Source: Methylomonas sp. EFPC3 (GTDB lineage: Bacteria; Pseudomonadota; Gammaproteobacteria; Methylococcales; Methylomonadaceae). From it: DNA of 64,000 nt. Below, piece after piece: positions 1 through 64,000 of this stretch. Made by a program: the position numbers and the translations under genes. The notes beneath the pieces are model-generated. The model made no database searches, was not told the DNA's origin, and saw nothing but the letters and a program-made list of their open reading frames with translations. The number at the start of each line of letters is the position of its first letter. Within the stretch, counting starts at the first letter, position 1. The stretch is taken from the NCBI RefSeq assembly GCF_029643245.1, contig NZ_CP116398.1, positions 1,550,001 to 1,614,000 on the forward strand. The letters run 5' to 3'.

Positions 1-196
1 ACGCTTTATCCAGATTAGCCGCCGCCTGTTGTTGAGCTTGTTCCAATTGCTGGCGTAAGGACTCGATGCCGACCGTCTCTTCGCCTGCCGTTTCTTCTGC
101 CGCCGCTTCTTCGAAGGCAGGCTTGGTTTGCTCCAATACCTCGGCGATCAATTCGCTATCGGGTTGCTGTTCGTGACTCGATTGCTGGTGACTCAT
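1..196 (-). CDS. grpE: GrpE nucleotide exchange factor, N-terminal part (runs off window)
   Basis: Partial gene: the ATG is at 196-194 and the C-terminal part lies beyond base 1. The visible 65 residues begin MSHQQSSHEQQPDSE and form an acidic, Gln/Glu-rich tail followed by the start of a coiled coil (ESLRQQLEQAQQQAAANLDK), as in the N-terminus of GrpE, the DnaK exchange factor. A Shine-Dalgarno GGAG stands a few bases before the ATG. It follows hrcA by 49 bp on the same strand, matching the common hrcA-grpE-dnaK-dnaJ order. The call rests partly on this context because the conserved C-terminal motif is not visible. Confidence 0.8.
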   Translation of the reverse strand, partial: MSHQQSSHEQQPDSELIAEVLEQTKPAFEEAAAEETAGEETVGIESLRQQLEQAQQQAAANLDKA

Positions 197-245
197 AGTT
201 TCTCCATGGTTCTAATTTTTTGAGTTGGGCTAACGATAAGGGCTT

Positions 246-1286
246 TTATTTCGGATTCAAGGCCGCGCCCAATAATTTTGCGGTTACGTCGACGAACGGA
301 ATCACCTTTTCGTAAGCCATCCGGGTCGGGCCGATCACGCCGAGCACGCCGACCACTTCGTCGTTGACCGAATACGGCGCGGTCACCAGGCTGCAACGCT
401 CGAACACGCTGTAGCCGGACTCTTCGCCGATAAAAATTTGGACGCCGTCAGCCTGCAGACATTGGTCCAACAAGTGGATTACGCCGTGTTTTTGGCTGAA
501 GGCTTCGAATAACTGTTTGAGCCGCTCCATGTCTGACAGCTCGGAAAAACCCATCAAATTGGTTTCGCCGCTCAACACATAATCGTCGTTGGGCTGCTGC
601 GCGAAGGCCAATTGCGCCATATTCACCGCATCGATCATGCCCTGGTTGACCGAATGCCGATCTTTTTCCAGGTCCTTCACCACTAATTCCCGAATCTTGG
701 CCAGACTGCGGCCGGAGAAGACCGAGTTCAAATAATTGGCAGCCTGCTGCAATTCGGCCGCAGAGAATTGTTTTTCGGTGTGGATGATCTTGTTATGAAC
801 TTCTTCGGTATCGGTGACAAAAATCACCAGAATCCGGGTGCTGGACATCGGCAAAAATTCGATGTGCCGCAAGGAAACGCTGTCGCGGCGCGGCAAAGTG
901 ACCACCCCGGCCATTTTGGTGACGTCGGACAACAGCTTGGAGGCCTTGCCCAATAGATCGCTGGCCGTCTCGGTCTCGCTATGCAACCCGGCCTGTAACT
1001 GGTCGAGTTCGTTGGAAGCCAAAGGTCTGACAGTCAGCAGACTGTCGACGAACAGACGGTAGCCGCTGACCGTCGGCACCCGCCCGGCGGAGGTATGCGG
1101 CGAATGGATCAAGCCCATCTCTTCCAAATCCGCCATCACGTTGCGGATGCTGGCCGGACTCAATTTCAAATTCGGGTCCTTGGAGAGCAAGCGCGAGCCG
1201 ACCGGTTGGCCGTCTTGGATATAACGCTCCACCAGGGTTTTTAGCAAATAAAGCGATCGTTCGTTTAAATCCTGTCCGCCAGCCAC
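246..1286 (-). CDS. hrcA: Heat-inducible transcription repressor HrcA
   Basis: Repressor of class I heat-shock genes that binds CIRCE operators. The N-terminal winged helix is clear (LNERSLYLLKTLVERYIQD, then GQPVGSR), followed by SPASIRNVMADLEEMGLI and HTSAGRVPTVSGYRLFVD; the GAF-like C-terminal domain ends with GVLGVIGPTRMAYEKVIPFV. I choose the GTG at 1286, giving 346 aa, because GAAGG lies 8 bases before it. The longer frame from TTG at 1301 has no convincing ribosome-binding site and adds only KVSN-type residues. A CIRCE element lies just upstream, so the operon with grpE is probably autoregulated. Confidence 0.93.
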   Translation of the reverse strand: MAGGQDLNERSLYLLKTLVERYIQDGQPVGSRLLSKDPNLKLSPASIRNVMADLEEMGLIHSPHTSAGRVPTVSGYRLFVDSLLTVRPLASNELDQLQAGLHSETETASDLLGKASKLLSDVTKMAGVVTLPRRDSVSLRHIEFLPMSSTRILVIFVTDTEEVHNKIIHTEKQFSAAELQQAANYLNSVFSGRSLAKIRELVVKDLEKDRHSVNQGMIDAVNMAQLAFAQQPNDDYVLSGETNLMGFSELSDMERLKQLFEAFSQKHGVIHLLDQCLQADGVQIFIGEESGYSVFERCSLVTAPYSVNDEVVGVLGVIGPTRMAYEKVIPFVDVTAKLLGAALNPK

Positions 1287-1307
1287 ATTCGATACCTTCA
1301 AAATTCG

Positions 1308-1334
1308 TTAGCACTCCACATTGCCGAGTGCCAG
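1308..1334 (-). promoter_or_regulatory. CIRCE operator (HrcA binding site)
   Basis: TTAGCACTC, nine bases, then GAGTGCCAG. The left arm is identical to the CIRCE consensus and the right arm matches 7 of 9. It sits 22 bp before the chosen hrcA start, the usual position in the 5' leader of an HrcA-controlled operon. Confidence 0.9.
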
Positions 1335-1610
1335 CAGCAAAACTATCAGTTGCCCAAAACCTTGTCAATGTCGCTAAATCCTCGCAGACACCCGACAGAA
1401 CCGGCGGTGGGCCGCATTTTTGGCGGCAGCGTCGATTTCCAGCCGATCGGCGTCAGACAAAGTGGCCGCTCTTATCTAAACTTAGCGCTCCTGACTGCTA
1501 ACTCGCCCCGACCGATGCCTTTCATTCCGAAACGCCAGACCGATTATCGCTTGCACTGTCCGCGACACCCGGCTGCGAGCGGAACCACTGGACCATCGTA
1601 AGGAAAACGC
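1335..1610. other. Intergenic region between hrcA and the signalling operon
   Basis: This gap carries the divergent promoters for hrcA (reverse) and the REC-HDOD gene (forward). An 83-codon open frame at 1350-1601 has no ribosome-binding site and an arginine/proline-rich composition typical of a chance frame. AAGGA at 1600-1604 is the ribosome-binding site for the GTG at 1611. I see no clear -35/-10 pair. Confidence 0.4.
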
Positions 1611-2837
1611 GTGGACGCCAAAAAACACATCCTATTTGTCGATGACAACGAAAATGTGATTAGCGGCATTCAACGTCAACTGCGACCTTACCGCGAACAA
1701 TGGAGCGTGTATTTCGCCACCTGCGGCAAACAAGCCTTGGAGATCATGCAGCATCAACCCATCGATTTGATCGTCAGCGACATGATGATGCCGGAAATGC
1801 GCGGCGACGTGTTGCTGAAACGGGTGGCCGACATCTACCCTGCTACGGTACGTATGGTCCTTAGCGGCTACGCCGACGAAGAAACCTTGAGTCGTGGCCT
1901 GGAAGTGGCTCACCAGTACTTGACCAAACCCTGTAGTGCCGAAGTATTGCGGGAAGCAATCACCCAAGTCTTCAAAACCCAGGATTACGTCAATAACCCG
2001 CGGATCGCGGCGGAAGTCGGCGAAGCCAGCCATTTACCGAGTTTGCCGAAAATCTACCACGACCTGAACGCCGCTATTGCCGACGAACGCGTCACCAACT
2101 TGCAAATCGCCGAAATCTTCGCCAAGGACATGGTGCTTTCCGCCAAGCTGCTGCATCTGGTCAATTCGCCGTATTTCGGTCTGCAACGCACCGTCTCGAA
2201 TCTGACCGACGCAATTAATCTGATCGGCCTGAAAAAACTCAACAGTCTGGTGTTATCGGTCCATATCAAGACCGCCTTCCCCGTCAGCGACCCGGAAATG
2301 GAGCGCTACATGGAATACCTGTGGCAAGACGCCAGCCGGGTTGCAGAACTGGCAAGGCTGATCTCACTGTCGGAACAGCAAACCGGCGACAAGCCGGATC
2401 AGGCCTATGTCGGCGGGTTATTGCACAACATGGGTTTGCTTATTTTCATGTCGCGCGGCGGGGACAAGTTCAAAATGCTCCGGGAGCAAACCACCCGCAG
2501 CAACACCCCGGTGGCCGCACTGGAAACTGAGATTTTCGGTTTTACCCGCTCAGCTGCGGCAGCTTACGTCTTAAGTTTATGGAAAATTCCTGCCCTGATC
2601 GTGGAATCGATCCTGTGGCAAAACGCGCCGAGCGAATCCGAATACCAGACGGTCAATGAGTTAACCGCAGTGCATGTCGCGGCTTGCCTGGCAAATCCGA
2701 CAGAACGGCCGGGCAAGGACCGCTTGTTCGAGATGCAGTTGGACCAAAGCTACCTGCAGCGAATCGGCCGACTGCATCGCCTCGCCGATTGGCAGACGCT
2801 GGCCGAAAAAGTAACCGCGTTCTTCGAAAAAAAATAG
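1611..2837 (+). CDS. Response regulator with C-terminal HDOD domain
   Basis: A 408-aa cytoplasmic signalling protein. Residues 1-120 are a receiver domain with acidic pair D11/D12, phosphoacceptor D57 (DLIVSDMMMPEMRG) and K106 (YLTKPC). Residues about 145-340 are an HDOD domain (SLPSLPKIYHDLNAAI, AKLLHLVNSPYFGL, AINLIGLKKL). HDOD is a metal-free relative of HD phosphohydrolases that usually serves as a protein-interaction module. GTG start with AAGGA 7 bases upstream. Only nine bases separate it from the next gene, a REC-PP2C protein, so the two are likely co-transcribed. The output target cannot be told from sequence. Confidence 0.85.
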   Translation: MDAKKHILFVDDNENVISGIQRQLRPYREQWSVYFATCGKQALEIMQHQPIDLIVSDMMMPEMRGDVLLKRVADIYPATVRMVLSGYADEETLSRGLEVAHQYLTKPCSAEVLREAITQVFKTQDYVNNPRIAAEVGEASHLPSLPKIYHDLNAAIADERVTNLQIAEIFAKDMVLSAKLLHLVNSPYFGLQRTVSNLTDAINLIGLKKLNSLVLSVHIKTAFPVSDPEMERYMEYLWQDASRVAELARLISLSEQQTGDKPDQAYVGGLLHNMGLLIFMSRGGDKFKMLREQTTRSNTPVAALETEIFGFTRSAAAAYVLSLWKIPALIVESILWQNAPSESEYQTVNELTAVHVAACLANPTERPGKDRLFEMQLDQSYLQRIGRLHRLADWQTLAEKVTAFFEKK

Positions 2838-2846
2838 GAGCGAGCA

Positions 2847-4070
2847 ATGGCGGACAATACACCGGAAAAAATTCTGTGCGTCGACGACGAAAACAACATG
2901 CTCCAATTGTTTAAACGCACTTTGGGCCGCCAGTTCGACTTATATACCGCCAGCTCGGCCACAGAAGCTTTGGCGATACTGCGCCGCGAATCCGATATCG
3001 CCGTGATCATGTCGGATTACGCCATGCCCGGAATCAACGGTTTGGATTTTCTGAAGCAGGCCGGGGAATTGTCGCCCGACAGCGTGCAAATTATACTGAC
3101 CGGTAATATCGAACTCGACATTGCGATCAAAGCGATTAACGACACCCATGTCTTTCGCTACTTACCGAAACCCTGCCCGCTGGAAGTGACTAGAAAGGTC
3201 ATCGGCGACGCAATTGCACAATACAATCTGGTCATTTCCAGACGCCAGTTAAGCATTCAACTCGAGCAGAAAAATCAGGAATTGCAGCAAAGAAATGCCG
3301 AATTGGCGGAAAAACAGGCGTTGCTGGAACACGAACTGGAAGCAGCCAAAATCGTCTGCAGCAAGTTCGGTAAATACGGCTACCAAGTACCGGACGGATT
3401 GGAGTTTTTTCTATCGGCCAAAGACGGGGTCGGCGGCGATTTTATCTTGAACGCCGTCAGCCGCGACGGCCAGGCTTTTTACCTGATGCTGGGCGATTTG
3501 ACCGGCCACGGTCTGCAATCGGCCCTGGGCGGTTTGCTGGTCACCGAGATTTTCGACCAGCAATGTTTGGATCATCCGCCATTGGAAGAACTCGTCGGCA
3601 TCATTAACCGGAAAATGTGCCGCAAATTGCCGACCGGTTTATTCTGCGCGGCATCGCTGATTAAACTGGATTTGGCAACCGGCCGGTTTCGGGTATGGAA
3701 TGGCGGCATGCCCGATATCTTCCTGTTCGACAGCTACGGCAAGCTCATAGAAAACTTGCATTCCGCCAATCTGCCGCTCGGCATTGTCTCCGGCAGCGGC
3801 TTGACCGACAACATCTCCGAATACGATATCAACGGAATCGAATCGATTTTTGCCTACAGCGACGGGGTCACCGACCAAATCGGCAACGATCTGAGCTTGT
3901 TCGGTGCCGACAGGCTGCAACAGGCATTGACGGCCACCCCGCCCGGCATGCGCCGGATCGACCATGTAGCCGAACGCTTGCGCCTACATCGCCAGCAACA
4001 GTCGCAAACCGATGACATATCGATGGTTGACATCCATCTGCCAAGCATCCAACGGGCACTGGCCCGCTAA
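2847..4070 (+). CDS. Response regulator with PP2C-type (RsbU/SpoIIE) phosphatase domain
   Basis: 407 aa. The receiver domain spans residues 1-120 with D13/D14, phosphoacceptor D57 (IMSDYAMPGINGL) and K108 (YLPKPC). A coiled coil follows at about 133-170, rich in Gln and Glu (EQKNQELQQRNAELAEK). The PP2C/SpoIIE serine phosphatase domain runs from about 180 to the end, with metal-binding motifs GGDF and GDLTGHGL and the late YSDGVTDQ. Such proteins dephosphorylate anti-sigma antagonists or other Ser/Thr phosphoproteins when the receiver is phosphorylated. No STAS or anti-sigma partner is seen next to it, so the substrate is unknown. GGAGCGAGC precedes the ATG. Confidence 0.88.
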   Translation: MADNTPEKILCVDDENNMLQLFKRTLGRQFDLYTASSATEALAILRRESDIAVIMSDYAMPGINGLDFLKQAGELSPDSVQIILTGNIELDIAIKAINDTHVFRYLPKPCPLEVTRKVIGDAIAQYNLVISRRQLSIQLEQKNQELQQRNAELAEKQALLEHELEAAKIVCSKFGKYGYQVPDGLEFFLSAKDGVGGDFILNAVSRDGQAFYLMLGDLTGHGLQSALGGLLVTEIFDQQCLDHPPLEELVGIINRKMCRKLPTGLFCAASLIKLDLATGRFRVWNGGMPDIFLFDSYGKLIENLHSANLPLGIVSGSGLTDNISEYDINGIESIFAYSDGVTDQIGNDLSLFGADRLQQALTATPPGMRRIDHVAERLRLHRQQQSQTDDISMVDIHLPSIQRALAR

Positions 4071-4136
4071 CGACCGATAGCGCCTGCCGGCCGCATTGCG
4101 GATTAAACTGAATCTAAGCCAATTCGGATTGTAAGT

Positions 4137-5462
4137 ATGTTTATCGAAACCGAAGACCATTCCAGAATTTTGATCGTGGACCCCGATCCTGCTTTACGCG
4201 ACAGGCTCGACTTGATGTTCAATGGCGACGCGGCCGCGTCGCTGCAGAACGCTACCGAAACCCTGAGCTACATTTTTCAGGGCCGTACCGGCGGAACCGC
4301 GGCTGAAGCGGATATTTGTCTCGGCCTGGAATCGGACAAGCCTTACCAATTGATCTTTGTCGAAAACGAATTGCCGGATGGCGAAGGCATCGAGTTAATC
4401 CGCCGTCTGTGGCTAATCGATCCCAATTTGCACGCGGTACTCTGTAGCAGCGGACCAACCTTGAATTGGCAGCAAGTGGTCGCCAAACTCGGCGAAAGCG
4501 ACCAGTTATTGATCTTGGAAAAACCGTTCAGTGCGCTGGAGTTGCGCCAGATAGTTCACGCCGTGTTACGCAAGTGGCAATTGAACCGGCAATCGCAACA
4601 CATCATGCGCTACATGGACCAACAAATCGAGCTGCGCACCCAAGCGATCGAGCAAGCCAACAAAAACCTGCTGCAAGCCGAAAAATTGGCGGCGGTAGGC
4701 CAGCTTGCCGCCGGCATTGCGCATGAAATCAACACGCCGGCCCAATACGTCGGCGACAACATCAAAGCCATCGGCGATTTTTTCGGCAGCATTACCCGTC
4801 TGCTGGAACAGTACCGCAAACTATTGTCGGCCCAGGCAAACCATAGGCCGCTGATCGATGCCCTGGAGCGTAAAGAAGATCTGGCGTTTATTCTGGAAGA
4901 CGCACCGTTAGCCATCGAACAATCATTGGAGGGAATATCGCAAATCGTCCGTATCGTCCAAGCGATGAAAGGGTTTTCCCACAGCGGCCAAAGTAATGCC
5001 GGCTGGATTAACGTCAATCTGGCGCTGGAGAATACGTTGCTGATCGCCCGCAACAGCTACAAATATATCGCCGAGATCGAAACCGATTTTGCCGAGGTGC
5101 CGAATATAGAATGCTTCCCCGGCGAACTAAACCAGGTGTTTTTAAACGTCCTTATCAACGCAGCCCAAGCGATCGAGGATGGCGGCAGGGGCGATGGCCG
5201 GATTCGGGTCAGCACGGCAAGCGTCACCGATGGCGTCGAAATCCGGATCGCGGATAACGGGCCTGGCATTCCTGAGCCGCTTCAAGACCGAATATTCGAT
5301 CCGTTTTTTACGACCAAAGATGTCGGCAAAGGCAGCGGCCAAGGTTTGTATATCGCTCACCGCATCATAAATCAGCAGCACGGCGGCTCGCTGAGTTTCG
5401 TCAGCGCAGCCGGCCAAGGCACCACCTTCCTGATCCGACTGAACCGGCAACTGCCCAAGTAA
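4137..5462 (+). CDS. Histidine kinase with N-terminal pseudo-receiver domain
   Basis: 441 aa, no membrane segment. Residues about 8-145 have the receiver fold (ILIVDPDPAL; ILEKPFSALEL with K129), but the phosphoacceptor Asp is replaced by E76 (LIFVENELPDGEG). A coiled coil at 155-185 leads to the H-box (AAGIAHEINTPAQYVGDN, H196). The ATPase domain follows: N-box NQVFLNVLINAAQAI, G1 IADNGPGIP, F-box FDPFFTTK, G2 GSGQGLYIAHRI. It is the likely kinase for the two upstream response regulators, which are otherwise orphans, from which it is separated by 66 bp. The Glu may mimic constitutive phosphorylation; that is inference. Confidence 0.88.
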   Translation: MFIETEDHSRILIVDPDPALRDRLDLMFNGDAAASLQNATETLSYIFQGRTGGTAAEADICLGLESDKPYQLIFVENELPDGEGIELIRRLWLIDPNLHAVLCSSGPTLNWQQVVAKLGESDQLLILEKPFSALELRQIVHAVLRKWQLNRQSQHIMRYMDQQIELRTQAIEQANKNLLQAEKLAAVGQLAAGIAHEINTPAQYVGDNIKAIGDFFGSITRLLEQYRKLLSAQANHRPLIDALERKEDLAFILEDAPLAIEQSLEGISQIVRIVQAMKGFSHSGQSNAGWINVNLALENTLLIARNSYKYIAEIETDFAEVPNIECFPGELNQVFLNVLINAAQAIEDGGRGDGRIRVSTASVTDGVEIRIADNGPGIPEPLQDRIFDPFFTTKDVGKGSGQGLYIAHRIINQQHGGSLSFVSAAGQGTTFLIRLNRQLPK

Positions 5463-5487
5463 GCTGATTGCCGGCCGGTTTGCTTGA

Positions 5488-6195
5488 TTATTCCTGCAAT
5501 ACGAAGCGTTTGCGTTCTTCGGCAGTTTTGCCCAATGCCTTAGCCATCCAAGGCGGCGGCGCGTCGAACACTTTCTGAAACTCGCGCAATTGATCGGTCG
5601 CTTCGATCACGTCCGGAATCTTGATCGGGTAAATGTCGGCGCGGATCACTTTAGCCGCTGCCGGACCACCGATCGATTGCACGAACAGCACGTGGCAATC
5701 CTTGATCAGTTCGGCGCGAAACAGGTTTTTATCCTCGGCTGCGTCGGCATCGACGGTGGAACGGATATCGACCAAGCGCATATCGTCGCGCGACAATTGG
5801 TATACCAGGAAGCGGATGCAGGAGCCGAAATGGCCGTTCAATGAAGCGCCGCTGTTGGAAGCAATCGCTACCCGAATCGACTCCGGCAAATCACCGTCTT
5901 TGTACGGTTGAATTTCCGGCAAGCCCTCGTCACCATCTTCTTCGCCCCAAAGATAACGCACGGCCAGTTTGATATTGGCCAAACCGATATCGATGTCCTC
6001 GCCGTCCTCCTCGCCATCGTGGCTGCCGATTCCGGTCTTTAAATTGGTGACGGTGATCGTCTTCAATTTCTCGTCCGACAGCGGCGAGCCGGCCTTTTCG
6101 TGCAAGATGCCGATTAGCGTTGCGATATCGACTCCAGGCAGCACCCGCGACGCCAACGCAATCCGCAACGCCAAATCTCGTGATAATTGTTCCAT
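5488..6195 (-). CDS. nafY: NafY-type FeMo-cofactor / apodinitrogenase-binding protein
   Basis: 235 aa, close to the ~243 aa of Azotobacter NafY, which binds FeMo-co and apodinitrogenase during nitrogenase maturation. Residues 1-95 look like the N-terminal helical (SAM-like) domain that docks on apodinitrogenase. Residues 107-225 are the NifX/NifB-C-type cofactor-binding domain (RVAIASNSGASLNGHFGSC), with H122 at the position of the FeMo-co ligand His121 of NafY. It is the last gene of a three-gene reverse operon, 10 bp after a rhodanese. The operon has a -24/-12 promoter and a NifA site, which supports a nitrogenase role. NifX alone would be shorter. Confidence 0.85.
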   Translation of the reverse strand: MEQLSRDLALRIALASRVLPGVDIATLIGILHEKAGSPLSDEKLKTITVTNLKTGIGSHDGEEDGEDIDIGLANIKLAVRYLWGEEDGDEGLPEIQPYKDGDLPESIRVAIASNSGASLNGHFGSCIRFLVYQLSRDDMRLVDIRSTVDADAAEDKNLFRAELIKDCHVLFVQSIGGPAAAKVIRADIYPIKIPDVIEATDQLREFQKVFDAPPPWMAKALGKTAEERKRFVLQE

Positions 6196-6205
6196 AGCCT
6201 TACCT

Positions 6206-6514
6206 TTATAGTTTGTGCTGCTCTTTCCAGTCGGCGTAACCGCCGGCCAGACTGTAAACCGCTTGAAAGCCGAAATCGCCGAACATTTCCGCCAAATGTT
6301 CGCTGGCGTGGCCGTAATAGCAGTAAATCAGCAAGGGCTTGGTCTTATCGCCCTTTCTGAGCAGGGAATCGCGCAATTGTTCGTGTACATGCATGGCGTT
6401 GTCGATATGACCGGCCCGGTAATCCTTCAGATCGCGGCAATCTAAAATCATCGGTTGCTGTTCGGCTATCAAATGTTCCGATTCGGCAACCGAAACCGTT
6501 TTAAAGTTTTTCAT
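6206..6514 (-). CDS. Rhodanese-like sulfurtransferase
   Basis: 102 aa, a single rhodanese domain (GlpE/PspE size). The substrate-entry signature DCRDLKDYRAGHI and the active-site loop with catalytic C65 (CYYGHAS) are intact, and the C-terminal LAGGYADW motif is present. Such enzymes carry sulfane sulfur as a Cys persulfide. It lies between an unknown gene and nafY in an operon with a NifA/sigma-54 promoter, so a role in sulfur supply or Fe-S chemistry for nitrogenase maturation is a reasonable inference, not shown. The CATGCTCGCTCCCGACC region before the start gives a weak GGGAGCGAG ribosome-binding site. Confidence 0.85.
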   Translation of the reverse strand: MKNFKTVSVAESEHLIAEQQPMILDCRDLKDYRAGHIDNAMHVHEQLRDSLLRKGDKTKPLLIYCYYGHASEHLAEMFGDFGFQAVYSLAGGYADWKEQHKL

Positions 6515-6542
6515 GCTCGCTCCCGACCTGGATAAAGCCGGT

Positions 6543-7118
6543 TTACACCGGTCCGTAGCTGGCTTCGCGCTTGACTTCGATGGTTTTGCTTAAAGCCGTT
6601 TGGTAGTCCACCGTCTCCGCCTTAAATTTAAAATCTTTGGCGGCTTCATATACCGTCACCACCTTGTCTTCGGCAGATTGACCTTTCAGGTCGGCCTTTT
6701 CGATGTACAGCAATTCCATGGTTTCGTTCCAGACCATGCCTTCGCTGTAAGGCACTAATTTGAATTTGACACCGCCGATTTCGACTTCCAAATTGCTGCC
6801 AATATTTTCGACGTACACCAAAGCCAGGGTTTCAGGAGTCAAACCCGCTTTGTACTTTTCTACGAACACTTGCAGTGAGTCGAGCTTATAAACCACGCCG
6901 TTGACGAACAAGATCTTCTCGTTATCAGCCAGCATCGCCGCTTGATGAATCAACAACTTCGGCGGATTACGATCGTTAGGATTGGTGGCGCCTTCGCGCA
7001 TAGCGCCTTCTACCAACACCAGATCGCCGCGCCAGGCGGATACTCCGGCCGTACTGGTTTTGCCGAGCACGGAAGTAATAGTCAAAAGGCCTTGGCTGTC
7101 GTAGCTCTCGAGTAACAT
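6543..7118 (-). CDS. Uncharacterised protein, first gene of the nafY operon
   Basis: 191 aa; I do not recognise the family. The start at 7118 (MLLESYDSQG) has AGGAG nine bases upstream and is preferred over the ATG at 7202, which lies upstream of the predicted promoter. No signal peptide, membrane helix or cysteine motif is visible. The sequence alternates short hydrophobic and charged stretches suggestive of a mainly beta protein (EVEIGGVKFKLVPYSEG). It is 28 bp ahead of the rhodanese gene and is the first gene behind a -24/-12 promoter with an upstream NifA site, so expression during nitrogen fixation is predicted. Confidence 0.75.
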   Translation of the reverse strand: MLLESYDSQGLLTITSVLGKTSTAGVSAWRGDLVLVEGAMREGATNPNDRNPPKLLIHQAAMLADNEKILFVNGVVYKLDSLQVFVEKYKAGLTPETLALVYVENIGSNLEVEIGGVKFKLVPYSEGMVWNETMELLYIEKADLKGQSAEDKVVTVYEAAKDFKFKAETVDYQTALSKTIEVKREASYGPV

Positions 7119-7166
7119 CGGGAAAGTCTCCTGTCGGATGAATGAAATCGTATTACTGTGCTGCGA

Positions 7167-7183
7167 AGCAAGAGGCTTGCCAG
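7167..7183 (-). promoter_or_regulatory. Sigma-54 (-24/-12) promoter of the nafY operon
   Basis: On the reverse strand: CTGGCAAGCCTCTTGCT. GG at 7181-7180 and GC at 7169-7168 are separated by exactly ten bases, and TGGCA and TTGCT match the consensus. Predicted start near 7156 gives a 38-nt leader before the ATG at 7118. Confidence 0.85.
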
Positions 7184-7277
7184 CTTGCCAAATCCTTATC
7201 ATTCTTAGGATTATTCAAAGACAGCCGCATTTCTACAGCGGAAAAACAAGCCAATTCAGCCGGCCTATGACCGACAT

Positions 7278-7293
7278 TGTCGCAAACACGACA
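7278..7293. promoter_or_regulatory. NifA upstream activator sequence (TGT-N10-ACA)
   Basis: TGTCGCAAACACGACA, an exact TGT-N10-ACA. Its centre is about 129 bp upstream of the predicted nafY-operon transcription start, the normal distance for NifA enhancers. Nearly the same sequence (TGTCGCAAACCGCACA) occurs upstream of rnfA. Confidence 0.82.
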
Positions 7294-7642
7294 TCACACC
7301 CGAACCTTTGCCGAAGTTTATGTAAGGTTTGCGACCAGGTTTTGCATGAAACCGCTGCCGTAACAGCCGGGGCCCGGCCAGCTTGATGTCGTTTACTCGG
7401 CTTCGATCACCGACACTGCGACGGCAACTTCTTGGGCCCTGCCTGCGGGATCTAGTCCGGTCAGCAGCTGTTCCAACATGGAATATCAAAATAAAGAGCC
7501 CCTCCCAAACGACCGATGAGGCCGCCGCAACGACTATCTCGCCTAACCGGCCTCCGGCCCGATTTCTTTGATCCGGCGGCGATTATTACCCAGCCGGAAA
7601 CATACTATTCTCATTCTTCGTTATTTACGCAAAGATATAACG
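7294..7642. other. Intergenic region between the nafY operon and the 7643 small ORF
   Basis: No gene supported. Near the right end, 7600-7625 is AT-rich with TATTCTCATTCTTC, loosely like half of a Fur box, followed by a possible ribosome-binding region before ATG 7643. Open frames here (7265-7489 reverse, 7383-7571 forward) look like chance frames. Confidence 0.3.
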
Positions 7643-7753
7643 ATGAGTAAGCTAATACCGTACTTAACCGAACCAGAGCCACAAACAGGGCGCCCGAAAC
7701 AAATGGACTTAGACGTACGTTTGATCGGGCAACGGATCAACTTCGATGAATAA
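7643..7753 (+). CDS. Possible 36-aa small protein upstream of the porin gene
   Basis: ATG 7643 to TAA 7753 encodes MSKLIPYLTEPEPQTGRPKQ followed by MDLDVRLIGQRINFDE. The frame stops nine bases before the porin start at 7763, the spacing of a translationally coupled leader or small gene. The composition (acidic, Pro-rich, no transmembrane helix) is not that of a chance frame, but I know no family. An upstream AT-rich patch with TTCTCATT hints at Fur control at low confidence. It could also be an untranslated leader. Confidence 0.4.
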   Translation: MSKLIPYLTEPEPQTGRPKQMDLDVRLIGQRINFDE

Positions 7754-7762
7754 GGTTTAAAG

Positions 7763-9250
7763 ATGAAACCACTACCCATCTGTAATCCACTGAAAACATT
7801 GGCGGCCGGCAGTCTTTACTTGGCCAGCGCGGCAACTGCAGTCGGATCTGCGGAACAGAAAACCTATAGTCGGCCGCCATTCGCTCCGTTTTCCAGTCAA
7901 ATGCCCGATGCCTTGCTGGGAAACGATAAATACGAAAAGCCGGTTTGGAATTTGCACGATAGCCTTGGATTACCGAAATGGCTGGCAATCGGCTTGGAAC
8001 AGCGCACACGCTACGAAACCTTGGACAATGCCTTCAAAGCCAACGGCAAAGGCGGCGACCAGCAAATTGCGCTACAAAGCGATCTTTGGCTGCAAGCCAG
8101 TTTCAACGCCTTTCGCCTCGGCGCGGAATTTCTGGATGCCAGAGCCTTGGCTGCCGACGGCGGTTCCGGCGTCAACAATACCCACGCCGACCAGGCAGAC
8201 TTTCTCCAAGGCTATCTGGCCTGGGCCAGGCAGAATATGTTCTACAGCGGACTCGGCTTTGAAATGGTCGCCGGTCGGCAAACGCTGAATTTGGGCAGCC
8301 GACGCCTGATTGCTCGCAACGCCATGCGCAATACCATCAACAGCTTTACCGGCATCAAATTGCGCTTGTTAGATTACGACACCTGGCAATTCACCGGATT
8401 TGTGACAATGCCGGTCAACCGCTACCCGACGGCAGCGATCGATTTGCTGGCGGAAACTCATGAATTCGACGAGGAAGACAGTCACACTTGGTTTTCCGGA
8501 GGCTTTTTTGAACTTTACAATTTAGCCTGGCACACCAGCGCCGAAGTTTATTTGTACCATCTGGACGAAGGCGACAGCATCCGCAATCAGACTCGCAACC
8601 GGCGCTATTTTACGCCCGGCGCCCGCTGGTTTATCAAACCGGCCAAGTCGCAGTTCGACTTTCAACTGGAAACTATCGGCCAGTTCGGCACCGTAAGAGC
8701 CAGCAGCGGCAGTCGAGACGGACTTGACCAGAACCACTCGGCTTGGTACCAACATGCCGACATCGGTTATAGCTTTGACACAGCCTGGTCCCCGCATCTG
8801 ACACTGGAATACGATTACGCCAGCGGCGACGACAATCCCCACGACAATAAAGACCAGAGGTTCGACACCCTATACGGCGCCCGCCGCTTCGAGTTCGGCG
8901 CCACCGGCATCTACGGCGCGTTTGCCCGCACCAATATCAACTCGCCCGGCGCCCGCATCACATTTTCGCCGCGAAGCGACCTGCAAGCATCGGTTTCCCA
9001 TCGCTTGTTCTGGCTGGCCTCGCCGACTGACAGTTGGGCTGGCACCGGCTTGCAGGACAAAACCGGCCGCAGCGGCGACTCGGTCGGCCAACAGTTGGAA
9101 TTGACGGCGCGTTGGGATTTAAACAGCAGCCTGAATTTCGAAACCGGCTGGACTCACCTGTTCAAAGGCGAATTCGCCAGAATTGCCCCATCCGCGCCAC
9201 GGACACCGGATACAGATTATTTCTACGTGCAAAGCTTGTTGAGATTTTAG
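7763..9250 (+). CDS. Alginate-export-family outer-membrane beta-barrel protein
   Basis: 495 aa. The N-terminal signal peptide (about residues 1-29, ends AVGSA) is followed by LAIGLEQRTRYETLDNAF and repeated amphipathic strands such as GFEMVAGRQTLNLGSRRLI, and the chain ends in aromatic F (VQSLLRF), the usual barrel C-terminus. These features fit the alginate export (AlgE-like) family, whose members are outer-membrane porins, often with substrates unrelated to alginate. No alginate biosynthesis gene is nearby, so the substrate is open. It starts nine bases after a small ORF and AAAG is the only nearby purine-rich ribosome-binding candidate. Confidence 0.78.
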   Translation: MKPLPICNPLKTLAAGSLYLASAATAVGSAEQKTYSRPPFAPFSSQMPDALLGNDKYEKPVWNLHDSLGLPKWLAIGLEQRTRYETLDNAFKANGKGGDQQIALQSDLWLQASFNAFRLGAEFLDARALAADGGSGVNNTHADQADFLQGYLAWARQNMFYSGLGFEMVAGRQTLNLGSRRLIARNAMRNTINSFTGIKLRLLDYDTWQFTGFVTMPVNRYPTAAIDLLAETHEFDEEDSHTWFSGGFFELYNLAWHTSAEVYLYHLDEGDSIRNQTRNRRYFTPGARWFIKPAKSQFDFQLETIGQFGTVRASSGSRDGLDQNHSAWYQHADIGYSFDTAWSPHLTLEYDYASGDDNPHDNKDQRFDTLYGARRFEFGATGIYGAFARTNINSPGARITFSPRSDLQASVSHRLFWLASPTDSWAGTGLQDKTGRSGDSVGQQLELTARWDLNSSLNFETGWTHLFKGEFARIAPSAPRTPDTDYFYVQSLLRF

Positions 9251-9257
9251 GCCGGCC

Positions 9258-10034
9258 TCAGGCTGCGCCGAGCGGCGATAGGCCGTCTGCCAAAAAGTAT
9301 TCGAGCTCTAGCGGCAAACACCCTTCCGCCTCGGCCAGCACTTTGTCCTGCGGCAGGTTGTAGCCCCACAAGGCAAAACCGAGACGCAAGTCGGCAAGTT
9401 CCGCATGCTGCAAAACGTTCTGCAATGAAGGCAGACGGTCTTCGACAAAATAAATCGGCCGACCGGGGTACGAACGCTTCAGACCTTTCAATACTTCCGG
9501 TTTGCTCATATTCCGGTCCAGACCAAAAATACGTTCGGCAGCGAGCTCGATGTGATTCGCGTTTAAGATTTTTTTCACAAAACGTTCTTGTTTGGTCGTA
9601 ACCACATACCAGTCATGGTTCGAACCCAACCGACGCAGCTTGTCGGCGATACCTGAAAACAACGGATTTACGGCAATCCAACCGGCCTTATCCAGCGAGA
9701 TCCATTGGTCGCGAGTGTCTCCAAACAACTGCTTCAAACCTTCGACCGTCAATCCGGCCGCCGTCATTATTTGATTGGCTTTTTCGCTGTAGCCAGCATA
9801 AATCGACTCTATGCTCTCTCCCGCATACAACAAACGAATCACCAGAATCGCCTCGTAGCCGGTTTCTATGATGGGACGCACGGCGCGAAAACGTTTGACG
9901 ACTTCCGGCGGCGCAATGCCAGTCATGCCGCTCCAAATTGTGGCAGCAGCCTTCCAGCCAGTCAGCGCGGTTTCCAGCGCGCTATCGCAAATCACGCCGT
10001 CGAAATCCAGCGCATAGATAGTTGAATCAGTCAT
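9258..10034 (-). CDS. HAD-family hydrolase
   Basis: 258 aa from ATG 10034 (MTDSTIYALDFDGVICDS). Motif I is DFDGV, with the nucleophile Asp and the acid/base Asp; motif II is VTTKQERFVKK; motif III/IV is YFVEDRLPSLQNV. A helical cap lies between residues 20 and 110. The class covers phosphatases such as phosphoglycolate phosphatase, but this one is more distant and I cannot name a substrate. The upstream ATG at 10055 would add seven residues (MCISDVL) and neither start has a strong ribosome-binding site. The 3' end is convergent with the porin gene. Confidence 0.8.
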   Translation of the reverse strand: MTDSTIYALDFDGVICDSALETALTGWKAAATIWSGMTGIAPPEVVKRFRAVRPIIETGYEAILVIRLLYAGESIESIYAGYSEKANQIMTAAGLTVEGLKQLFGDTRDQWISLDKAGWIAVNPLFSGIADKLRRLGSNHDWYVVTTKQERFVKKILNANHIELAAERIFGLDRNMSKPEVLKGLKRSYPGRPIYFVEDRLPSLQNVLQHAELADLRLGFALWGYNLPQDKVLAEAEGCLPLELEYFLADGLSPLGAA

Positions 10035-10324
10035 CAATACATCAGAAATACACAAAACAGGCGCTCATTGTACCGGACCCAGCCGCCGATAAACGCGACC
10101 GCGTCACCAAGCCGGAAAAAACCCGGCCAAAATCAACAATTTCAACGAATTATGTTATAAGTCGCACCAGATAGCCGTCACAACACCGCGGGTTTGGTCG
10201 CGACGCCGAAGGTTATCCGGTCGCTGAAGGAGGCTTGGCGGCCATTATAAAAAATCAACGCTGCCCAAATTGGACGCCGGGTCGGCTGGGAAAAATAACA
10301 ACACTCTTTCAAAGGAGGACCGTC

Positions 10325-10912
10325 ATGTTGGTAACTTTATCGATTCTGGGTATTTCGCTGCTGGTATTGGGCATTCTGGCCTGGGCTTTGCTCGGCCGTC
10401 GCAAAAAAGCCAATGCGGCCGCGGCGGAGTTAAAACCGTCGGCGACGCAGGCGACGTCGGCAACCGTTGATACAGCGCCGCAACAAGCGCAAACGGCTCC
10501 GGCAACCGCGGCCGTAGAACCGGCAACATTTACAAAAACCGAGCCGGAACTGGCAAGCACGGCCGCCGCTAAACCAGCGGACACGGCATACACCGAGCAA
10601 CCGCCGGAAGATTCGGTTTTGCACCGTCATTACGACGCCATGCATTCGCTCGCCTCCGCGGCCGAAACCCATTCGGATATTCCACCCATCCAGACCGCCG
10701 CCGCCATAGCAACACCGGCGGTCGCAGCAATGGCATCCACATCTGCCTTACCGCAGGATTCTGTCCTGAGAAGGCATTTTTTGGCACACATCACCCGCGA
10801 GATTGAAAGCGAACTACCTGCCAAACCGGTTGACTCTGTCCTGAAAAGGCATCACGAGGCCATGGTCGCCCACAAGCTGCAACAATATCTGGCACGGTTG
10901 CAATCGGTTTAA
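10325..10912 (+). CDS. Membrane-anchored Ala/Thr-rich protein with three DSVLxRH repeats
   Basis: 195 aa; family not recognised. The start at 10325 has a perfect AAAGGAGG eight bases upstream. Residues 2-23 form one transmembrane helix (LVTLSILGISLLVLGILAWA), followed by GRRKK, so the rest is probably cytoplasmic. Residues 30-90 are a low-complexity Ala/Thr/Pro linker. Then an 11-residue motif occurs three times: DSVLHRHYDAM (96-106), DSVLRRHFLAH (145-155) and DSVLKRHHEAM (170-180). Regular repeats of a charged amphipathic helix on a flexible tether suggest a docking or scaffold role; this is inference. It is a single gene with no operon partner. Confidence 0.7.
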   Translation: MLVTLSILGISLLVLGILAWALLGRRKKANAAAAELKPSATQATSATVDTAPQQAQTAPATAAVEPATFTKTEPELASTAAAKPADTAYTEQPPEDSVLHRHYDAMHSLASAAETHSDIPPIQTAAAIATPAVAAMASTSALPQDSVLRRHFLAHITREIESELPAKPVDSVLKRHHEAMVAHKLQQYLARLQSV

Positions 10913-11111
10913 GCGACAGGTTTTGTTTTGACAAATCCGCGGCCAACGGTAAGCTTTCGCCGTTAGCGCCGCGGCGCACTCAACCCACTAACCAAAATAT
11001 CGTTTCCGCCATCGGCAAATTTTAGGAAAACCCGCACACTTCCAAACCCCGTATCATGCCAACATGGCTCCGCCCACTAAATCACCGACATCTACCAGCG
11101 AAGTTTTCCCT

Positions 11112-11600
11112 ATGAGCGATATCTACCAATTTTCCGTCTTGAATATTCGCGGCGAAAGCGTGTCTCTGGAGCAATTTCGCGGCAAAGTCCTGATAGTGGT
11201 CAATACTGCCAGCCGTTGCGGCTTTACGCCGCAATACCGTGGTTTGGAAGCGTTATACCAGACCTACAAAAGCCGCGGACTCGAGATACTGGGATTTCCG
11301 TGCAATCAATTCGGCCAACAGGAGCCGGGTTCCAACCGCGAGATAGCCGATTTTTGTGAAGCAAACTACGGCGTCAGTTTTCCGCTATTTGCAAAAGTTG
11401 ACGTTAACGGTGCCACGGCTGAGCCCTTGTTTCAATACCTGAAAGCTAAGGCGCCCGGTTTCTTGGGCAGCCAGTCGATCAAATGGAATTTTTGTAAATT
11501 TTTGATTGGTCGCGACGGTACCGTCCACCGCCGTTACGCACCTTTCGTACCGCCGTCCACGCTAAGTAAGGATATTGAGCGACTTCTGGCTAGGTCTTAG
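11112..11600 (+). CDS. Glutathione peroxidase family thiol peroxidase
   Basis: 162 aa from ATG 11112 (MSDIYQFSVLNIRGESV). It has the peroxidase Cys in NTASRCGFTPQY, the second signature LGFPCNQFGQQEPG with the conserved Gln, and WNFCKFLI with the catalytic Trp/Asn, all expected for the glutathione peroxidase fold. The bacterial enzymes of this size usually reduce hydroperoxides with thioredoxin. The peroxidatic residue is Cys, not selenocysteine. The ATG at 11064 would add a Pro/Ser/Thr-rich 16-residue extension without homology, so I use the inner start. Single gene, convergent with the flgT-like gene. Confidence 0.9.
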   Translation: MSDIYQFSVLNIRGESVSLEQFRGKVLIVVNTASRCGFTPQYRGLEALYQTYKSRGLEILGFPCNQFGQQEPGSNREIADFCEANYGVSFPLFAKVDVNGATAEPLFQYLKAKAPGFLGSQSIKWNFCKFLIGRDGTVHRRYAPFVPPSTLSKDIERLLARS

Positions 11601-11603
11601 ACC

Positions 11604-12794
11604 TTACGGCGAAGCAAAACTTTTCACCCAGTCTCCCGGTCGAACCACCCGGGTCGCCCCCGAGTCCAGACTACCGGCCGCCGTGTTGGCACTAACTTCC
11701 GAGACGGTCAAAATTCCGATCGACTCGCTCATTCCGCGTCCGTCCGGCGCAATCCCGGCAGCGGAAAATATCATCAACTTGTCTCCCGCTTTGATTTTGT
11801 CCTGAGCACCGGCCGCGATCACGATTCGGTTATGGGTCGACTCCAGCACGCGGGTCGTGAATGGGTAACAACCGAATAGCCGATGCAAATCCGCACTGGC
11901 CTGCTGAATCAATTCGTCGATTTTATGCCCGGACGGCGTGTCGTTGAAACGCTCGCTGCCGACGTTATAGCCGTTCGGCAGCGACACGTCGCCCAGGATA
12001 GAGGCACTGTAACGCTGCTGGAATAACAGCGCGCCGCTGAAACCGTCGTGGACGAAGACGTCGAAATCGATACTGCGTCGACCGATAAATTCCCTGGTCA
12101 TGGATTTGATTTCCGCCAACACCCCCGTACCCCGCACATATTCGGTGGACTCGGTGCGAAACCCGCGTATCACGCCGGACAACACGAACTGGGCATTGTA
12201 TTGGCGGGCGACGTTAACGATCACCGACTCGGCCGAGCCTGTCGGCGACAGGATTTCCGGCGCGATGTCGGGTCGGGAATACAACACGGCGTTGGTCAGA
12301 TTACGGCCGATAAAATCGCCGGTTTCCATTAAGCGGTTATTGATTTCGCGCGGGATACCGCTAAACAAATCCTGGCTTTCGCTGCTACTCACCTGCTCGG
12401 CGTTCATGATCGGAAAACCGGTAGCAACGATCTTTTTGCGGTAAGGCGAAGCACAATGCTGACGCTCGGACAATACTGCCAAGGCCTGAACCCGGTAAAC
12501 CTCGCCGTCTTGCCACTCGTCAACTACCTTGACGTCACTGATGACCGACCCGGCATTGCTGCGTTTCAACTGCGAAGAGGCGCGCATCACTGCGTCGTCG
12601 ATCGCTGCACGCCGGGCTTCCTCGACACCGCCGGGGCCGATTTGCGCAGCCCCTTGCACAGTGGTTTGGCGGCCCGACGCGTCAACCGCCCCGTCGCCGG
12701 CGCCGTATTTACGCATCAACGAGCCGTCGCAGGCGACCAATAGGATCGCCAACATCGGTGCAATCAAACTGTTAAAGCGTATTAAAGAAGCCAT
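11604..12794 (-). CDS. flgT: FlgT-like flagellar assembly protein
   Basis: 397 aa from ATG 12794, overlapping the upstream flgP-like gene by 23 bp, which indicates translational coupling. The N-terminus is hydrophobic with a Cys (LIAPMLAILLVACDG), so it may be a lipoprotein. A central segment (QFVLSGVIRGFRTES; RRSIDFDVFVHDGFSGALL) and a C-terminal beta domain (AAGAQDKIKAGDKLMIF; GILTVSEVSANTAAGSL) fit FlgT of the Vibrio H-ring. In Vibrio FlgO, FlgP and FlgT work together at the outer-membrane base of the flagellum. No other flagellar gene is in the window. The longer open frame to 13052 is a shadow of flgP. Confidence 0.68.
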   Translation of the reverse strand: MASLIRFNSLIAPMLAILLVACDGSLMRKYGAGDGAVDASGRQTTVQGAAQIGPGGVEEARRAAIDDAVMRASSQLKRSNAGSVISDVKVVDEWQDGEVYRVQALAVLSERQHCASPYRKKIVATGFPIMNAEQVSSSESQDLFSGIPREINNRLMETGDFIGRNLTNAVLYSRPDIAPEILSPTGSAESVIVNVARQYNAQFVLSGVIRGFRTESTEYVRGTGVLAEIKSMTREFIGRRSIDFDVFVHDGFSGALLFQQRYSASILGDVSLPNGYNVGSERFNDTPSGHKIDELIQQASADLHRLFGCYPFTTRVLESTHNRIVIAAGAQDKIKAGDKLMIFSAAGIAPDGRGMSESIGILTVSEVSANTAAGSLDSGATRVVRPGDWVKSFASP

Positions 12795-13455
12795 TGAATA
12801 GAAAGTATTGCAGAAATCCGCGGGCACCGGTATTGACGATACCTTGCGCGTCGTAAAAGCCGGCATCCAACAAAACGTCGTCCAGCAGGTTCGGTTGTTT
12901 AGAGAAACCGCTGACGTAATACAGATCATTACAGTCACGCACACCGCAAGCCAGATTGGCGGATGTGACCGTCGCTTCCTTATAACCCAATCGGGTAAAC
13001 GGAACCTTATTTTCTTCCTGCAAACATTGATTGACGTTACCGGCACCGCCACTCATGCACCGGTAAAACCGCGGACTGAGTTGCAGCTCCAATGTTGCTT
13101 TCAAGTTGTCCTTTACCGTGCGGTAATCCGAGGCGGCAGCGCTGCGTAGATAGGTATCGAGATAGACACGGTAGGTTTCATCGCGCATCACTTTTGCGCC
13201 GACCGTATCGCCGTTGTCGAGCGGCTCCCGGTACAACTGATCCGCCAAACCGCGGAATGCCTCAAGCTTGGCCGCCTGTTGCGCTTGCAACCAACGCTGG
13301 TTGACCGAAAGCCGACCGCTGTTGTCGAAACTGCTGAAACCGCTGGCGCGCAAGGTTTTAGTCTGCTGCACCGATTCCGCATTCTTGCCGCTCAGGCTGG
13401 TACACGCCGCTAATCCCAAACATGCCGCTAAACCGATTATTCGCAATGCTTTCAT
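12772..13455 (-). CDS. flgP: FlgP-like LPP20-family lipoprotein
   Basis: 227 aa. A lipoprotein signal with lipobox LAAC (MKALRIIGLAACLGLAAC) predicts export and outer-membrane anchoring. The body has QRWLQAQQAAKLEAFRGLADQLYREPLDNGDTV-type sequence, the pattern of LPP20/FlgP proteins, and six cysteines in its second half (CMS, CLQ, CGVRDC). It overlaps the following flgT-like gene by 23 bp. In other bacteria FlgP forms a ring at the flagellar outer-membrane base; here, away from a flagellar cluster, the role is inferred from family and pairing only. Confidence 0.65.
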   Translation of the reverse strand: MKALRIIGLAACLGLAACTSLSGKNAESVQQTKTLRASGFSSFDNSGRLSVNQRWLQAQQAAKLEAFRGLADQLYREPLDNGDTVGAKVMRDETYRVYLDTYLRSAAASDYRTVKDNLKATLELQLSPRFYRCMSGGAGNVNQCLQEENKVPFTRLGYKEATVTSANLACGVRDCNDLYYVSGFSKQPNLLDDVLLDAGFYDAQGIVNTGARGFLQYFLFNGFFNTL

Positions 13456-13563
13456 AAACCCTCCACTCTATGCCTGAGTCATCGGCAGAGCAGAATTATT
13501 CTTTAGGATCAGCCTGAAAGTTTAGCTCGACCCGGCAAGCAATTTGCTTACGCGCCGGCGAGG

Positions 13564-13905
13564 TCAGGCCCTGGCCGCATCGCCGGCTACCGACCACAAC
13601 TTCTCTAATTGATAAAGTTCACGCGCCTGTCCCGTCATCACGTGTACGATCACGTCGCCCAAATCCAGCAAGATCCAATCCGAACTTTGGTCGCCTTCCA
13701 TACCCAAAGCTTGCAGCCCGCTCTCTTTAACCTTTTCGAGCACGTAATCGCACAACGATTTGGCATGCCGCGATGAGGTACCGGTAGCGATCACCATGAA
13801 ATCGGTGATACTGGTCTTACCCCGCACATCGATGGTTTTGATATTCAGGCCTTTGCGGAGGTCGAGTTCGGTTTCGACCAGTTTCACTAAATCTTCTGAT
13901 TGCAT
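13564..13905 (-). CDS. rsfS: Ribosome silencing factor RsfS
   Basis: 113 aa. RsfS (YbeB/Iojap) binds ribosomal protein L14 and blocks subunit joining under nutrient limitation. The family signature is plain: DFMVIATGTSSRHAKSL, then EGDQSSDWILLDLGDVIVHV and REFY-like RELYQLEKLW. Length is normal. It starts eight bases after nadD stops; nadD-rsfS linkage is widely conserved and proA lies directly upstream of nadD in the same orientation. Confidence 0.95.
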   Translation of the reverse strand: MQSEDLVKLVETELDLRKGLNIKTIDVRGKTSITDFMVIATGTSSRHAKSLCDYVLEKVKESGLQALGMEGDQSSDWILLDLGDVIVHVMTGQARELYQLEKLWSVAGDAARA

Positions 13906-13913
13906 TCCAATTC

Positions 13914-14549
13914 CTATTGATCAGTAGTTGCTTGATAAAGTTGATGCTGACGGATCAAAGCAATAACCCGATCAGGCAATAAAAACTGCGGACTGCGGCC
14001 AGCCGCGATTAAACGACGGATTTCAGTTGCGGAAATCGCCAAGGCCGTTACCGGTTGGAAGAACACCCGTCCGGCCGCTTCGACGCTCAACACACCGGGA
14101 TCGTCGACGACCCGCTGTTGCAAAAAAACCGGTAACGGCCCGGGTTGAAAACCGGGTCTGGTCATCACGACGATGTGGGCAAACTCGAACAGGTGCTGCC
14201 ATCGGTGCCAGCGCTCCAAACCGGCAAAGGCATCGGCGCCGATGAACAGCACTAATGGCGTATCGCCCGCTAACTCGCTCCGCAATGCCGCCAAAGTATC
14301 GACCATATACGAAGGTCCGTCGCGCTCCAGCTCGCGCCTATCGGCGTAAAACCCAGGCGTATCCGCCACCGCGGCGGCCAGCATCTGCATCCGCATCTCG
14401 GCGTCGGCCTCGGGTTGGCCGCGATGGGCGGGCAGCCGGCATGGAACCAGGTGCAGGCGCTGCAGTTTGAACAGCTCCTTGACTTCCAGCGCCGTGCGTA
14501 AATGGCCGAAATGGACCGGATTGAAAGTGCCGCCGTAAACGCCGATCAT
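13914..14549 (-). CDS. nadD: Nicotinate-nucleotide adenylyltransferase
   Basis: 211 aa. NadD transfers AMP from ATP to nicotinate mononucleotide in NAD synthesis. The nucleotidyltransferase motif GGTFNPVHFGHLRTA is at the N-terminus and the C-terminal ISATEIRRLIAAG is present. The ATG directly follows the proA stop codon (proA ends at 14550) and rsfS begins eight bases after nadD ends, so proA-nadD-rsfS is one transcription unit. Confidence 0.96.
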   Translation of the reverse strand: MIGVYGGTFNPVHFGHLRTALEVKELFKLQRLHLVPCRLPAHRGQPEADAEMRMQMLAAAVADTPGFYADRRELERDGPSYMVDTLAALRSELAGDTPLVLFIGADAFAGLERWHRWQHLFEFAHIVVMTRPGFQPGPLPVFLQQRVVDDPGVLSVEAAGRVFFQPVTALAISATEIRRLIAAGRSPQFLLPDRVIALIRQHQLYQATTDQ

Positions 14550-15806
14550 TTACTGGCGAATATGGCCGTCGCCAAGCACGATGTATTTCAATGACGTCAG
14601 GCCGTGCAATCCTACCGGTCCGCGGGCGTGCAGTTTGTCGGTGCTGATGCCGATTTCGGCGCCCAAACCGTATTCGAAACCGTCGGCAAAGCGGGTGGAG
14701 GCGTTGACCATCACCGAGCTGGAATCCACCTCGCGCAAAAAGCGCCGCGCCAAGGTGTAGTCCTCGGTGACGATGGCTTCGGTGTGGGCCGAGCTATAGG
14801 TATTGATGTGGTCTATCGCTTCGTCGATATCGGCCACGATCTTGATCGACAAAATCGGCGCCAGATATTCGGTATGCCAGTCTGCTTCGCTGGCGCGGAC
14901 GGCCTGTTTCACTAAGGAACAGGTTTTCAGGCAACCGCGCAATTCGACGCCCTGCTCCGCGTATTTTTCGGCCAAAACCGGCAGTACCGCCGGAGCGATG
15001 CTCTCGGCGACGAGCAGGGTTTCCATCGCATTGCAGACACCGTAGCGGTGGGTTTTGGCGTTCATCGCAATCGCTACGGCCTTGTCGATGTCGGCTTTAC
15101 CGTCGATATAGACGTGGCAAATCCCATCCAAATGCTTGATCACCGGGATCGTCGCTTCGGCGCTGATCCGCTCGATCAAGCTCTTGCCGCCGCGCGGTAC
15201 AATCACGTCAACATATTGCTGCAGCCGGATCAATTCGCCAACCGCGGCCCGATCGGTGGTTTCGACTACCTGTACCGCCTGTTCCGGCAAGCCGGACACC
15301 GCCAAGCCCTTGGCAATACAGGCGGCGATCGCCCGATTGGAGTGAATCGACTCCGAGCCGCCGCGCAAAATACAGGCATTACCGGATTTCAGGCACAAGG
15401 CCGCCGCATCGACCGTAACGTTGGGCCGCGACTCGTAGATGATGCCGATCACGCCCAAAGGCACCCGCATCTGGCCGACCTGAATACCGCTGGGCCGATA
15501 CCCGAGATTGCTGATTTCACCCACCGGGTCGGGTAAGGCCGCGACTTGTTTCAAACCCTCGACCATCGCGTCGATGCGGGCCGGCGTCAGTTCCAGCCTA
15601 TCCAACGTGGCCGCATCCATGCCGTTAGCCCGGCCGGCATCGAGATCCTTACGGTTTTCGCTGGCTAATGTGGCGCTATCGGCCTCGAGCATGGCGGCGA
15701 TATTCAACAGTGCATTGTTTTTACGACCGCTATCGGCCTTACTGATCTCGCGGCCGGCAAGCCTGGCCTGTCGCCCTAACTGCTGCATATAGTCAGTGAT
15801 GTTCAT
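14550..15806 (-). CDS. proA: Gamma-glutamyl phosphate reductase
   Basis: 418 aa, normal length. ProA reduces gamma-glutamyl phosphate to glutamate semialdehyde with NADPH in proline synthesis. Seen are [18 protein letters not shown], the nucleotide-binding region [27 protein letters not shown], and the active-site Cys in [13 protein letters not shown] use ATG 15806 ([18 protein letters not shown]), the usual ProA N-terminus; the frame to 15914 adds 36 unrelated residues. First gene of the proA-nadD-rsfS unit. Confidence 0.96.
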
Positions 15807-16104
15807 CTTGACAAACCCAGTCATTTGGAAAAGTCGGCCATTATACCAAGCCGAAGCCAAGCACCGCGACCATCGCGAAATACTGCAGCCAATACCGGGG
15901 GCCAATACTGACATTGATAGTAACTTTGGATTACAACCAATTAATTACATTGAATTTTCGCTTTCGATCCGACATGGGCTAAGGTTATGATTACCACAGC
16001 AATCGGCTGGTTAAGTCATCAGCAAGAATGACGGAGCCTGTGCTGTTCATGCCGTTGGTTGCCAACTCAATTCCTGTCACAAACGCATACAAGAAAGGAA
16101 GGAT

Positions 16105-16257
16105 ATGAACAATCTCACTGAAGAAGAACGCAAAAAAATCCTGGAGAGCTCGCCGGTCGGCACCTGGGCTTTGATGTTGATCGTCGGCGGCGGCATGGTG
16201 ATTGCATGGCTGCTGATGTATTACGGGGTATTTCTACCCCGCGGCCATATCGGCTAG
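16105..16257 (+). CDS. Cytochrome c oxidase subunit IIa-like small membrane protein
   Basis: 50 aa, too short for most gene tracks. It begins MNNLTEEERKKILESSPVGT and has one transmembrane helix (about residues 20-42, WALMLIVGGGMVIAWLLMYYG) ending RGHIG. GGAAGGAT precedes the ATG. It lies nine bases before the subunit II gene. A single-helix subunit IIa gene in front of subunits II and I is the hallmark of ba3-type (class B) haem-copper oxidases. Identification rests on size, topology and position. Confidence 0.82.
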   Translation: MNNLTEEERKKILESSPVGTWALMLIVGGGMVIAWLLMYYGVFLPRGHIG

Positions 16258-16266
16258 GAGGCTGCC

Positions 16267-16791
16267 ATGCATATCGACCGACTGGAAAAAAGATGGGCCG
16301 GCATTGCCTTGGGCATCGCCGGCCTTTTTGTTGCGGTGATTCTGGGTTCCGCCCTGGTCCACGGTATCCACGCCCCGAGTAATGTGGAGACCATCGATTC
16401 GGCAAAACTGCATTTGTCCGCAGAATTTGCCGAAGACAAATTAGGCGCCAGTACCAACCCGGACGGCAGCGTCACGGTGCGGATGGTGGCCGGACGGTAC
16501 GGTTTTTATCCGAAAACCCTGACCCTGCCGGCGGAAACCAAAATCACCTTTCGCTGGGTCAGTCTGGACGTGATCCACGGCGTGCACATCCCAATGACCA
16601 ATATGAGCACGATGATCGTGCCGGGTTATGTCGCTCAAGTCCAAACCGAACTGCATCATGCCGGCGACTATCCGCTGCTGTGCAACGAATACTGCGGCAT
16701 GGGCCACGCCCATATGTGGAGCAACATCAAGGTGGTCAGCAAGGCGCAATGGGAAGCGCTCAACAAACAAGGGGGAGCAAACCATGGATAA
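16267..16791 (+). CDS. Cytochrome c oxidase subunit II (ba3-type, CuA)
   Basis: 174 aa. One N-terminal transmembrane helix (residues 13-33) and a periplasmic cupredoxin domain. The CuA site is intact: His in VIHGVHIP, then CNEYCGMGHAHM with both Cys, His and Met. The short single-helix form is typical of class B oxidases. The stop overlaps the start of subunit I by eight bases. It accepts electrons from a periplasmic cytochrome c and passes them to subunit I. Confidence 0.93.
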   Translation: MHIDRLEKRWAGIALGIAGLFVAVILGSALVHGIHAPSNVETIDSAKLHLSAEFAEDKLGASTNPDGSVTVRMVAGRYGFYPKTLTLPAETKITFRWVSLDVIHGVHIPMTNMSTMIVPGYVAQVQTELHHAGDYPLLCNEYCGMGHAHMWSNIKVVSKAQWEALNKQGGANHG

Positions 16792-18403
16792 CAGCGTAGA
16801 AAAAAAATTGGCGCTGACCCATTTCTGGGTCGCCTTCGCCGCCTTCGGCTTGGCCGCGGTGATGGGCCTGTATCAAGTCATCGAACGCAGCGGCTTCTTT
16901 AGCTTTCTGGAATCGCGCGAGGTTTATTACGCCTCGGTCAGTACCCACGGCGTGCTGATGGGCTTTGTGTTGACCACCTTTTTCATCATGGGCTTCGGCT
17001 ATTACGTCGCCACCAGCACGCTGAAATTGCCGGTGTGGAATAAAACCTTCGCCTGGACCGGCTTCGGCCTGGCCTTGGCCGGCGTGGTCATGGCCGCGTT
17101 ACCGCTGCTGTTCGGCCAGGCCTCGGTGCTGTTTACCTTTTATCCGCCGTTGAAGGCGCACCCGTTGTTCTATATCGGCGCCACTTTGTTGGTGGTTGGC
17201 TCCTGGTTCTGGTGCGTGTCGATGATCGTCATGTATATGCAATGGAAAAAGGCCAACCCCGGCGTACCGGTGCCGCTGGCGATGTTCGCCACCACCGGCA
17301 ACGCCATCCTGTGGTTGTGGACCAGCGCCGGCGTCGCCGCCGAAGTGTTGTTCCAGTTAATCCCGTGGGCATTGGGCTGGATCGACACCATCGACGCCGG
17401 CTTGGCCCGCACCCTGTTCGCCTGGACCCTGCATCCTATCGTCTACTTCTGGCTGATTCCGACCTACACCGCGTTTTACTGTCTGGTACCGAAACAGGCC
17501 GGCGGTTTCTTGTTCAGCGACGAAATGGCCCGGGCCGCCTTCATCCTGTTGGTGGTATTCAGCTTGCCGATCGGCTTCCATCATCTGTATATGGACCCGG
17601 AACAAGGCCACGGCTGGAAACTGCTGCACGCCGTCGGCACCTTCGTCGTGACCTTACCGACCTTCATTACCGGCTTTACCGTGATTGCCTCGCTGGAAAT
17701 CGCCGGCCGTTTGCGTGGCGGCAAAGGCCTGTTCGGCTGGATCGCGGCGCTGCCCTGGAACAACCCGATGGTACTGGCCTTGATTCTGGGTTTGTTAATG
17801 CTGATCTTCGGCGGCTTCGGCGGCCTGATCAACGCCAGTTACGCCATGAACGCGATGGTGCATAACACCGCCTGGATTTCCGGCCATTTCCATCTGATCT
17901 TCGGCGGCACCACCATCATCATGTACTTCGGTATCGCCTATTACTTCTGGCCGGTGTTGAGCGGCAAACCGCTGTACTGCCCGTCGCTGGCGATCGCCCA
18001 GTTGTGGAGCTGGTTTATCGGCATGATCATCATGACCACGCCCTGGCACATTCTAGGCCTGCTCGGCCAACCGCGCCGGATCGACAGCGTGCACTACAAC
18101 AACTTGTTGACCCTGTCCTGGGAACCGTACGAGGTGACGATGATATTCGGCGGCCTGATTCTACTGGGCTCGGCCGGTTTGCTGATCTATATCCTGTATA
18201 AAACCCAAACCAGCCAGGAAAGCTATCAGGGCGAGGTCGAATACGCCGAACCGATCCATGCCGTCAAGGAATTACCCGGCTACCTGAACAGCTTCGGCTT
18301 GTGGAACGCCATCATCGCCGTATTCATGCTGATTGCCTTCGGTTATCCGATTCTGCAATTTTTCTTGATGGAAACCTTTGGTTCAGGCAGATGGGGGGTC
18401 TGA
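16784..18403 (+). CDS. Cytochrome c oxidase subunit I (ba3-type haem-copper oxidase)
   Basis: 539 aa from ATG 16784 (MDNSVEKKLALTHFW), with GGGGGAGC upstream. Roughly 13-15 membrane helices. Haem and copper ligands are seen in STHGVLMGFVLTTFF (low-spin haem His), LFAWTLHPIVYFWLIPTY (CuB His and Tyr), HHLYMDP (CuB His pair) and HNTAWISGHFHLIFG (haem His). This is the proton-pumping terminal oxidase core that reduces oxygen to water. The longer open frame from 16628 is a shadow of subunit II. High-affinity class B oxidases could help protect nitrogenase from oxygen; that is inference. Confidence 0.93.
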   Translation: MDNSVEKKLALTHFWVAFAAFGLAAVMGLYQVIERSGFFSFLESREVYYASVSTHGVLMGFVLTTFFIMGFGYYVATSTLKLPVWNKTFAWTGFGLALAGVVMAALPLLFGQASVLFTFYPPLKAHPLFYIGATLLVVGSWFWCVSMIVMYMQWKKANPGVPVPLAMFATTGNAILWLWTSAGVAAEVLFQLIPWALGWIDTIDAGLARTLFAWTLHPIVYFWLIPTYTAFYCLVPKQAGGFLFSDEMARAAFILLVVFSLPIGFHHLYMDPEQGHGWKLLHAVGTFVVTLPTFITGFTVIASLEIAGRLRGGKGLFGWIAALPWNNPMVLALILGLLMLIFGGFGGLINASYAMNAMVHNTAWISGHFHLIFGGTTIIMYFGIAYYFWPVLSGKPLYCPSLAIAQLWSWFIGMIIMTTPWHILGLLGQPRRIDSVHYNNLLTLSWEPYEVTMIFGGLILLGSAGLLIYILYKTQTSQESYQGEVEYAEPIHAVKELPGYLNSFGLWNAIIAVFMLIAFGYPILQFFLMETFGSGRWGV

Positions 18404-18405
18404 TC

Positions 18406-19053
18406 ATGAAAAAACTGATACTCACTACAGCCTTGCTGTTGCCGAGCGCATTGGCGGCGCAACCTTCGTCGCAAGTGGCCTGGACCGCCGAGGAGCTGAA
18501 CTTTGCCAAAGCCGGCAACCCGCAGAAAGGCCAGGAACTGGCCAAAACCTGTGCGGCTTGCCATGGCGAAAACGGCATCAGCACGATGCCCGGCACGCCG
18601 TCGCTGGCCGGCCAGCTGCCGACCTACCTGTACAAGCAGTTGCGCGATTACGCCGACGGCAGCCGCGACAATCCGATGATGTCCGGCTTGGCCAAATCGC
18701 TAAGCAAGCAGGATGCAGCCGACTTGGCGGCGTGGTTTTCTACCCGGCCGCCGGCATTCAAATCGCGCAGCCCGATGGTCTATGAACTGGCGGAAAAGCT
18801 GGTTTCGGCAGGCAGCAGCGACCGGATTTTGCCGCCATGCGAAGTTTGCCACGGCGGTAACGGTCAAGGCCAGGAAATGGATATCCCGGCTCTGGCCGGC
18901 CAAAATGCCGAATATCTGGTCGCGACCTTAAAGGCTTTTAAAACCGGTAGCCGCCATAACGACATCTACAGCAGGATGCGTTTGCTAGCCGAATCGCTCA
19001 GCGAAGACGAGATCAATGAACTAGGCTTTTTCTACCAAAACGTCAAAAAGTAA
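18406..19053 (+). CDS. Dihaem cytochrome c (c4-like), periplasmic
   Basis: 215 aa. A signal peptide (MKKLILTTALLLPSALA) and two c-type haem sites, CAACHGENG near residue 46 and CEVCHGGNGQ near 145. Each is followed by an axial-Met-type region (NPMMSGLAKSL, DIYSRMRLLAESL). Two tandem class I domains are the layout of cytochrome c4. It starts two bases after subunit I ends, so it is part of the oxidase operon and is a likely electron donor to CuA. A GC-rich hairpin follows the stop codon. Confidence 0.88.
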   Translation: MKKLILTTALLLPSALAAQPSSQVAWTAEELNFAKAGNPQKGQELAKTCAACHGENGISTMPGTPSLAGQLPTYLYKQLRDYADGSRDNPMMSGLAKSLSKQDAADLAAWFSTRPPAFKSRSPMVYELAEKLVSAGSSDRILPPCEVCHGGNGQGQEMDIPALAGQNAEYLVATLKAFKTGSRHNDIYSRMRLLAESLSEDEINELGFFYQNVKK

Positions 19054-19063
19054 CCAGGCTGGC

Positions 19064-19090
19064 CGGGCGGCCGCAAATCGCGGCCGCCCG
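19064..19090. repeat. GC-rich perfect inverted repeat after the cytochrome c gene
   Basis: CGGGCGGCCGC and GCGGCCGCCCG pair over 11 bp around a 5-base loop. No T-run follows on either strand, so it is not a standard intrinsic terminator. It may attenuate or protect the transcript end between the cytochrome gene and the next gene. Confidence 0.6.
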
Positions 19091-19128
19091 TTCACGCCTG
19101 CTCCGTCAACTCAGCGACCGGACAACCT

Positions 19129-19920
19129 ATGTCGACCGAACCCAATATTCCCGTTAAATATGCCTACAAAGGCGCGAATCTAGTCAGCTTCGGCACATGT
19201 ATCAAGTTGCTGTTCACCGGCTATCTGGTCACCATCGGCGCCGGTTACTTGATGGCGCTGACCCAAATCTTGTTCACTCACGGCATGGCCGACGGCAAGT
19301 TCGGCTTGTCGCTGGACGACATCGTATACAGTTACTACGGCGATCGCTCGGGTTCGGTAATGGAATCGAAACTGAACGGCTCGATGAAAATGAACGCACC
19401 GGACCAGGATCGGTTCAAGATTATCCAGTGGGTGCGCGACGGCGCCGCCGAAGCGTCTTACAACGCCGACATCAAACCCATCGTCGAAAAGAACTGCGTG
19501 ATGTGCCACAACGCCAATGCGGGCTCGTTACCGGATTTTTCCAAATTCGAAAACCTGAAAAAGGTGTCCGAATCGAACGAAGGCGCCACCTTTGCCTCGC
19601 TGACCCGGCTGTCCCACATTCATTTGTTCGGCATCAGTTTTATTTTCATGTTCGTCGGCCTGATCTTTAGCTTCAGCACCGGCGTACCGTGCAAATACAA
19701 GTATCCGGCCATCGTCATGCCCTATTTGTTTTTGCTGGTCGACATCGCCTCCTGGTGGCTGACCAAGTTAAACCCGCACTTCGCCTGGCTGATCATCGTC
19801 GCCGGCGCCGGGCTTGGCATCTCCTTCGCCTTCATGTGGACCGTGTCGATGTACCAGATGTGGATCCTGGGCGGCGTACTGAAACAAGCCGACCGGCGCA
19901 ATGCGGTATTGCGGGATTAG
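19129..19920 (+). CDS. Membrane cytochrome c protein (single CxxCH) of the oxidase cluster
   Basis: 263 aa, not assigned to a named family. A first transmembrane helix at about 22-50 is followed by a periplasmic segment with one haem-c site, NCVMCHNANAG, near residue 124. Three more hydrophobic helices follow from about 160 (LFGISFIFMFVGLIFSFST; YPAIVMPYLFLLVDIASWW; WLIIVAGAGLGISFAFMWT). It starts 75 bp after the dihaem cytochrome, across a GC-rich hairpin. The topology suggests a membrane-tethered electron carrier linking quinol or cytochrome pools to the ba3-type oxidase. Function is inferred from position only. Confidence 0.72.
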   Translation: MSTEPNIPVKYAYKGANLVSFGTCIKLLFTGYLVTIGAGYLMALTQILFTHGMADGKFGLSLDDIVYSYYGDRSGSVMESKLNGSMKMNAPDQDRFKIIQWVRDGAAEASYNADIKPIVEKNCVMCHNANAGSLPDFSKFENLKKVSESNEGATFASLTRLSHIHLFGISFIFMFVGLIFSFSTGVPCKYKYPAIVMPYLFLLVDIASWWLTKLNPHFAWLIIVAGAGLGISFAFMWTVSMYQMWILGGVLKQADRRNAVLRD

Positions 19921-19953
19921 CCGATGCCAAACCAGCCTTACTGTCACCGCTGG

Positions 19954-20718
19954 CTACATCAACGGCAAGATTTGATCGAGCAATTTGCCGTTGGTGGCCA
20001 GGATTTGTTTGGGAAACACGCCGGGATTGCCGGCGAAATCGGTGACGGTGCCGCCGGCTTCCATCACGACCAGGGCGCCGCCGGCGACGTCATATAGATT
20101 CAGCTCCTGCTCCCAAAACGCATCGACTTGGCCATCGGCGACGGTGCATAAATCCAATGCGGCCGAACCCAGACGGCGTTGGCCGGTGGTAGCTTGGGCG
20201 ATGCGGGCGAAGCGCGCCAGATTGTTGTCGGTAAGATATTGGCGCAGACAGGCAAAACCGGTCGAGACCATGCTGGCGCCGAGGTCGGTTTCGTCGGAGA
20301 CCCGGATCGGTTTGCCGTTTTTCCAGGCGCCTTTGCCTTTCTCGGCGCAGTAATAGTCGTCTAAAGCAGGGCCGTAGACTATGCCCATGATCAGTTCGCC
20401 GTCGATTTCCAAAGCAACGCTGATGCCCCAGAAATATTGGCCCTTGGAAAAGGAATGGGTGCCATCAATCGGATCGACGATCCAGCGACTGGTTTGATTG
20501 GCGGTCTGACCGCTCTCCTCACCCCAGAAACCGTATTCCGGGCAATGTTCGGTCAGCGCTTGTTTCAGATAATTTTCGACGGCAACGTCGGCGTCGGTCA
20601 CTAAATCGCGCGCGCTTTTTTTGTTGACGGCCAGATTGGGCAGATCGTTGAAATAATTCATCGCCACACTGCCGGCGGCGCGAATGATGGGTTCCAGAGC
20701 TTGGAGTGTGATTGGCAT
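19954..20718 (-). CDS. Inositol monophosphatase family protein (HisN/SuhB-like)
   Basis: 254 aa. The metal-dependent phosphatase motifs are all present: TDADVAVENYL, EESG, WIVDPIDGTHSF and the C-terminal YDVAGGALVVMEAGG. The family includes inositol-1-phosphatase and histidinol-phosphatase (HisN), and sequence alone does not separate them here. It lies downstream of amtB1 on the same strand but past a hairpin, so it is probably its own transcript. Confidence 0.85.
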   Translation of the reverse strand: MPITLQALEPIIRAAGSVAMNYFNDLPNLAVNKKSARDLVTDADVAVENYLKQALTEHCPEYGFWGEESGQTANQTSRWIVDPIDGTHSFSKGQYFWGISVALEIDGELIMGIVYGPALDDYYCAEKGKGAWKNGKPIRVSDETDLGASMVSTGFACLRQYLTDNNLARFARIAQATTGQRRLGSAALDLCTVADGQVDAFWEQELNLYDVAGGALVVMEAGGTVTDFAGNPGVFPKQILATNGKLLDQILPLM

Positions 20719-20744
20719 GGAAATCTCGGCTTAAAATAGCGGTA

Positions 20745-20766
20745 GCGGGGTGTTGGCACACCCCGC
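20745..20766 (-). terminator. Hairpin after amtB1
   Basis: GCGGGGTGT and ACACCCCGC form a 9-bp GC-rich stem around a 4-base loop, 40 bp downstream of the amtB1 stop. There is no strong T-run, so termination efficiency is uncertain. Confidence 0.6.
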
Positions 20767-20807
20767 CTGTTGAGTCAGCCGGTTATTCTAACCTGCAATG
20801 CCGCAGT

Positions 20808-22100
20808 TTACAGATTGTGGTAGCCGGTCTCTTCGTGCAGCACGATATCCAGGCCTTGCTGCTCTTCATCGTCTGTGACCCGCAGACCGATCAGCACATC
20901 CAAAATCTTCAACAAGCCGTAACTGAAAACACCGCTCCAGGCGGCGGTCACCAGCACCGCCAGGGTTTGAATTGCCACTTGGTGACCGATGCTGACGCCG
21001 TTCAGCCCCAGCCCACCAAAACTCTCAGCCGCAAACACGCCGGTTAGAACGGAGCCGACGCAGCCGCCGACGCCGTGTACCGGAAACACGTCCAACGAAT
21101 CATCGATTTTCAAGCGACGCTTGACGAATTGGGTGGCATAGAAGCAGACGCCGCCCGCGACCACGCCGATTATCAAGCCGCCGATAGGCCCAACGAAGCC
21201 GGAGGCCGGCGTAATGGTGCCCAACCCAGCCACCATGCCGGTAACGATGCCCAACACGCTGGGTTTGCTATAGCGGAGCCATTCGATCGTCATCCAGGTC
21301 AAGGCGCCGGCCGCCGCCGCGATATGGGTCACGACAATCGCCATTCCGGCCGACCCGTCCGACTTCAGCGCACTACCGCCATTGAAACCGAACCAACCGA
21401 ACCAAAGCATGCCGGCGCCGGTGACCACCATCGTCATATTGTGCGGCGGCATCGCCACGGTCGGAAAACCTTTGCGCCGGCCCAACACCAATGCCGCAAC
21501 CAGCGACGCAACCCCGGCATTGACATGAATCACGATGCCGCCGGCGAAGTCCTTAGCGCCCAGCGCCGCCAACCAGCCGTTACCCCAAATCCAGTGGCAA
21601 ATCGGCATGTAGACGAAAACCAGCCACAACCCGCTGAACCAGAGCATGGCCGAAAATTTCATGCGTTCGGCAAAGGCGCCGACGATCAGTGCCGGCGTGA
21701 TGATCGCGAACGTCATTTGGAACATGAAAAACACGGTTTCCGGGATATCGCCGGTCAAACTGCGGATACCCATATCCGGCAGAAAGATCTTGGCGGCGCC
21801 ACCCAGCCACGGCTGCCAATCGCCGCCGTCGGCGAAGATAAAGCTGTAAACACCGGCCAGCCAGAGCAAAGAAACCAAACAGGTAATCGAAAAACACTGC
21901 ATCAAAACCGACAGCACGTTTTTGCTTCTGACCAGACCGCCGTAAAACAGCGACAAGCCCGGTATGGTCATGAACAAGACCAAAGCGGTGGAGGTGAGAA
22001 CCCAGGCGGTGTTGGCCTGGTTTAATTCATCGGCGAACGCCGAAACGGGTAATGCCCAGGTGGAGGCGATGAGCGTTAACGCTCTTATAATTGTTGTCAT
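20808..22100 (-). CDS. amtB: Ammonium transporter AmtB (copy 1)
   Basis: 430 aa with a signal peptide (ending AFA) and about 11 membrane helices. Family marks: NTAWVLTSTALVLFM, GLSLFYGGLVRSKNVLSVLMQ, FAIITPALIVGAFAERMKFSAM, and the pore twin-His residues in IVIHVNAGVASLV and FPVHGVGGCVGS. It conducts ammonium into the cytoplasm and is blocked by GlnK. A glnK gene lies upstream, but a 16-bp terminator hairpin separates them. The C-terminal tail (GLRVTDDEEQQGLDIVLHEETGY) is the GlnK-responsive region. It diverges clearly from copy 2, so it is not a recent duplicate. Confidence 0.95.
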   Translation of the reverse strand: MTTIIRALTLIASTWALPVSAFADELNQANTAWVLTSTALVLFMTIPGLSLFYGGLVRSKNVLSVLMQCFSITCLVSLLWLAGVYSFIFADGGDWQPWLGGAAKIFLPDMGIRSLTGDIPETVFFMFQMTFAIITPALIVGAFAERMKFSAMLWFSGLWLVFVYMPICHWIWGNGWLAALGAKDFAGGIVIHVNAGVASLVAALVLGRRKGFPTVAMPPHNMTMVVTGAGMLWFGWFGFNGGSALKSDGSAGMAIVVTHIAAAAGALTWMTIEWLRYSKPSVLGIVTGMVAGLGTITPASGFVGPIGGLIIGVVAGGVCFYATQFVKRRLKIDDSLDVFPVHGVGGCVGSVLTGVFAAESFGGLGLNGVSIGHQVAIQTLAVLVTAAWSGVFSYGLLKILDVLIGLRVTDDEEQQGLDIVLHEETGYHNL

Positions 22101-22149
22101 GGTCTATCACGAATATTGTTGTGTTGTTTTTTGACGGGCTATAAACAAC

Positions 22150-22195
22150 AAAATCGCCCTGGTCTACGTTTTACCCGCAGACCAGGGCGATTTTT
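22150..22195 (-). terminator. Strong intrinsic terminator between glnK1 and amtB1
   Basis: AAAATCGCCCTGGTCT (22150-22165) pairs perfectly with 22179-22194 over 16 bp around a 13-base loop. On the reverse strand the stem ends in GATTTTGTTGTTT, a broken T-run. It lies 40 bp after the glnK1 stop and 50 bp before the amtB1 start. Confidence 0.85.
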
Positions 22196-22234
22196 GCCGA
22201 TCTTACGCCCGACTTTCTGATTATTATCGGTGCA

Positions 22235-22657
<423 letters not shown>

Positions 22658-22699
22658 TTAGCCAGCCGCGTTACTGACAAGACATCCCGAGCTAACTGA

Positions 22700-22728
22700 A
22701 ACGGGCGACCTGTAATTGATCGCCCGTT
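22700..22728 (-). terminator. Intrinsic terminator after amtB2
   Basis: AACGGGCGA and TCGCCCGTT form a 9-bp stem with an 11-base loop, 30 bp downstream of the amtB2 stop. On the reverse strand the stem runs into TTTCAGTT. Confidence 0.7.
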
Positions 22729-22757
22729 CCCCCCAAGCATCTCGGTACGCGTAGCAA

Positions 22758-24161
22758 TTAACTGTGGTAAGCGGTCTCGCCGTGCTCGGTAACGTCCAGA
22801 CCCTCGCGTTCGGTGGCTTCGCTGACTCGCAAACCCAGTGCCACATCGGCAATTTTGAAAGCGATGAACGATACGACGCCGGACCAGACAATGGCGACGC
22901 CAACACCCCAGGCTTGGCTGCCGAGCTGGGTCAGAATGCTATAGTCCGGTGCCGTAGCATTGGTAACGTAATCCCATACTCCGGAACCGCCCAACGCCGG
23001 ACTGGCGACAACGGCAGTGCCCAGCGCGCCGATGATGCCGCCGATACCGTGCACGCCGAAGGCATCCAACGAATCGTCGTAGCTCAAAGCGTGTTTAAGG
23101 TAAGTGACAGACCAGAAACACACCGCGCCCACCACCAGACCCAGCGCGATTGATCCCATTGGACCTGCCCATCCGCAAGCCGGGGTAATTGCAACCAAGC
23201 CGGCTACCGCGCCGGAGGTGGCGCCCAACATGCTGGGTTTACCGCGTACCAGCCATTCTGCGGCCATCCAGGCCAGGGTCGCGGCGGCGGCGGCCAGCAG
23301 AGTGTTCAAGAACACCATCGCCGCCAAGCCGTTGGCTTCCAGGTTGGAACCGGCGTTGAAGCCGAACCAGCCTATCCACAGCAACGACGCACCGATCATG
23401 TTCATCGTTACGCTATGCGGCGCGATGAATTCTTTGCCATAGCCGATACGTTTGCCGATCATCAAACAACCGACTAGGCCGGCAATACCGGCGTTAATGT
23501 GCACCACGGTACCGCCGGCGAAATCCAGGGCACCTTTTTGGAACAGAAACCCGGCTGTAGCCCCGGCAGTTTCCGCCGCTGCGGCATCGGTGTATGCATC
23601 CGGGCCGGCCCAGTACCAAACCATATGCGCCATCGGCAGGTAGCAGAAGCTAAACCACAATACGGTAAACAGCAGCACTGCAGAGAATTTAACCCGTTCG
23701 GCAAAAGCACCGACAATCAAAGCCGGGGTAATCGCCGAAAACGTCAACTGGAACGCGACGTAAATATACTCAGGCACGTAAACGCCTTTGCTAAAGGTCG
23801 CCGCCATCGAATCCGGCGTGATACCGCTCAGGAAGGCCTTGCTGAATCCACCGAAGAACGCATTACCCTCGGTGAAGGCGATACTGTAGCCGTAGGTGGC
23901 CCACAAAATTGCCGTCAACGAGAAAATCACGAAAACCTGCATCAAAATCGACAGCATGTTTTTTGCTCGCACCATACCGCCGTAGAACAAAGCCAGCCCC
24001 GGAATTACCATCAACGCCACCAACACTGTGGCCACTATCATCCAAGCGGTGTCGCCTTTGTTAATCGTGGCTTGTACCGCCGGTGCGGCCGCTTCTTGCG
24101 CAAACGCCGCGCCGGATAGCCCAAACAGCGCTAACAGCGCCATGCTTGTTAAATATCTCAT
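22758..24161 (-). CDS. amtB: Ammonium transporter AmtB (copy 2)
   Basis: 467 aa from ATG 24161 (MRYLTSMALLALFGLSG), with a cleavable signal peptide ending AFA. The frame extending to 24335 runs through glnK2 and is a shadow. About 11 membrane helices; marks include GLALFYGGMVRAKNMLSILMQ, SAITPALIVGAFAERVKFSA, twin His in TVVHINAGIAG and FGVHGIGGIIGA, and FNAGSNLEANGLAAM. A 40-residue insertion (YTDAAAAETAGATAGFLFQ) lies in a periplasmic loop and is absent from copy 1. It starts 22 bp after glnK2, a normal glnK-amtB operon, behind the sigma-54 promoter upstream of glnK2. Confidence 0.96.
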   Translation of the reverse strand: MRYLTSMALLALFGLSGAAFAQEAAAPAVQATINKGDTAWMIVATVLVALMVIPGLALFYGGMVRAKNMLSILMQVFVIFSLTAILWATYGYSIAFTEGNAFFGGFSKAFLSGITPDSMAATFSKGVYVPEYIYVAFQLTFSAITPALIVGAFAERVKFSAVLLFTVLWFSFCYLPMAHMVWYWAGPDAYTDAAAAETAGATAGFLFQKGALDFAGGTVVHINAGIAGLVGCLMIGKRIGYGKEFIAPHSVTMNMIGASLLWIGWFGFNAGSNLEANGLAAMVFLNTLLAAAAATLAWMAAEWLVRGKPSMLGATSGAVAGLVAITPACGWAGPMGSIALGLVVGAVCFWSVTYLKHALSYDDSLDAFGVHGIGGIIGALGTAVVASPALGGSGVWDYVTNATAPDYSILTQLGSQAWGVGVAIVWSGVVSFIAFKIADVALGLRVSEATEREGLDVTEHGETAYHS

Positions 24162-24183
24162 TGTTTGTTTCCCCATCTTGATG

Positions 24184-24525
<342 letters not shown>

Positions 24526-24569
24526 TCAACACCTCGTTGCTTCAGTTAGTAAAATCCCGAAACCGACGA

Positions 24570-24586
24570 AGCATGATGCATGCCAC
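24570..24586 (-). promoter_or_regulatory. Sigma-54 promoter of glnK2-amtB2
   Basis: Reverse strand GTGGCATGCATCATGCT: GG at 24584-24583 and GC at 24572-24571, ten bases apart, with TGGCA and TGCT matching consensus. Predicted start near 24559, giving a 37-nt leader. Confidence 0.78.
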
Positions 24587-24647
24587 TATTTATGTCCGTG
24601 ATTTATAAGCGGTTGTTACAAATCCCCCGCCGAAACCAAATAGATTC

Positions 24648-24692
24648 GCACTCAGATGGTGCATCCGGCACAGACATGCACCACCACGACCC
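24648..24692. promoter_or_regulatory. Tandem NtrC-type sites upstream of glnK2
   Basis: Site one, GCACTCAGATGGTGC (24648-24662), is a full GC-N11-GC match centred about 96 bp upstream of the predicted glnK2 start. Site two, GCACCACCACGACCC (24678-24692), keeps only the left half. Centres are 30 bp apart, close to the three-helical-turn spacing of the E. coli glnA enhancers. Confidence 0.72.
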
Positions 24693-24767
24693 ATCTCTTC
24701 AAGCACAGACTCAAACATTGACGCTAAGTCTCTTCATCTGATTGATTAGTCTAAGCAAACTTCCTCC

Positions 24768-24811
24768 GCACCAAAATAAATCACAAAATCGGAATTGCAC
24801 CGTTTAGGTTC
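24768..24811. promoter_or_regulatory. Pair of degenerate NtrC-type sites upstream of the porin gene
   Basis: GCACCAAAATAAATC (24768-24782) and GCACCGTTTAGGTTC (24797-24811) each have a good left half and TC in place of the right GC. Their centres are 29 bp apart, about 116 and 87 bp upstream of the predicted porin transcript start. Confidence 0.5.
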
Positions 24812-24863
24812 AAAAAAACCGGAACAAACAAACGTATCTTATTGATTTTTTATTAAAATGAAA

Positions 24864-24880
24864 TTGGCCCCAAAAATGCT
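24864..24880 (+). promoter_or_regulatory. Sigma-54 promoter of the porin gene
   Basis: TTGGCCCCAAAAATGCT: GG at 24866-24867 and GC at 24878-24879 with ten bases between. Predicted start near 24891 and a 28-nt leader before ATG 24919, with AGAGG as ribosome-binding site. Confidence 0.78.
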
Positions 24881-24918
24881 ATTCTTAATGCAGTAGTCAC
24901 ACACCAAGAGGTAAACCT

Positions 24919-26274
24919 ATGAAAATAATCCTTCCATCACTCAAACTTACTGCGAACACTTCGTTGGCGGCCGTCATCGCGCTGTGCTGCGGTAGCGCCA
25001 CTGCCGAAACCTGGAGCCAAGCTCCCGGTTTGCTCAGCGCAGCCGGCATCGATCCCAACGAAAGCAAATTCATGCAGGACCACAATCTGAAGTTGGGCGG
25101 ATGGTTTAACGCCAGCATTGGCGCGAACATGAGCAGCAACGGCGATGGTTTTAACGGCCCGGTCACGTTCAACGACCGCAGTGGCGAATTCCAAGTCAAC
25201 CAGTTCTACCTATATTTCCAAAAAGCCGTTACTGTCGGCGGCGATGCTTTCGATATCGGCGGACGAGTCGACGCCATGTACGGAACCGACGCGATCTTCA
25301 CTCAAGCATACGGCTCCCCGGGATTTGATCCTAAAACGCTTGAAGCCAGCGAACGCGGCAGCTGGGATTTGGGCTTGAGTGGTAACGGTGAGCGCTTTTA
25401 CGGCTTAGCCTTACCCCAGGCCTATGCGGAAATCAACTTGCCGTTTGGTAACGGTATCGACGTCAAACTCGGTCATTTTTACACCCCGATTGGTTACGAA
25501 GTCGTAACCGCGCCGGACAATTTCTTCATCACCAAACCTTATACGATGCAGTACGGCGAGCCGTTCACCCATACAGGGGTATTGGCGACCTATGCGTTCA
25601 ATCCAAACTGGACCGTAATGGGTGGTGCCGTTACCGGTAGCAGCACTGGCGGTTGGGACGGTAACTGGGACCGCGATTTGGGTAACTGGGCCTGGCTGGG
25701 AGGCGTAACCTGGACTAGCGACGACGCAGGCACCTCTCTAGCGATTACGTCTACCGCAGGCAAACGTGCCGAGCATGTTAACGATAGCTGGTCAATGTAC
25801 AGCGTGGTCGGCAAACACAATTTCACCGACAAGCTGCATTACATCATTCAGCATGACCACGGCTTCGCCCAAAACATTTGGATACCAGCTGATGCCAGCG
25901 GCAACGGCGACGCAGAATGGTATGGCATCAACCAATATTTGATTTACGACGTCAACGACAAAGTATCGGCCGGTTTAAGAGCCGAATGGTTCCGCGACCA
26001 CAACGGCATCAGAGTTTACGGCCCAGGCCGCTGCTATGCTGCATCCGCTAACCAAGGCGACAACTTCGCCTGCGGCGGCAACTATCTTGCCAGCTATACC
26101 CAAGAAGGCTCGAGCTACTATGCCGTAACTGCCGGCATGAGTTACAAGCCGGCAAAATGGCTGAATCTGAGACCAAACTTGCGTTATGACTTTACCGACG
26201 ACGCCAGAGCGTTCGATAACGGCACTCGGCAAAGCCAGTTTCTGTTTACCGCCGATGTGGTCGTGACTTTCTAA
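24919..26274 (+). CDS. Outer-membrane beta-barrel porin (OmpL-like, BBP2 type), nitrogen-regulated
   Basis: 451 aa. A signal peptide (ending SATA) precedes a long beta-rich chain with alternating strands and a terminal F (DVVVTF). Marks of the putative beta-barrel porin-2 family: LKLGGWFNASIGANMS, FQVNQFYLYFQKAV, VKLGHFYTPIGYEVVTAPDNFF, HTGVLATYAFNPNWTV. The substrate is not known. It lies between glnK2-amtB2 and glnA, and has its own -24/-12 promoter and NtrC-like sites, so I infer uptake of a nitrogen compound across the outer membrane. A terminator follows. Confidence 0.82.
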   Translation: MKIILPSLKLTANTSLAAVIALCCGSATAETWSQAPGLLSAAGIDPNESKFMQDHNLKLGGWFNASIGANMSSNGDGFNGPVTFNDRSGEFQVNQFYLYFQKAVTVGGDAFDIGGRVDAMYGTDAIFTQAYGSPGFDPKTLEASERGSWDLGLSGNGERFYGLALPQAYAEINLPFGNGIDVKLGHFYTPIGYEVVTAPDNFFITKPYTMQYGEPFTHTGVLATYAFNPNWTVMGGAVTGSSTGGWDGNWDRDLGNWAWLGGVTWTSDDAGTSLAITSTAGKRAEHVNDSWSMYSVVGKHNFTDKLHYIIQHDHGFAQNIWIPADASGNGDAEWYGINQYLIYDVNDKVSAGLRAEWFRDHNGIRVYGPGRCYAASANQGDNFACGGNYLASYTQEGSSYYAVTAGMSYKPAKWLNLRPNLRYDFTDDARAFDNGTRQSQFLFTADVVVTF

Positions 26275-26309
26275 GCTCTACCCCGCTCGCCAACAAGCAA
26301 TCACAAGAC

Positions 26310-26350
26310 GCTTCCAGGGTGATTTAGGCACGCTGGAAGCTTTGATTTTT
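26310..26350 (+). terminator. Intrinsic terminator after the porin gene
   Basis: GCTTCCAG (26310-26317) pairs with CTGGAAGC (26333-26340), followed by TTTGATTTTT. It separates the porin transcript from glnA. Confidence 0.82.
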
Positions 26351-26435
26351 CTGGCTCTTGTTAGCAATTGATGCTATGGTAAGCGCCGGTTTTTTAAACC
26401 TAAAACAATAACCATCCACTAGGAGATTTTGGCCG

Positions 26436-27845
26436 ATGTCAGTAGATAACGTACTAAAAATGATTCAGGAAAACGACATTAAATTCGTCGATTTCCGCTT
26501 CTGCGATACCCGCGGCAAGGAACAACACGTCACCTTCCCTGCGCACACCATCGACGAAGACACCTTTGAAGAAGGCAACATGTTCGATGGCTCTTCCATC
26601 GCCGGTTGGAAACACATTAACGAATCCGACATGATTCTGATGCCGGATCCCAGCACCGCCAAAATCGATCCGTTCTTCGACGACAAAACGCTGATCTTGC
26701 GTTGCGATATCATCGAACCGAAAGACATGCAAGGTTATGCCCGCGACCCGCGTTCCATCGCCAAACGCGCAGAAGCTTACATGCAATCTACCGGCATCGC
26801 CGACACCGCATTGTTCGGCCCTGAAAACGAATTCTTCATTTTCGACGACGTACGCTGGAGCGCCGGCATGGGCGGCTGCTCTTACCAAATCGACTCCGAA
26901 GAAGCCGGCTGGAACTCGGAAAAAGTTTACGAAAACGGCAACATCGGCCACCGTCCTGGCGTAAAAGGCGGTTATTTCCCGGTTCCGCCAGTCGATTCAT
27001 TCCAAGACATGCGTTCCGCCATGTGCTTGGTGCTGGAAGAAATGGGTCAAACCATCGAAGTGCACCACCACGAAGTGGCCACTGCCGGTCAATGCGAAAT
27101 CGGTTCCAAATTCAACACCCTGGTTAAAAAAGCCGACGAAGTGTTGGAATTGAAATACGTCATCGCCAACATCGCTCACGCTTACGGCAAAACCGCTACT
27201 TTCATGCCGAAACCACTGGTCGGCGACAACGGCAGCGGCATGCACGTCCACCAATCTCTGGCCAAAGGCGGCGTCAACCTGTTCACCGGCAACCTGTATG
27301 GCGGCCTGTCAGAAACCGCTCTGTACTACATCGGCGGTATCATCAAACACGCTAAAGCCCTGAACGCGATCACCAACGCTTCAACCAACAGCTACAAACG
27401 CTTGGTACCAGGCTTCGAAGCACCTGTGATGCTGGCTTACTCAGCACGTAACCGCTCTGCGTCCATCCGGATTCCTTACGTCACCAACCCAAAAGGTCGC
27501 CGTATCGAAGTCCGCTTCCCTGACTCCACCGCTAACCCATACTTGGCGTTCTCCGCCATGCTGATGGCCGGTCTTGACGGTATCCAAAACAAAATTCACC
27601 CAGGTGAAGCGATGGATAAAGACTTGTACGACTTGCCGCCAGAAGAAGAAAAAGCCATCCCGCAAGTGGCCTTCTCTTTCGACGAAGCGCTGGATGCTCT
27701 GGACAAAGACCGCGAGTTCCTGACCCGCGGCGGCGTATTCACCGACGACGTGATCGACGGCTACATCGAACTGAAAAAACAAGATGTAACTCGCCTGCGC
27801 ATGAGCACTCACCCGGTTGAGCTGGATATGTACTACAGCCTGTAA
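26436..27845 (+). CDS. glnA: Glutamine synthetase type I
   Basis: 469 aa, the dodecameric GSI-beta form. GlnA makes glutamine from glutamate, ammonium and ATP. Seen: [46 protein letters not shown]-type metal ligands, the ATP motif [17 protein letters not shown], and the adenylylation site Tyr in DLYDLPPEE. The ribosome-binding site is TAGGAG, nine bases before the ATG. No clear sigma-54 promoter is found; an extended -10 (TGCTATGGT, 26372-26380) is the best sigma-70 candidate. Unlike enteric bacteria, ntrBC is not in the same transcript: a terminator and xthA lie between. Confidence 0.98.
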
Positions 27846-27880
27846 AGGTTAAGCCTGTCTCGCGGGCCGAAACCGGCTCA

Positions 27881-27916
27881 AAACCCCGCAAGCTTCAAGG
27901 CTTAGCGGGGTTTTTT
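27881..27916 (+). terminator. Intrinsic terminator after glnA
   Basis: AACCCCGCAAGC and GCTTAGCGGGGTT pair around a short loop, with one bulged A, followed by TTTTTT. Confidence 0.9.
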
Positions 27917-27957
27917 ATGTCGCTCGTTACGACCGGAACCCATCCCAAAGTATCCCC

Positions 27958-28734
27958 ATGCTTCGCATTATTTCCGCCAACTTGAACGGCATTCGCTCCG
28001 CAGCCAACAAAGGTTTCTACGACTGGCTGGCAGACCAAAACGCCGATTTCGTCTGCTTGCAAGAACTCAAGGCCCAAGCCCAAAACCTGACCGCCGAGAT
28101 GTTAAGGCCCGCAGGGCTATACGGTTACTTTCATTACGCCGAGAAAAAGGGTTACAGCGGTGTCGGCATCTATAGCAAGGTGCCGGCCGATACGGTCATC
28201 GAGGGCCTGGGCCACCTTGATATCGACAGCGAAGGCCGTTATCTGGAAATTCGAGTCGGCAATCTATCGATTGTCTCGCTGTACCTGCCGTCCGGCTCCA
28301 GCAGCGCAGAGCGCCAGGCTGTCAAGTTCAGTGTCATGGAGCGATTTCTTCCGCATTTAGCCGACTTGATCGGCAGCGGCCGCGAAGTCGTCGTGTGCGG
28401 CGACTGGAACATCGCCCACCGCCCGGCCGATTTAAAAAACTGGCGCGGCAATCAGAAAAATTCCGGATTTTTACCGGAAGAAAGAAACTGGATGACACAG
28501 GTGTTGGCAGAACTCGGTTGGGTAGATACCTACCGTTATTTACATCCCGACGCCACAGACGAATGTTACACGTGGTGGAGCAATCGTGGCCAAGCTTGGG
28601 CCAAGAATGTCGGATGGCGCATCGATTACCAGATCGCCACGCCAGGAATCGGTAACAAGGCAGCCGCAGCGCAGATATACAAACAACAGCGGTTCAGCGA
28701 CCACGCACCGCTGACCATTGACTATCGACTCTGA
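27958..28734 (+). CDS. xthA: Exodeoxyribonuclease III / AP endonuclease
   Basis: 258 aa. The exonuclease III fold is shown by MLRIISANLNGIRSA, FVCLQELKAQ (metal-binding Glu), GVGIYSK, CGDWNIAHRPADL (catalytic Asp/Asn), WRIDYQIATP and the C-terminal SDHAPLTIDY (catalytic Asp-His). It repairs abasic sites and trims 3' ends. Single gene placed between glnA and ntrB, with no evident link to nitrogen control. Confidence 0.95.
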   Translation: MLRIISANLNGIRSAANKGFYDWLADQNADFVCLQELKAQAQNLTAEMLRPAGLYGYFHYAEKKGYSGVGIYSKVPADTVIEGLGHLDIDSEGRYLEIRVGNLSIVSLYLPSGSSSAERQAVKFSVMERFLPHLADLIGSGREVVVCGDWNIAHRPADLKNWRGNQKNSGFLPEERNWMTQVLAELGWVDTYRYLHPDATDECYTWWSNRGQAWAKNVGWRIDYQIATPGIGNKAAAAQIYKQQRFSDHAPLTIDYRL

Positions 28735-28864
28735 TCGGCCACAAGGCAACTCAACAGCAATCAACCTTGTTATTTAAGTCGCACCGAAATGATCGGTACC
28801 CCCCTACCAAGTCCAGTTAGCCCTAAAAGCCGGGCACTCTGAAAACCGGCGATCGCAATACAGC

Positions 28865-28910
28865 GCACCATTTTGGTGCTTTTGCTCCAGCATATGCACT
28901 AAAATAAGCG
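28865..28910. promoter_or_regulatory. Tandem NtrC-type sites upstream of ntrB
   Basis: GCACCATTTTGGTGC (28865-28879) is a perfect palindromic NtrC site centred about 118 bp upstream of the predicted start. A second, GCACTAAAATAAGCG (28896-28910), keeps the left half only; the centres are 31 bp apart. Confidence 0.8.
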
Positions 28911-28962
28911 CACCATAGGCAACTTCGCCCTGCAAGGTGCATCCGCCCTGAGAATCCGGGCA

Positions 28963-28980
28963 TTGGCGTACATATTGCTT
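28963..28980 (+). promoter_or_regulatory. Sigma-54 promoter of ntrBC
   Basis: TTGGCGTACATATTGCTT: GG at 28965-28966, GC at 28977-28978, ten bases between. Predicted start near 28990 leaves a 26-nt leader to the GTG at 29016. Confidence 0.82.
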
Positions 28981-29015
28981 TAGCTAAACAGGACTTTTAA
29001 GGATATCCGTTTCCA

Positions 29016-30071
29016 GTGCACAAAAAAATACTCGATCACTTAAACGAAGCAATCCTGCTGTTCGATAAGGATTTGCGATTAATCTACATTAACCCGGCAG
29101 GCGAAATGCTGTTAGCAGACAGCGCCAAGCATTTGCTTGGCCACACGGCGCACAAACTATTCAAAACCGCACACAGCAGCTTGTTCAATGAATTATTGCC
29201 GCGTCTGTACATGCTGGAACCCCTGGTCGATAGAGAGCTGATCCTAGAACGGCTTAACCAGTCGATTACCGTAAATCTCAGCGCGACGCCGTTACTGGAA
29301 GACGGCGAACTCAGCGAGATATTAATTGAGCTACAGCAAGTGGACCGCCATCTGCGCATTACCAAGGAAGAGCAATTGCTGGCCCAGCAAAACACCAGCC
29401 GGATGCTGGTGCGCGGTCTGGCCCACGAAATCAAAAACCCGTTGGGCGGGCTGCGCGGCGCGGCGCAATTGCTGGATTTGGAACTGCAGGATCCGGAATT
29501 GAAGGAATACACCCAAATCATCATCGCCGAATCCGACCGCTTGCAGGATCTGATGGACAAAATGCTGGGCCCGAACAAACCGGCGAATAAAAGTTTGCTG
29601 AACATTCACGAAGTGCTGGAGCGCGTCCGCCACCTAGTCGCGGCGGAATCGACCAAAGGCATCGTCTTGGAAACCAACTACGACCCCAGCATTCCAGAGA
29701 TTTTCGCCGACAAAAACCAGCTGATTCAGGCGATTCTGAACATCGTCCGCAACGCGGTGCAAGCGTTACAGAGCGACGGCGAGATCACCATCAAGACCCG
29801 GGTGCAACGGCATATGACGATCGGCCGTAAACGCTACCGGCTGACGGTAAAAATAGACATCATCGACAACGGCCCCGGCATCAAACCCGAGCTGATGGGA
29901 CAAATTTTTTACCCGATGATCACCGGCCGCGCCGAAGGAACCGGGCTGGGGCTATCGATCGCGCAATCCTTGATCAATCAGCACAACGGCCTGATCGAAT
30001 GCGAAAGCGAACCCGGCCACACCGTGTTTTCTATCTACCTACCCTTGGAGCAAAATCATGCAAATTCCTGA
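29016..30071 (+). CDS. ntrB: Nitrogen regulation sensor kinase NtrB
   Basis: 351 aa, soluble, GTG start with AAGGA upstream. The PAS domain (residues 5-110, ILDHLNEAILLFDKDLRLIYIN) is followed by the H-box VRGLAHEIKNPLGGLRGAAQ with the phosphorylated His, N-box QAILNIVRNAVQAL, G1 IDNGPGI and G2 GTGLGLSIAQSLI. NtrB phosphorylates NtrC in nitrogen limitation and acts as a phosphatase when bound by PII. It overlaps ntrC by 14 bp. The upstream sigma-54 promoter with NtrC sites implies positive autoregulation. Confidence 0.97.
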   Translation: MHKKILDHLNEAILLFDKDLRLIYINPAGEMLLADSAKHLLGHTAHKLFKTAHSSLFNELLPRLYMLEPLVDRELILERLNQSITVNLSATPLLEDGELSEILIELQQVDRHLRITKEEQLLAQQNTSRMLVRGLAHEIKNPLGGLRGAAQLLDLELQDPELKEYTQIIIAESDRLQDLMDKMLGPNKPANKSLLNIHEVLERVRHLVAAESTKGIVLETNYDPSIPEIFADKNQLIQAILNIVRNAVQALQSDGEITIKTRVQRHMTIGRKRYRLTVKIDIIDNGPGIKPELMGQIFYPMITGRAEGTGLGLSIAQSLINQHNGLIECESEPGHTVFSIYLPLEQNHANS

Positions 30072-31479
30072 CAAGGTCTGGATTGTCGATGATGACAAAT
30101 CCATTCGCTGGGTACTCGAAAAAGCCTTGCAGAAAGCCGGCGCCAACACGCAGAGCTTCTCCAATGCCGGCGATTTGCTGAAATCGCTGCCCCACGGCTT
30201 GCCGCACGTGTTGATCACCGACATCAGGATGCCCGGCATGGACGGTTTCGAACTGCTGCGCAACATTCAAAACAGCTACCCCGAGCTGCCGGTGATCGTG
30301 ATGACCGCGCACTCGGATCTGGAAAGCGCGGTATCGGCATTCCACGGCGGCGCCTTCGAATACCTGCCCAAACCCTTCGACGTTACCGAAGTCGTCGAAA
30401 CCGTACAGCGCGCCTGCGCCCACAGCCGGCAACGTCATAGCGATAACACTCAGGAACAGGAAAGGGTGCAGGAGACGCCGGAAATCATCGGCGAAGCGCC
30501 GGCGATGCAGGAGGTATTTCGCGCCATTGGCCGTCTGGCCCGTTCGCACATTACCGTGTTAATCAACGGCGAATCCGGCACCGGCAAAGAGTTGGTAGCG
30601 AAGGCGCTGCACCGCCACAGCCCGCGTGCCGACCAGCCTTTCATCGCCTTAAACATGGCGGCGATTCCCAAGGACTTGATGGAGTCGGAACTATTCGGCC
30701 ACGAAAAAGGTGCCTTTACCGGCGCCCAAGCCCGCCGCATCGGCCGCTTCGAACAGGCCAACAACGGCACCTTGTTTCTGGACGAAATCGGCGACATGCC
30801 GGCCGAATTGCAAACCCGACTATTGCGAGTGTTGGCGGATAACGAGTTTTATCCGGTCGGCGCCCACACCTCGGTCAAGGTCAACGTCCGCATCATTGCC
30901 GCCACCCACCAGGATCTGGAGGCACTGGTCGCCCAAGGCCGGTTCAGGGAGGACTTATTTCACCGTTTGAATGTAATCCGCATCCATATTCCGCCGTTGC
31001 GCGAGCGGCGGCAGGATATCGGTTTGCTGATGCGGCATTACCTCTACCAAAGTGCGAAAGAGCTAAACACCGAGATCAAAGTATTGCGACCGGATACCGA
31101 AGCGTTTCTGAGTTCCTTGCGTTGGCCGGGCAACGTCAGACAATTGGAAAACATTTGCCGCTGGCTCACAGTTATGGCATCGGGCCGGGAAATCCATATC
31201 GAGGATCTACCGCCGGAACTCAGCCAGAGCCACGCCGAAACCAGCGTAAATGAGCCCGGTAACGGCGACTGGGAAAACCAATTCAAAACCTGGGTCAAAC
31301 AACAGCTCTCGTCGGGTAAAGTCGATATCGCCAAACATGCGATTCCGTCGGTGGAAACCTTATTAATCGAGGCGGCGCTGAACCATACCCACGGCCGCAA
31401 ACACGAAGCGGCCTTACTTCTGGGTTACGGCCGTAATACGCTGACGCGCAAAATCAAAGAGCTGGATATCAAGGAATAA
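30058..31479 (+). CDS. ntrC: Nitrogen regulation response regulator NtrC
   Basis: 473 aa. Receiver domain with phosphoacceptor in VLITDIRMPGMDGFELL and K in YLPKPFD; AAA+ domain with Walker A GESGTGKE, sigma-54 contact loop GAFTGA, Walker B GTLFLDEIGDMP, and arginine-finger region FREDLFHRLNVIRIHIPPLRER; C-terminal Fis-type helix-turn-helix (GRKHEAALLLGYGRNTLTRKIKEL). It binds GC-N11-GC type enhancers and activates sigma-54 promoters. It overlaps ntrB by 14 bp. Likely targets in this window are the glnK2, porin, ntrB and sRNA promoters. Confidence 0.98.
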   Translation: MQIPDKVWIVDDDKSIRWVLEKALQKAGANTQSFSNAGDLLKSLPHGLPHVLITDIRMPGMDGFELLRNIQNSYPELPVIVMTAHSDLESAVSAFHGGAFEYLPKPFDVTEVVETVQRACAHSRQRHSDNTQEQERVQETPEIIGEAPAMQEVFRAIGRLARSHITVLINGESGTGKELVAKALHRHSPRADQPFIALNMAAIPKDLMESELFGHEKGAFTGAQARRIGRFEQANNGTLFLDEIGDMPAELQTRLLRVLADNEFYPVGAHTSVKVNVRIIAATHQDLEALVAQGRFREDLFHRLNVIRIHIPPLRERRQDIGLLMRHYLYQSAKELNTEIKVLRPDTEAFLSSLRWPGNVRQLENICRWLTVMASGREIHIEDLPPELSQSHAETSVNEPGNGDWENQFKTWVKQQLSSGKVDIAKHAIPSVETLLIEAALNHTHGRKHEAALLLGYGRNTLTRKIKELDIKE

Positions 31480-31518
31480 GCCACCGCGCCCGACTCGCAC
31501 ATCCCGCATTCCGCCCGG

Positions 31519-31549
31519 ACCTGCCGTTGCTGGGGCGGCAGGTTTTTTT
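31519..31549 (+). terminator. Intrinsic terminator after ntrC
   Basis: ACCTGCCG (31519-31526) and CGGCAGGT (31536-31543) form an 8-bp stem followed by seven T. Confidence 0.93.
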
Positions 31550-31627
31550 ACTCCGATTAAAGCCATCGGTGTATACTCCCGCCGTCTGATGAACACCCCA
31601 CAACTAGTAGAATAAGGTTCATGTATC

Positions 31628-32992
31628 ATGGCGGAGAAAACGGTAAGCAAGCACCTGATCAATCTCGAGCGGCAATTCGCCGCCAACGACCCGATATTGC
31701 AGAAAACCGCAAAAATATTTCAGGACTTGGATGAAATCGAGTTCGAGCTGGGCCTGATCGAGAACGACGAAACCACTGCGCGCAAAACCAGTTGGTGGCC
31801 TATCGTCAGCACCCTCGGCGGCTACTCACCAGCCAAATCCGAATTCATCAACCGCTATCTTGGCGTGCAACTGAATACCTCTCGCCACAAATTCACAGTA
31901 CTACAATATACGCCGCAAGCGACCACAGCCACTTTACCGGGTACCGCGCTGGACGCCGACCACCGCCTGCCGTTTTACCAGATCAGCCGCGTACTCGAAC
32001 AAACTGCGACTGGAGAGGGCGGTAAAATCAACGCTTATTTGGAGCTAGTCACCGCCAATAGCGCCAAATTGAAAAACAAATTAGTCATAGACGCTCCGGT
32101 ACTGAACCCCAATCAGGAATCCCAGATTTCGGCTTTGTTACGGAATTACGTAATTGGTATTTCCGATCTGGTTTTGGTATTTACGGATTTGTTCGAAGCC
32201 GACGCCGAATTGATCAAAGACACCCTCAGTACCATCGTTGCCCATCAGGATTCCAATAAGTTTCTGTTTGTCGTCGATCATTCCGAGATCAGTATCGACC
32301 CAGCCAAAAGCCAGGAAATCGCCGCGTCCTGGCAACGCCGTTTGGCAAACCTTGGCATCCACACCGGCCAGTTTGTGGTGCTCTCGCAATCCGGAGATAC
32401 CACCCCGTTCGATCATCGGTTCGCTAACATCAACAACGACCGCTCTTACCGAATTTTGGATTCGCTGGAAAACAGCATCCTCGCTATCGATCAAGTGATA
32501 ATGCCTGAAGTGGAAGAAGCGCTGAATACCTGGAAAGAGCGCTCCAATGCTTCGAGCTTGATCGTGTTGAGCTTCATTATCATGCTATTGCTGTTTGCCG
32601 AAATCGCAGTCGGCATACTCGACTTGGTATTCGACCCCATCATCGGACCGATCATGGTCCTGGCTTTGCTCGCGATCATGACGCCACTGCATATGATTGT
32701 CAGCCGGGTTAATGCCAAATTCGTGATAAAACAACTGCTGAAGCGCCAGGCTCAACTCAACTTGAGCGAAGATCTTGTCGGCTTATTCGAGAAGAGCCTG
32801 GGATTCTGGAGAACTTTGCTGCCGATCACCGATCCAGTCGGCAGAAACAAAAAGAACCGGAAACGCCTGCTCGGCCTGATTGAGCAGAGCAAGGATCTGA
32901 TCCAAGCGCTGAACGACCAGTTCAGCCACTTACAACAACAGGATTACCGAGGCCCTTACGACGCCTACCCGTATTCCGAAACGGAAGAATAA
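31628..32992 (+). CDS. Degenerate dynamin-like GTPase-fold membrane protein
   Basis: 454 aa, family not firmly recognised. Residues 60-78 (STLGGYSPAKSEFINRYLG) look like a dynamin P-loop, but the conserved Gly before Lys is Ala69, so GxxxxGKS reads GGYSPAKS. The later DxxG position reads DAPV (155-158) and the NKxD position FVVDHSE, so nucleotide hydrolysis is doubtful. Two membrane helices follow (about 309-329 and 336-354), then a helical C-terminal region. N-terminal 1-50 is helical. A 4-5 helix membrane protein starts 27 bp downstream. A membrane-remodelling or scaffold role is inference. Confidence 0.6.
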   Translation: MAEKTVSKHLINLERQFAANDPILQKTAKIFQDLDEIEFELGLIENDETTARKTSWWPIVSTLGGYSPAKSEFINRYLGVQLNTSRHKFTVLQYTPQATTATLPGTALDADHRLPFYQISRVLEQTATGEGGKINAYLELVTANSAKLKNKLVIDAPVLNPNQESQISALLRNYVIGISDLVLVFTDLFEADAELIKDTLSTIVAHQDSNKFLFVVDHSEISIDPAKSQEIAASWQRRLANLGIHTGQFVVLSQSGDTTPFDHRFANINNDRSYRILDSLENSILAIDQVIMPEVEEALNTWKERSNASSLIVLSFIIMLLLFAEIAVGILDLVFDPIIGPIMVLALLAIMTPLHMIVSRVNAKFVIKQLLKRQAQLNLSEDLVGLFEKSLGFWRTLLPITDPVGRNKKNRKRLLGLIEQSKDLIQALNDQFSHLQQQDYRGPYDAYPYSETEE

Positions 32993-33019
32993 ACCACAAC
33001 TGTTAGGACACCGAGACCG

Positions 33020-33520
33020 ATGGACATCATCAGACAGTATTTTCCGCTGTGCTGGCTCAATGTCTCGGTCCTCAATCTGCCGGCCTCACCTCGTTTCTTT
33101 AAGCACAATCTGATTTTCTATTTCTCAATCGTGTTCTTCGTCCAATTCAACATGGTTGACGATATCGATTCGATTTTCGAGGTGATGCTGGAGACTTTGC
33201 TGACTTTGGCCTTTATTGCGCTGGTATTGCTAACCAACGGCACTTTCGGCGATTTTATTAGAGTGTCGTCGGCGATATTGTTCTGCGAGAACGTAGTGGC
33301 GCTGTTCCTGGCGCCAATTCTGTTTTGGGTGACCGTTGCCGAAGATACGCCCAGCTACATGACGCTAAGCTTGTTTTTACTGTGGGACTTGATCATTATC
33401 GGCAGGATTTTCAAAGACGCTTTGCGCATCAACAATACGGCCGGCTTGGTGATGTCTCTTTTCTATTTTTTGATCAGCTACGGCGGCGCCTACGGCCTTT
33501 ACAGCTTATTGATTGGCTGA
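33020..33520 (+). CDS. Uncharacterised integral membrane protein
   Basis: 166 aa with four or five hydrophobic segments: about 33-48, 58-77 (LETLLTLAFIALVLLTNG), 85-103 (AILFCENVVALFLAPILFW), 115-130 and 143-163. The N-terminal 30 residues are less hydrophobic (MDIIRQYFPLCWLNVSVLNL). The layout recalls Yip1-type proteins but no signature decides it. It follows the dynamin-like gene by 27 bp and probably acts with it. Its 3' end overlaps the convergent DUF2066 gene by 15 bp. Confidence 0.6.
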   Translation: MDIIRQYFPLCWLNVSVLNLPASPRFFKHNLIFYFSIVFFVQFNMVDDIDSIFEVMLETLLTLAFIALVLLTNGTFGDFIRVSSAILFCENVVALFLAPILFWVTVAEDTPSYMTLSLFLLWDLIIIGRIFKDALRINNTAGLVMSLFYFLISYGGAYGLYSLLIG

Positions 33521-34315
33521 CGGCTTAACACCGTAATAATTGGACAGCACTCGATAAGCGCCTTCGGCGCCGGTAACGGCGGCCGATTTCAAAGGCAAGC
33601 ATTCGCCATTCCACTGCTTGATCTTACCGTCGAAATAAAACGCCCACTCGCCTTGCCAGCAACCGCCTTTTTTGGCGATGCGCCCGGCCATGACCGAGGT
33701 CACTTCGTAACGAGCGGAAACGGCCAGCAAATTGCGCGAATCGGCACTGAGGACTTCGCTAACCGAAATCTTTTGCTGCTCTTCCAGATCCAACATCGGA
33801 TAAATCATCGGAATGCCTTTGATTTTGGCGGCAAAGGCCAATGCGCTTTCCACTTCCGGCATGGCGTCGGCGTTATAAAACTGGCGTACGCCGTCTTCGT
33901 CGACTACCAGCCAGACCAAGGTTTCCGGCCGGATCTCACTCCAGATCCCGACATGGCTATCGCGCATGACTTGCATCAATTGATCTTCGTCGAATTGCAC
34001 CCGAATCAAGCGCGCTTCATTGTCCGGTTGCTCGTCAGCCGCGATCAGCGAAAATTGCGATTGTTTGACATAGTTTTGCGCACTGGCCAACGCTTGCTGC
34101 ACCGCCGGAATTTTGGAAATGTCGTCCGCTACCAACACCCGGCTCAATACCGCATACATAGCCTGCTTGATAGCTTGCAGCCTGTCCTCGGCCGATTGGC
34201 TGCGGGCCACCAGTTCGATTTCATAAAGCCCCTTCACCTCAACGGCATCGGCAGTTACGACTCCGCCCAACAAACCCCATACCAGCAAACCCCAACGCAC
34301 GGATTTACGTTTCAT
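33506..34315 (-). CDS. DUF2066 domain protein, exported
   Basis: 269 aa from ATG 34315 (MKRKSVRWGLLVWGLLGG), with AAGG five bases upstream and a signal peptide ending ADA. The body contains AVLSRVLVADDISKIPAVQQAL and IRVQFDEDQLMQVMRDSHVGIWSEIRP-type sequence, characteristic of the DUF2066 family, which in many gammaproteobacteria lies divergent from purM, as it does here. The function of the family is unknown. The open frame reaching 34426 overlaps purM and is not used. Confidence 0.78.
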   Translation of the reverse strand: MKRKSVRWGLLVWGLLGGVVTADAVEVKGLYEIELVARSQSAEDRLQAIKQAMYAVLSRVLVADDISKIPAVQQALASAQNYVKQSQFSLIAADEQPDNEARLIRVQFDEDQLMQVMRDSHVGIWSEIRPETLVWLVVDEDGVRQFYNADAMPEVESALAFAAKIKGIPMIYPMLDLEEQQKISVSEVLSADSRNLLAVSARYEVTSVMAGRIAKKGGCWQGEWAFYFDGKIKQWNGECLPLKSAAVTGAEGAYRVLSNYYGVKPSANQ

Positions 34316-34411
34316 AAAAACCTTGCTCACTCGCCTACCCTGACTCAGCATTAATTCGGAATATAGTACAATATCGGTCGTTTCAACCTGAACTTTAACA
34401 AGAGGCCAACA

Positions 34412-35452
34412 TTGAGCGAACAACAAGACCGCCTGGATTACAAGAGTGCCGGTGTCGATATCGAAGCGGGCAACGCTTTGGTGGAACGCATCAAACCCAT
34501 CGCTGCCAGAACCCGTAATGCAGGCGTGATGGCCGGCCTTGGCGGCTTTGGTTCGCTATTCGAATTGCCTCTGGACCGCTACAAACAACCGGTGCTGGTT
34601 TCCGGCACCGATGGCGTCGGCACCAAATTGAAACTGGCCCTGGATTTAAATATCCACAACAGCGTCGGTATCGACTTGGTGGCAATGTGCGTCAACGACA
34701 TCGTCGTGCAAGGCGCGGAACCGCTGTTCTTTCTGGACTATTTCGCAACCGGCAAATTGGCGGTCGATACCGCAGCCAGCGTTATCGAAGGCATAGGCCT
34801 GGGCTGCGAGCAGGCCGGCGCCGCTCTGGTCGGTGGCGAAACCGCGGAAATGCCGGGCATGTACGCCGATGGCGACTACGACTTGGCCGGCTTTTGCGTC
34901 GGCATCGTCGAAAAAGACCGCATCATAGACGGCAGCTTGGTTCAAGCCGGCGACAAACTGATCGCCCTGGCCGCTTCCGGTCCGCACTCGAACGGCTACT
35001 CGCTAATCCGTAAAATCGTGGCACGCAGCGGACTCGCCTGGACCGACGAGGTAAACGGCAGACCGCTCGGCGAGACCTTGCTGACCCCGACCCGGATATA
35101 CGTCAAACCGCTGCTGGAGTTGCTAAAAACGATTCCGGTCCATGCCATGGCCCATATCACCGGCGGCGGCATCACCGAGAACTTGCCACGAGTATTGCCG
35201 GAAGGCCTGCAAGCCAATATCGACCTAAGCAGTTGGCAATTGCCGGAAATCTTTCAGTGGCTACAGCAACAAGGCAACGTTGCCTTGGAAGACATGCTGG
35301 TAACATTCAACTGCGGCATCGGCATGATCGTTTGCATCGCCGCCGCCGACGAAGCGGCCACGTTACAAATATTGCAACAGCAAGGCGAAACCGCATTTAC
35401 CATCGGCGAGATTGGCGTGGGCAACGGCAAACCACACGTTAAATACCGCTGA
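34412..35452 (+). CDS. purM: Phosphoribosylformylglycinamidine cyclo-ligase (AIR synthetase)
   Basis: 346 aa, TTG start with AGAGG upstream ([20 protein letters not shown]). PurM closes the imidazole ring in purine synthesis. Landmarks: [46 protein letters not shown] and [15 protein letters not shown]. Length is normal. In many relatives purN follows; here a phnA-type gene follows after 158 bp. Confidence 0.96.
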
Positions 35453-35610
35453 CCAATCGATGCCGCCGCTGGCAGTGATGTCTGCTGGCGCGGCACCCGC
35501 CCCTTGCCCCGGCCACACCGAAGCACGGCCTAGGCCAATCTGCCACAAGCACAGGACTAGCTCAATACGGCTGTGCTCAGCTTTGATCAAGAACGGAACG
35601 ACCGATATCA

Positions 35611-35952
35611 ATGAACGACTTACCCAATTGCCCGCAGTGCGGGTCCGAATACACCTATCACGACGGTAACAATTTCGTCTGCTCGTTATGCGCTCACGAA
35701 TGGACTCAGGACGCTGCCGACGCCCATAGTGACGACCTCAAGGTCATCAAAGACGCCAACGGCAATCTGCTGCAAGACGGCGACACGGTCACCGTAATCA
35801 AGGACCTGAAAGTTAAAGGTTCGTCGCTGGTGGTCAAAGTCGGCACCCGTGTCAAAAACATCCGCTTGGTGGAAGGCGACCACGACATCGATTGCAAGAT
35901 CGACGGTATCGGCGCGATGAAATTGAAATCCGAATTCGTAAAAAAAGCTTAA
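35611..35952 (+). CDS. phnA: PhnA/YjdM-type zinc-ribbon protein
   Basis: 113 aa. An N-terminal zinc ribbon ([18 protein letters not shown] then CSLCAHEW) is followed by the PhnA domain [20 protein letters not shown] and [20 protein letters not shown]. Despite the name, the protein is not needed for phosphonate breakdown in E. coli and its role is unclear. Single gene; the predicted sRNA terminator lies 30 bp downstream on the other strand. Confidence 0.92.
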
Positions 35953-35982
35953 TTCGGCCGGCCTAACCGGATTGCGAGGCGC

Positions 35983-36019
35983 AAAAAAAACGCCCTGCTT
36001 GGATTTCCAACTAGGGCGT
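35983..36019 (-). terminator. Intrinsic terminator of the predicted sRNA
   Basis: On the reverse strand AGGGCGT-type arms (36013-36019 with 35990-35996, 7 bp) enclose a second 4-bp stem (TTGG/CCAA, loop ATTT), then a run of eight T (35990-35983). No T-run follows in the forward direction, so it serves the reverse strand, where no protein gene lies. Confidence 0.88.
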
Positions 36020-36059
36020 AATGTCCACACTTGAGAACAGGTAGGAGTAACAACACACG
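35983..36059 (-). ncRNA. Predicted ~77-nt sigma-54/NtrC-dependent small RNA
   Basis: The transcript is bounded by a predicted sigma-54 start near 36059 and the terminator ending at 35983. No known protein is recognisable in it. The first ~40 bases are pyrimidine-rich and look unstructured, and contain TTACTCCTACC, which could pair with Shine-Dalgarno sequences such as TAGGAG. The rest is the terminator hairpin. Tandem NtrC-type sites lie about 97 and 128 bp upstream. The logic is that of nitrogen-regulated RNAs such as NrsZ, but neighbours differ and no homology is claimed. Length and start are inferred from the promoter and terminator only. Confidence 0.65.
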
Positions 36060-36067
36060 CTTTAGTT

Positions 36068-36087
36068 AAAGCAAAGTTAATGCCAAG
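36068..36087 (-). promoter_or_regulatory. Sigma-54 promoter of the predicted sRNA
   Basis: Reverse strand CTTGGCATTAACTTTGCTTT: TTGGCA and TTTGCT are near-consensus; GG (36084-36083) and GC (36072-36071) are ten bases apart. It is the best -24/-12 match I found in the window. Confidence 0.85.
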
Positions 36088-36148
36088 TCAAAAATACGTC
36101 GCTCCAAGCCTTTTTTGCTCCTTTGCGCGATGAATCAACTCAGAGAAC

Positions 36149-36194
36149 GCACCAAAACCACGCAATGCCGGGCAAAATTGCACCAAAAACAAGC
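36149..36194. promoter_or_regulatory. Tandem NtrC-type sites upstream of the predicted sRNA
   Basis: GCACCAAAACCACGC (36149-36163) and GCACCAAAAACAAGC (36180-36194), both GC-N11-GC, with starts exactly 31 bp apart and centred near -97 and -128 from the predicted start. The right halves are imperfect (ACGC, AAGC for GTGC). Confidence 0.62.
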
Positions 36195-36492
36195 TTCACC
36201 GTGAGCCGAATCGCCAAACTTGTCGAACCGATGTCGATCAGCCGCCATCATTCGGTCGAATACATGTTCGGCAGCTCTCCGATAGGCTATTCCGACACTC
36301 AATAAATTTCGCTTGCCCTTGACTGCTGAACAGGGCGGAGTGTTCGCCGCTTCGGCCTTAGAGGGCTCTATCCGCTTGGAGCCTCAGAGATCGCCCAATC
36401 CAGTTTTACAGCCCGCCACCTATTTGGCAGGGCAATTTGTACAGCACCAGCGTGTTAAATTACTATGTGGGAAACAACCGACGAGGACAATA

Positions 36493-36876
36493 ATGACCAA
36501 AACCGAAGCCATTCTGAACAAGGGCCAACCGCTTTTCGAGGACAATTCCTACATCCTGTTGTGGACCAAATTTTTGGGCCTGAGCCTGTTAGCGTTCACC
36601 TCTTACTACGTTTACGACAAACAGAAGAAGCTGCTGATCAAACTCAACGGCCGGGAGAAAACCTATCTAATGGGGGTGTCTTATTACTTGACCAACCAGC
36701 ACGGACTCAGCCCGAGAGCGGTAATCGAAAATACCAGCCTGTTCAAAGATATCTGCCGCGCGATTGCCGACCGCAAAGGCGGATTTTATCAAAACTTATT
36801 TTCCGAAAAATCTAAAGACCAAGCCAAGAATTACGCGGCGCAAACCTATCGGAAACACAAGAACGGTAAAGACTAG
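36493..36876 (+). CDS. Uncharacterised 127-aa protein with one membrane helix
   Basis: MTKTEAILNKGQPLFEDNSY, then a hydrophobic segment at about 25-43 (LWTKFLGLSLLAFTSYYVY) and a basic, Lys-rich C-terminus (AAQTYRKHKNGKD). ATG 36493 has GAGGA upstream; the longer frame from 36313 has no support. The positive tail suggests nucleic-acid or membrane-surface binding, but I know no family. It stands alone between the sRNA region and trmL. Confidence 0.55.
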   Translation: MTKTEAILNKGQPLFEDNSYILLWTKFLGLSLLAFTSYYVYDKQKKLLIKLNGREKTYLMGVSYYLTNQHGLSPRAVIENTSLFKDICRAIADRKGGFYQNLFSEKSKDQAKNYAAQTYRKHKNGKD

Positions 36877-36969
36877 GATTTGGTACCGGGTAGAATCCCG
36901 GCTTATATGCTCGCCCACCTCAGTCTCAACTCGCCGAACTAAAATCAGGAAAAGGACCGAAGCCGGCAG

Positions 36970-37452
36970 TTAAGGTAAACGCGGCTTGATCACAGCGTCC
37001 GGGAAGCCCAACTGCTTCATCGCTTCGTAAAGTACGATTGCGACAGTATTGGAGAGATTCAGACTACGGCTTTCCTGACGCATCGGCAGATACAATTGGT
37101 ACTGGGCCGGATGTTCGGCGAGGAACGACATCGGTAAACCGCGAGTCTCCGGGCCGAACAACAGCGCGTCACCCGATTGAAAACGGACTTCGCTGTAAAC
37201 TTCCGAACCCTTGGTGGTCAACGCGAACAACCGTTTGGGCCTGATTTTTTCGACGTAATCCGCCAACGAAGCATATTGGCGAATACTCACCCATTCGTGG
37301 TAATCCAGCCCGGCTCGCCGCAGCCGTTTGTCGTCCAGATCGAAGCCCAACGGCTGAATCAAATGCAGATGTGCGCCCGTATTGGCACAAAGCCGGATAA
37401 TATTGCCAGTATTGGCCGGGATCTCCGGCTCGAACAGAACGATATCCAGCAT
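36970..37452 (-). CDS. trmL: tRNA (cytidine/uridine-34 2'-O)-methyltransferase TrmL
   Basis: 160 aa, a minimal SPOUT methyltransferase. TrmL methylates the wobble ribose of tRNA-Leu. Marks: [27 protein letters not shown]-type N-terminus, [11 protein letters not shown], and the knot region [22 protein letters not shown]. It starts eight bases after the glgP stop on the same strand. Confidence 0.94.
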
Positions 37453-37460
37453 CGCTGCCT

Positions 37461-39962
37461 TTAATTGTCGACCTTAACCGGTTCCAGTTTCCAAATATCG
37501 CGATTGTATTCGCTGATAGTACGGTCCGTGGAAAACTTGCCGCTGGCGGCGGTGTTGATAATACTCATTTTGGTCCAGCGCTCTTGATCGCGGTAAGCCA
37601 ATTCCACCCGGCGTTGAGCATCAATGTAGCTGCGAAAATCGGCAATCGTCATCCACGGGTCGTGCGGGCTTTTGATCGAACCGATGATATCGTCGAAAAT
37701 GCCCGGCTCGAATTGATTGAAATGGCCGCACTCAAGCAGGCGCATGACTCCTTGCAGATCGGTATCCTGATCAATATAGGGCTGCGGATCGTAATGCGGA
37801 CGCAAGGCCTCCACTTCAGCTTCGGTCAAGCCGAACAGGAAAAAATTCTCAGCACCGACTTCCTCGCGAATTTCAATGTTGGCACCATCCAACGTACCGA
37901 TAGTCAAGGCGCCGTTCATCATGAACTTCATGTTCCCAGTACCGGAAGCTTCTTTACCCGCCGTCGAAATTTGCTCGGACAGATCGGCGCCGGGGCAGAT
38001 TTTTTCCATGGCCGATACGCAGTAATTCGGCATGAACACCAGTTTCAGTTTATCGCCGACGTCAGGGTCATCGTTGATCACATTCGCCACGTTGTTGATC
38101 AACTTGATGATTTTTTTGGCCATCACGTAGCCGGGCGCGGCTTTGCCGCCGATCAGCACACAACGGTCGACCCAGTTGGCCGTATCGCCGCGCTTGATCC
38201 GGTCGTAGAGATGGATCACGTGCAATACATTCAGAATCTGGCGTTTGTACTCGTGAATGCGTTTGACTTGCACGTCGAACAAAGCATCGACATTGATTTC
38301 GATATCGTGCTCTTCTTTCTTGTAATCGACCAGTCGTTGCTTACTGGCGCGATTGAGCTCGTACCACTTCTTGCGGAACGCGGCATCCTCAGCATAAGGC
38401 CTGAGTTTGGCAAGTTGCGACAAATCGGTGACCCAGGCGTCTCCAATCGTCTCGGTAATCAATTGCGCCAATTCGGGGTTGCAGCCTGCCAGCCAACGCC
38501 GCGGCGTTACGCCGTTGGTCTTGTTATTGAATTTTTGCGGCCACAATTCGTAAAAGTCTTTGAACAGGCCGTCCTTCAGCAACTTGGAATGCAGTTCGGC
38601 CACGCCATTGACCGAAAAACTGCCGACAATGGCCAAAAACGCCATGCGCACTTGTTTTTGATGACCTTCCTCAATGATCGACATCCGGGCCATCCGGGCG
38701 CCATCCCCAGGCCAACGCGCCGAGACCTCGGACATGAAATGAGCATTGATGTCAAAAATAATCTCCATCAAGCGCGGCAACAGGGTTTGCATTAAGCGCA
38801 CCGACCATTTTTCCAGCGCTTCGGGCAACAAGGTGTGGTTGGTATAAGCCATCGTACTGCGGGTGATACCCCAGGCCTCCTTCCAGGACAGGCCGTGAAT
38901 ATCCATCAACAGACGCATTAATTCGGCGACAGCGATGCTGGGATGGGTGTCATTCAGCTGAAAACAGTTTTTCTCAGCGAATTTAGCGAAATTATTGCCG
39001 TGACGGCCGACCCAGTTGGCAATCACGTCCTGCAAACTGGCAGACGCCAGTAGATACTGCTGTTGCAGGCGCAGAGCCTTGCCGTTTTCGTTGGCATCGT
39101 TCGGATACAACACCATCGTGATGTTTTCGGCCGTATTTTTTTCGGCCACCGCCTCGGCATAGTCGCCGGCATTGAATTCCTGCAGATTGAACTCTTCGGT
39201 GGCAATCGCTTTCCACAGCCGCAGAGTGTTTACCGTGCCGTTTTTATAACCCGGCACCGGCGTGTCGTATGGCATAGCCAACACGTCGTGAGTATCGATC
39301 CAACTGGTACGCTTGTTGCCTTTTTCGTCGATATGGCTTTGGGTCCGGCCGCCGAATTTGATCCGATGCATGTATTCCGGGCGCTCGATTTCCCAAACGT
39401 TGCCCATTCGTAGCCAGTGGTCCGGGCGCTCGATCTGCTCGCCGTTGACGATTTGCTGAGAAAACATGCCGTATTCGTAACGCAAACCGTAGCCGGTGAC
39501 CGGCAATTGCAAGGTGGCACAGCTATCGATAAAACAAGCCGCCAACCGCCCCAGGCCGCCGTTACCCAATCCGGCATCGGGCTCGCTTTCCACTAATTCT
39601 TCCGCTTCTAAGCCCAAATCGTACAAGGCTTGCGTGACGACATCGTCTACGCCTAAATTCAACATCGCGTTACTCAACGAGCGGCCGATCAGGAATTCCA
39701 TCGACAGATAGAACGCTTTTTTACAATCGGAATCGCGATAAACGTTGTAGGTTTTCTTCCAGCGCTCAACCAAGCGGTCACTGATGGCTAGAGACAGCGC
39801 TTCATAGGCGTAGTGGGGCGAACGGCAATTTTCGTCGCGGCCGAGGCGGTGGCTGTAGTAGTGTTTGAAATCGGCAATGAAATGCTTTTTTTCCATGCCG
39901 AGTTTCGGCAATTTGGTGATATCGGCGGCGGGACTGCTTTTATGAAAAACTCTATGCGGCAT
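37461..39962 (-). CDS. glgP: Glycogen/alpha-glucan phosphorylase
   Basis: 833 aa. It releases glucose-1-phosphate from glycogen using pyridoxal phosphate. Seen: [11 protein letters not shown]-type [35 protein letters not shown]-equivalent [13 protein letters not shown], and the PLP-Lys region [23 protein letters not shown] 39962 gives a 20-residue extension before the conserved part. Operon with trmL downstream. Many methanotrophs store glycogen, which fits the proposed host. Confidence 0.96.
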
Positions 39963-40040
39963 AGTGATTACCTCTGGAACTAGTGAACTATTAAGCCTCG
40001 AGCCGCAATTGCGGGCGGCGAGCCGAGCTCTAAACTCCGA

Positions 40041-40081
40041 GCACCGAGTCGGTGCGGTGCCGCACTTGCAAGCGGCACCGC
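40041..40081. repeat. Two overlapping GC-rich hairpins between secA and glgP
   Basis: GCACCGAGTCGGTGC (40041-40055) is a palindrome. GCGGTGCCGC (40054-40063) and GCGGCACCGC (40072-40081) form a perfect 10-bp stem. They lie just after the secA stop on the reverse strand, without a T-run; probably transcript-end structures. Confidence 0.6.
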
Positions 40082-40089
40082 AATCCCGC

Positions 40090-42840
40090 TCACTCTAGCT
40101 TACCATGGCACTGCTTGTACTTTTTACCCGATCCGCAGGGACACGGATCGTTACGGCCGACCTTGGCGCCGTGACGCACGAAAGGCTGTTCCGCCAAACC
40201 GGGCTCTGACTCCGGTTCCTGCGCGGCTGGAGCCGGTGCAGTCTCTTCAAATACGGATTGGGCTTCGGCGTGTTCGAAATGCATTTCCTGCGGCGCCTGA
40301 CGCTGCTCGTCGATGGCCTGCACGTCTTCTTCCCGCGCGATCTGCACTCGGGCCAAAATCATCACGACTTCGTGCTTGATGTGGTCCAGCAAGCTGTTGA
40401 ACATTTGGAAGGATTCGCGCTTGTATTCCTGCTTCGGGTCCTTTTGCGCGTAACCGCGGAAATGGATACCTTGACGCAATTGATCCATTGCGGCCAAGTG
40501 TTCTTTCCAGGCGTTGTCCAGGACTTGCAGCATGACCGATTTTTCGAAATGGCGCATGACTTGCGTCCCGACGGTCTGCTCGCGGCGCAGGCCTTCTTCC
40601 GCGGCCTTTTCCACAATCAGCTCGCGCAATTTTTGCTCGTTCAAACTGCGGTCGCTGTCCAACCACTCGCCCAGCGGCAAGCTCAAATGAAACTCTTGCT
40701 GTAAATGGGCTTCCAGACCACGCACGTCCCATTGCTCTTCCATCGTCTTCGGCGGAATGAACTGGGTAATCGCGTCGTTCAACACGTCGGCGCGAATCGC
40801 AGTGATAATGTCGCTGATATCCTCAGCTGCCATCAATTCATTACGCTGCGCGTAAATCACCTTACGCTGGTCGTTGGCGACGTCGTCGTAAGCGAGAATT
40901 TCCTTGCGGATATCGAAGTTACGGTTCTCGACTTTGCGTTGCGCGCTTTCGATAGACCGCGTCACCCAAGGATGTTCGATCGCTTCGCCCTCTTCCATGC
41001 CCAGCTTCTGCATCAGCGACGCCACCCGTTCCGACGCGAAAATCCGCATCAAATCGTCTTCCAGCGACAAATAAAACCGGGTCGAACCAGGATCGCCCTG
41101 CCGGCCGGAGCGGCCGCGCAATTGGTTGTCGATCCGCCGCGATTCGTGACGCTCGGAGCCGATCACGTGCAGACCACCGCTGGCCAACACTTGCTCGTGC
41201 CGATCCAGCCAAGCACCGCGAACCCGCTCTTTGTCGGCTTCGCTGGCGTCAGGCCCCAGCGCATCGAGTTCGGCATTCAAGTTACCGCCCAAAACGATGT
41301 CGGTGCCGCGACCGGCCATGTTAGTGGCAATCGTGACGGCGCCGGGCAAACCGGCCATTTCGATAATGTGCGCTTCCCGCTCGTGTTGTTTCGCGTTCAA
41401 GACTTCATGCTTGATGCCCTGCTCGCGCAGCATCGCCGAAATCCGTTCGGAATTTTCGATCGAGGTGGTGCCGACCAAGACCGGTTGGCCGCGCTTAGCG
41501 CAGTCCTTGATGTCTTCGATCACGGCTTTGTATTTCTCGCGGGCCGACAGATAGACCAAATCGCCCATGTCCTTGCGAATCATCGGCCGGTGGGTCGGAA
41601 TCACCACGACTTCCAGACCGTAGATTTTATTCAGCTCGAAAGCTTCAGTGTCGGCGGTACCTGTCATACCGGACAACTTATGATACAGGCGGAAATAATT
41701 CTGGAAGGTAATCGAAGCCAGAGTCTGGTTCTCGTTTTGAATCGGCACTCCTTCTTTGGCTTCCATCGCTTGGTGCAAACCCTCGGACCAACGCCGGCCC
41801 AGCATCATCCTGCCGGTAAACTCGTCGACGATAATGACTTGGCCGTCTTTGACCACGTAATCGACGTCGCGCTGGAACAAGACATGCGCCCGCAAAGAGG
41901 CGTTCAAGTAATGCATCAAGCGAATGTTGACCGGGTCGTACAAAGTGGAGCCTTCCGGAATCAAGTCTTGCTCGGTCAGCAAACGTTCGACTTTCTCGTA
42001 ACCGGCTTCGGTCAGGTGAATTTGCCGCTGTTTTTCATCGACCGCGTAATCGCCCGGCATCTTGTCCTGCTGCTCCGGATCCTCGGCTTTTTCCTGCTTG
42101 GTCAGATGCGGAATGATGCGGTTGGTAATCGAATAGATGTCGGTACTGCCCTCGGCTTGACCGGAAATGATCAACGGCGTTCTGGCCTCGTCGATCAGGA
42201 TCGAGTCCACCTCGTCGACGATGGCAAAATGCAACTCGCGCTGGACTTTCTGTTCCAGGCTAAACGCCATATTGTCGCGCAGGTAGTCGAAACCGAATTC
42301 GTTGTTGGTGCCGTAGGTGATATCTGCCGCATAGGCAGTTTTACGTTGTTCGTGGTTCAAATCGCTGACAATGACGCCGGTGGTCAATCCCAGAAATCCG
42401 TAGAGCCGTCCCATCCACTCCGCGTCGCGGCGGGCCAGATAATCGTTGACGGTAACGACATGTACGCCTTTGCCGGGCAAGGCGTTCAAGTATGCGGCCA
42501 AGGTTGCCATCAAGGTTTTACCCTCGCCGGTTTTCATCTCGGCAATCTTGCCGCTGTGCAACACCATACCGCCGATCAACTGCACGTCGAAATGGCGCAT
42601 GCCGAAAACGCGGGTGGAAGCTTCGCGGACCGCGGCAAAGGCCTCCGGCAACAAATCGTCGAGTTTTTCACCCTGGGTCAAGCGATCGCGGAACTCTTGC
42701 GTTTTAGCCTGCAAAGCGGCGTCGGATAATGTTTCGTACTCGGCGGCCAGCGCATTGACTTTCTTGACCAGCTTGCGTTTCTTCTTGACCAGCCTGTCGT
42801 TGCGGCTGCCAACTACCATTTTAACCAGCTTACCCAGCAT
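40090..42840 (-). CDS. secA: Preprotein translocase ATPase SecA
   Basis: 916 aa from ATG 42840 ([20 protein letters not shown]); the frame to 42867 adds nine residues without support. Motor of the Sec pathway. Walker A is in [24 protein letters not shown]-type box [17 protein letters not shown], preprotein crosslinking domain, then [15 protein letters not shown] and [20 protein letters not shown]. The C-terminal zinc finger [17 protein letters not shown], which binds SecB, is intact. Single gene. Confidence 0.98.
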
Positions 42841-43190
42841 GATACTTCCAGTGTGAGAGTGAACCAAAGTTTGCGATTATAAACGTTATGAGGCGGCAAT
42901 GACCAGAAAACAAGCCTAACGCACTGGGCCGGCCGACGGCTTACATAGCGAACGAGGCCGGTTTGGCCCGGTTGTGCGCGCAGGTCGAAATCGTTGGCAA
43001 ACGCTAATCCCCGCCGCATTTAATACCAGTACCGCCAGCGCCGGTATCCGCAGGCAATTCGGCGCCGCCAAGCACGGGTTTTAGCATGGACATGCCGGGC
43101 GATAGGCGTATAATCCGCGGCCTTTAACCCAGCTGGCTTAGCATCTAGCGGAATCTGTCCGCCAAGCCCTTATCCCCGGCGTTACGTGTC
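42841..43190. other. Intergenic region between secA and trkA (divergent promoters)
   Basis: Holds the reverse promoter of secA and the forward promoter of trkA. An open reverse frame at 42813-43019 is an extension of shadow sequence, not a gene. Apart from the trkA promoter I see no further structure. Confidence 0.4.
43087..43114 (+). promoter_or_regulatory. Sigma-70-type promoter of trkA
   Basis: -35 TGGACA (43087-43092) and -10 TATAAT (43109-43114) with a 16-base spacer, about 77 bp before the trkA ATG. Confidence 0.6.
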
Positions 43191-44546
43191 ATGAAAATAG
43201 TTATATTAGGTGCCGGCGTGACCGGCTCATCGGTTGCCGGCGCCCTGGCCAGCGAAGAAAACGATATCGTGGTTATCGACAAAAACCCGAGCCTGCTAAC
43301 CGAACTGAAGGGACGCCTGGATATCGCCACCATCGAAGGCAACGCTGCCCATCCGAGTATTTTGGAACAAGCCGGCATCCGCGACGCCGACATGGTGATC
43401 GCCGTCACCGACCGCGACGAAACCAATATGCTGGCCTGCCAGGTGATCAACACGCTGTACAGCAAACCCAAAACCATCGCCAGGGTGCGAGCGATCGACT
43501 TCCTGAACCATCCGCAATTATTCCAACCCGGCGGCATCGATATTGTCATCAGCCCGGAACAGGTCGTCACCGAATCCATCCACAATCTGATCAAATACCC
43601 CGGTGCACTGCACGTTTCCGAATTCGCCGACGGTTTAGTCCGTTTGTTTTCGATCCGGGTAGTGCCGACCGGTTTCCTGACCGGCAAACGCATCCACGCC
43701 GTCAAAGAAAAACTGGCCGACAGCATGATCCGGGTTGCGGCGATCTTCCGCGACGGCAAGGCAATCGCGGTTAACGGCGAAGCAGTCATCGCCAGCGGCG
43801 ACGAAGTGTTTTTCGTCTGCCCGCGCGAAAAAGTCCTGAAGACCCTGATCGACCTGCACAAGCTGGAATCGCCGATCAAAACAATCATGCTGGCTGGCGG
43901 CGGCCATGTCGGCAAGCGTCTGGGCATCGCCTTGCAGCACAATTACCAGGTCAAAATCATCGAAAAGGATATCAACCGCGCCCGGGAAATCGCCAACGAC
44001 CTGCGCCGCACCCTGATTTTGCACGGCGATTGCACCGACGAATCCCTGCTGCAGGAAGAAATGATCGAGAACATCGACCTGTTCTGCGCGATTACCAATA
44101 ACGACGGCATCAACCTGATCGCCGCCGGCCTGGCCAAAAAACTGGGCGCAAAAAAGTCGATCTGCCTGGTCAACAATAACTCTTACTTGAAACTGCTGGA
44201 CGGCAGCGATATCGATTTGGCGATTCAACCCAAACTAGAGACGCTGGGCGGCATTCTGAAGCACGTCCGCAAAGGCGACGTGGTCGGCGTCAGCTCGGTA
44301 TGCGGCGGCAGCGCCGAAGCCATCGAGGCCATAGCCCACCGCAGCAAGAACTCTTCATCGGTAGTCGGCTTGCGCGTCGACCAGGTCAACTTACCCGACG
44401 GTGTGATTCTCGGCGCTTTGATTCGGGAAAAGGAAGTGATTCCGGTCCATCACGATACCGTGTTCGCCGAAGGCGACCACGTAGTGATGTTCGCGCTGAA
44501 TAAAAAGCTGATTAAAGATATCGAAGAATATTTTCAGCCGATCTGA
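43191..44546 (+). CDS. trkA: Trk potassium uptake regulatory subunit TrkA
   Basis: 451 aa with two RCK units. The first NAD-binding loop is ILGAGVTGSSVAGAL at the N-terminus, the second MLAGGGHVGKRLGIAL near 233, each followed by a TrkA-C domain (LFSIRVVPTGFLTGKRIHAV; VVGLRVDQVNLPDGVILGAL). TrkA gates the TrkH/TrkG potassium channel from the cytoplasm. No trkH is adjacent. Its 3' end overlaps the convergent gene at 44534 by 13 bp. Confidence 0.96.
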   Translation: MKIVILGAGVTGSSVAGALASEENDIVVIDKNPSLLTELKGRLDIATIEGNAAHPSILEQAGIRDADMVIAVTDRDETNMLACQVINTLYSKPKTIARVRAIDFLNHPQLFQPGGIDIVISPEQVVTESIHNLIKYPGALHVSEFADGLVRLFSIRVVPTGFLTGKRIHAVKEKLADSMIRVAAIFRDGKAIAVNGEAVIASGDEVFFVCPREKVLKTLIDLHKLESPIKTIMLAGGGHVGKRLGIALQHNYQVKIIEKDINRAREIANDLRRTLILHGDCTDESLLQEEMIENIDLFCAITNNDGINLIAAGLAKKLGAKKSICLVNNNSYLKLLDGSDIDLAIQPKLETLGGILKHVRKGDVVGVSSVCGGSAEAIEAIAHRSKNSSSVVGLRVDQVNLPDGVILGALIREKEVIPVHHDTVFAEGDHVVMFALNKKLIKDIEEYFQPI

Positions 44547-45085
44547 TTTTCGAAATCGGCATCGATACAGGCCAACGCCCGCTGCGGCAAGCCTTCGGCG
44601 GTATCCGACTGTAACGACGCCCGACTGTCTTCGTGAACAGCCGTCATGAACTGCAACAGTTGCATTTCAATCTGCAATTTCTGCTGCGGTTCGTCAGTCT
44701 CCCACATCCGGTTCAGCAACTGTTTGGCGTGGTGATGGATCGTGAATGCGACCGCTTCCGGCAAGTGGCCGTAACTACGACATAGCGAGTCTTTCAATTT
44801 ATCCAGCGACTGCAAATATTGCTGGTAATCCTGCAAGTCTTGCCGACAACGGGTTTTCAGCATCGCCAGTTCATTCTGGTTGCGTGCCTTGTTCAAAGCC
44901 AATTCGTGCGCGAGTTGCTGGCTGCGTTTTTTTAATTCCGCCACCAGTTCCTGCTCAGCCAAAGCTTGTTCGCGGCGCAGTTGCACCAGGTCGTCCTGCC
45001 GGGACAAGCGCCAATGCAGATTGTCATCGCTACTACGCCGCCAAAACGTCAAGGCTTCCGCCAACCAGCGCCGCATCACGGACAT
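44534..45085 (-). CDS. Uncharacterised coiled-coil protein
   Basis: 183 aa; not recognised. Residues 30-110 are strongly helical and heptad-like, rich in Gln, Glu, Arg and Leu (LRREQALAEQELVAELKKRS). No signal or membrane helix is seen. It starts ten bases inside the preceding gene, a membrane protein with a helical tail, so the two are translationally coupled and may form a complex. They end the reverse operon 48204-44534. Confidence 0.55.
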   Translation of the reverse strand: MSVMRRWLAEALTFWRRSSDDNLHWRLSRQDDLVQLRREQALAEQELVAELKKRSQQLAHELALNKARNQNELAMLKTRCRQDLQDYQQYLQSLDKLKDSLCRSYGHLPEAVAFTIHHHAKQLLNRMWETDEPQQKLQIEMQLLQFMTAVHEDSRASLQSDTAEGLPQRALACIDADFENQIG

Positions 45086-45609
45086 GGCAATTGTTTGCGC
45101 AATGCCAGCATCGCGGCCGCATCCGCCTGCTTGTAATGTTGCCTTAGCGATTTGCGCAGTGCCTTATAAGTCGCAGCGGGCACCCGCTTGCGGACCGCCG
45201 CCAGCTCAGCTGCGATAGCTTGCCGTAATTGCCGCAAATGTTTACGGTTGTTTGCGGCAGAGATACGCCCGCGCTCAAGTTGCATCCGATAACGCAGTTG
45301 CCGCGCCTCCGCAGCGGCGCGCAAGCCGGCGTCACGGAGTTGGTTGCGCAACGCCCACCAACAGCGAATTTCCGCGGCATCGCGCCGAAAATAGCTGCGC
45401 AACTCCCGATACAGCGCTTTTGCCAAAGCAATCAGACCAAGCGCTCCCAACCCAACCAGCGCAAGTAATAGAAACTTACTCGCTACAGCGTAAAAAAAAC
45501 CGGCCAGTAAAGCCAAGCCAAGCCGAAAACAGAAAAAACCGGTTACAAACAACAACATCGCCAGACTGCCAACCGTCAACCCCAGGTACATGATGCGCCC
45601 TAATCGCAT
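45076..45609 (-). CDS. Uncharacterised membrane protein with basic helical tail
   Basis: 177 aa. Residues about 5-70 hold two to three hydrophobic helices (YLGLTVGSLAMLLFVTGFF; FLLLALVGLGALGLIALAKA). The remaining ~100 residues are Arg-rich and helical (LRDAGLRAAAEARQLRYRMQ). ATG 45609 lies four bases after the VOC gene stop. A start at 45594 is also possible. Partner of the coiled-coil gene, which it overlaps by ten bases. Confidence 0.55.
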   Translation of the reverse strand: MRLGRIMYLGLTVGSLAMLLFVTGFFCFRLGLALLAGFFYAVASKFLLLALVGLGALGLIALAKALYRELRSYFRRDAAEIRCWWALRNQLRDAGLRAAAEARQLRYRMQLERGRISAANNRKHLRQLRQAIAAELAAVRKRVPAATYKALRKSLRQHYKQADAAAMLALRKQLPCP

Positions 45610-45613
45610 ACAC

Positions 45614-45988
45614 TCAAGCCCGCTCGATGAACTCCAGCGCATTACCGTCGCGATCCCGGCAAAACAAGGCCCGACGTCCGGAAATACTTAGCGTATAAGC
45701 AACACCGGACGCCTCCAAATCGCTCCGCAACGCGTCCACCGAATCGATATGCATCGCCACGTGGCGGTCGCGACCACCGTGGGCCGGCCGACCGGTAGTC
45801 GGATCCGGGTTTTCCAGCTCCAACAAATGGATCTGCTGGTCGCCGATTGCCAGCCAGGCTCCCGGAAACGGCAACGGCGGACGTTCGATAAGCTGCATGC
45901 CGAGTACATCCCGATAAAAACGCAGCGACTGCTCGGTATCGGAAACAATCAGACTGGCATGGTGAATCGTGAAGTTATGCTTGGACAT
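45614..45988 (-). CDS. VOC (glyoxalase/bleomycin-resistance) family protein
   Basis: 124 aa, one vicinal-oxygen-chelate domain. Paired beta-alpha-beta-beta-beta modules are visible: HHASLIVSDTEQSLRFYRDVLGM and HVAMHIDSVDALRSDLEASGV, ending RDRDGNALEFIE with the metal-binding Glu. Members include glyoxalase I and dioxygenases; the substrate here is unknown. It lies 32 bp after hydroxypyruvate isomerase in a glyoxylate-related operon, so an aldehyde or keto-acid substrate is plausible. Confidence 0.82.
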   Translation of the reverse strand: MSKHNFTIHHASLIVSDTEQSLRFYRDVLGMQLIERPPLPFPGAWLAIGDQQIHLLELENPDPTTGRPAHGGRDRHVAMHIDSVDALRSDLEASGVAYTLSISGRRALFCRDRDGNALEFIERA

Positions 45989-46020
45989 ATTTCTGGTCTA
46001 ACAATTGGACAATACTTGGA

Positions 46021-46818
46021 TTATACCCCGCGAATATTGCCTGCCGAGCAGCTTTTCAGCCAAGCGAGGCTATCGGCGGTTACTGCGCTTGGCCGGTATT
46101 CGGCTCCGGTCCAGCCAGCGTAATCGGAATCGCGAATAATTTGGAACAAGGCTGAAAAATCCACTGCCCCGCTACCCGGTTGGCCGCGTCCCGGACAGTC
46201 GGCAAACTGGATATGGCCGACCTGGCCAATGTGGCGGCGCAGAAAATCGGCGCAGTCCTCGCCCATCCGGCTCATGTGATAAATGTCGTATTGCAAACAC
46301 AATTGCGGATGATTCAAGTCGTGCAGTATTTTTAGCATCTGCGCGCTGCTATCGACAATAAATCCCGGCATATCGAAACTGTTCACCGCTTCGAAAACGG
46401 TGATGATATCTCGCTCAGCAAACACCCGAACGGCATAATCCAGGTTTTCCAGAAAGGTTGCCCTGAATTCGGCCAACCGTTCCGAGTTCAGGCAGCGGCC
46501 GGGCAACACGTTTATCGCTCCGGGCCGCAACAGTTCGGCATAGCCTAGCGCCTGTTCCACTGCCCGTTGAAAATCCTGCCGCTTTTCCGGCACCGCGGCG
46601 AGACCTTCGCCGCCTTGCAGCAAGGTATCGGCATCGACATTGAACAACACTAGCCGCAAGCCGTTGTCATCCAATAGCTGCCGCAATTCCGCGGCCGGAA
46701 CGCTGTAGGGGAACTGAATTTCTACCGCATCGAAACCGCTGGCCTTGGCGGCAGCGAACCGTTGCGGCAACGGATATTCGTTAAAAAGCAGGCTGAGATT
46801 GGCCGAAAACTGCAACAT
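46021..46818 (-). CDS. hyi: Hydroxypyruvate isomerase family protein
   Basis: 265 aa, xylose-isomerase-like TIM barrel. Seen are NLSLLFNEYPLPQRFAAAKASGFDAVEIQFPY, TVFEAVNSFDMPGF (metal-binding Glu), LCLQYDIYHMSRMGED, and VGHIQFADCPGRGQPGSG with the C-terminal GAEYRPS. Hyi interconverts hydroxypyruvate and tartronate semialdehyde; the next upstream gene encodes a tartronate-semialdehyde-reductase-like enzyme, two bases away. The pair fits glyoxylate/serine-pathway carbon handling. Confidence 0.9.
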   Translation of the reverse strand: MLQFSANLSLLFNEYPLPQRFAAAKASGFDAVEIQFPYSVPAAELRQLLDDNGLRLVLFNVDADTLLQGGEGLAAVPEKRQDFQRAVEQALGYAELLRPGAINVLPGRCLNSERLAEFRATFLENLDYAVRVFAERDIITVFEAVNSFDMPGFIVDSSAQMLKILHDLNHPQLCLQYDIYHMSRMGEDCADFLRRHIGQVGHIQFADCPGRGQPGSGAVDFSALFQIIRDSDYAGWTGAEYRPSAVTADSLAWLKSCSAGNIRGV

Positions 46819-46820
46819 GG

Positions 46821-47699
46821 TTAAGATCGGAGATATTGCTTGACCAAGGTCGAAGGGTCCTGCTCCAGAAATCCGCGACTGCCGTGCAATTGCATCAGTT
46901 GCGCCGCCAGCCCGGACATCGGCACCGCGCTGCCCTGCTTGGTAGCCAGTTCGGCCGCCATGTTCAAATCCTTCAGCAAGGTTTTAACCCGCCACTTCAC
47001 CGGTTCGAAACGCTCTGCCGCCATTTCCGGCCCCACGATTTGCAAGGGTTTGGAATCGGCGAAACCGCCGGCCAAAGCTTCCGGTATTTTGGCCGAGTCA
47101 ACGCCGGCCGCTTTGGCCAGGGCCATCATTTCCGCAATCACCAGTACGTTGCAACTGACGATCATTTGATTGCAAATTTTGGTGGTCTGGCCGCTACCGA
47201 CCGGCCCCATATGAGTCAGGCGGCTGTATAAAGGCCGCAGCACCTCGCGCGCAAGGGCGATATCGGCCGCATCCCCTCCCGCCATGATGGCCAAAGTTCC
47301 TTGCTCGGCGCCGGCGGTGCCGCCGGAAACGGGGGCGTCGACCCAAGCCATGCCGCACGCGGATTCCAATTCACGGGCCAGCCGCCGCGTGGCTTCCGGG
47401 TCGATACTGGACAAGTCGATCAGCAATTTACTGGGACCGCCGTTGTCCAATATTTGGCCTGCGACAACCTGTTCTACGGCGGCGGTATCCGACAAACATA
47501 AAATCGTCACATCGACTGCGCGCACCAGTTCGGCAACGGAACCGCAAACCACGGCACCGGCCTCGGCTACCGGCTTGGTTTTTTCCGGATTTCGATTCCA
47601 CACCCAAACCTGGTCACCGGCTTGCAGCAGGCGCAACACCAGCGGCCGGCCCATCAGGCCGATGCCGACGAAACCTAATTTGTAGGGTCGCCCAAGCAT
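46821..47699 (-). CDS. glxR: 2-hydroxy-3-oxopropionate (tartronate semialdehyde) reductase-like dehydrogenase
   Basis: 292 aa, beta-hydroxyacid dehydrogenase family. The N-terminal Rossmann motif GFVGIGLMGRPLVLRLLQAG, substrate-binding DAPVSGGTAGAEQGTLAIM, catalytic Lys region GSGQTTKICNQMIV, and the DLNMAAELA cofactor segment are present. Tartronate semialdehyde reductase fits because hyi follows by two bases; related enzymes act on 3-hydroxyisobutyrate or succinic semialdehyde, so the exact substrate is an inference. Confidence 0.82.
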   Translation of the reverse strand: MLGRPYKLGFVGIGLMGRPLVLRLLQAGDQVWVWNRNPEKTKPVAEAGAVVCGSVAELVRAVDVTILCLSDTAAVEQVVAGQILDNGGPSKLLIDLSSIDPEATRRLARELESACGMAWVDAPVSGGTAGAEQGTLAIMAGGDAADIALAREVLRPLYSRLTHMGPVGSGQTTKICNQMIVSCNVLVIAEMMALAKAAGVDSAKIPEALAGGFADSKPLQIVGPEMAAERFEPVKWRVKTLLKDLNMAAELATKQGSAVPMSGLAAQLMQLHGSRGFLEQDPSTLVKQYLRS

Positions 47700-47709
47700 A
47701 GTAGCCCGC

Positions 47710-48204
47710 TTATTCGAACAAAGCCGGACTCAAGTCGATCCGTACCGAATCGCCCTGCCCACTTAATAGATGGCGCTGCAAAATTTGGAAGGCCTGGTCG
47801 AAATCGGCATTGACGAAACGCTGCGCCAGATGCACACAGATGGAATACAAACCCGAGTAATGCACGGTTTCGCCCGATGCGCATTGGTTGACCTTATCGG
47901 ATAAAACCCTGACCACCGACAAGACCGAACCGTCCTGGCGCCAGTTGGCCGCAACTGTCACCACATCGTCGCCGCGGGTCGCAATGGCCGCCAATGCGTT
48001 GAACGCCAAGTCCACCAAACCGGCGAGTATTTTTTCCAGATCGCCGGCGGCGATCGCTTTAAAGGTGTCGCTGGCGCAATCCAGCAACAAAGCCTGGCGT
48101 AGGACAATATCCATATCCGAAAGACAGCCGGCATCGCCTTCTTCCGGCTGGACGATGCCGAAAGTGTCGTGAAAAGCCCTGACTTGTTGCAGATGTTTAT
48201 TCAT
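47710..48204 (-). CDS. MazG/PRA-PH-like protein with degenerate metal site
   Basis: 164 aa from ATG 48204 (MNKHLQQVRAFHDTFGIVQP). The first ~90 residues have the all-alpha NTP-pyrophosphohydrolase pattern (VRAFHDTFG; DLEKILAGLVDLAFNALAAI), but the EExxE metal motif expected after LLL reads LLLDCASD, so Mg-dependent catalysis is doubtful. The C-terminal part is unrelated to anything I recognise. It starts the reverse operon with glxR and hyi (ten bases from glxR). Confidence 0.55.
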   Translation of the reverse strand: MNKHLQQVRAFHDTFGIVQPEEGDAGCLSDMDIVLRQALLLDCASDTFKAIAAGDLEKILAGLVDLAFNALAAIATRGDDVVTVAANWRQDGSVLSVVRVLSDKVNQCASGETVHYSGLYSICVHLAQRFVNADFDQAFQILQRHLLSGQGDSVRIDLSPALFE

Positions 48205-48319
48205 CGTTTTCCCCAAACTTAACAAATGACCGGGCATGGTACAGGGCTAAAAATAAAACAGCAAAAAATCCAATCCAATGCGGCGCAAGACACTCACGCC
48301 ACCACTACCAAAGTGAATG

Positions 48320-48338
48320 GTAAATAATATGCATTATC
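48320..48338 (-). promoter_or_regulatory. Fur box upstream of the TonB receptor gene
   Basis: Reverse strand GATAATGCATATTATTTAC matches 13 of 19 positions of the classical Fur consensus. It lies about 80 bp before the receptor start, so iron repression is expected. Confidence 0.65.
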
Positions 48339-48414
48339 ATTTACCTTTTGCATTAAGGGACGTATACTTCCGTTAACTTTGGTAAATACCCTACTTGTCA
48401 TATAGAAACTACCG

Positions 48415-50607
48415 ATGCGGATCAACACCATGCCGAAAAAATATTCACACCTTTTGATACCCGGTCAAATCGCCATACTCCTCGGCCATTCTCCGATTTT
48501 GCTCGCAGCACCCGCCGCCGAAGATTCTGAGCTGGAAATGCCGGTGGTGGAAATCGTCGATTCCGCGGAAACCCTGCAAAAAATCCCCGGCACCGTCAAT
48601 GTACTGACCCAGGAAGAGTTGTTCGAAAGCCATGTGTTTAACGTCAACGAGGCGTTGCGAAAAATCCCCGGCGTCAATGCCCGCGACGAGGAAGGTTTCG
48701 GCATGCGGCCCAACATCGGTATCCGCGGCATGAACCCCACCCGCTCCACCAAAACCTTGTTATTGGAAGACGGCATCCCGCTCTCGTACGCTCCTTACGG
48801 CGATAATGCCAGTTATTACCATCCGCCGATCGAACGTTTCGCCAGCATCGAAGTGTTGAAGGGTCCGTCGCAAATCTTGTACGGCCCGCAAACCATCACC
48901 GGCACTATCAACTATCTGACGCCGAATCCGCCTAGCAAGCCCGGCGGTTATCTAAGCTTTACCGGCGGTACCCGCGACTTTTACGACGGCCATTTCAACT
49001 ATGGCGGCACGGTCGGCGATTTCGGCGGTCTGGTCGATATCACTCACAAAGAAAGCCGCGGCGCCCGCGACAATACCCATTCCGACATCAACGATTTCAA
49101 CATTAAAGGTGTCTACGATATCAACGCGAGCAATGCCCTGACCATTCGCGCCAACTATTTCCAGGAAGACTCGCAATTGACCTATTCCGGCATCACCGAC
49201 GCCGAAATGCGCAACTTCGGGATTCGCTACAACCCGTTTAAAAACGACCGGATGATGACCGACCGCTGGGGTACTTCAGTCACCCACCAGTACAGCATCA
49301 ACAATAACGCCACGTTGACCACCAATGTCTACTGGTCGCATTTCCACCGCGACTGGTGGCGCCAAGCCAGCACGACCACCGACAACCAGTGCGGCTTCAA
49401 TACCGCCAGACTCAATGGCGTCGCGGTCAATCCCGACGCTTGCAACTCGATTCAGGGCCGGTTGCGGGATTACTACAGCTACGGCGTCGAACCGCGTCTC
49501 CATGTCAACCACAAAACCCTGGGCATCGACAACGAACTCGACATCGGCTTCCGCGCCCACTTCGAAGAACAGCAGCGGATTCAGGAAAATAAACAATTTT
49601 TGACCGGCACGATAACCTCGTTCGCCGAACGTAACGAGCGCGAAACCGATGCCTACTCCGGCTTCGCCCAAAACCGGTTCATACTCGGCGATTGGAGTTT
49701 GACGCCGGGCGTTCGTATCGAACACGTCGATTTTCGCCGACTGGATAAGCGGACCAATCTCGCCGGCGATACCACGCTGACCGAAATCTTGCCGGCGTTC
49801 GGTATCGCACATACGCCGAACGACAAGATCACCACCTTTTTCGGTTTTCACGGCGGCTTTGCCCCGCCGCGCGCGGAGGATACGCTGAGCAATGTCGGCA
49901 CCGTCGTGGACGTCGGGCCGGAGAAAAGTTGGAATTACGAGGTGGGCGTCAGGACCAAACCATATAAAGGCGCCAAATTGGATGCCACCTTGTTCCACGC
50001 CGATTTCTTGCAGCAAAACGCAGTCGGCAGCATCGCCGGCGGTTCCACCCCGCTGGCCGCCGGACAGGCTCTATACCAGGGCGCCGAACTGTCGGCCCGC
50101 CAGGACTTCGGCCCGTTGTTCGACAGCGATCATAACGTTTACCTGCAAGCCGCTTACACTTGGGTCGGTACTGCCGAGATGACTTCCGCTTTCCGCTGTC
50201 TGGCCACCGGCACCGATTGCAACAACGCTACGGCAATCGCGATGGCCAACGGCAACTTTGTCGGCAACCGCCTGCCCTACTCGCCGGAACACAACCTGAC
50301 TACCACCATCGGCTATGCCCATCCCAGCGGCTTCGATCTGCATCTGGAAACGGTTTACGTCGGCGAACAATTCAGCGATTTTGCCAATACCGGCACGGCG
50401 CCGGTCAACGGTAACGGCCAAACCGGCAAAATCGACGACTATGTAGTGTTAAACGTCGCCACCACCTATCACGCCAAACCGATCAACACCGATTTCTTCG
50501 TATCGCTGAAAAACCTGCTCGACGAGACTTACATCGTCGACAGGACCCGCGGCATTCTGCCGGGCTCGCCGCGTTTGGTCCAAGCCGGTTTTAAAGTCAA
50601 TTTTTGA
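48415..50607 (+). CDS. TonB-dependent outer-membrane receptor (FecA-like)
   Basis: 730 aa. A signal peptide (ends LLAAP) is followed by a TonB-box-like MPVVEIVDS, plug domain (GTVNVLTQEELFESHVFNVN; NIGIRGMNPTRSTKTLLLED; ILYGPQTITGTINYLTPNP) and a 22-strand-type barrel ending in F (AGFKVNF). The plug sequence resembles FecA-type ferric-dicitrate receptors. No FecIR regulators are adjacent. ATG 48415 or the ATG four codons later (MPKKYSHLL) may be used. The Fur box upstream points to ferric-chelate uptake. Confidence 0.9.
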   Translation: MRINTMPKKYSHLLIPGQIAILLGHSPILLAAPAAEDSELEMPVVEIVDSAETLQKIPGTVNVLTQEELFESHVFNVNEALRKIPGVNARDEEGFGMRPNIGIRGMNPTRSTKTLLLEDGIPLSYAPYGDNASYYHPPIERFASIEVLKGPSQILYGPQTITGTINYLTPNPPSKPGGYLSFTGGTRDFYDGHFNYGGTVGDFGGLVDITHKESRGARDNTHSDINDFNIKGVYDINASNALTIRANYFQEDSQLTYSGITDAEMRNFGIRYNPFKNDRMMTDRWGTSVTHQYSINNNATLTTNVYWSHFHRDWWRQASTTTDNQCGFNTARLNGVAVNPDACNSIQGRLRDYYSYGVEPRLHVNHKTLGIDNELDIGFRAHFEEQQRIQENKQFLTGTITSFAERNERETDAYSGFAQNRFILGDWSLTPGVRIEHVDFRRLDKRTNLAGDTTLTEILPAFGIAHTPNDKITTFFGFHGGFAPPRAEDTLSNVGTVVDVGPEKSWNYEVGVRTKPYKGAKLDATLFHADFLQQNAVGSIAGGSTPLAAGQALYQGAELSARQDFGPLFDSDHNVYLQAAYTWVGTAEMTSAFRCLATGTDCNNATAIAMANGNFVGNRLPYSPEHNLTTTIGYAHPSGFDLHLETVYVGEQFSDFANTGTAPVNGNGQTGKIDDYVVLNVATTYHAKPINTDFFVSLKNLLDETYIVDRTRGILPGSPRLVQAGFKVNF

Positions 50608-50682
50608 TAACAAGCCGGCCAACTTGCGGCTGACAGGGACGTAGCCGCGGGGCAATTGCAAACCCACCACAAACTTGTCCGC

Positions 50683-50934
50683 TTAGCGGGCCGATTGCAG
50701 CATTGCCAGCTTTTCGACCCGCGCCATGCGTTTGATCTCGGCTTCCCGCCGGCTGGCGGTCACCCTATCGTGTTCCGACTCCGTGTAAACGATCCGAAGC
50801 GGCTGCTTGGACCTGAAATACTTGGCGCCAGTGCCGGTCAGATGCTGGCGAAACCGCCGTTCGACATCGGTAGTGATGCCGGTATACAGACTACCGTCAC
50901 AACATTCGATGATGTAAACCGACCAAACTGCCAT
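50683..50934 (-). CDS. GIY-YIG nuclease family protein
   Basis: 83 aa, a single UPF0213/YhbQ-type GIY-YIG domain: VYIIECCDGSLYTGITTDVERRFRQHLTG with the paired Tyr and Arg, and the Glu in SRREAEIKRM. Small proteins of this type are DNA nucleases or repair-associated proteins. It is 13 bp downstream of a small membrane protein gene. Confidence 0.9.
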   Translation of the reverse strand: MAVWSVYIIECCDGSLYTGITTDVERRFRQHLTGTGAKYFRSKQPLRIVYTESEHDRVTASRREAEIKRMARVEKLAMLQSAR

Positions 50935-50947
50935 CGCACCGGCCGGG

Positions 50948-51220
50948 TCAAGCCGACTTATTCAACCAGGCATTGACGGCCAGCGCCACCGCCGCACCAA
51001 ACGCGATGTAAGCGTACTGCACGATAAAAACCAACACGCCGTTTTGAGTGTGGCTGGCAGTGTCCTTGATCGCGGGCGTCACGACCAGCGTCCACAATAC
51101 CGCCGCCAAAAAATAGACCACTACCCCGGACACCGCCCAGGAAATCGCCGGCCGGCCCGAGCGCGCGGCCGTGTTGTAAAACCATACTGCGATTAACGCC
51201 GCCGCTACCGAACCTATCAT
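50948..51220 (-). CDS. Small uncharacterised membrane protein
   Basis: 90 aa with three hydrophobic helices (about 2-18, 28-50, 64-86). The helices are GSVAAALIAVWFYNTAARSG, AVSGVVVYFLAAVLWTLVV and VLVFIVQYAYIAFGAAVALA. No family recognised. It starts 11 bases after rnhA, so rnhA, this gene and the GIY-YIG gene may be one transcript. The overlapping longer frame 50958-51383 is a shadow of rnhA. Confidence 0.6.
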   Translation of the reverse strand: MIGSVAAALIAVWFYNTAARSGRPAISWAVSGVVVYFLAAVLWTLVVTPAIKDTASHTQNGVLVFIVQYAYIAFGAAVALAVNAWLNKSA

Positions 51221-51231
51221 GCATCACCTGT

Positions 51232-51684
51232 TTAATTATTGAGTAACCCGGCAACCGGGGGAATACCCAGGTTTGCCAACTGGTCGGCGCGTTCGTTGCC
51301 GGGAACGCCGGCATGGCCCTTGACCCAGACCCAATCGATCCGATGGCGTTGGATCGCCGAATCCAGACGCTGCCACAATTCAACGTTTTTCACCGGCTGA
51401 TTGGCAGCCGTTTTCCAAGCGCGTTTTTTCCAGTTGGGCATCCATTCGGTAATACCCTGCAACACGTATTTAGAATCGGTATACAGCCTGACGCTACAGG
51501 GTTTGTTCAAGGTTTCCAGCGCTTGAATCGCCGCCATCAATTCCATCCGGTTATTGGTGGTTTCTGCCTCTCCGCCGAACAACTCTTTGCGGTGAGCCTT
51601 ATAGTCCAGGCACACCCCCCAGCCGCCGGGCCCCGGATTGCCCTTGCACGCGCCGTCAGTGTATATGTTGACCGTTTCCGCCAT
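51232..51684 (-). CDS. rnhA: Ribonuclease HI
   Basis: 150 aa. RNase HI cleaves RNA in RNA-DNA hybrids. The carboxylate cluster is intact: [16 protein letters not shown] (Asp), [16 protein letters not shown] (Glu), [14 protein letters not shown] (Asp), and [16 protein letters not shown] (His/Asp). It follows the methyltransferase gene by two bases, a linkage common in gammaproteobacteria. Confidence 0.97.
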
Positions 51685-51686
51685 GT

Positions 51687-52400
51687 TTATGAATCCTCGT
51701 GTGAGCGCGACTCCAAGCCCGCCGCCGCAGTCGCTAATTTGGTTTTACGCCGTTTTTCGACGGTCAGGGGTATCAGGGTATATTGTCTCTTTACCGCTCT
51801 AATGCCGTAGGCCATCGCAAACAACGCAGCGAATCCGGTTTGGAACTTGCCGTGGGAAATAGTGTAACTATCGAGACCGAACTCGGCCGCAGTCAACAGC
51901 TCGAAATTCATCAACTTTAACCAATCCAACATCCGCGATTTACTGATGAAATGCGCGCGCCAGGAATCGGCCATTTTTCGGTCCCACAGAAACTGAAACC
52001 GAACCGCCAGACTAAACGGACTGAAATTCAATACCACCAATTCGCCACCCGGCTTCAGCACCCGGTTGACCTCGCGCAGAGTCTGGAACCGGCGCGCATC
52101 GAACTCGAGTATATGCGGCAAAATCACCAAATCTATCGACTCGGTCTGTATCGGCAAGCTAAAGGCCTTAGCGGCCACTTTGAGCGCGTCGGCATCGCCC
52201 AACGCCTTGCCGTCGAGAATCAGATAATTGCGGTAAAGCGAAAAATCGACGAACTCTTTCTCCCAGCCCAGTCCGCCGATTTGCAATTGGTTTTGTTTGC
52301 AACTGACGGTAATCGAGCGTTTCAGGTAACTGGCTTCCATGGTTTGCAACAGCTTCCCTCTTGGGGTTTCGTATAGTGCAAACAAGAATTGTCTTTTCAT
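51687..52400 (-). CDS. Class I SAM-dependent methyltransferase
   Basis: 237 aa. The Methyltransf_11 core shows in [39 protein letters not shown]. The glycine-rich SAM loop is weak ([17 protein letters not shown]). Such proteins lie next to rnhA in many gammaproteobacteria (YafS-type), but no substrate is known. It is divergent from mltD and two bases ahead of rnhA. Confidence 0.8.
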
Positions 52401-52485
52401 CTATTCAACCGATAAGGCTATGTTTTTTGGCTATTTTAGAAAGCCATGCTACGATCTAATTTTTTTATTTTAGCGAGTTCAGACA

Positions 52486-54081
52486 ATGCCCCGCTCAATT
52501 TCTAAAAAATCAGCCCGTCATCTGTCTTATCTACTACCTATTTTGCTGGTTACAGGTTGTAGCCAACAAGCTCAGAAAGATCATCTGACCCAGTCTTCCA
52601 CGAGTAAGTTTTCCGTATTTACCCGCAATGGCAAAGCTATCAGCTCGTCTAAGAAGCAGGAAGCAGCCAAAGAACATAACACGCTGTGGGACAGAATGTT
52701 GTCGCTGTATGCATTGCCTGAAATCGACCACCCCCGGATAGACCGCGAAGTAAATTGGTATTTGCGTAATCCGGACTATCTGTCCCGAGTCCAGCAGCGG
52801 GCGGAACCTTATCTGTATTTCATATTGAACGAAATCGAAGCCAAAAACATCCCCGGCGAGCTGGCCTTGTTACCGGCGGTGGAAAGCGCTTTCCGCCCGG
52901 ATGCAATGTCGCCGGCGCAAGCATCGGGCTTGTGGCAGTTTATTCCGCCGACCGGCAAGCTTTACGGCCTGAAACAAAACAGCTGGTACGACGGCCGCCG
53001 CGACGTGGTCGAATCGACCCAGGCAGCCACCACGTTCTTAAAAGAGCTCAGCGAAACCTTCAATAACGACTGGCTGCTGGCGCTGGCGTCTTACAATGCC
53101 GGCAAGGGCAATATCAAAAATGCCGTGGACCGGAATGTTGAACGCGGCCAACCCACCGATTTCTGGTCGCTGGATCTGAATAGCGAAACCTCGGCTTACG
53201 TCCCCCGGCTGTTGGCGATCGCCAAAATCTTTGCCAATCCGGAAAAATACAACGTCAACTTGCACCAATTCGCCAACCAGCCTTACTTTGAACTGGTCGA
53301 CGTCAAATCTCAGATCGACCTGGGTAAAGCCGCGGAACTGGCTCAAACCCCGCTGGACGATTTTTTGAAGCTGAACCCGGGTTACAACCGCTGGAGTACC
53401 GATCCGAACGGCGCCCAGCACTTGCTGATTCCGGTCGACAAAGCCGATAAATTCAAGGAAAAACTGGCGGAACTGCCGCACGAAGAACGCATCCGCTGGG
53501 AACACCATACGGTGGGTAAAAAAGAGACGCTGAAAAGTATCGCCAGCAAACACCACACCACGGTTGAAGAAATTGCCAGCGTCAACCACCTGGAAGACGA
53601 AGCGGTGGCGCAAGGCAAAATCTTGCTGATTCCGGCGTCCAACCAATCGCAAAAAGGCGAAGCTACCAGCCTAGCCTCGTCGGCACCGGCAGCCCAAACC
53701 TCGGCGCCGATGCCGGCCGGCAAACAGGTGTATACGGTCAAGAAAGGCGATACTTTGTCCCGCCTGGCTCAGCATTTCGCCATCGATCAGGATGACATCG
53801 TCAGTTGGAATAAGCTATCGAAAAAAGCCGCGTTAAAACCCGGCCAAAAACTGACCATTAAAAAGACCAGCGGCAGCATCACCGTCGCATCCACGGCACC
53901 AGCCATCAGACAAATCAGTTACACCGTCAAACCGGGCGACACGCTGGGCCAAATTTCGAAAAAATTTAATGTCAACGTTACCGAATTGCGTAAATGGAAC
54001 AATGTGCCGCGCAACAAAGCGGACATAAAACCCGGCTCGAAACTGAAAATCCTGGTCGAAACCAGCCATTCTTCAACCTAA
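52486..54081 (+). CDS. mltD: Membrane-bound lytic murein transglycosylase D
   Basis: 531 aa. A lipoprotein signal with Cys25 (LLVTGCSQQ) anchors it to a membrane. The SLT domain (residues about 120-250) has the catalytic Glu in ALLPAVESAFRPDAMS, GLWQFIPPTGKLYGL and ASYNAGKGNIKNAV. Three LysM repeats follow: a diverged one (HHTVGKKETLKSIASKHH), then YTVKKGDTLSRLAQHF and YTVKPGDTLGQISKKF. It cleaves peptidoglycan to 1,6-anhydromuropeptides. Single gene. Confidence 0.94.
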   Translation: MPRSISKKSARHLSYLLPILLVTGCSQQAQKDHLTQSSTSKFSVFTRNGKAISSSKKQEAAKEHNTLWDRMLSLYALPEIDHPRIDREVNWYLRNPDYLSRVQQRAEPYLYFILNEIEAKNIPGELALLPAVESAFRPDAMSPAQASGLWQFIPPTGKLYGLKQNSWYDGRRDVVESTQAATTFLKELSETFNNDWLLALASYNAGKGNIKNAVDRNVERGQPTDFWSLDLNSETSAYVPRLLAIAKIFANPEKYNVNLHQFANQPYFELVDVKSQIDLGKAAELAQTPLDDFLKLNPGYNRWSTDPNGAQHLLIPVDKADKFKEKLAELPHEERIRWEHHTVGKKETLKSIASKHHTTVEEIASVNHLEDEAVAQGKILLIPASNQSQKGEATSLASSAPAAQTSAPMPAGKQVYTVKKGDTLSRLAQHFAIDQDDIVSWNKLSKKAALKPGQKLTIKKTSGSITVASTAPAIRQISYTVKPGDTLGQISKKFNVNVTELRKWNNVPRNKADIKPGSKLKILVETSHSST

Positions 54082-54190
54082 TCCCAAATGCGACCCGATC
54101 CTGGCGCCCTCGGAATCCGGGGGCGGGGTCGAATTGTAATCACACCAAGCGTAACCGGGATTCCACGCCGCTTGCCTGTAGCAGCAGTGC

Positions 54191-55120
54191 TCAGTCCGTC
54201 AACTGTTCGGCCGTTGCCAGAATATAACTGATCTCGTCGTTTTGACTGTCGAGAATGCGTTCGCAGGCCGCCTCGTCCAAGCCCAACAGCGTCGGCACGT
54301 CGTCGGGACAAGCCTGATTCGCGGCATCGCCTATCCCCAACTTGCCCAACAGACAATCGCTGTAAAAAGTCAGCAAATTCAGCACGTGATGCTCACCGCG
54401 ATAACAAGGGTTGTGGTGGTGATAAACGATATCGGTGATTGTGCGCGGCATCGACCAGACATTCATTAACCAAGCGCCGATTTCGGTGTGATTCAAACCG
54501 AACGCGAAATTTTCCAGGTTAAAGATCGCCAAATTCGGATTTGCGTTGATCAGGCCGCTCAGATAGTTGAATTCGTCAGGGAACCGATGCCCCAACAACG
54601 GAAAGCCGATGTTGTGCATCAAACCGGCCAGAAACAACTCCTGGGAACTCGGCCGCATCGACTCCGGCATCGCCGCCGCCAATTGCGGCATCAACCGGGT
54701 ACTGGCCAAGGCGTGAGTCCAGAACATCCGAGTCCCGATCTGCCCTTCCTTCGGCGATTTCAGCGGCGCCAGCACCGCCAGGCCCAGCGCCAGATCCAGG
54801 ACGAAATTAAATCCCAGAACCCGGCTAATCGCGTCGTGTACGGTCGTAATCTTGCCGCGGTAGCCGTACAACGAAGAACTGGCCCAACGGATGATTTGCG
54901 CCGTCAATAGCGGGTCCAGCTCAATGATTTCAGCCAATTTGGCGACATCGGCATGCGGATCGCCGATCAGATTCAATATGCGCATTGCGCTGCCCGGCAA
55001 CGGCGGCAACGCTTTGATCTGGGAAATCATTTCCCGCATATCCCGCGGCGGCGTGAAACCGTTACGTTGCTGGTTACCGATGTTGTCCAGCGTCCAGTTG
55101 ATCAAATTGGATTCCATCAT
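54191..55120 (-). CDS. HDOD domain signalling protein
   Basis: 309 aa. The HDOD domain covers about residues 28-230: QIKALPPLPGSAMRILNLIG, LTAQIIRWASSSLYGYRG, AISRVLGFNFVLDLALGLAV, LFLAGLMHNIGFPLLG. There is no receiver domain. It follows the sigma-54 activator gene by 13 bp and is presumably under the same control. HDOD proteins act through protein contacts and some connect to c-di-GMP signalling; a partner here is unknown. Confidence 0.82.
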   Translation of the reverse strand: MMESNLINWTLDNIGNQQRNGFTPPRDMREMISQIKALPPLPGSAMRILNLIGDPHADVAKLAEIIELDPLLTAQIIRWASSSLYGYRGKITTVHDAISRVLGFNFVLDLALGLAVLAPLKSPKEGQIGTRMFWTHALASTRLMPQLAAAMPESMRPSSQELFLAGLMHNIGFPLLGHRFPDEFNYLSGLINANPNLAIFNLENFAFGLNHTEIGAWLMNVWSMPRTITDIVYHHHNPCYRGEHHVLNLLTFYSDCLLGKLGIGDAANQACPDDVPTLLGLDEAACERILDSQNDEISYILATAEQLTD

Positions 55121-55133
55121 CGCGTCCCGTGGC

Positions 55134-56438
55134 CTAGTTCAAGTGCAGCCGGTTCAATTTCCGGTAAAGCGTTCGTTCACTGATATTCATTTCGGCCGCT
55201 ATCAGCTTGCGGTTGCCCTGATATTTTTTCATCAGACTGCCGATAAATTCCGCCTCGTACTGCGCCAAGCCGGTCAAGGCTGTTGGCTCGCGTTGCTCGG
55301 CAACGCCGTTTCCGGTTTCAGCGATCTCGGCCGGACGCTGCATAAAGTGAATGTCGGTGTCTTGAATCTTGTGTTCCTTACACAAACCGGCGGCCAGTTG
55401 TAGACAATTGCGCAACTCGCGGATATTCCCCGGCCAATCGTATTGGATCAACTTGACCAACGCCGCTTGCGTCAGGCTGTAACGCCCATCTCCCACCGCG
55501 AGTTGCCCCAGGAAATGGTCGATCAATATCGGCAGGTCCTGCTTCCGCTGGCGTAACGGCGGCGTTCCCACCGGAAACACCGACAACCGGTAGAATAAGT
55601 CCTCGCGAAACCGGCCGTTTTTGACCATTTCCGCCAAATTCCGATGCGTAGCACAAACCACTCTGACTTTCGCTTTTTGCATCGTGGTACCGCCCACACG
55701 ACGAAATTGACCGCTTTCCAAGGCCCGTAACAACTTGGGTTGTTGCGACAACGGCAAATCGCCGATCTCGTCGAAAAACAAAGTGCCATTGTCCGCCAAT
55801 TCGAATAGGCCTTTCTTCGCCGCAGTGGCGCCGGTAAACGCGCCTTTTTCATGGCCGAACAACTCGCTTTCGAACAAGTCTTCACCCAGGATGGTGCAAT
55901 CGACAATCACGAATTCGCCATTCGCCTGCTTGGAGTTCCGGTGGACAAACTCGGCGGCCAACTCTTTGCCGGTTCCGGTCTCGCCAAGCAGCATCACGGC
56001 AGCTTGAGTATCGGCAGCCTGGCATAACCGGGTTTTAAACTCGGTAAAGGCTGGCGACTTACCTACCATCAAGGTCTCAGACTCTACAGACGGGCCTTTG
56101 TGCAATGGTGTCTGCACTTCCCCCAGATACAGCGTGGCATCGGCATCCAACAGCGGAAAACCGCGTACATTTAACGAGGACGGCGCCTCTGGATTACTGT
56201 AATCGGGATAGACCCCCGCATACGATTCCAAGGTTCTGAACATTTTCCGGTGCCGGCAATCGCTGTTATCCGGACAGCACGGTTTACCTACCCGACTCTG
56301 CCGGGAAGCGCCGAACCCCAATTCCCAAGCCCGGTTGACGGCTACCACATTCAAACCGGCATCGACGATAACCAGCGGCAAGTCGTGTGTTTCCAGCAAG
56401 GATTCCAGGGTAAAAGCATTTTGCGGCATACGCTCCAT
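55134..56438 (-). CDS. Sigma-54-dependent activator with N-terminal PAS-like domain and Cys cluster
   Basis: 434 aa. Residues 10-115 are PAS-like ([22 protein letters not shown]) and contain a cysteine cluster ([12 protein letters not shown]54, C55, C61, H63). AAA+ domain: Walker A GETGTGKE, sigma-54 loop GAFTGA, Walker [22 protein letters not shown]-terminal Fis-type helix-turn-helix [20 protein letters not shown]. It is not a phosphorylated response regulator: it has no receiver. The Cys/His cluster suggests a redox, iron or haem sensor; that is inference. Promoter targets unknown, possibly the downstream HDOD gene. Confidence 0.87.
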
Positions 56439-56746
56439 TCCGGCAGTTTTGATAGAAAAATCGGCAACCTCACGCCGCTAGACGGCAACGGCGGGATACG
56501 ACCGTATCAACCAGCCCAAGGCCGCTCCCAGCAATCGGAGTAAGCATAACCCATAAGCGGAAAGTGGTGGCGAGGCGCGGAAAATATTCGCTGAAGTACC
56601 TTCGCCGGCCCTGTCGGCAAGCAAGCTGATATTTCGCCGCCTGCGCGACTATTGAATTAAAGACAGGAAGTTGGGAACACGCGCGAGAAACGGCGGTCGC
56701 GCCGCCAAAGGTATTCTCGGCGCGACCGCTGTTTGCGAAAGGTAGG
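56439..56746. other. Intergenic region between the sigma-54 activator and bfr
   Basis: Contains only the bfr terminator (56694-56728). The remainder, which should hold the activator's promoter, shows no recognisable -24/-12 or -35/-10 element. Confidence 0.4.
56694..56728 (-). terminator. Terminator hairpin of the rnf-bfd-bfr operon
   Basis: CGGTCGCGCCG (56694-56704) and CGGCGCGACCG (56718-56728) form an 11-bp stem. On the reverse strand it is followed by CCGTTTCTC, a weak T-run. It lies 19 bp after the bfr stop. Confidence 0.7.
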
Positions 56747-57211
56747 TTACATTTGCGACTGCAAATAGTTTTGCAAGCCGATTTTTTCGATCAAATCCAA
56801 CTGGGTTTCCAGCCAGTCGACGTGTTCTTCCTCGCTTTCCAGGATGTGCTCCAATACTTCGCGGGAGATATAGTCGTTGACCGATTCGCAGTAAGCGATC
56901 GCTTCTTTCAACAGCGGCAACGCCAGCAATTCCAACTTAAGGTCGCATTCCAGCATTTCCCGCGGATTTTCGCCTATCATCAAGCGGCCCAGGCTTTGCA
57001 GATTGGGCAAACCTTCCAAAAACAACACCCGCTCGATCAGCTTGTCGGCGTGTTTCATTTCGTCGATCGACTCGTGGTATTCCTTTTCGTTGAGCTTGTG
57101 CAAACCCCAGTTTTTAAACATCCGGGCATGCAAAAAATACTGGTTGATCGCGGTTAATTCGTTTTCCAATACCTTGTTCAGATACTCGATAACTTTCTTG
57201 TCGCCTTGCAT
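56747..57211 (-). CDS. bfr: Bacterioferritin
   Basis: 154 aa, normal length. The di-iron ferroxidase ligands are present (E18 in [11 protein letters not shown]51/H54 in DEMKHADKL, late EEEHVDWLE) and Met52 in DEMKH provides the haem ligand. It stores iron as a ferric core in a 24-mer. It is the last gene of the operon starting at rnfA, 28 bp after bfd, which encodes the ferredoxin that releases its iron. Confidence 0.96.
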
Positions 57212-57239
57212 GTCTAATCTCCTGGGTAATGTGGTTTGG

Positions 57240-57437
57240 TCAGTGCCGATGATTCGCCGTCTGCTGCAAAGGTCCGGCGGATTTATCGGTCAAGATTCGG
57301 GCAATATCCTTGTTGCATTTGCCGCAGTCGCCGCCCACGCCGAAACAATGGAACAACTGCTTGCGCGAACACAGCCCTCTGGCGATTGCGGCATCGAGCT
57401 GGCTATCGGTCACCGCTTTGCAAATGCAGACATACAT
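57240..57437 (-). CDS. bfd: Bacterioferritin-associated ferredoxin
   Basis: 65 aa with a [2Fe-2S] site built from C4 and C6 ([11 protein letters not shown]) and CxxC late ([14 protein letters not shown]). Bfd reduces the iron core of bacterioferritin to release Fe(II). It lies three bases after rnfH and 28 bp before bfr, so all three are probably co-transcribed with rnf. Confidence 0.95.
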
Positions 57438-57440
57438 CGC

Positions 57441-57704
57441 TTATGCCACTCGTCGCCGTTGAACTTGAGTGGGATCGGCGGTGATTTTACGGTAGATTTC
57501 CACCCGGTCGCCCTCTTTGACCGGAGCATCCAGCTTGGCTAGTTTACCGAAAATACCGACCTTTTGCGTTTCCAGATCGATCTCCGGAATTTGCTTCAAC
57601 ACGCCGGACAACTGGATCGCATCAGCGATGGTGCTGCCGTCAGGCACTTCCAGACGCAACCAAATTTGCCGATCGGCCTGTGCGTAACATACCCCTACGT
57701 TCAT
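57441..57704 (-). CDS. rnfH: RnfH-family protein
   Basis: 87 aa, ubiquitin-like RnfH fold: MNVGVCYAQADRQIWLRLEV, GSTIADAIQLSG, KVGIFGKLAKLDAPVKEGDRVEIYR. Its function is unsettled; it accompanies rnf clusters and RatA. It starts 12 bp after rnfE and precedes bfd. Confidence 0.92.
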   Translation of the reverse strand: MNVGVCYAQADRQIWLRLEVPDGSTIADAIQLSGVLKQIPEIDLETQKVGIFGKLAKLDAPVKEGDRVEIYRKITADPTQVQRRRVA

Positions 57705-57716
57705 CTTCGCCTCCTG

Positions 57717-58439
57717 TTATTCCACCGCGACCGCATCCTCGTCAACCACCTCCACCGCCGCCTCCACTAGCGGGGCCGGCTTGAGCGCAATTCTGCGATC
57801 CAACAACCGCTTCAAGGCCACCATGAACCCAAGCATGATAAAGCCGCCCGGCGGCAACGCCATTAGTAAGAAACCTTTGTATTCCGGTATCAACACGGTC
57901 TCCAGAAAGCGAAAGCTTTCGCCAAGCAGAACCGAAGCGTTGGCAAATAAAGTACCGGTCGAACTAATCTCGCGCATCGCCCCCAACACCACCATCGCCC
58001 CGGTAAAGCCGACACCCATCATCAGACCGTCCCACATCGACGGCATCACCGGCTGCTTGGAAGCGAAGGCTTCGGCGCGGCCAAGAATCACGCAGTTGGT
58101 CACGATCAACGGGATGAACAGGCCCAACACCTTATGCAACTCGTGCATCCAGGCATTCAGAAAAATATCGACCAGCGTCACCAGCGCCGCAATCAGCAGC
58201 ACGAAAATCGGAATCCTAATTTCCGACGGGATCAAATGCCGGCTGACCGAAACCGCGGCGTTGGAAGCCACCATCACCACCATCGTTGCCAAGCCCATGC
58301 CCAAGCCGTTGGTTGCGGTTCCGGTCACGGCCAATAGCGGACACAGCGCCAGATTTTGGGTCAAAACCACATTGTTGTCCCACAAGCCGTCGCGGGCAAT
58401 TTTTCGGTATTGTGCAGAGAATAGAATCGACAGATTCAT
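57717..58439 (-). CDS. rnfE: Rnf complex membrane subunit RnfE
   Basis: 240 aa, about six membrane helices (VVLTQNLALCPLLAVTGTATNG; VLGLFIPLIVTNCVILGRAE; GGFIMLGFMVALKRLLDRR). RnfE and RnfA are homologous and form the membrane core with a shared Fe-S site; the family-specific Cys (NLALCPL, IVTNCVILG) are present. A 94-bp gap precedes it after rnfG, so it may have a processing site, but no promoter is apparent. Confidence 0.95.
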   Translation of the reverse strand: MNLSILFSAQYRKIARDGLWDNNVVLTQNLALCPLLAVTGTATNGLGMGLATMVVMVASNAAVSVSRHLIPSEIRIPIFVLLIAALVTLVDIFLNAWMHELHKVLGLFIPLIVTNCVILGRAEAFASKQPVMPSMWDGLMMGVGFTGAMVVLGAMREISSTGTLFANASVLLGESFRFLETVLIPEYKGFLLMALPPGGFIMLGFMVALKRLLDRRIALKPAPLVEAAVEVVDEDAVAVE

Positions 58440-58533
58440 GACAGCTATGCTCCCTTATAAAAACTTGGTTGCGATTCGTGCGCTATCGGCGGCGCCAACG
58501 CAGTCGCTGCTCAGTGAGCTTGCTAACCGACGG

Positions 58534-59277
58534 TTAACCGGCAGCCAGCAATTCCGCCTGGTGCGACTTGTAAAAGTCCAAACCGCGCTTGATGGCCTGC
58601 ACCACTTTACGCGGCGTGATCGTCGCGCCGCTGAATTGGTCGAAGACGCCGCCGTCTTTCTTCACGGCCCATTGTTCGACGGTCAGGTTATCCAGCGATT
58701 TGCCGTTGAACCCTAACACCCATTTCGATTTGGTGACTTCGATCTTGTCGCCCAGACCGGGCGTTTCGACGTGAGAAATGACCCGCACGCCGAGAATTTC
58801 GCCGTTGCGGTCGATGCCCATCACCAGAGTAATCGGCCCGGCATAGCCGTCCGGCGCCACGAATTTGAAACATACCGCATTGACCATCCCGGCTTGCTTG
58901 GCTAAATACACCTCGATTTGCTCGCTTCCCAGATTGTTGTCGCGGGCATCCAGCATCACGCTGTCCTGCAGCAGATCGTTATCGTGAAATTCGGCCGGCA
59001 CTACCTGGGCCAGATTGGCCTGCAAATCTTCGCGCAAGCGCAATTCGATCACGCCGCGGGTCGCCAGGTCGGCAACGCCCAACAGAATCGCAGCCAACAG
59101 CGCAAACCCGGCCAACACGCCGGCCTGAAATTTAACTTGCGGCCTTAATTGCTGCAAATTATCGGGTTCCAGCCAAACCGCCAGTTTTTGCCTGAACCAA
59201 GCCCAACGTTGCCGCGCCGATTCTAAAAATTCGCCGGCTTTGAGCCCGGTTTGAGGTTTTGCGGGTTCGGAACTCAT
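58534..59277 (-). CDS. rnfG: Rnf complex FMN-binding subunit RnfG
   Basis: 247 aa. One N-terminal membrane helix (about 52-72, VKFQAGVLAGFALLAAILLG) and a periplasmic domain with the covalent FMN attachment motif SGAT (DQFSGATITPRKVVQA). It starts eight bases after rnfD ends. N-terminal residues 1-45 are a longer than usual cytoplasmic stretch. Confidence 0.95.
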   Translation of the reverse strand: MSSEPAKPQTGLKAGEFLESARQRWAWFRQKLAVWLEPDNLQQLRPQVKFQAGVLAGFALLAAILLGVADLATRGVIELRLREDLQANLAQVVPAEFHDNDLLQDSVMLDARDNNLGSEQIEVYLAKQAGMVNAVCFKFVAPDGYAGPITLVMGIDRNGEILGVRVISHVETPGLGDKIEVTKSKWVLGFNGKSLDNLTVEQWAVKKDGGVFDQFSGATITPRKVVQAIKRGLDFYKSHQAELLAAG

Positions 59278-59285
59278 GGCCGGCC

Positions 59286-60347
59286 TCAGGAGTTGGAAAT
59301 ATCGAGCGGTTTGCCGTTACGGTAACGGCCGTAGATCCGCGGACGGATGTAATGGTCGATCAACGGCGTCACGGCGTTCATCAACAAGATTGCAAAGCCG
59401 GTACCTTCCGGATAGCCACCCCAGGTGCGGATCACGTAAATCAACATGCCGCAACCGGCACCGAAAATAATTTGGCCCACCGGCGTATTCGGTGACGTGA
59501 CGTAGTCGGTGGCGATAAAAAACGCCACTAACATCACCGCACCGGAATTCAAATGCACCCAGGGCCCCAGATAGTGCTGGCTATCCAGTAAATGAAACAG
59601 ACTCGACAACAGAAAAATGCTGAGCAACAGCGATACCGGAATATGCCATTTGATTACGCCCTGCCGCATCAGCCAGATGCCGCCTGCCAAAAGTAGCAGC
59701 GACGACGTTTCGCCCAGGCTACCCCGCTCCCAGCCGATGAAGGCCAGAAAACCGGAATAATCCAACAAACTGCCGGGAAGCAAGCGACCTTGGGAGAATT
59801 CGGTTTTGACGTAACCCAAGGTGGTGGCGCCGGTCACGGCATCGGCATTTTGCAAGCCGCCGAAGGTAATACCCAAACTATCGATCATCCCCGGACCCGC
59901 GAACAACGGCGACACGTTGGCCCAGGTCGTCATCTCGATCGGAAACGAAATCAGTAAGGCCACCCGCGCCAGCATGGCCGGGTTGAACAGATTTTGGCCC
60001 AAGCCGCCGTAGACGTGCTTACCCAGCACGATCGCGATGGCCGCACCGACCACGCCTATCCACCAAGGCGCCCAGGGCGGCAAGGTCATGGCCACCAGCA
60101 AACCGGTGACGATGGCAGAACCGTCGCGCAAAAACGGCATGGCGGCAACGCCCTTCAGTTTCAAACTGAACGCTTCGAATAACAGTGCCGCGGCTACGGT
60201 CGTTGCCAGCAAGTAAAGGGCCGGCCAACCGAACAGAAATATGCCGCAGGCGATTGCCGGCGCCATGGCTTTAATCACCAGCCACATGATCTGGTCTACG
60301 CGGCGGGTCGCCGCAACGTGCGGCCCGCTGATCGGTTTGCTGCTCAT
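59286..60347 (-). CDS. rnfD: Rnf complex FMN-binding subunit RnfD
   Basis: 353 aa, about ten membrane helices. The covalent FMN motif is TGATTLG (NADAVTGATTLGYVK). Other marks are MPFLRDGSAIVTGLLVAMTLPPWA and GTGFAILLMNAVTPLID. The start overlaps the stop of rnfC by four bases, and rnfG starts eight bases after its end. Carries Na+/H+ translocation with RnfA, E and G. Confidence 0.96.
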   Translation of the reverse strand: MSSKPISGPHVAATRRVDQIMWLVIKAMAPAIACGIFLFGWPALYLLATTVAAALLFEAFSLKLKGVAAMPFLRDGSAIVTGLLVAMTLPPWAPWWIGVVGAAIAIVLGKHVYGGLGQNLFNPAMLARVALLISFPIEMTTWANVSPLFAGPGMIDSLGITFGGLQNADAVTGATTLGYVKTEFSQGRLLPGSLLDYSGFLAFIGWERGSLGETSSLLLLAGGIWLMRQGVIKWHIPVSLLLSIFLLSSLFHLLDSQHYLGPWVHLNSGAVMLVAFFIATDYVTSPNTPVGQIIFGAGCGMLIYVIRTWGGYPEGTGFAILLMNAVTPLIDHYIRPRIYGRYRNGKPLDISNS

Positions 60348-61882
60348 GCGGTCTCCTCGGCGGCGACGCCCGGCGCGGTTTTTTCGGTACCTTCGGCTTT
60401 AGCTTGCTGCGCCTGCTGCTGGGCGGCCAATCTGGCGGCACGGGCTTCGGCGGCGCGCTCGGCTTCGGCTTCGGCTTCCAAGCGAATGCGTTCCATCCGG
60501 TTGTTGCGGTCTTCGATCAAACGCTTGGTTTGCTCGGCTTTATGCTCGGCTTGTTGGCGCTTGACCAGTTCGCCGGACGCAAACTTGAAGTAGTGCACCA
60601 ACGGAATGTTAGAGGGACAAACGTAAGAACAACTACCGCAACTGATGCAATCCTTCAGCCCCAAATCCACCGCCGCATCGAGTTGGTTAACCTTGATCCG
60701 GCTGGCCATCTCCAACGGCAACAAACCGACCGGACAGGCCGTCACGCAACTCGAGCACCGAATGCAAGGCTGCACTTCCGGCTCTTCGATATCGGCTTGC
60801 GACAATGCCAGAATTCCGTTGCAGGCCTTGACCACCGGCACCTCAGCAATCGGCAATGCGTCGCCCATCATCGGCCCGCCCATGACCAGCCGCGCCATTT
60901 TGGCTTTGTCCAGGCCGCAATAGGCCAATACTTCCGACATCAGGGTACCGATCGGCACTTCGACATTCTGCGGCTGCGCGACCGCCGCGCCGGACACCGT
61001 CACCACCCGGCTAATCAAGGGCTGGCCCAAACAAACGGCTTTATAAACCGCGTACGCGGTGGCAACGTTATGCACTACGACGCCGATGTCGGTGGCGCGG
61101 CCGTCGGCAGGAATCTCCTGGCCGGTCAGGTAGCGCAGCATTTGCCGATCCCAGCCCATCGGATAGCGGGTAGGCACTTGCGAGACGACGATATTGGCGA
61201 AGTCGCGGCTGGCCTCGCGCATCGCCGCAAAGGCTTCCGGCTTGTTGTCTTCGATCCCGACCAAGGCTTTGGGCGCATCCATCCCGCGCAACATCAGCCG
61301 GATGCCGGCCACTATTTCCGCCGCCCGTTCCTGCATCAAGCGGTCGTCGCAAGTCAGATAGGGTTCGCATTCGCCGGCGTTGATCAGTAGCGTATGGATT
61401 TTGTTCTTCCGGCCCAGACTCAATTTCACCGCCGACGGGAATACCGCGCCGCCCAGACCGACCACGCCGGCCGCACCGACCCGCAGGCAGATTTCTTCCG
61501 GATCGAGCTGAAACGGGTCTTCTGCGACGTTCAACTCCGCCCATTGTTCGAGGCCGTCGCTTTCCAACACGACGGTGCGGATCGGCAAGGCCGACGGGTG
61601 CGGCGCCGGAAAGTCTTTGACATCGACAATGGTGCCGGAGGTTGGCGCATGTACCGGCGCCGAGATGGTACCTTGGCTGTACGCCAGCAATTGGCCTTTC
61701 AAGACTTTTTCACCGACCATGACCAACGGCTCGGCCGGCTTGCCCACATGCTGCTGCACCGGAATATACAGTTTCTTCGGCAACGGAAAATCGGTCGCAA
61801 TCGGCAGCGCCGAGGTCTCGGTTTTGTGTTCTTCGGCGTGAATACCGCCGCGCAAACGGGGATTTTCGAACAATGCGAGCAT
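60344..61882 (-). CDS. rnfC: Rnf complex NADH/FMN and Fe-S subunit RnfC
   Basis: 512 aa. A barrel-sandwich N-terminus (IPVQQHVGKPAEPLVMVGEKV) precedes the NADH/FMN domain (AGVVGLGGAVFPSAVKLS; LLINAGECEPYLTCDDRLM) and two 4Fe-4S motifs, CIRCSSCVTACP and CISCGSCSYVCP. The C-terminus has a charged helical tail rich in Ala, Arg and Gln (about residues 430-512). RnfC is the electron exchange site with NAD(H). The start follows rnfB by 11 bases. Confidence 0.96.
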   Translation of the reverse strand: MLALFENPRLRGGIHAEEHKTETSALPIATDFPLPKKLYIPVQQHVGKPAEPLVMVGEKVLKGQLLAYSQGTISAPVHAPTSGTIVDVKDFPAPHPSALPIRTVVLESDGLEQWAELNVAEDPFQLDPEEICLRVGAAGVVGLGGAVFPSAVKLSLGRKNKIHTLLINAGECEPYLTCDDRLMQERAAEIVAGIRLMLRGMDAPKALVGIEDNKPEAFAAMREASRDFANIVVSQVPTRYPMGWDRQMLRYLTGQEIPADGRATDIGVVVHNVATAYAVYKAVCLGQPLISRVVTVSGAAVAQPQNVEVPIGTLMSEVLAYCGLDKAKMARLVMGGPMMGDALPIAEVPVVKACNGILALSQADIEEPEVQPCIRCSSCVTACPVGLLPLEMASRIKVNQLDAAVDLGLKDCISCGSCSYVCPSNIPLVHYFKFASGELVKRQQAEHKAEQTKRLIEDRNNRMERIRLEAEAEAERAAEARAARLAAQQQAQQAKAEGTEKTAPGVAAEETA

Positions 61883-61893
61883 AGGCTTCTCCG

Positions 61894-62427
61894 TCAGGCC
61901 GCCAGCGGTTTAGGCCAGCGCCAATTGCGCAGGGTCACTTCGATCGGATACATTTGCAAACATTCGGTTGGGCAGACTTCGACGCATTTTTTGCAACCGA
62001 TACAGGCATCGGCAACCACGGCATGGATTTGTTTCGGCGCGCCGACGATCGCATCGGTCGGGCAGACTTTGAAGCAGCGGGTGCAGCCGGTGCAGGTTTC
62101 CTCGCTCACCCGGGCCACCATCGGCTCCTGGTCCTGAGTCTGGCTCAAATCGACTTCCACGCCCAGCAACTTGGCCAGTTGCTCCACCAGCGACGTTCCC
62201 CCCGGCGGGCACAAAGTCACCGGCGCCGCGCCCGATACCACCGCTTCAGCCGCAGGCCGGCAGCCCGGATAACCGCACTGTCCGCATTGCGAACCGGGCA
62301 TCAACGCCTCCACTTTTTCGATCAGCGGATCGGCCTCTACTTTCAAATACTTTCCGGCAATCCCCAGCGCCAGCCCTAGTAACAGTCCCAGTGCAGTCAG
62401 AACAACGATGGCGGACAGTACGTACAT
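61894..62427 (-). CDS. rnfB: Rnf complex ferredoxin-type subunit RnfB
   Basis: 177 aa from ATG 62427 (MYVLSAIVVLTALGLLLG). One membrane helix, then a Cys-rich 4Fe-4S domain (GSQCGQCGYPGCRPAAEAV) and two ferredoxin clusters (CTGCTRCFKVCPTDAI and CIGCKKCVEVCPTECL). It exchanges electrons with ferredoxin or flavodoxin. The open frame that extends to 62556 overlaps rnfA and is not used. Confidence 0.96.
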   Translation of the reverse strand: MYVLSAIVVLTALGLLLGLALGIAGKYLKVEADPLIEKVEALMPGSQCGQCGYPGCRPAAEAVVSGAAPVTLCPPGGTSLVEQLAKLLGVEVDLSQTQDQEPMVARVSEETCTGCTRCFKVCPTDAIVGAPKQIHAVVADACIGCKKCVEVCPTECLQMYPIEVTLRNWRWPKPLAA

Positions 62428-62437
62428 AATGCGCCTC

Positions 62438-63019
62438 TTATTTAGTATAAAGACCCGCAAACCCCATAAATGCCAGCGATAAAATGCCGGCGGTAATAAA
62501 AGCGATAGGCGTCCCCGAAAAAAGCGCCGGTACCGCCATGAGCGCCAAGCGTTCACGCAGACCGGCGAAGAGCACCATCACCAGGGTAAAACCCATTGCC
62601 GAGCCAAAGCCGAACAGCAGGCTTTGCACGAAATCGTATTTCTCCTGGATGTTGAGCAAGGCCACACCCAGCACCGCGCAATTCGTCGTAATCAGCGGTA
62701 AGAAAATCCCCAGCACCTGGTACATGACCGGGCTGGTCTTGTGAATCACCATTTCGGTAAATTGCACCACGGCGGCGATCACCAATATAAATCCCAGCAC
62801 TCGCAAAAAGCCGATATCGAACGGTATCAGCAAGCGGTGTTCCAACACCCAGCTGGCGGCGGATGCCAGCGTCAACACGAAGGTGGTTGCCAAACCCATA
62901 CCCAGTGCCGTGTCGAGCTTATTGGACACGCCCATGAACGGGCATAATCCGAGAAACTTGACCAGCACGACGTTATTGACCAACGCCGTACCCAATATCA
63001 GAAGTAAGTATTCGCTCAT
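62438..63019 (-). CDS. rnfA: Rnf complex membrane subunit RnfA
   Basis: 193 aa from ATG 63019 ([20 protein letters not shown]), the usual RnfA N-terminus. Six helices; NLALCP-equivalent [17 protein letters not shown] and [15 protein letters not shown] carry the Fe-S Cys. The longer frame from 63067 begins inside the promoter and has no ribosome-binding site. First gene of rnfABCDGEH-bfd-bfr, which in Azotobacter-type diazotrophs supplies low-potential reductant to nitrogenase. A -24/-12 promoter and two NifA sites lie directly upstream. Confidence 0.96.
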
Positions 63020-63050
63020 CGCCTTAAACCTGGTGTTTTGCAATGTAATC

Positions 63051-63067
63051 AGCATCAATTGTGCCAA
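63051..63067 (-). promoter_or_regulatory. Sigma-54 promoter of the rnf operon
   Basis: Reverse strand TTGGCACAATTGATGCT: TTGGCAC is a perfect -24 box and ATGC the -12 box, ten bases between GG (63065-63064) and GC (63053-63052). Predicted start near 63040, a 21-nt leader. Confidence 0.87.
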
Positions 63068-63132
63068 CGCTGCAAAGGCCCGTCAGCTCACCGTTTTAGT
63101 GCAAAAACCGCAAAATCGGCCCCACAAATTTC

Positions 63133-63148
63133 TGTGTCAAAAAACACA
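63133..63148. promoter_or_regulatory. NifA upstream activator sequence 1 (TGT-N10-ACA)
   Basis: TGTGTCAAAAAACACA, exact TGT-N10-ACA in a longer palindrome (CTGTGT...ACACAG). Centred about 100 bp from the predicted rnf start and 117 bp from the predicted nifL start. Confidence 0.8.
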
Positions 63149-63173
63149 GAGGCAAAACAACCGGGTTTAAAAT

Positions 63174-63189
63174 TGTCGCAAACCGCACA
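63174..63189. promoter_or_regulatory. NifA upstream activator sequence 2 (TGT-N10-ACA)
   Basis: TGTCGCAAACCGCACA, exact TGT-N10-ACA and almost identical to the nafY-operon site. Centred about 141 bp from the rnf start and 76 bp from the nifL start. Confidence 0.82.
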
Positions 63190-63230
63190 AATCGTCAGGA
63201 TTTATCGAGCGTAGGCAGGCAAATTCGTAT

Positions 63231-63247
63231 TTGGCGCCCAAATTGCA
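63231..63247 (+). promoter_or_regulatory. Sigma-54 promoter of nifL
   Basis: TTGGCGCCCAAATTGCA: GG at 63233-63234, GC at 63245-63246, ten bases apart; TGGC and TTGCA match consensus. Predicted start near 63258, a 25-nt leader. Confidence 0.8.
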
Positions 63248-63282
63248 TGTGTTTTGTGGACTTCATCAATCAGACGAGATCT

Positions 63283-64000
63283 ATGCGCATGAGCAAATCG
63301 ACTCCAGACTTTCTGCAAAGCCAGATCGATAGCGAAACCGCCGAACTGCTAACGGCCGCGCCCGGAAGCAGTCCGGCAGTAGCCGTTGCCAAAACGCCGA
63401 GCAAAACGCTGCCGTTTTCGTTGTTCGTTAAGGCCGTCGAGCAGGCGCCGGTGGCGATTTCGATTACCGACAAGAAAGCCAACATTCTTTATATCAACGA
63501 CGCATTCACCGAAGTGACCGGCTACAACGCGGCGGAAATTCTCGGTAAAAACGAATCGCAACTGTCCGACAAGTCCACCCCCAGACAAATCTATTACGAC
63601 TTGTGGCACACCATATCCCGTAAACAGGTCTGGCATGGGCAATTAGTCAACCGGCAAAAGATGGGACAACGTTATCTGGCCGATTTGACCATCGCGCCGA
63701 TGCTGGACGAAAGAGGAGCGATCAGCCATTACATCGGCATGCACCGCGACGTGACCCAAGCCCACTACGCCGAACAACAGGTCAACAACCAGAAGCAACT
63801 GATTGAATCGGTATTGAACGCTTCGCCGGTAGCGATGGCGGTGCTGGACAGCGACAAACGCGTAGTGCTGGACAACCAAATGTACAAGATGCTGATCAGC
63901 GAATTGGACAAAGACGAGCCGGCCCTGTTTTTTCTGGATGCGTTGGAGCAAGAAATGGGCGACTTGTGGAGCGCCGACATCAACCGCCACCAAGGTTTCG
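63283..64000 (+). CDS. nifL: Nitrogen fixation regulatory protein NifL, N-terminal part (runs off window)
   Basis: 239 codons are visible from ATG 63283 (MRMSKSTPDF); ATG 63289 is an alternative. NifL inhibits NifA in response to oxygen (FAD), ADP/ATP and GlnK. Residues about 45-160 are the FAD-binding PAS1 domain: FVKAVEQAPVAISITDKKAN, TEVTGYNAAEILGKNESQLS and HYIGMHRDVTQAH. PAS2 starts about 165 (LIESVLNASPVAMAVLDSDK). The kinase-like C-terminal domain lies outside. nifA would be expected next. It is divergent from rnfA and shares its two NifA sites. Confidence 0.92.
   Translation, partial: MRMSKSTPDFLQSQIDSETAELLTAAPGSSPAVAVAKTPSKTLPFSLFVKAVEQAPVAISITDKKANILYINDAFTEVTGYNAAEILGKNESQLSDKSTPRQIYYDLWHTISRKQVWHGQLVNRQKMGQRYLADLTIAPMLDERGAISHYIGMHRDVTQAHYAEQQVNNQKQLIESVLNASPVAMAVLDSDKRVVLDNQMYKMLISELDKDEPALFFLDALEQEMGDLWSADINRHQGF

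Follow-up and report, generated by a model that had tools for sequence, protein, structure and literature searches.

As judged from its conservation in 15 genomes, which settles the matter, a real small RNA gene is kept within the genus and lies on the minus strand of a 64,000-nucleotide stretch of Methylomonas sp. EFPC3 (contig NZ_CP116398.1, positions 1,550,001 to 1,614,000; this whole stretch is called the window, and all positions below are counted within it). The gene is probably controlled by NtrC and sigma-54, and RNAs of this kind are already known (NrsZ, Qrr). The reading that we hold with some confidence is that of a free-standing, trans-acting sRNA of 75-90 nt, driven by NtrC and sigma-54 and acting by base pairing through its 5′ segment.

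Read directly on the minus strand, the locus starts with two NtrC-type sites of the form GC-N11-GC, 31 bp apart: an upstream one (GCTTGTTTTTGGTGC, 36194-36180, box TGGTGCA) and a second one (GCGTGGTTTTGGTGC, 36163-36149, box TGGTGCG). These are followed by a sigma-54 promoter with -24/-12 elements (GG-N10-GC, TTGGCATTAACTTTGCT, 36086-36070) and by the predicted small RNA of approximately 77 nt (36059-35983). Its presumed +1, near 36059, was placed 12 nt after the C of the -12 element, from which a transcript of 77 nt would result. The putative pairing region is a 5′ segment found conserved in the alignment of 15 genomes (UGUGUUGUUACUCCUAYCUGUUCUCAWGUGUGGAC, 36057-36023), and the gene is closed by an intrinsic terminator (36019-35983, recognised by sequence and covariation) with a 7-bp stem, ACGCCCT..AGGGCGT, that encloses an inner stem (36019-35990) and runs into eight T (35990-35983). 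A sequence-only reading of this DNA had pointed out both NtrC-type sites with their distance, the near-perfect promoter and the strong terminator with eight T, and each of these parts was found again. In the window the sRNA is flanked by phnA (35611-35952, plus strand) and, on the other side, by an unnamed plus-strand frame that precedes trmL. The promoter pattern TTGGCAYNNNNNTTGCW has its sole zero-mismatch match in the window at the sRNA promoter; since the pattern with up to two mismatches is not enriched there (27 seen versus 22.7 expected), the promoter motif alone is weak evidence. A shorter form, TGGCAYNNNNNTTGC, occurs 35 times in the whole genome versus 14 times for the reversed pattern. 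Motifs by themselves would not decide whether the locus is real; the comparison with relatives does.

In a DNA search of 41 genomes, the element was identified in 8 of 24 relatives of the same genus and in none of the 16 from other families of the order; among its matches, L011 and L012 look coding by eye and L010 (27 bases) was left unread. A covariance model built from nine sequences of this set recovered the element in 15 of the 37 genomes of the genus, which we infer to be Methylomonas, at E < 1e-19 with one copy per carrier, and in another genome at 6.4e-7. Outside the genus, no match among 301 genomes of the order was better than E = 1e-3, the best standing at 0.0019; the filters of this screen were stricter and may have passed over distant copies. 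An exact 24-mer search of the GTDB species genomes, in which the window's genome is possibly not included, led to seven contigs, six from Methylomonas and one from a bin; the laboratory strain LW13 is one of the carriers identified in this way. G003, G001 and G004 have copies that diverge further; these carry the core UGUGUUGUU[AC]CUCCU, in full or shortened, and have their own sigma-54 promoter and terminator.

What the 15 carriers have kept, by their alignment, is mainly the pair of TGGTGC boxes, the promoter, the terminator and a 5′ segment of 35 nt. Means over ten columns are 0.78-0.98 in the promoter, in the 5′ segment, in the T run and outer stem of the terminator, and in the second upstream box; the first upstream box has 0.60-0.80. 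They are 0.45-0.66 in the spacers, 0.40-0.59 in the inner part of the terminator and 0.02-0.60 in the outer flanks. TGGTGC is invariant in all carriers at both sites (the A that follows it at the upstream site in 14 of 15), TTGGCA and TTGC of the promoter stand at equal spacing in all of them, and 33 of the 35 columns of the 5′ segment do not vary. The seven-pair terminator stem is paired in 104 of 105 cells and has changed in a compensating manner at pair 1 (G-C/A-U) and pair 5 (C-G/U-G/U-A). Counted from the conserved start through the last T of the run, the RNA is 75-87 nt long in the carriers. Related genomes had been proposed earlier as a check, and promoter, 5′ segment and hairpin are all conserved in the 15 carriers.

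The window is a nitrogen-control region, where the minus strand carries glnK and two amtB genes, and the plus strand glnA, ntrB and ntrC. The sensor kinase gene ntrB (29016-30071, NF008293, 379 bits, cut-off 240) and the gene of the presumed activator, ntrC (30058-31479, TIGR01818, 735 bits, cut-off 558.6), are both above their family cut-offs; the second amtB was named from its sequence, and the PII models for glnK score just below their cut-offs. It had been stated correctly that the sRNA gene does not follow ntrC here; that ntrBC (29016-31479) is in the same window, 4.5 kb from the sRNA, had been left unmentioned. As a side observation, ntrBC is preceded by a sigma-54-like promoter of its own, TTGGCGTACATATTGC, with an NtrC palindrome, GCACCATTTTGGTGC, above it (28865-28979, plus strand). 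In addition, an outer-membrane-protein-like gene without an NCBIfam match (24864-26274, plus strand), divergent from glnK and with a weak sigma-54-like site, is possibly a nitrogen-regulated porin.

As a reference for NtrC sites within the same genome, we used the paired GGTGC boxes at the glnK promoter (24767-24801, minus strand), identified by pattern search. GGTGCR-N21-27-GGTGCR is found at only two places in the window, the glnK promoter and the sRNA, where 0.58 would be expected, and 10 of 100 shuffles reach two. The full arrangement of GGTGC, GGTGC and -24/-12 gave 107 matches versus 11 for the reversed control, with at least one in 76 of 237 genomes of the family; in 11 relatives they fall on the glnK-amtB promoter, and of the 15 sRNA loci 14 are matched, while that of G052, with its shorter spacing, falls outside the paired-box pattern. 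A -24/-12 promoter with upstream activator sites, the mark of a sigma-54-dependent, enhancer-activated sRNA, is conserved in 15 of 15 carriers, and its sites are of the NtrC type seen at glnK, which would place the sRNA in the NtrC regulon. The 15-genome footprint and the matching glnK arrangement give good support to the earlier prediction of a small RNA under sigma-54 and NtrC, and control by NtrC is likely.

It is also conceivable, though unlikely, that the same sigma-54 sRNA is driven not by NtrC but by an adjacent response regulator of approximately 465 aa (receiver-AAA-Fis by eye), which is the convergent, tail-to-tail neighbour in 9 of 15 carriers and lies 1.5-2.5 kb from the divergent copies in G003, G001 and G004. 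However, this regulator is encoded in 35 of the 37 genomes of the genus, mostly without an adjoining sRNA, and in the window's genome it is approximately 0.9 Mb away from it. It also fails to reach the cut-off in any of the 25 NCBIfam families shown, that of NtrC included, and the upstream boxes match those of the glnK promoters and of four of the five nirB leaders that were read. NtrC is favored because the boxes match glnK and because the regulator is so widespread, mostly away from the sRNA; as it occurs irrespective of the sRNA, the regulator was rejected as its partner.

The nirB genes of the genus have sigma-54 leaders with a terminator and ANTAR-type hexaloops, and the sRNA might be regarded as a relic or variant of such an attenuated leader, which we find improbable. 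The order of parts is equal (NtrC boxes, -24/-12, approximately 80-120 nt, terminator) and weak matches of the sRNA covariance model land on nirB leaders; however, 14 of 15 carriers have a convergent gene after the sRNA, and G052 has no same-strand frame of at least 70 aa nearer than approximately 370 nt past the terminator. Also, no GGAC-AAAGGC-GUCC hexaloop occurs in the sRNA throughout the 15-carrier alignment, and the Rfam models of P11 and narK RNA touch the nirB leaders, not the sRNA. The weak matches had been considered as a "second family" of sigma-54 sRNAs, and this was discarded, as they are leaders, with nirB downstream in five (by eye) and with hexaloop hairpins; in ANTAR hexaloops, the first base is A and the fourth is G.

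These nirB leaders deserve a description of their own. Each of the five (L039, L040, L045, L047 and L050, the gene named by eye) combines a sigma-54 promoter with a terminator and a hexaloop hairpin, GGAC-AAAGGC-GUCC, and NtrC-type boxes were seen in four of the five read. The Rfam models of the P11 "sRNA" (RF00625) and narK RNA (RF03032) contain, at their start or close to it, a sigma-54-like promoter, and that of P11 ends in a hairpin; with scores of 18.9 and 19.2 bits, below the cut-off, their likeness is to the nirB leader of the genus rather than to the Methylomonas sRNA. Since they align to L047 from its promoter onward, this suggests that P11 of Pseudomonas is a nirB-type leader too. 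Three further loci were observed. In L108 (G000:C1:1746600), boxes, promoter and two hexaloops stand ahead of a formate/nitrite-transporter-like frame. L057 (G166, from another genus of the family, near 1470) has a sigma-54 promoter, approximately 100 nt and a terminator, with no frame of at least 70 aa for approximately 250 nt after it, upstream of a KaiC-like gene (by eye). In the window's genome, L070 (G000:C1:1190431) combines a sigma-54 promoter, a GGACAAAGGCGUCC hairpin and a terminator before a gene like a nitrate-type transporter component (by eye), with no obvious NtrC boxes within 140 nt upstream.

The neighborhood of the sRNA changes among the carriers. It is tail-to-tail with phnA in five (the window's genome, G042, G012, G002 and G018) and with the response-regulator gene in nine, and nothing is close to it in G052. 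With such changing neighbors, the sRNA is a unit of its own, neither a leader nor a fixed antisense RNA, and sequence, covariation and neighborhood agree on a free-standing, non-coding unit with an intrinsic terminator. An action in cis on the convergent neighbor, through overlap of the 3′ ends, would fit the tail-to-tail gene found approximately 20-50 nt off in 14 of 15 carriers; yet the 5′ segment stays the same whether this neighbor is phnA, the response regulator or, as in G052, absent, so that we hold this possibility to be very slight.

As for the RNA itself, the 81 nt of 36063-35983 fold with a z-score of -2.46, equaled by 6 of 200 shuffles. A simple terminator scan of the window did not list the sRNA hairpin, presumably because of its internal loop. 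The approximately 45 unstructured bases described in the sequence-only reading hold only in part: the predicted unpaired probability of CUCCUAYCUG ranges from 0.24 to 0.83 depending on the genome, the predicted fold of the 5′ segment varies among the carriers and no conserved structure is demonstrable for it. The statement that no protein frame is recognized was right in substance, given that the two frames touching the sRNA in the window, a GTG frame of 15 codons within it and a 114-aa frame starting inside it, are not kept in relatives. It is hardly credible that the locus is a coding one, whether for a peptide as short as the 15 codons of the GTG frame in the window or for a portion of a small protein: the frame MCCYSYLFSSVDITP is present, with the sole C/T variable seed site at a third codon position, the 114-aa frame begins inside the element and own-strand frames of 82-136 aa are open across it in six carriers, but no ribosome binding site is seen ahead of the GTG, the end of the short frame shifts and reaches into the terminator in other carriers, the divergent copies in G003, G001 and G004 no longer contain this frame, and the longer frames differ in reading frame and have unlike sequences.

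For the trans-acting sRNA, the mode of action would be base pairing, and Shine-Dalgarno sequences had been suggested as its targets. This was not borne out, as 422 sampled start regions (from a 400 kb sample and the window) paired no better with the RNA than with its shuffles: the pairing energy was as low in 24 of 60 shuffles in one test, computed from unlimited duplexes and usable only for that comparison, and in 178 of 200 in another. The example given, TAGGAG of glnA, is a 6-bp match that ranks 121 of 422. The own leader of the first amtB is outside this test, in which its start was taken at 24335, the true start being near 24176. Long antisense matches are few and not common to genomes as start regions. 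In 10 genomes, AGGAGNAACAAC occurs at 20 places, of which nine are sRNA genes (in the window's genome the sRNA gene only); the remaining ones, where placeable, are inside or opposite coding frames, four of them in one shared sequence (L151 excepted). With up to three mismatches, ACAGGTAGGAGTAACAA was found at seven places in three genomes versus 22 for the reversed control, and AGGAGTAACAACACA, with up to two mismatches, at 13 (three being sRNA genes) versus six for the control, a slight excess. One antisense-match place is at a start codon (L183, in G011), and no gene has its start region matched in two genomes, as far as a crude reading of the frames shows. Shine-Dalgarno targeting was rejected, given the lack of excess over shuffles and of a start region common to genomes.

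A better candidate, although a tentative one, is the second amtB (amtB2; start codon at 22100, minus strand), whose leader holds the site AACAACACA (22128-22120, minus strand), complementary to UGUGUUGUU at the 5′ end of the sRNA. In the window's genome this is a match of 9 bp that ranks 15 of 422, and as it is one of 11 genes picked by hand, the match alone is not significant. In the AmtB2 loci of 30 of the 37 genomes of the genus (the seven without a returned AmtB2 locus enter no count), ACAACAYA stands ahead of amtB2 in all 15 carriers and in none of the 15 other genomes, G003 with its divergent sRNA copy being one of the latter. G018 has U for C, by which the pair is kept as G-U, G013 and G024 have 8 bp and eight carriers have 10 bp. 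Among eight divergent carriers, no conserved block between the tail of the leader hairpin and the ATG is longer than CAACACA. In the AmtB2 tree, 14 of the 15 carriers fall into one clade (the tree does not resolve the placement of G018), so the co-occurrence of RNA and site may rest on one or two events, and shared ancestry accounts for part of the 15/15 versus 0/15 correlation by the evidence of this tree. A possible other reason for the conservation of the site is pairing within the leader, since it is also complementary to UGUUGUUU of its own leader (with a C-A mismatch, UGUCGUUU, in G013, G024 and G052). The site is predicted to be paired in the window's leader, and the seed of the sRNA is not consistently predicted as unpaired. 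By analogy, amtB2 as target is supported by Pseudomonas stutzeri, where, in the part of the source available, Hfq cross-links to the amtB 5′ UTR and amtB is up approximately twofold without hfq (PMC11332353). Of the two possible signs of an effect on amtB2, repression is slightly more likely. Separately, amtB2 is preceded by a strong hairpin whose tail resembles TTTTGTTGTTT (22129-22200, minus strand); present in all 11 leaders of a first alignment and in the majority of the 30, it is possibly an attenuator inside the operon. A weak model match at 22120-22204 (plus strand) is no sRNA and was set aside: it reads the complementary strand of the amtB2 leader.

Rfam holds a Qrr model. A search of the window against Rfam gave no family at the gathering score, P11, narK RNA and Qrr included, and over 35950-36200 at E <= 10 there were three matches at chance level (E 2.6-7.1), none of them P11, narK RNA or Qrr. 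Like the Qrr sRNAs of Vibrio, which, in the sources as far as accessible, are under the NtrC-type activator LuxO, the Methylomonas RNA would be a small trans-acting RNA. Qrr RNAs also have a sigma-54 promoter and a terminator; they serve quorum sensing and occur in several copies per genome, whereas the Methylomonas sRNA has one copy per carrier. NrsZ of Pseudomonas aeruginosa is, in the excerpt available, a nitrogen-limitation sRNA with a sigma-54 promoter under NtrB/NtrC control (PMC8395346). In the same partial record, NrsZ is approximately 226 nt long, processed, located between ntrC and PA5126 and an activator of rhlA, in contrast to the 75-90 nt of the Methylomonas sRNA, which does not directly follow ntrC as NrsZ does: in the window it stands 4.5 kb, or five genes, from ntrC, and in most carriers beside other genes. 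The NrsZ motif, given as ACAGGCAG in the text accessible (PMC9308961), is absent from the RNA strand in the 15-carrier alignment. Thus, by place, length or motif, the Methylomonas sRNA is not NrsZ. NcS25 of Burkholderia, as far as its source was at hand, is likewise conserved, touches nitrogen metabolism and has a tail-to-tail neighbor, with a gene for a sigma-54 regulator near the Pandoraea copy; however, it is constitutive, has a terminator in common with its neighbor and represses a porin at the Shine-Dalgarno sequence (PMC10117139).

Under nitrogen limitation, phosphorylated NtrC would bind the two upstream sites and activate sigma-54 polymerase at -24/-12, and the transcript would end at the intrinsic terminator approximately 77 nt downstream of its start. 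The RNA would then act through its conserved 5′ segment by base pairing, with UGUGUUGU(U)(A) pairing to (U)(A)ACAACACA in the amtB2 leader, approximately 20-30 nt upstream of the start codon, by which translation of amtB2 may be altered relative to the rest of the glnK-amtB cluster. RNA and amtB2 site do co-occur in the genus. A loop closed by RNA, in which NtrC induces both glnK-amtB and the sRNA, and the 5′ end of the latter pairs with the amtB2 leader in competition with the leader hairpin, is a speculative extension that we think less probable than its absence; if true, one of the two ammonium transporters would be set apart after transcription.

In the limited collection of literature on methanotrophs and small RNAs at hand, no report of such a regulatory RNA in gammaproteobacterial methanotrophs was found, and the Methylomonas transcriptome paper names, in the part available, only housekeeping RNAs (PMC6373157). 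With its single copy, clear limits, predicted signal and testable target, the sRNA gene would offer a direct route to the question of whether RNA takes part in methanotroph nitrogen control. Nitrogen supply affects methane oxidation, both in nature and in bioreactors.
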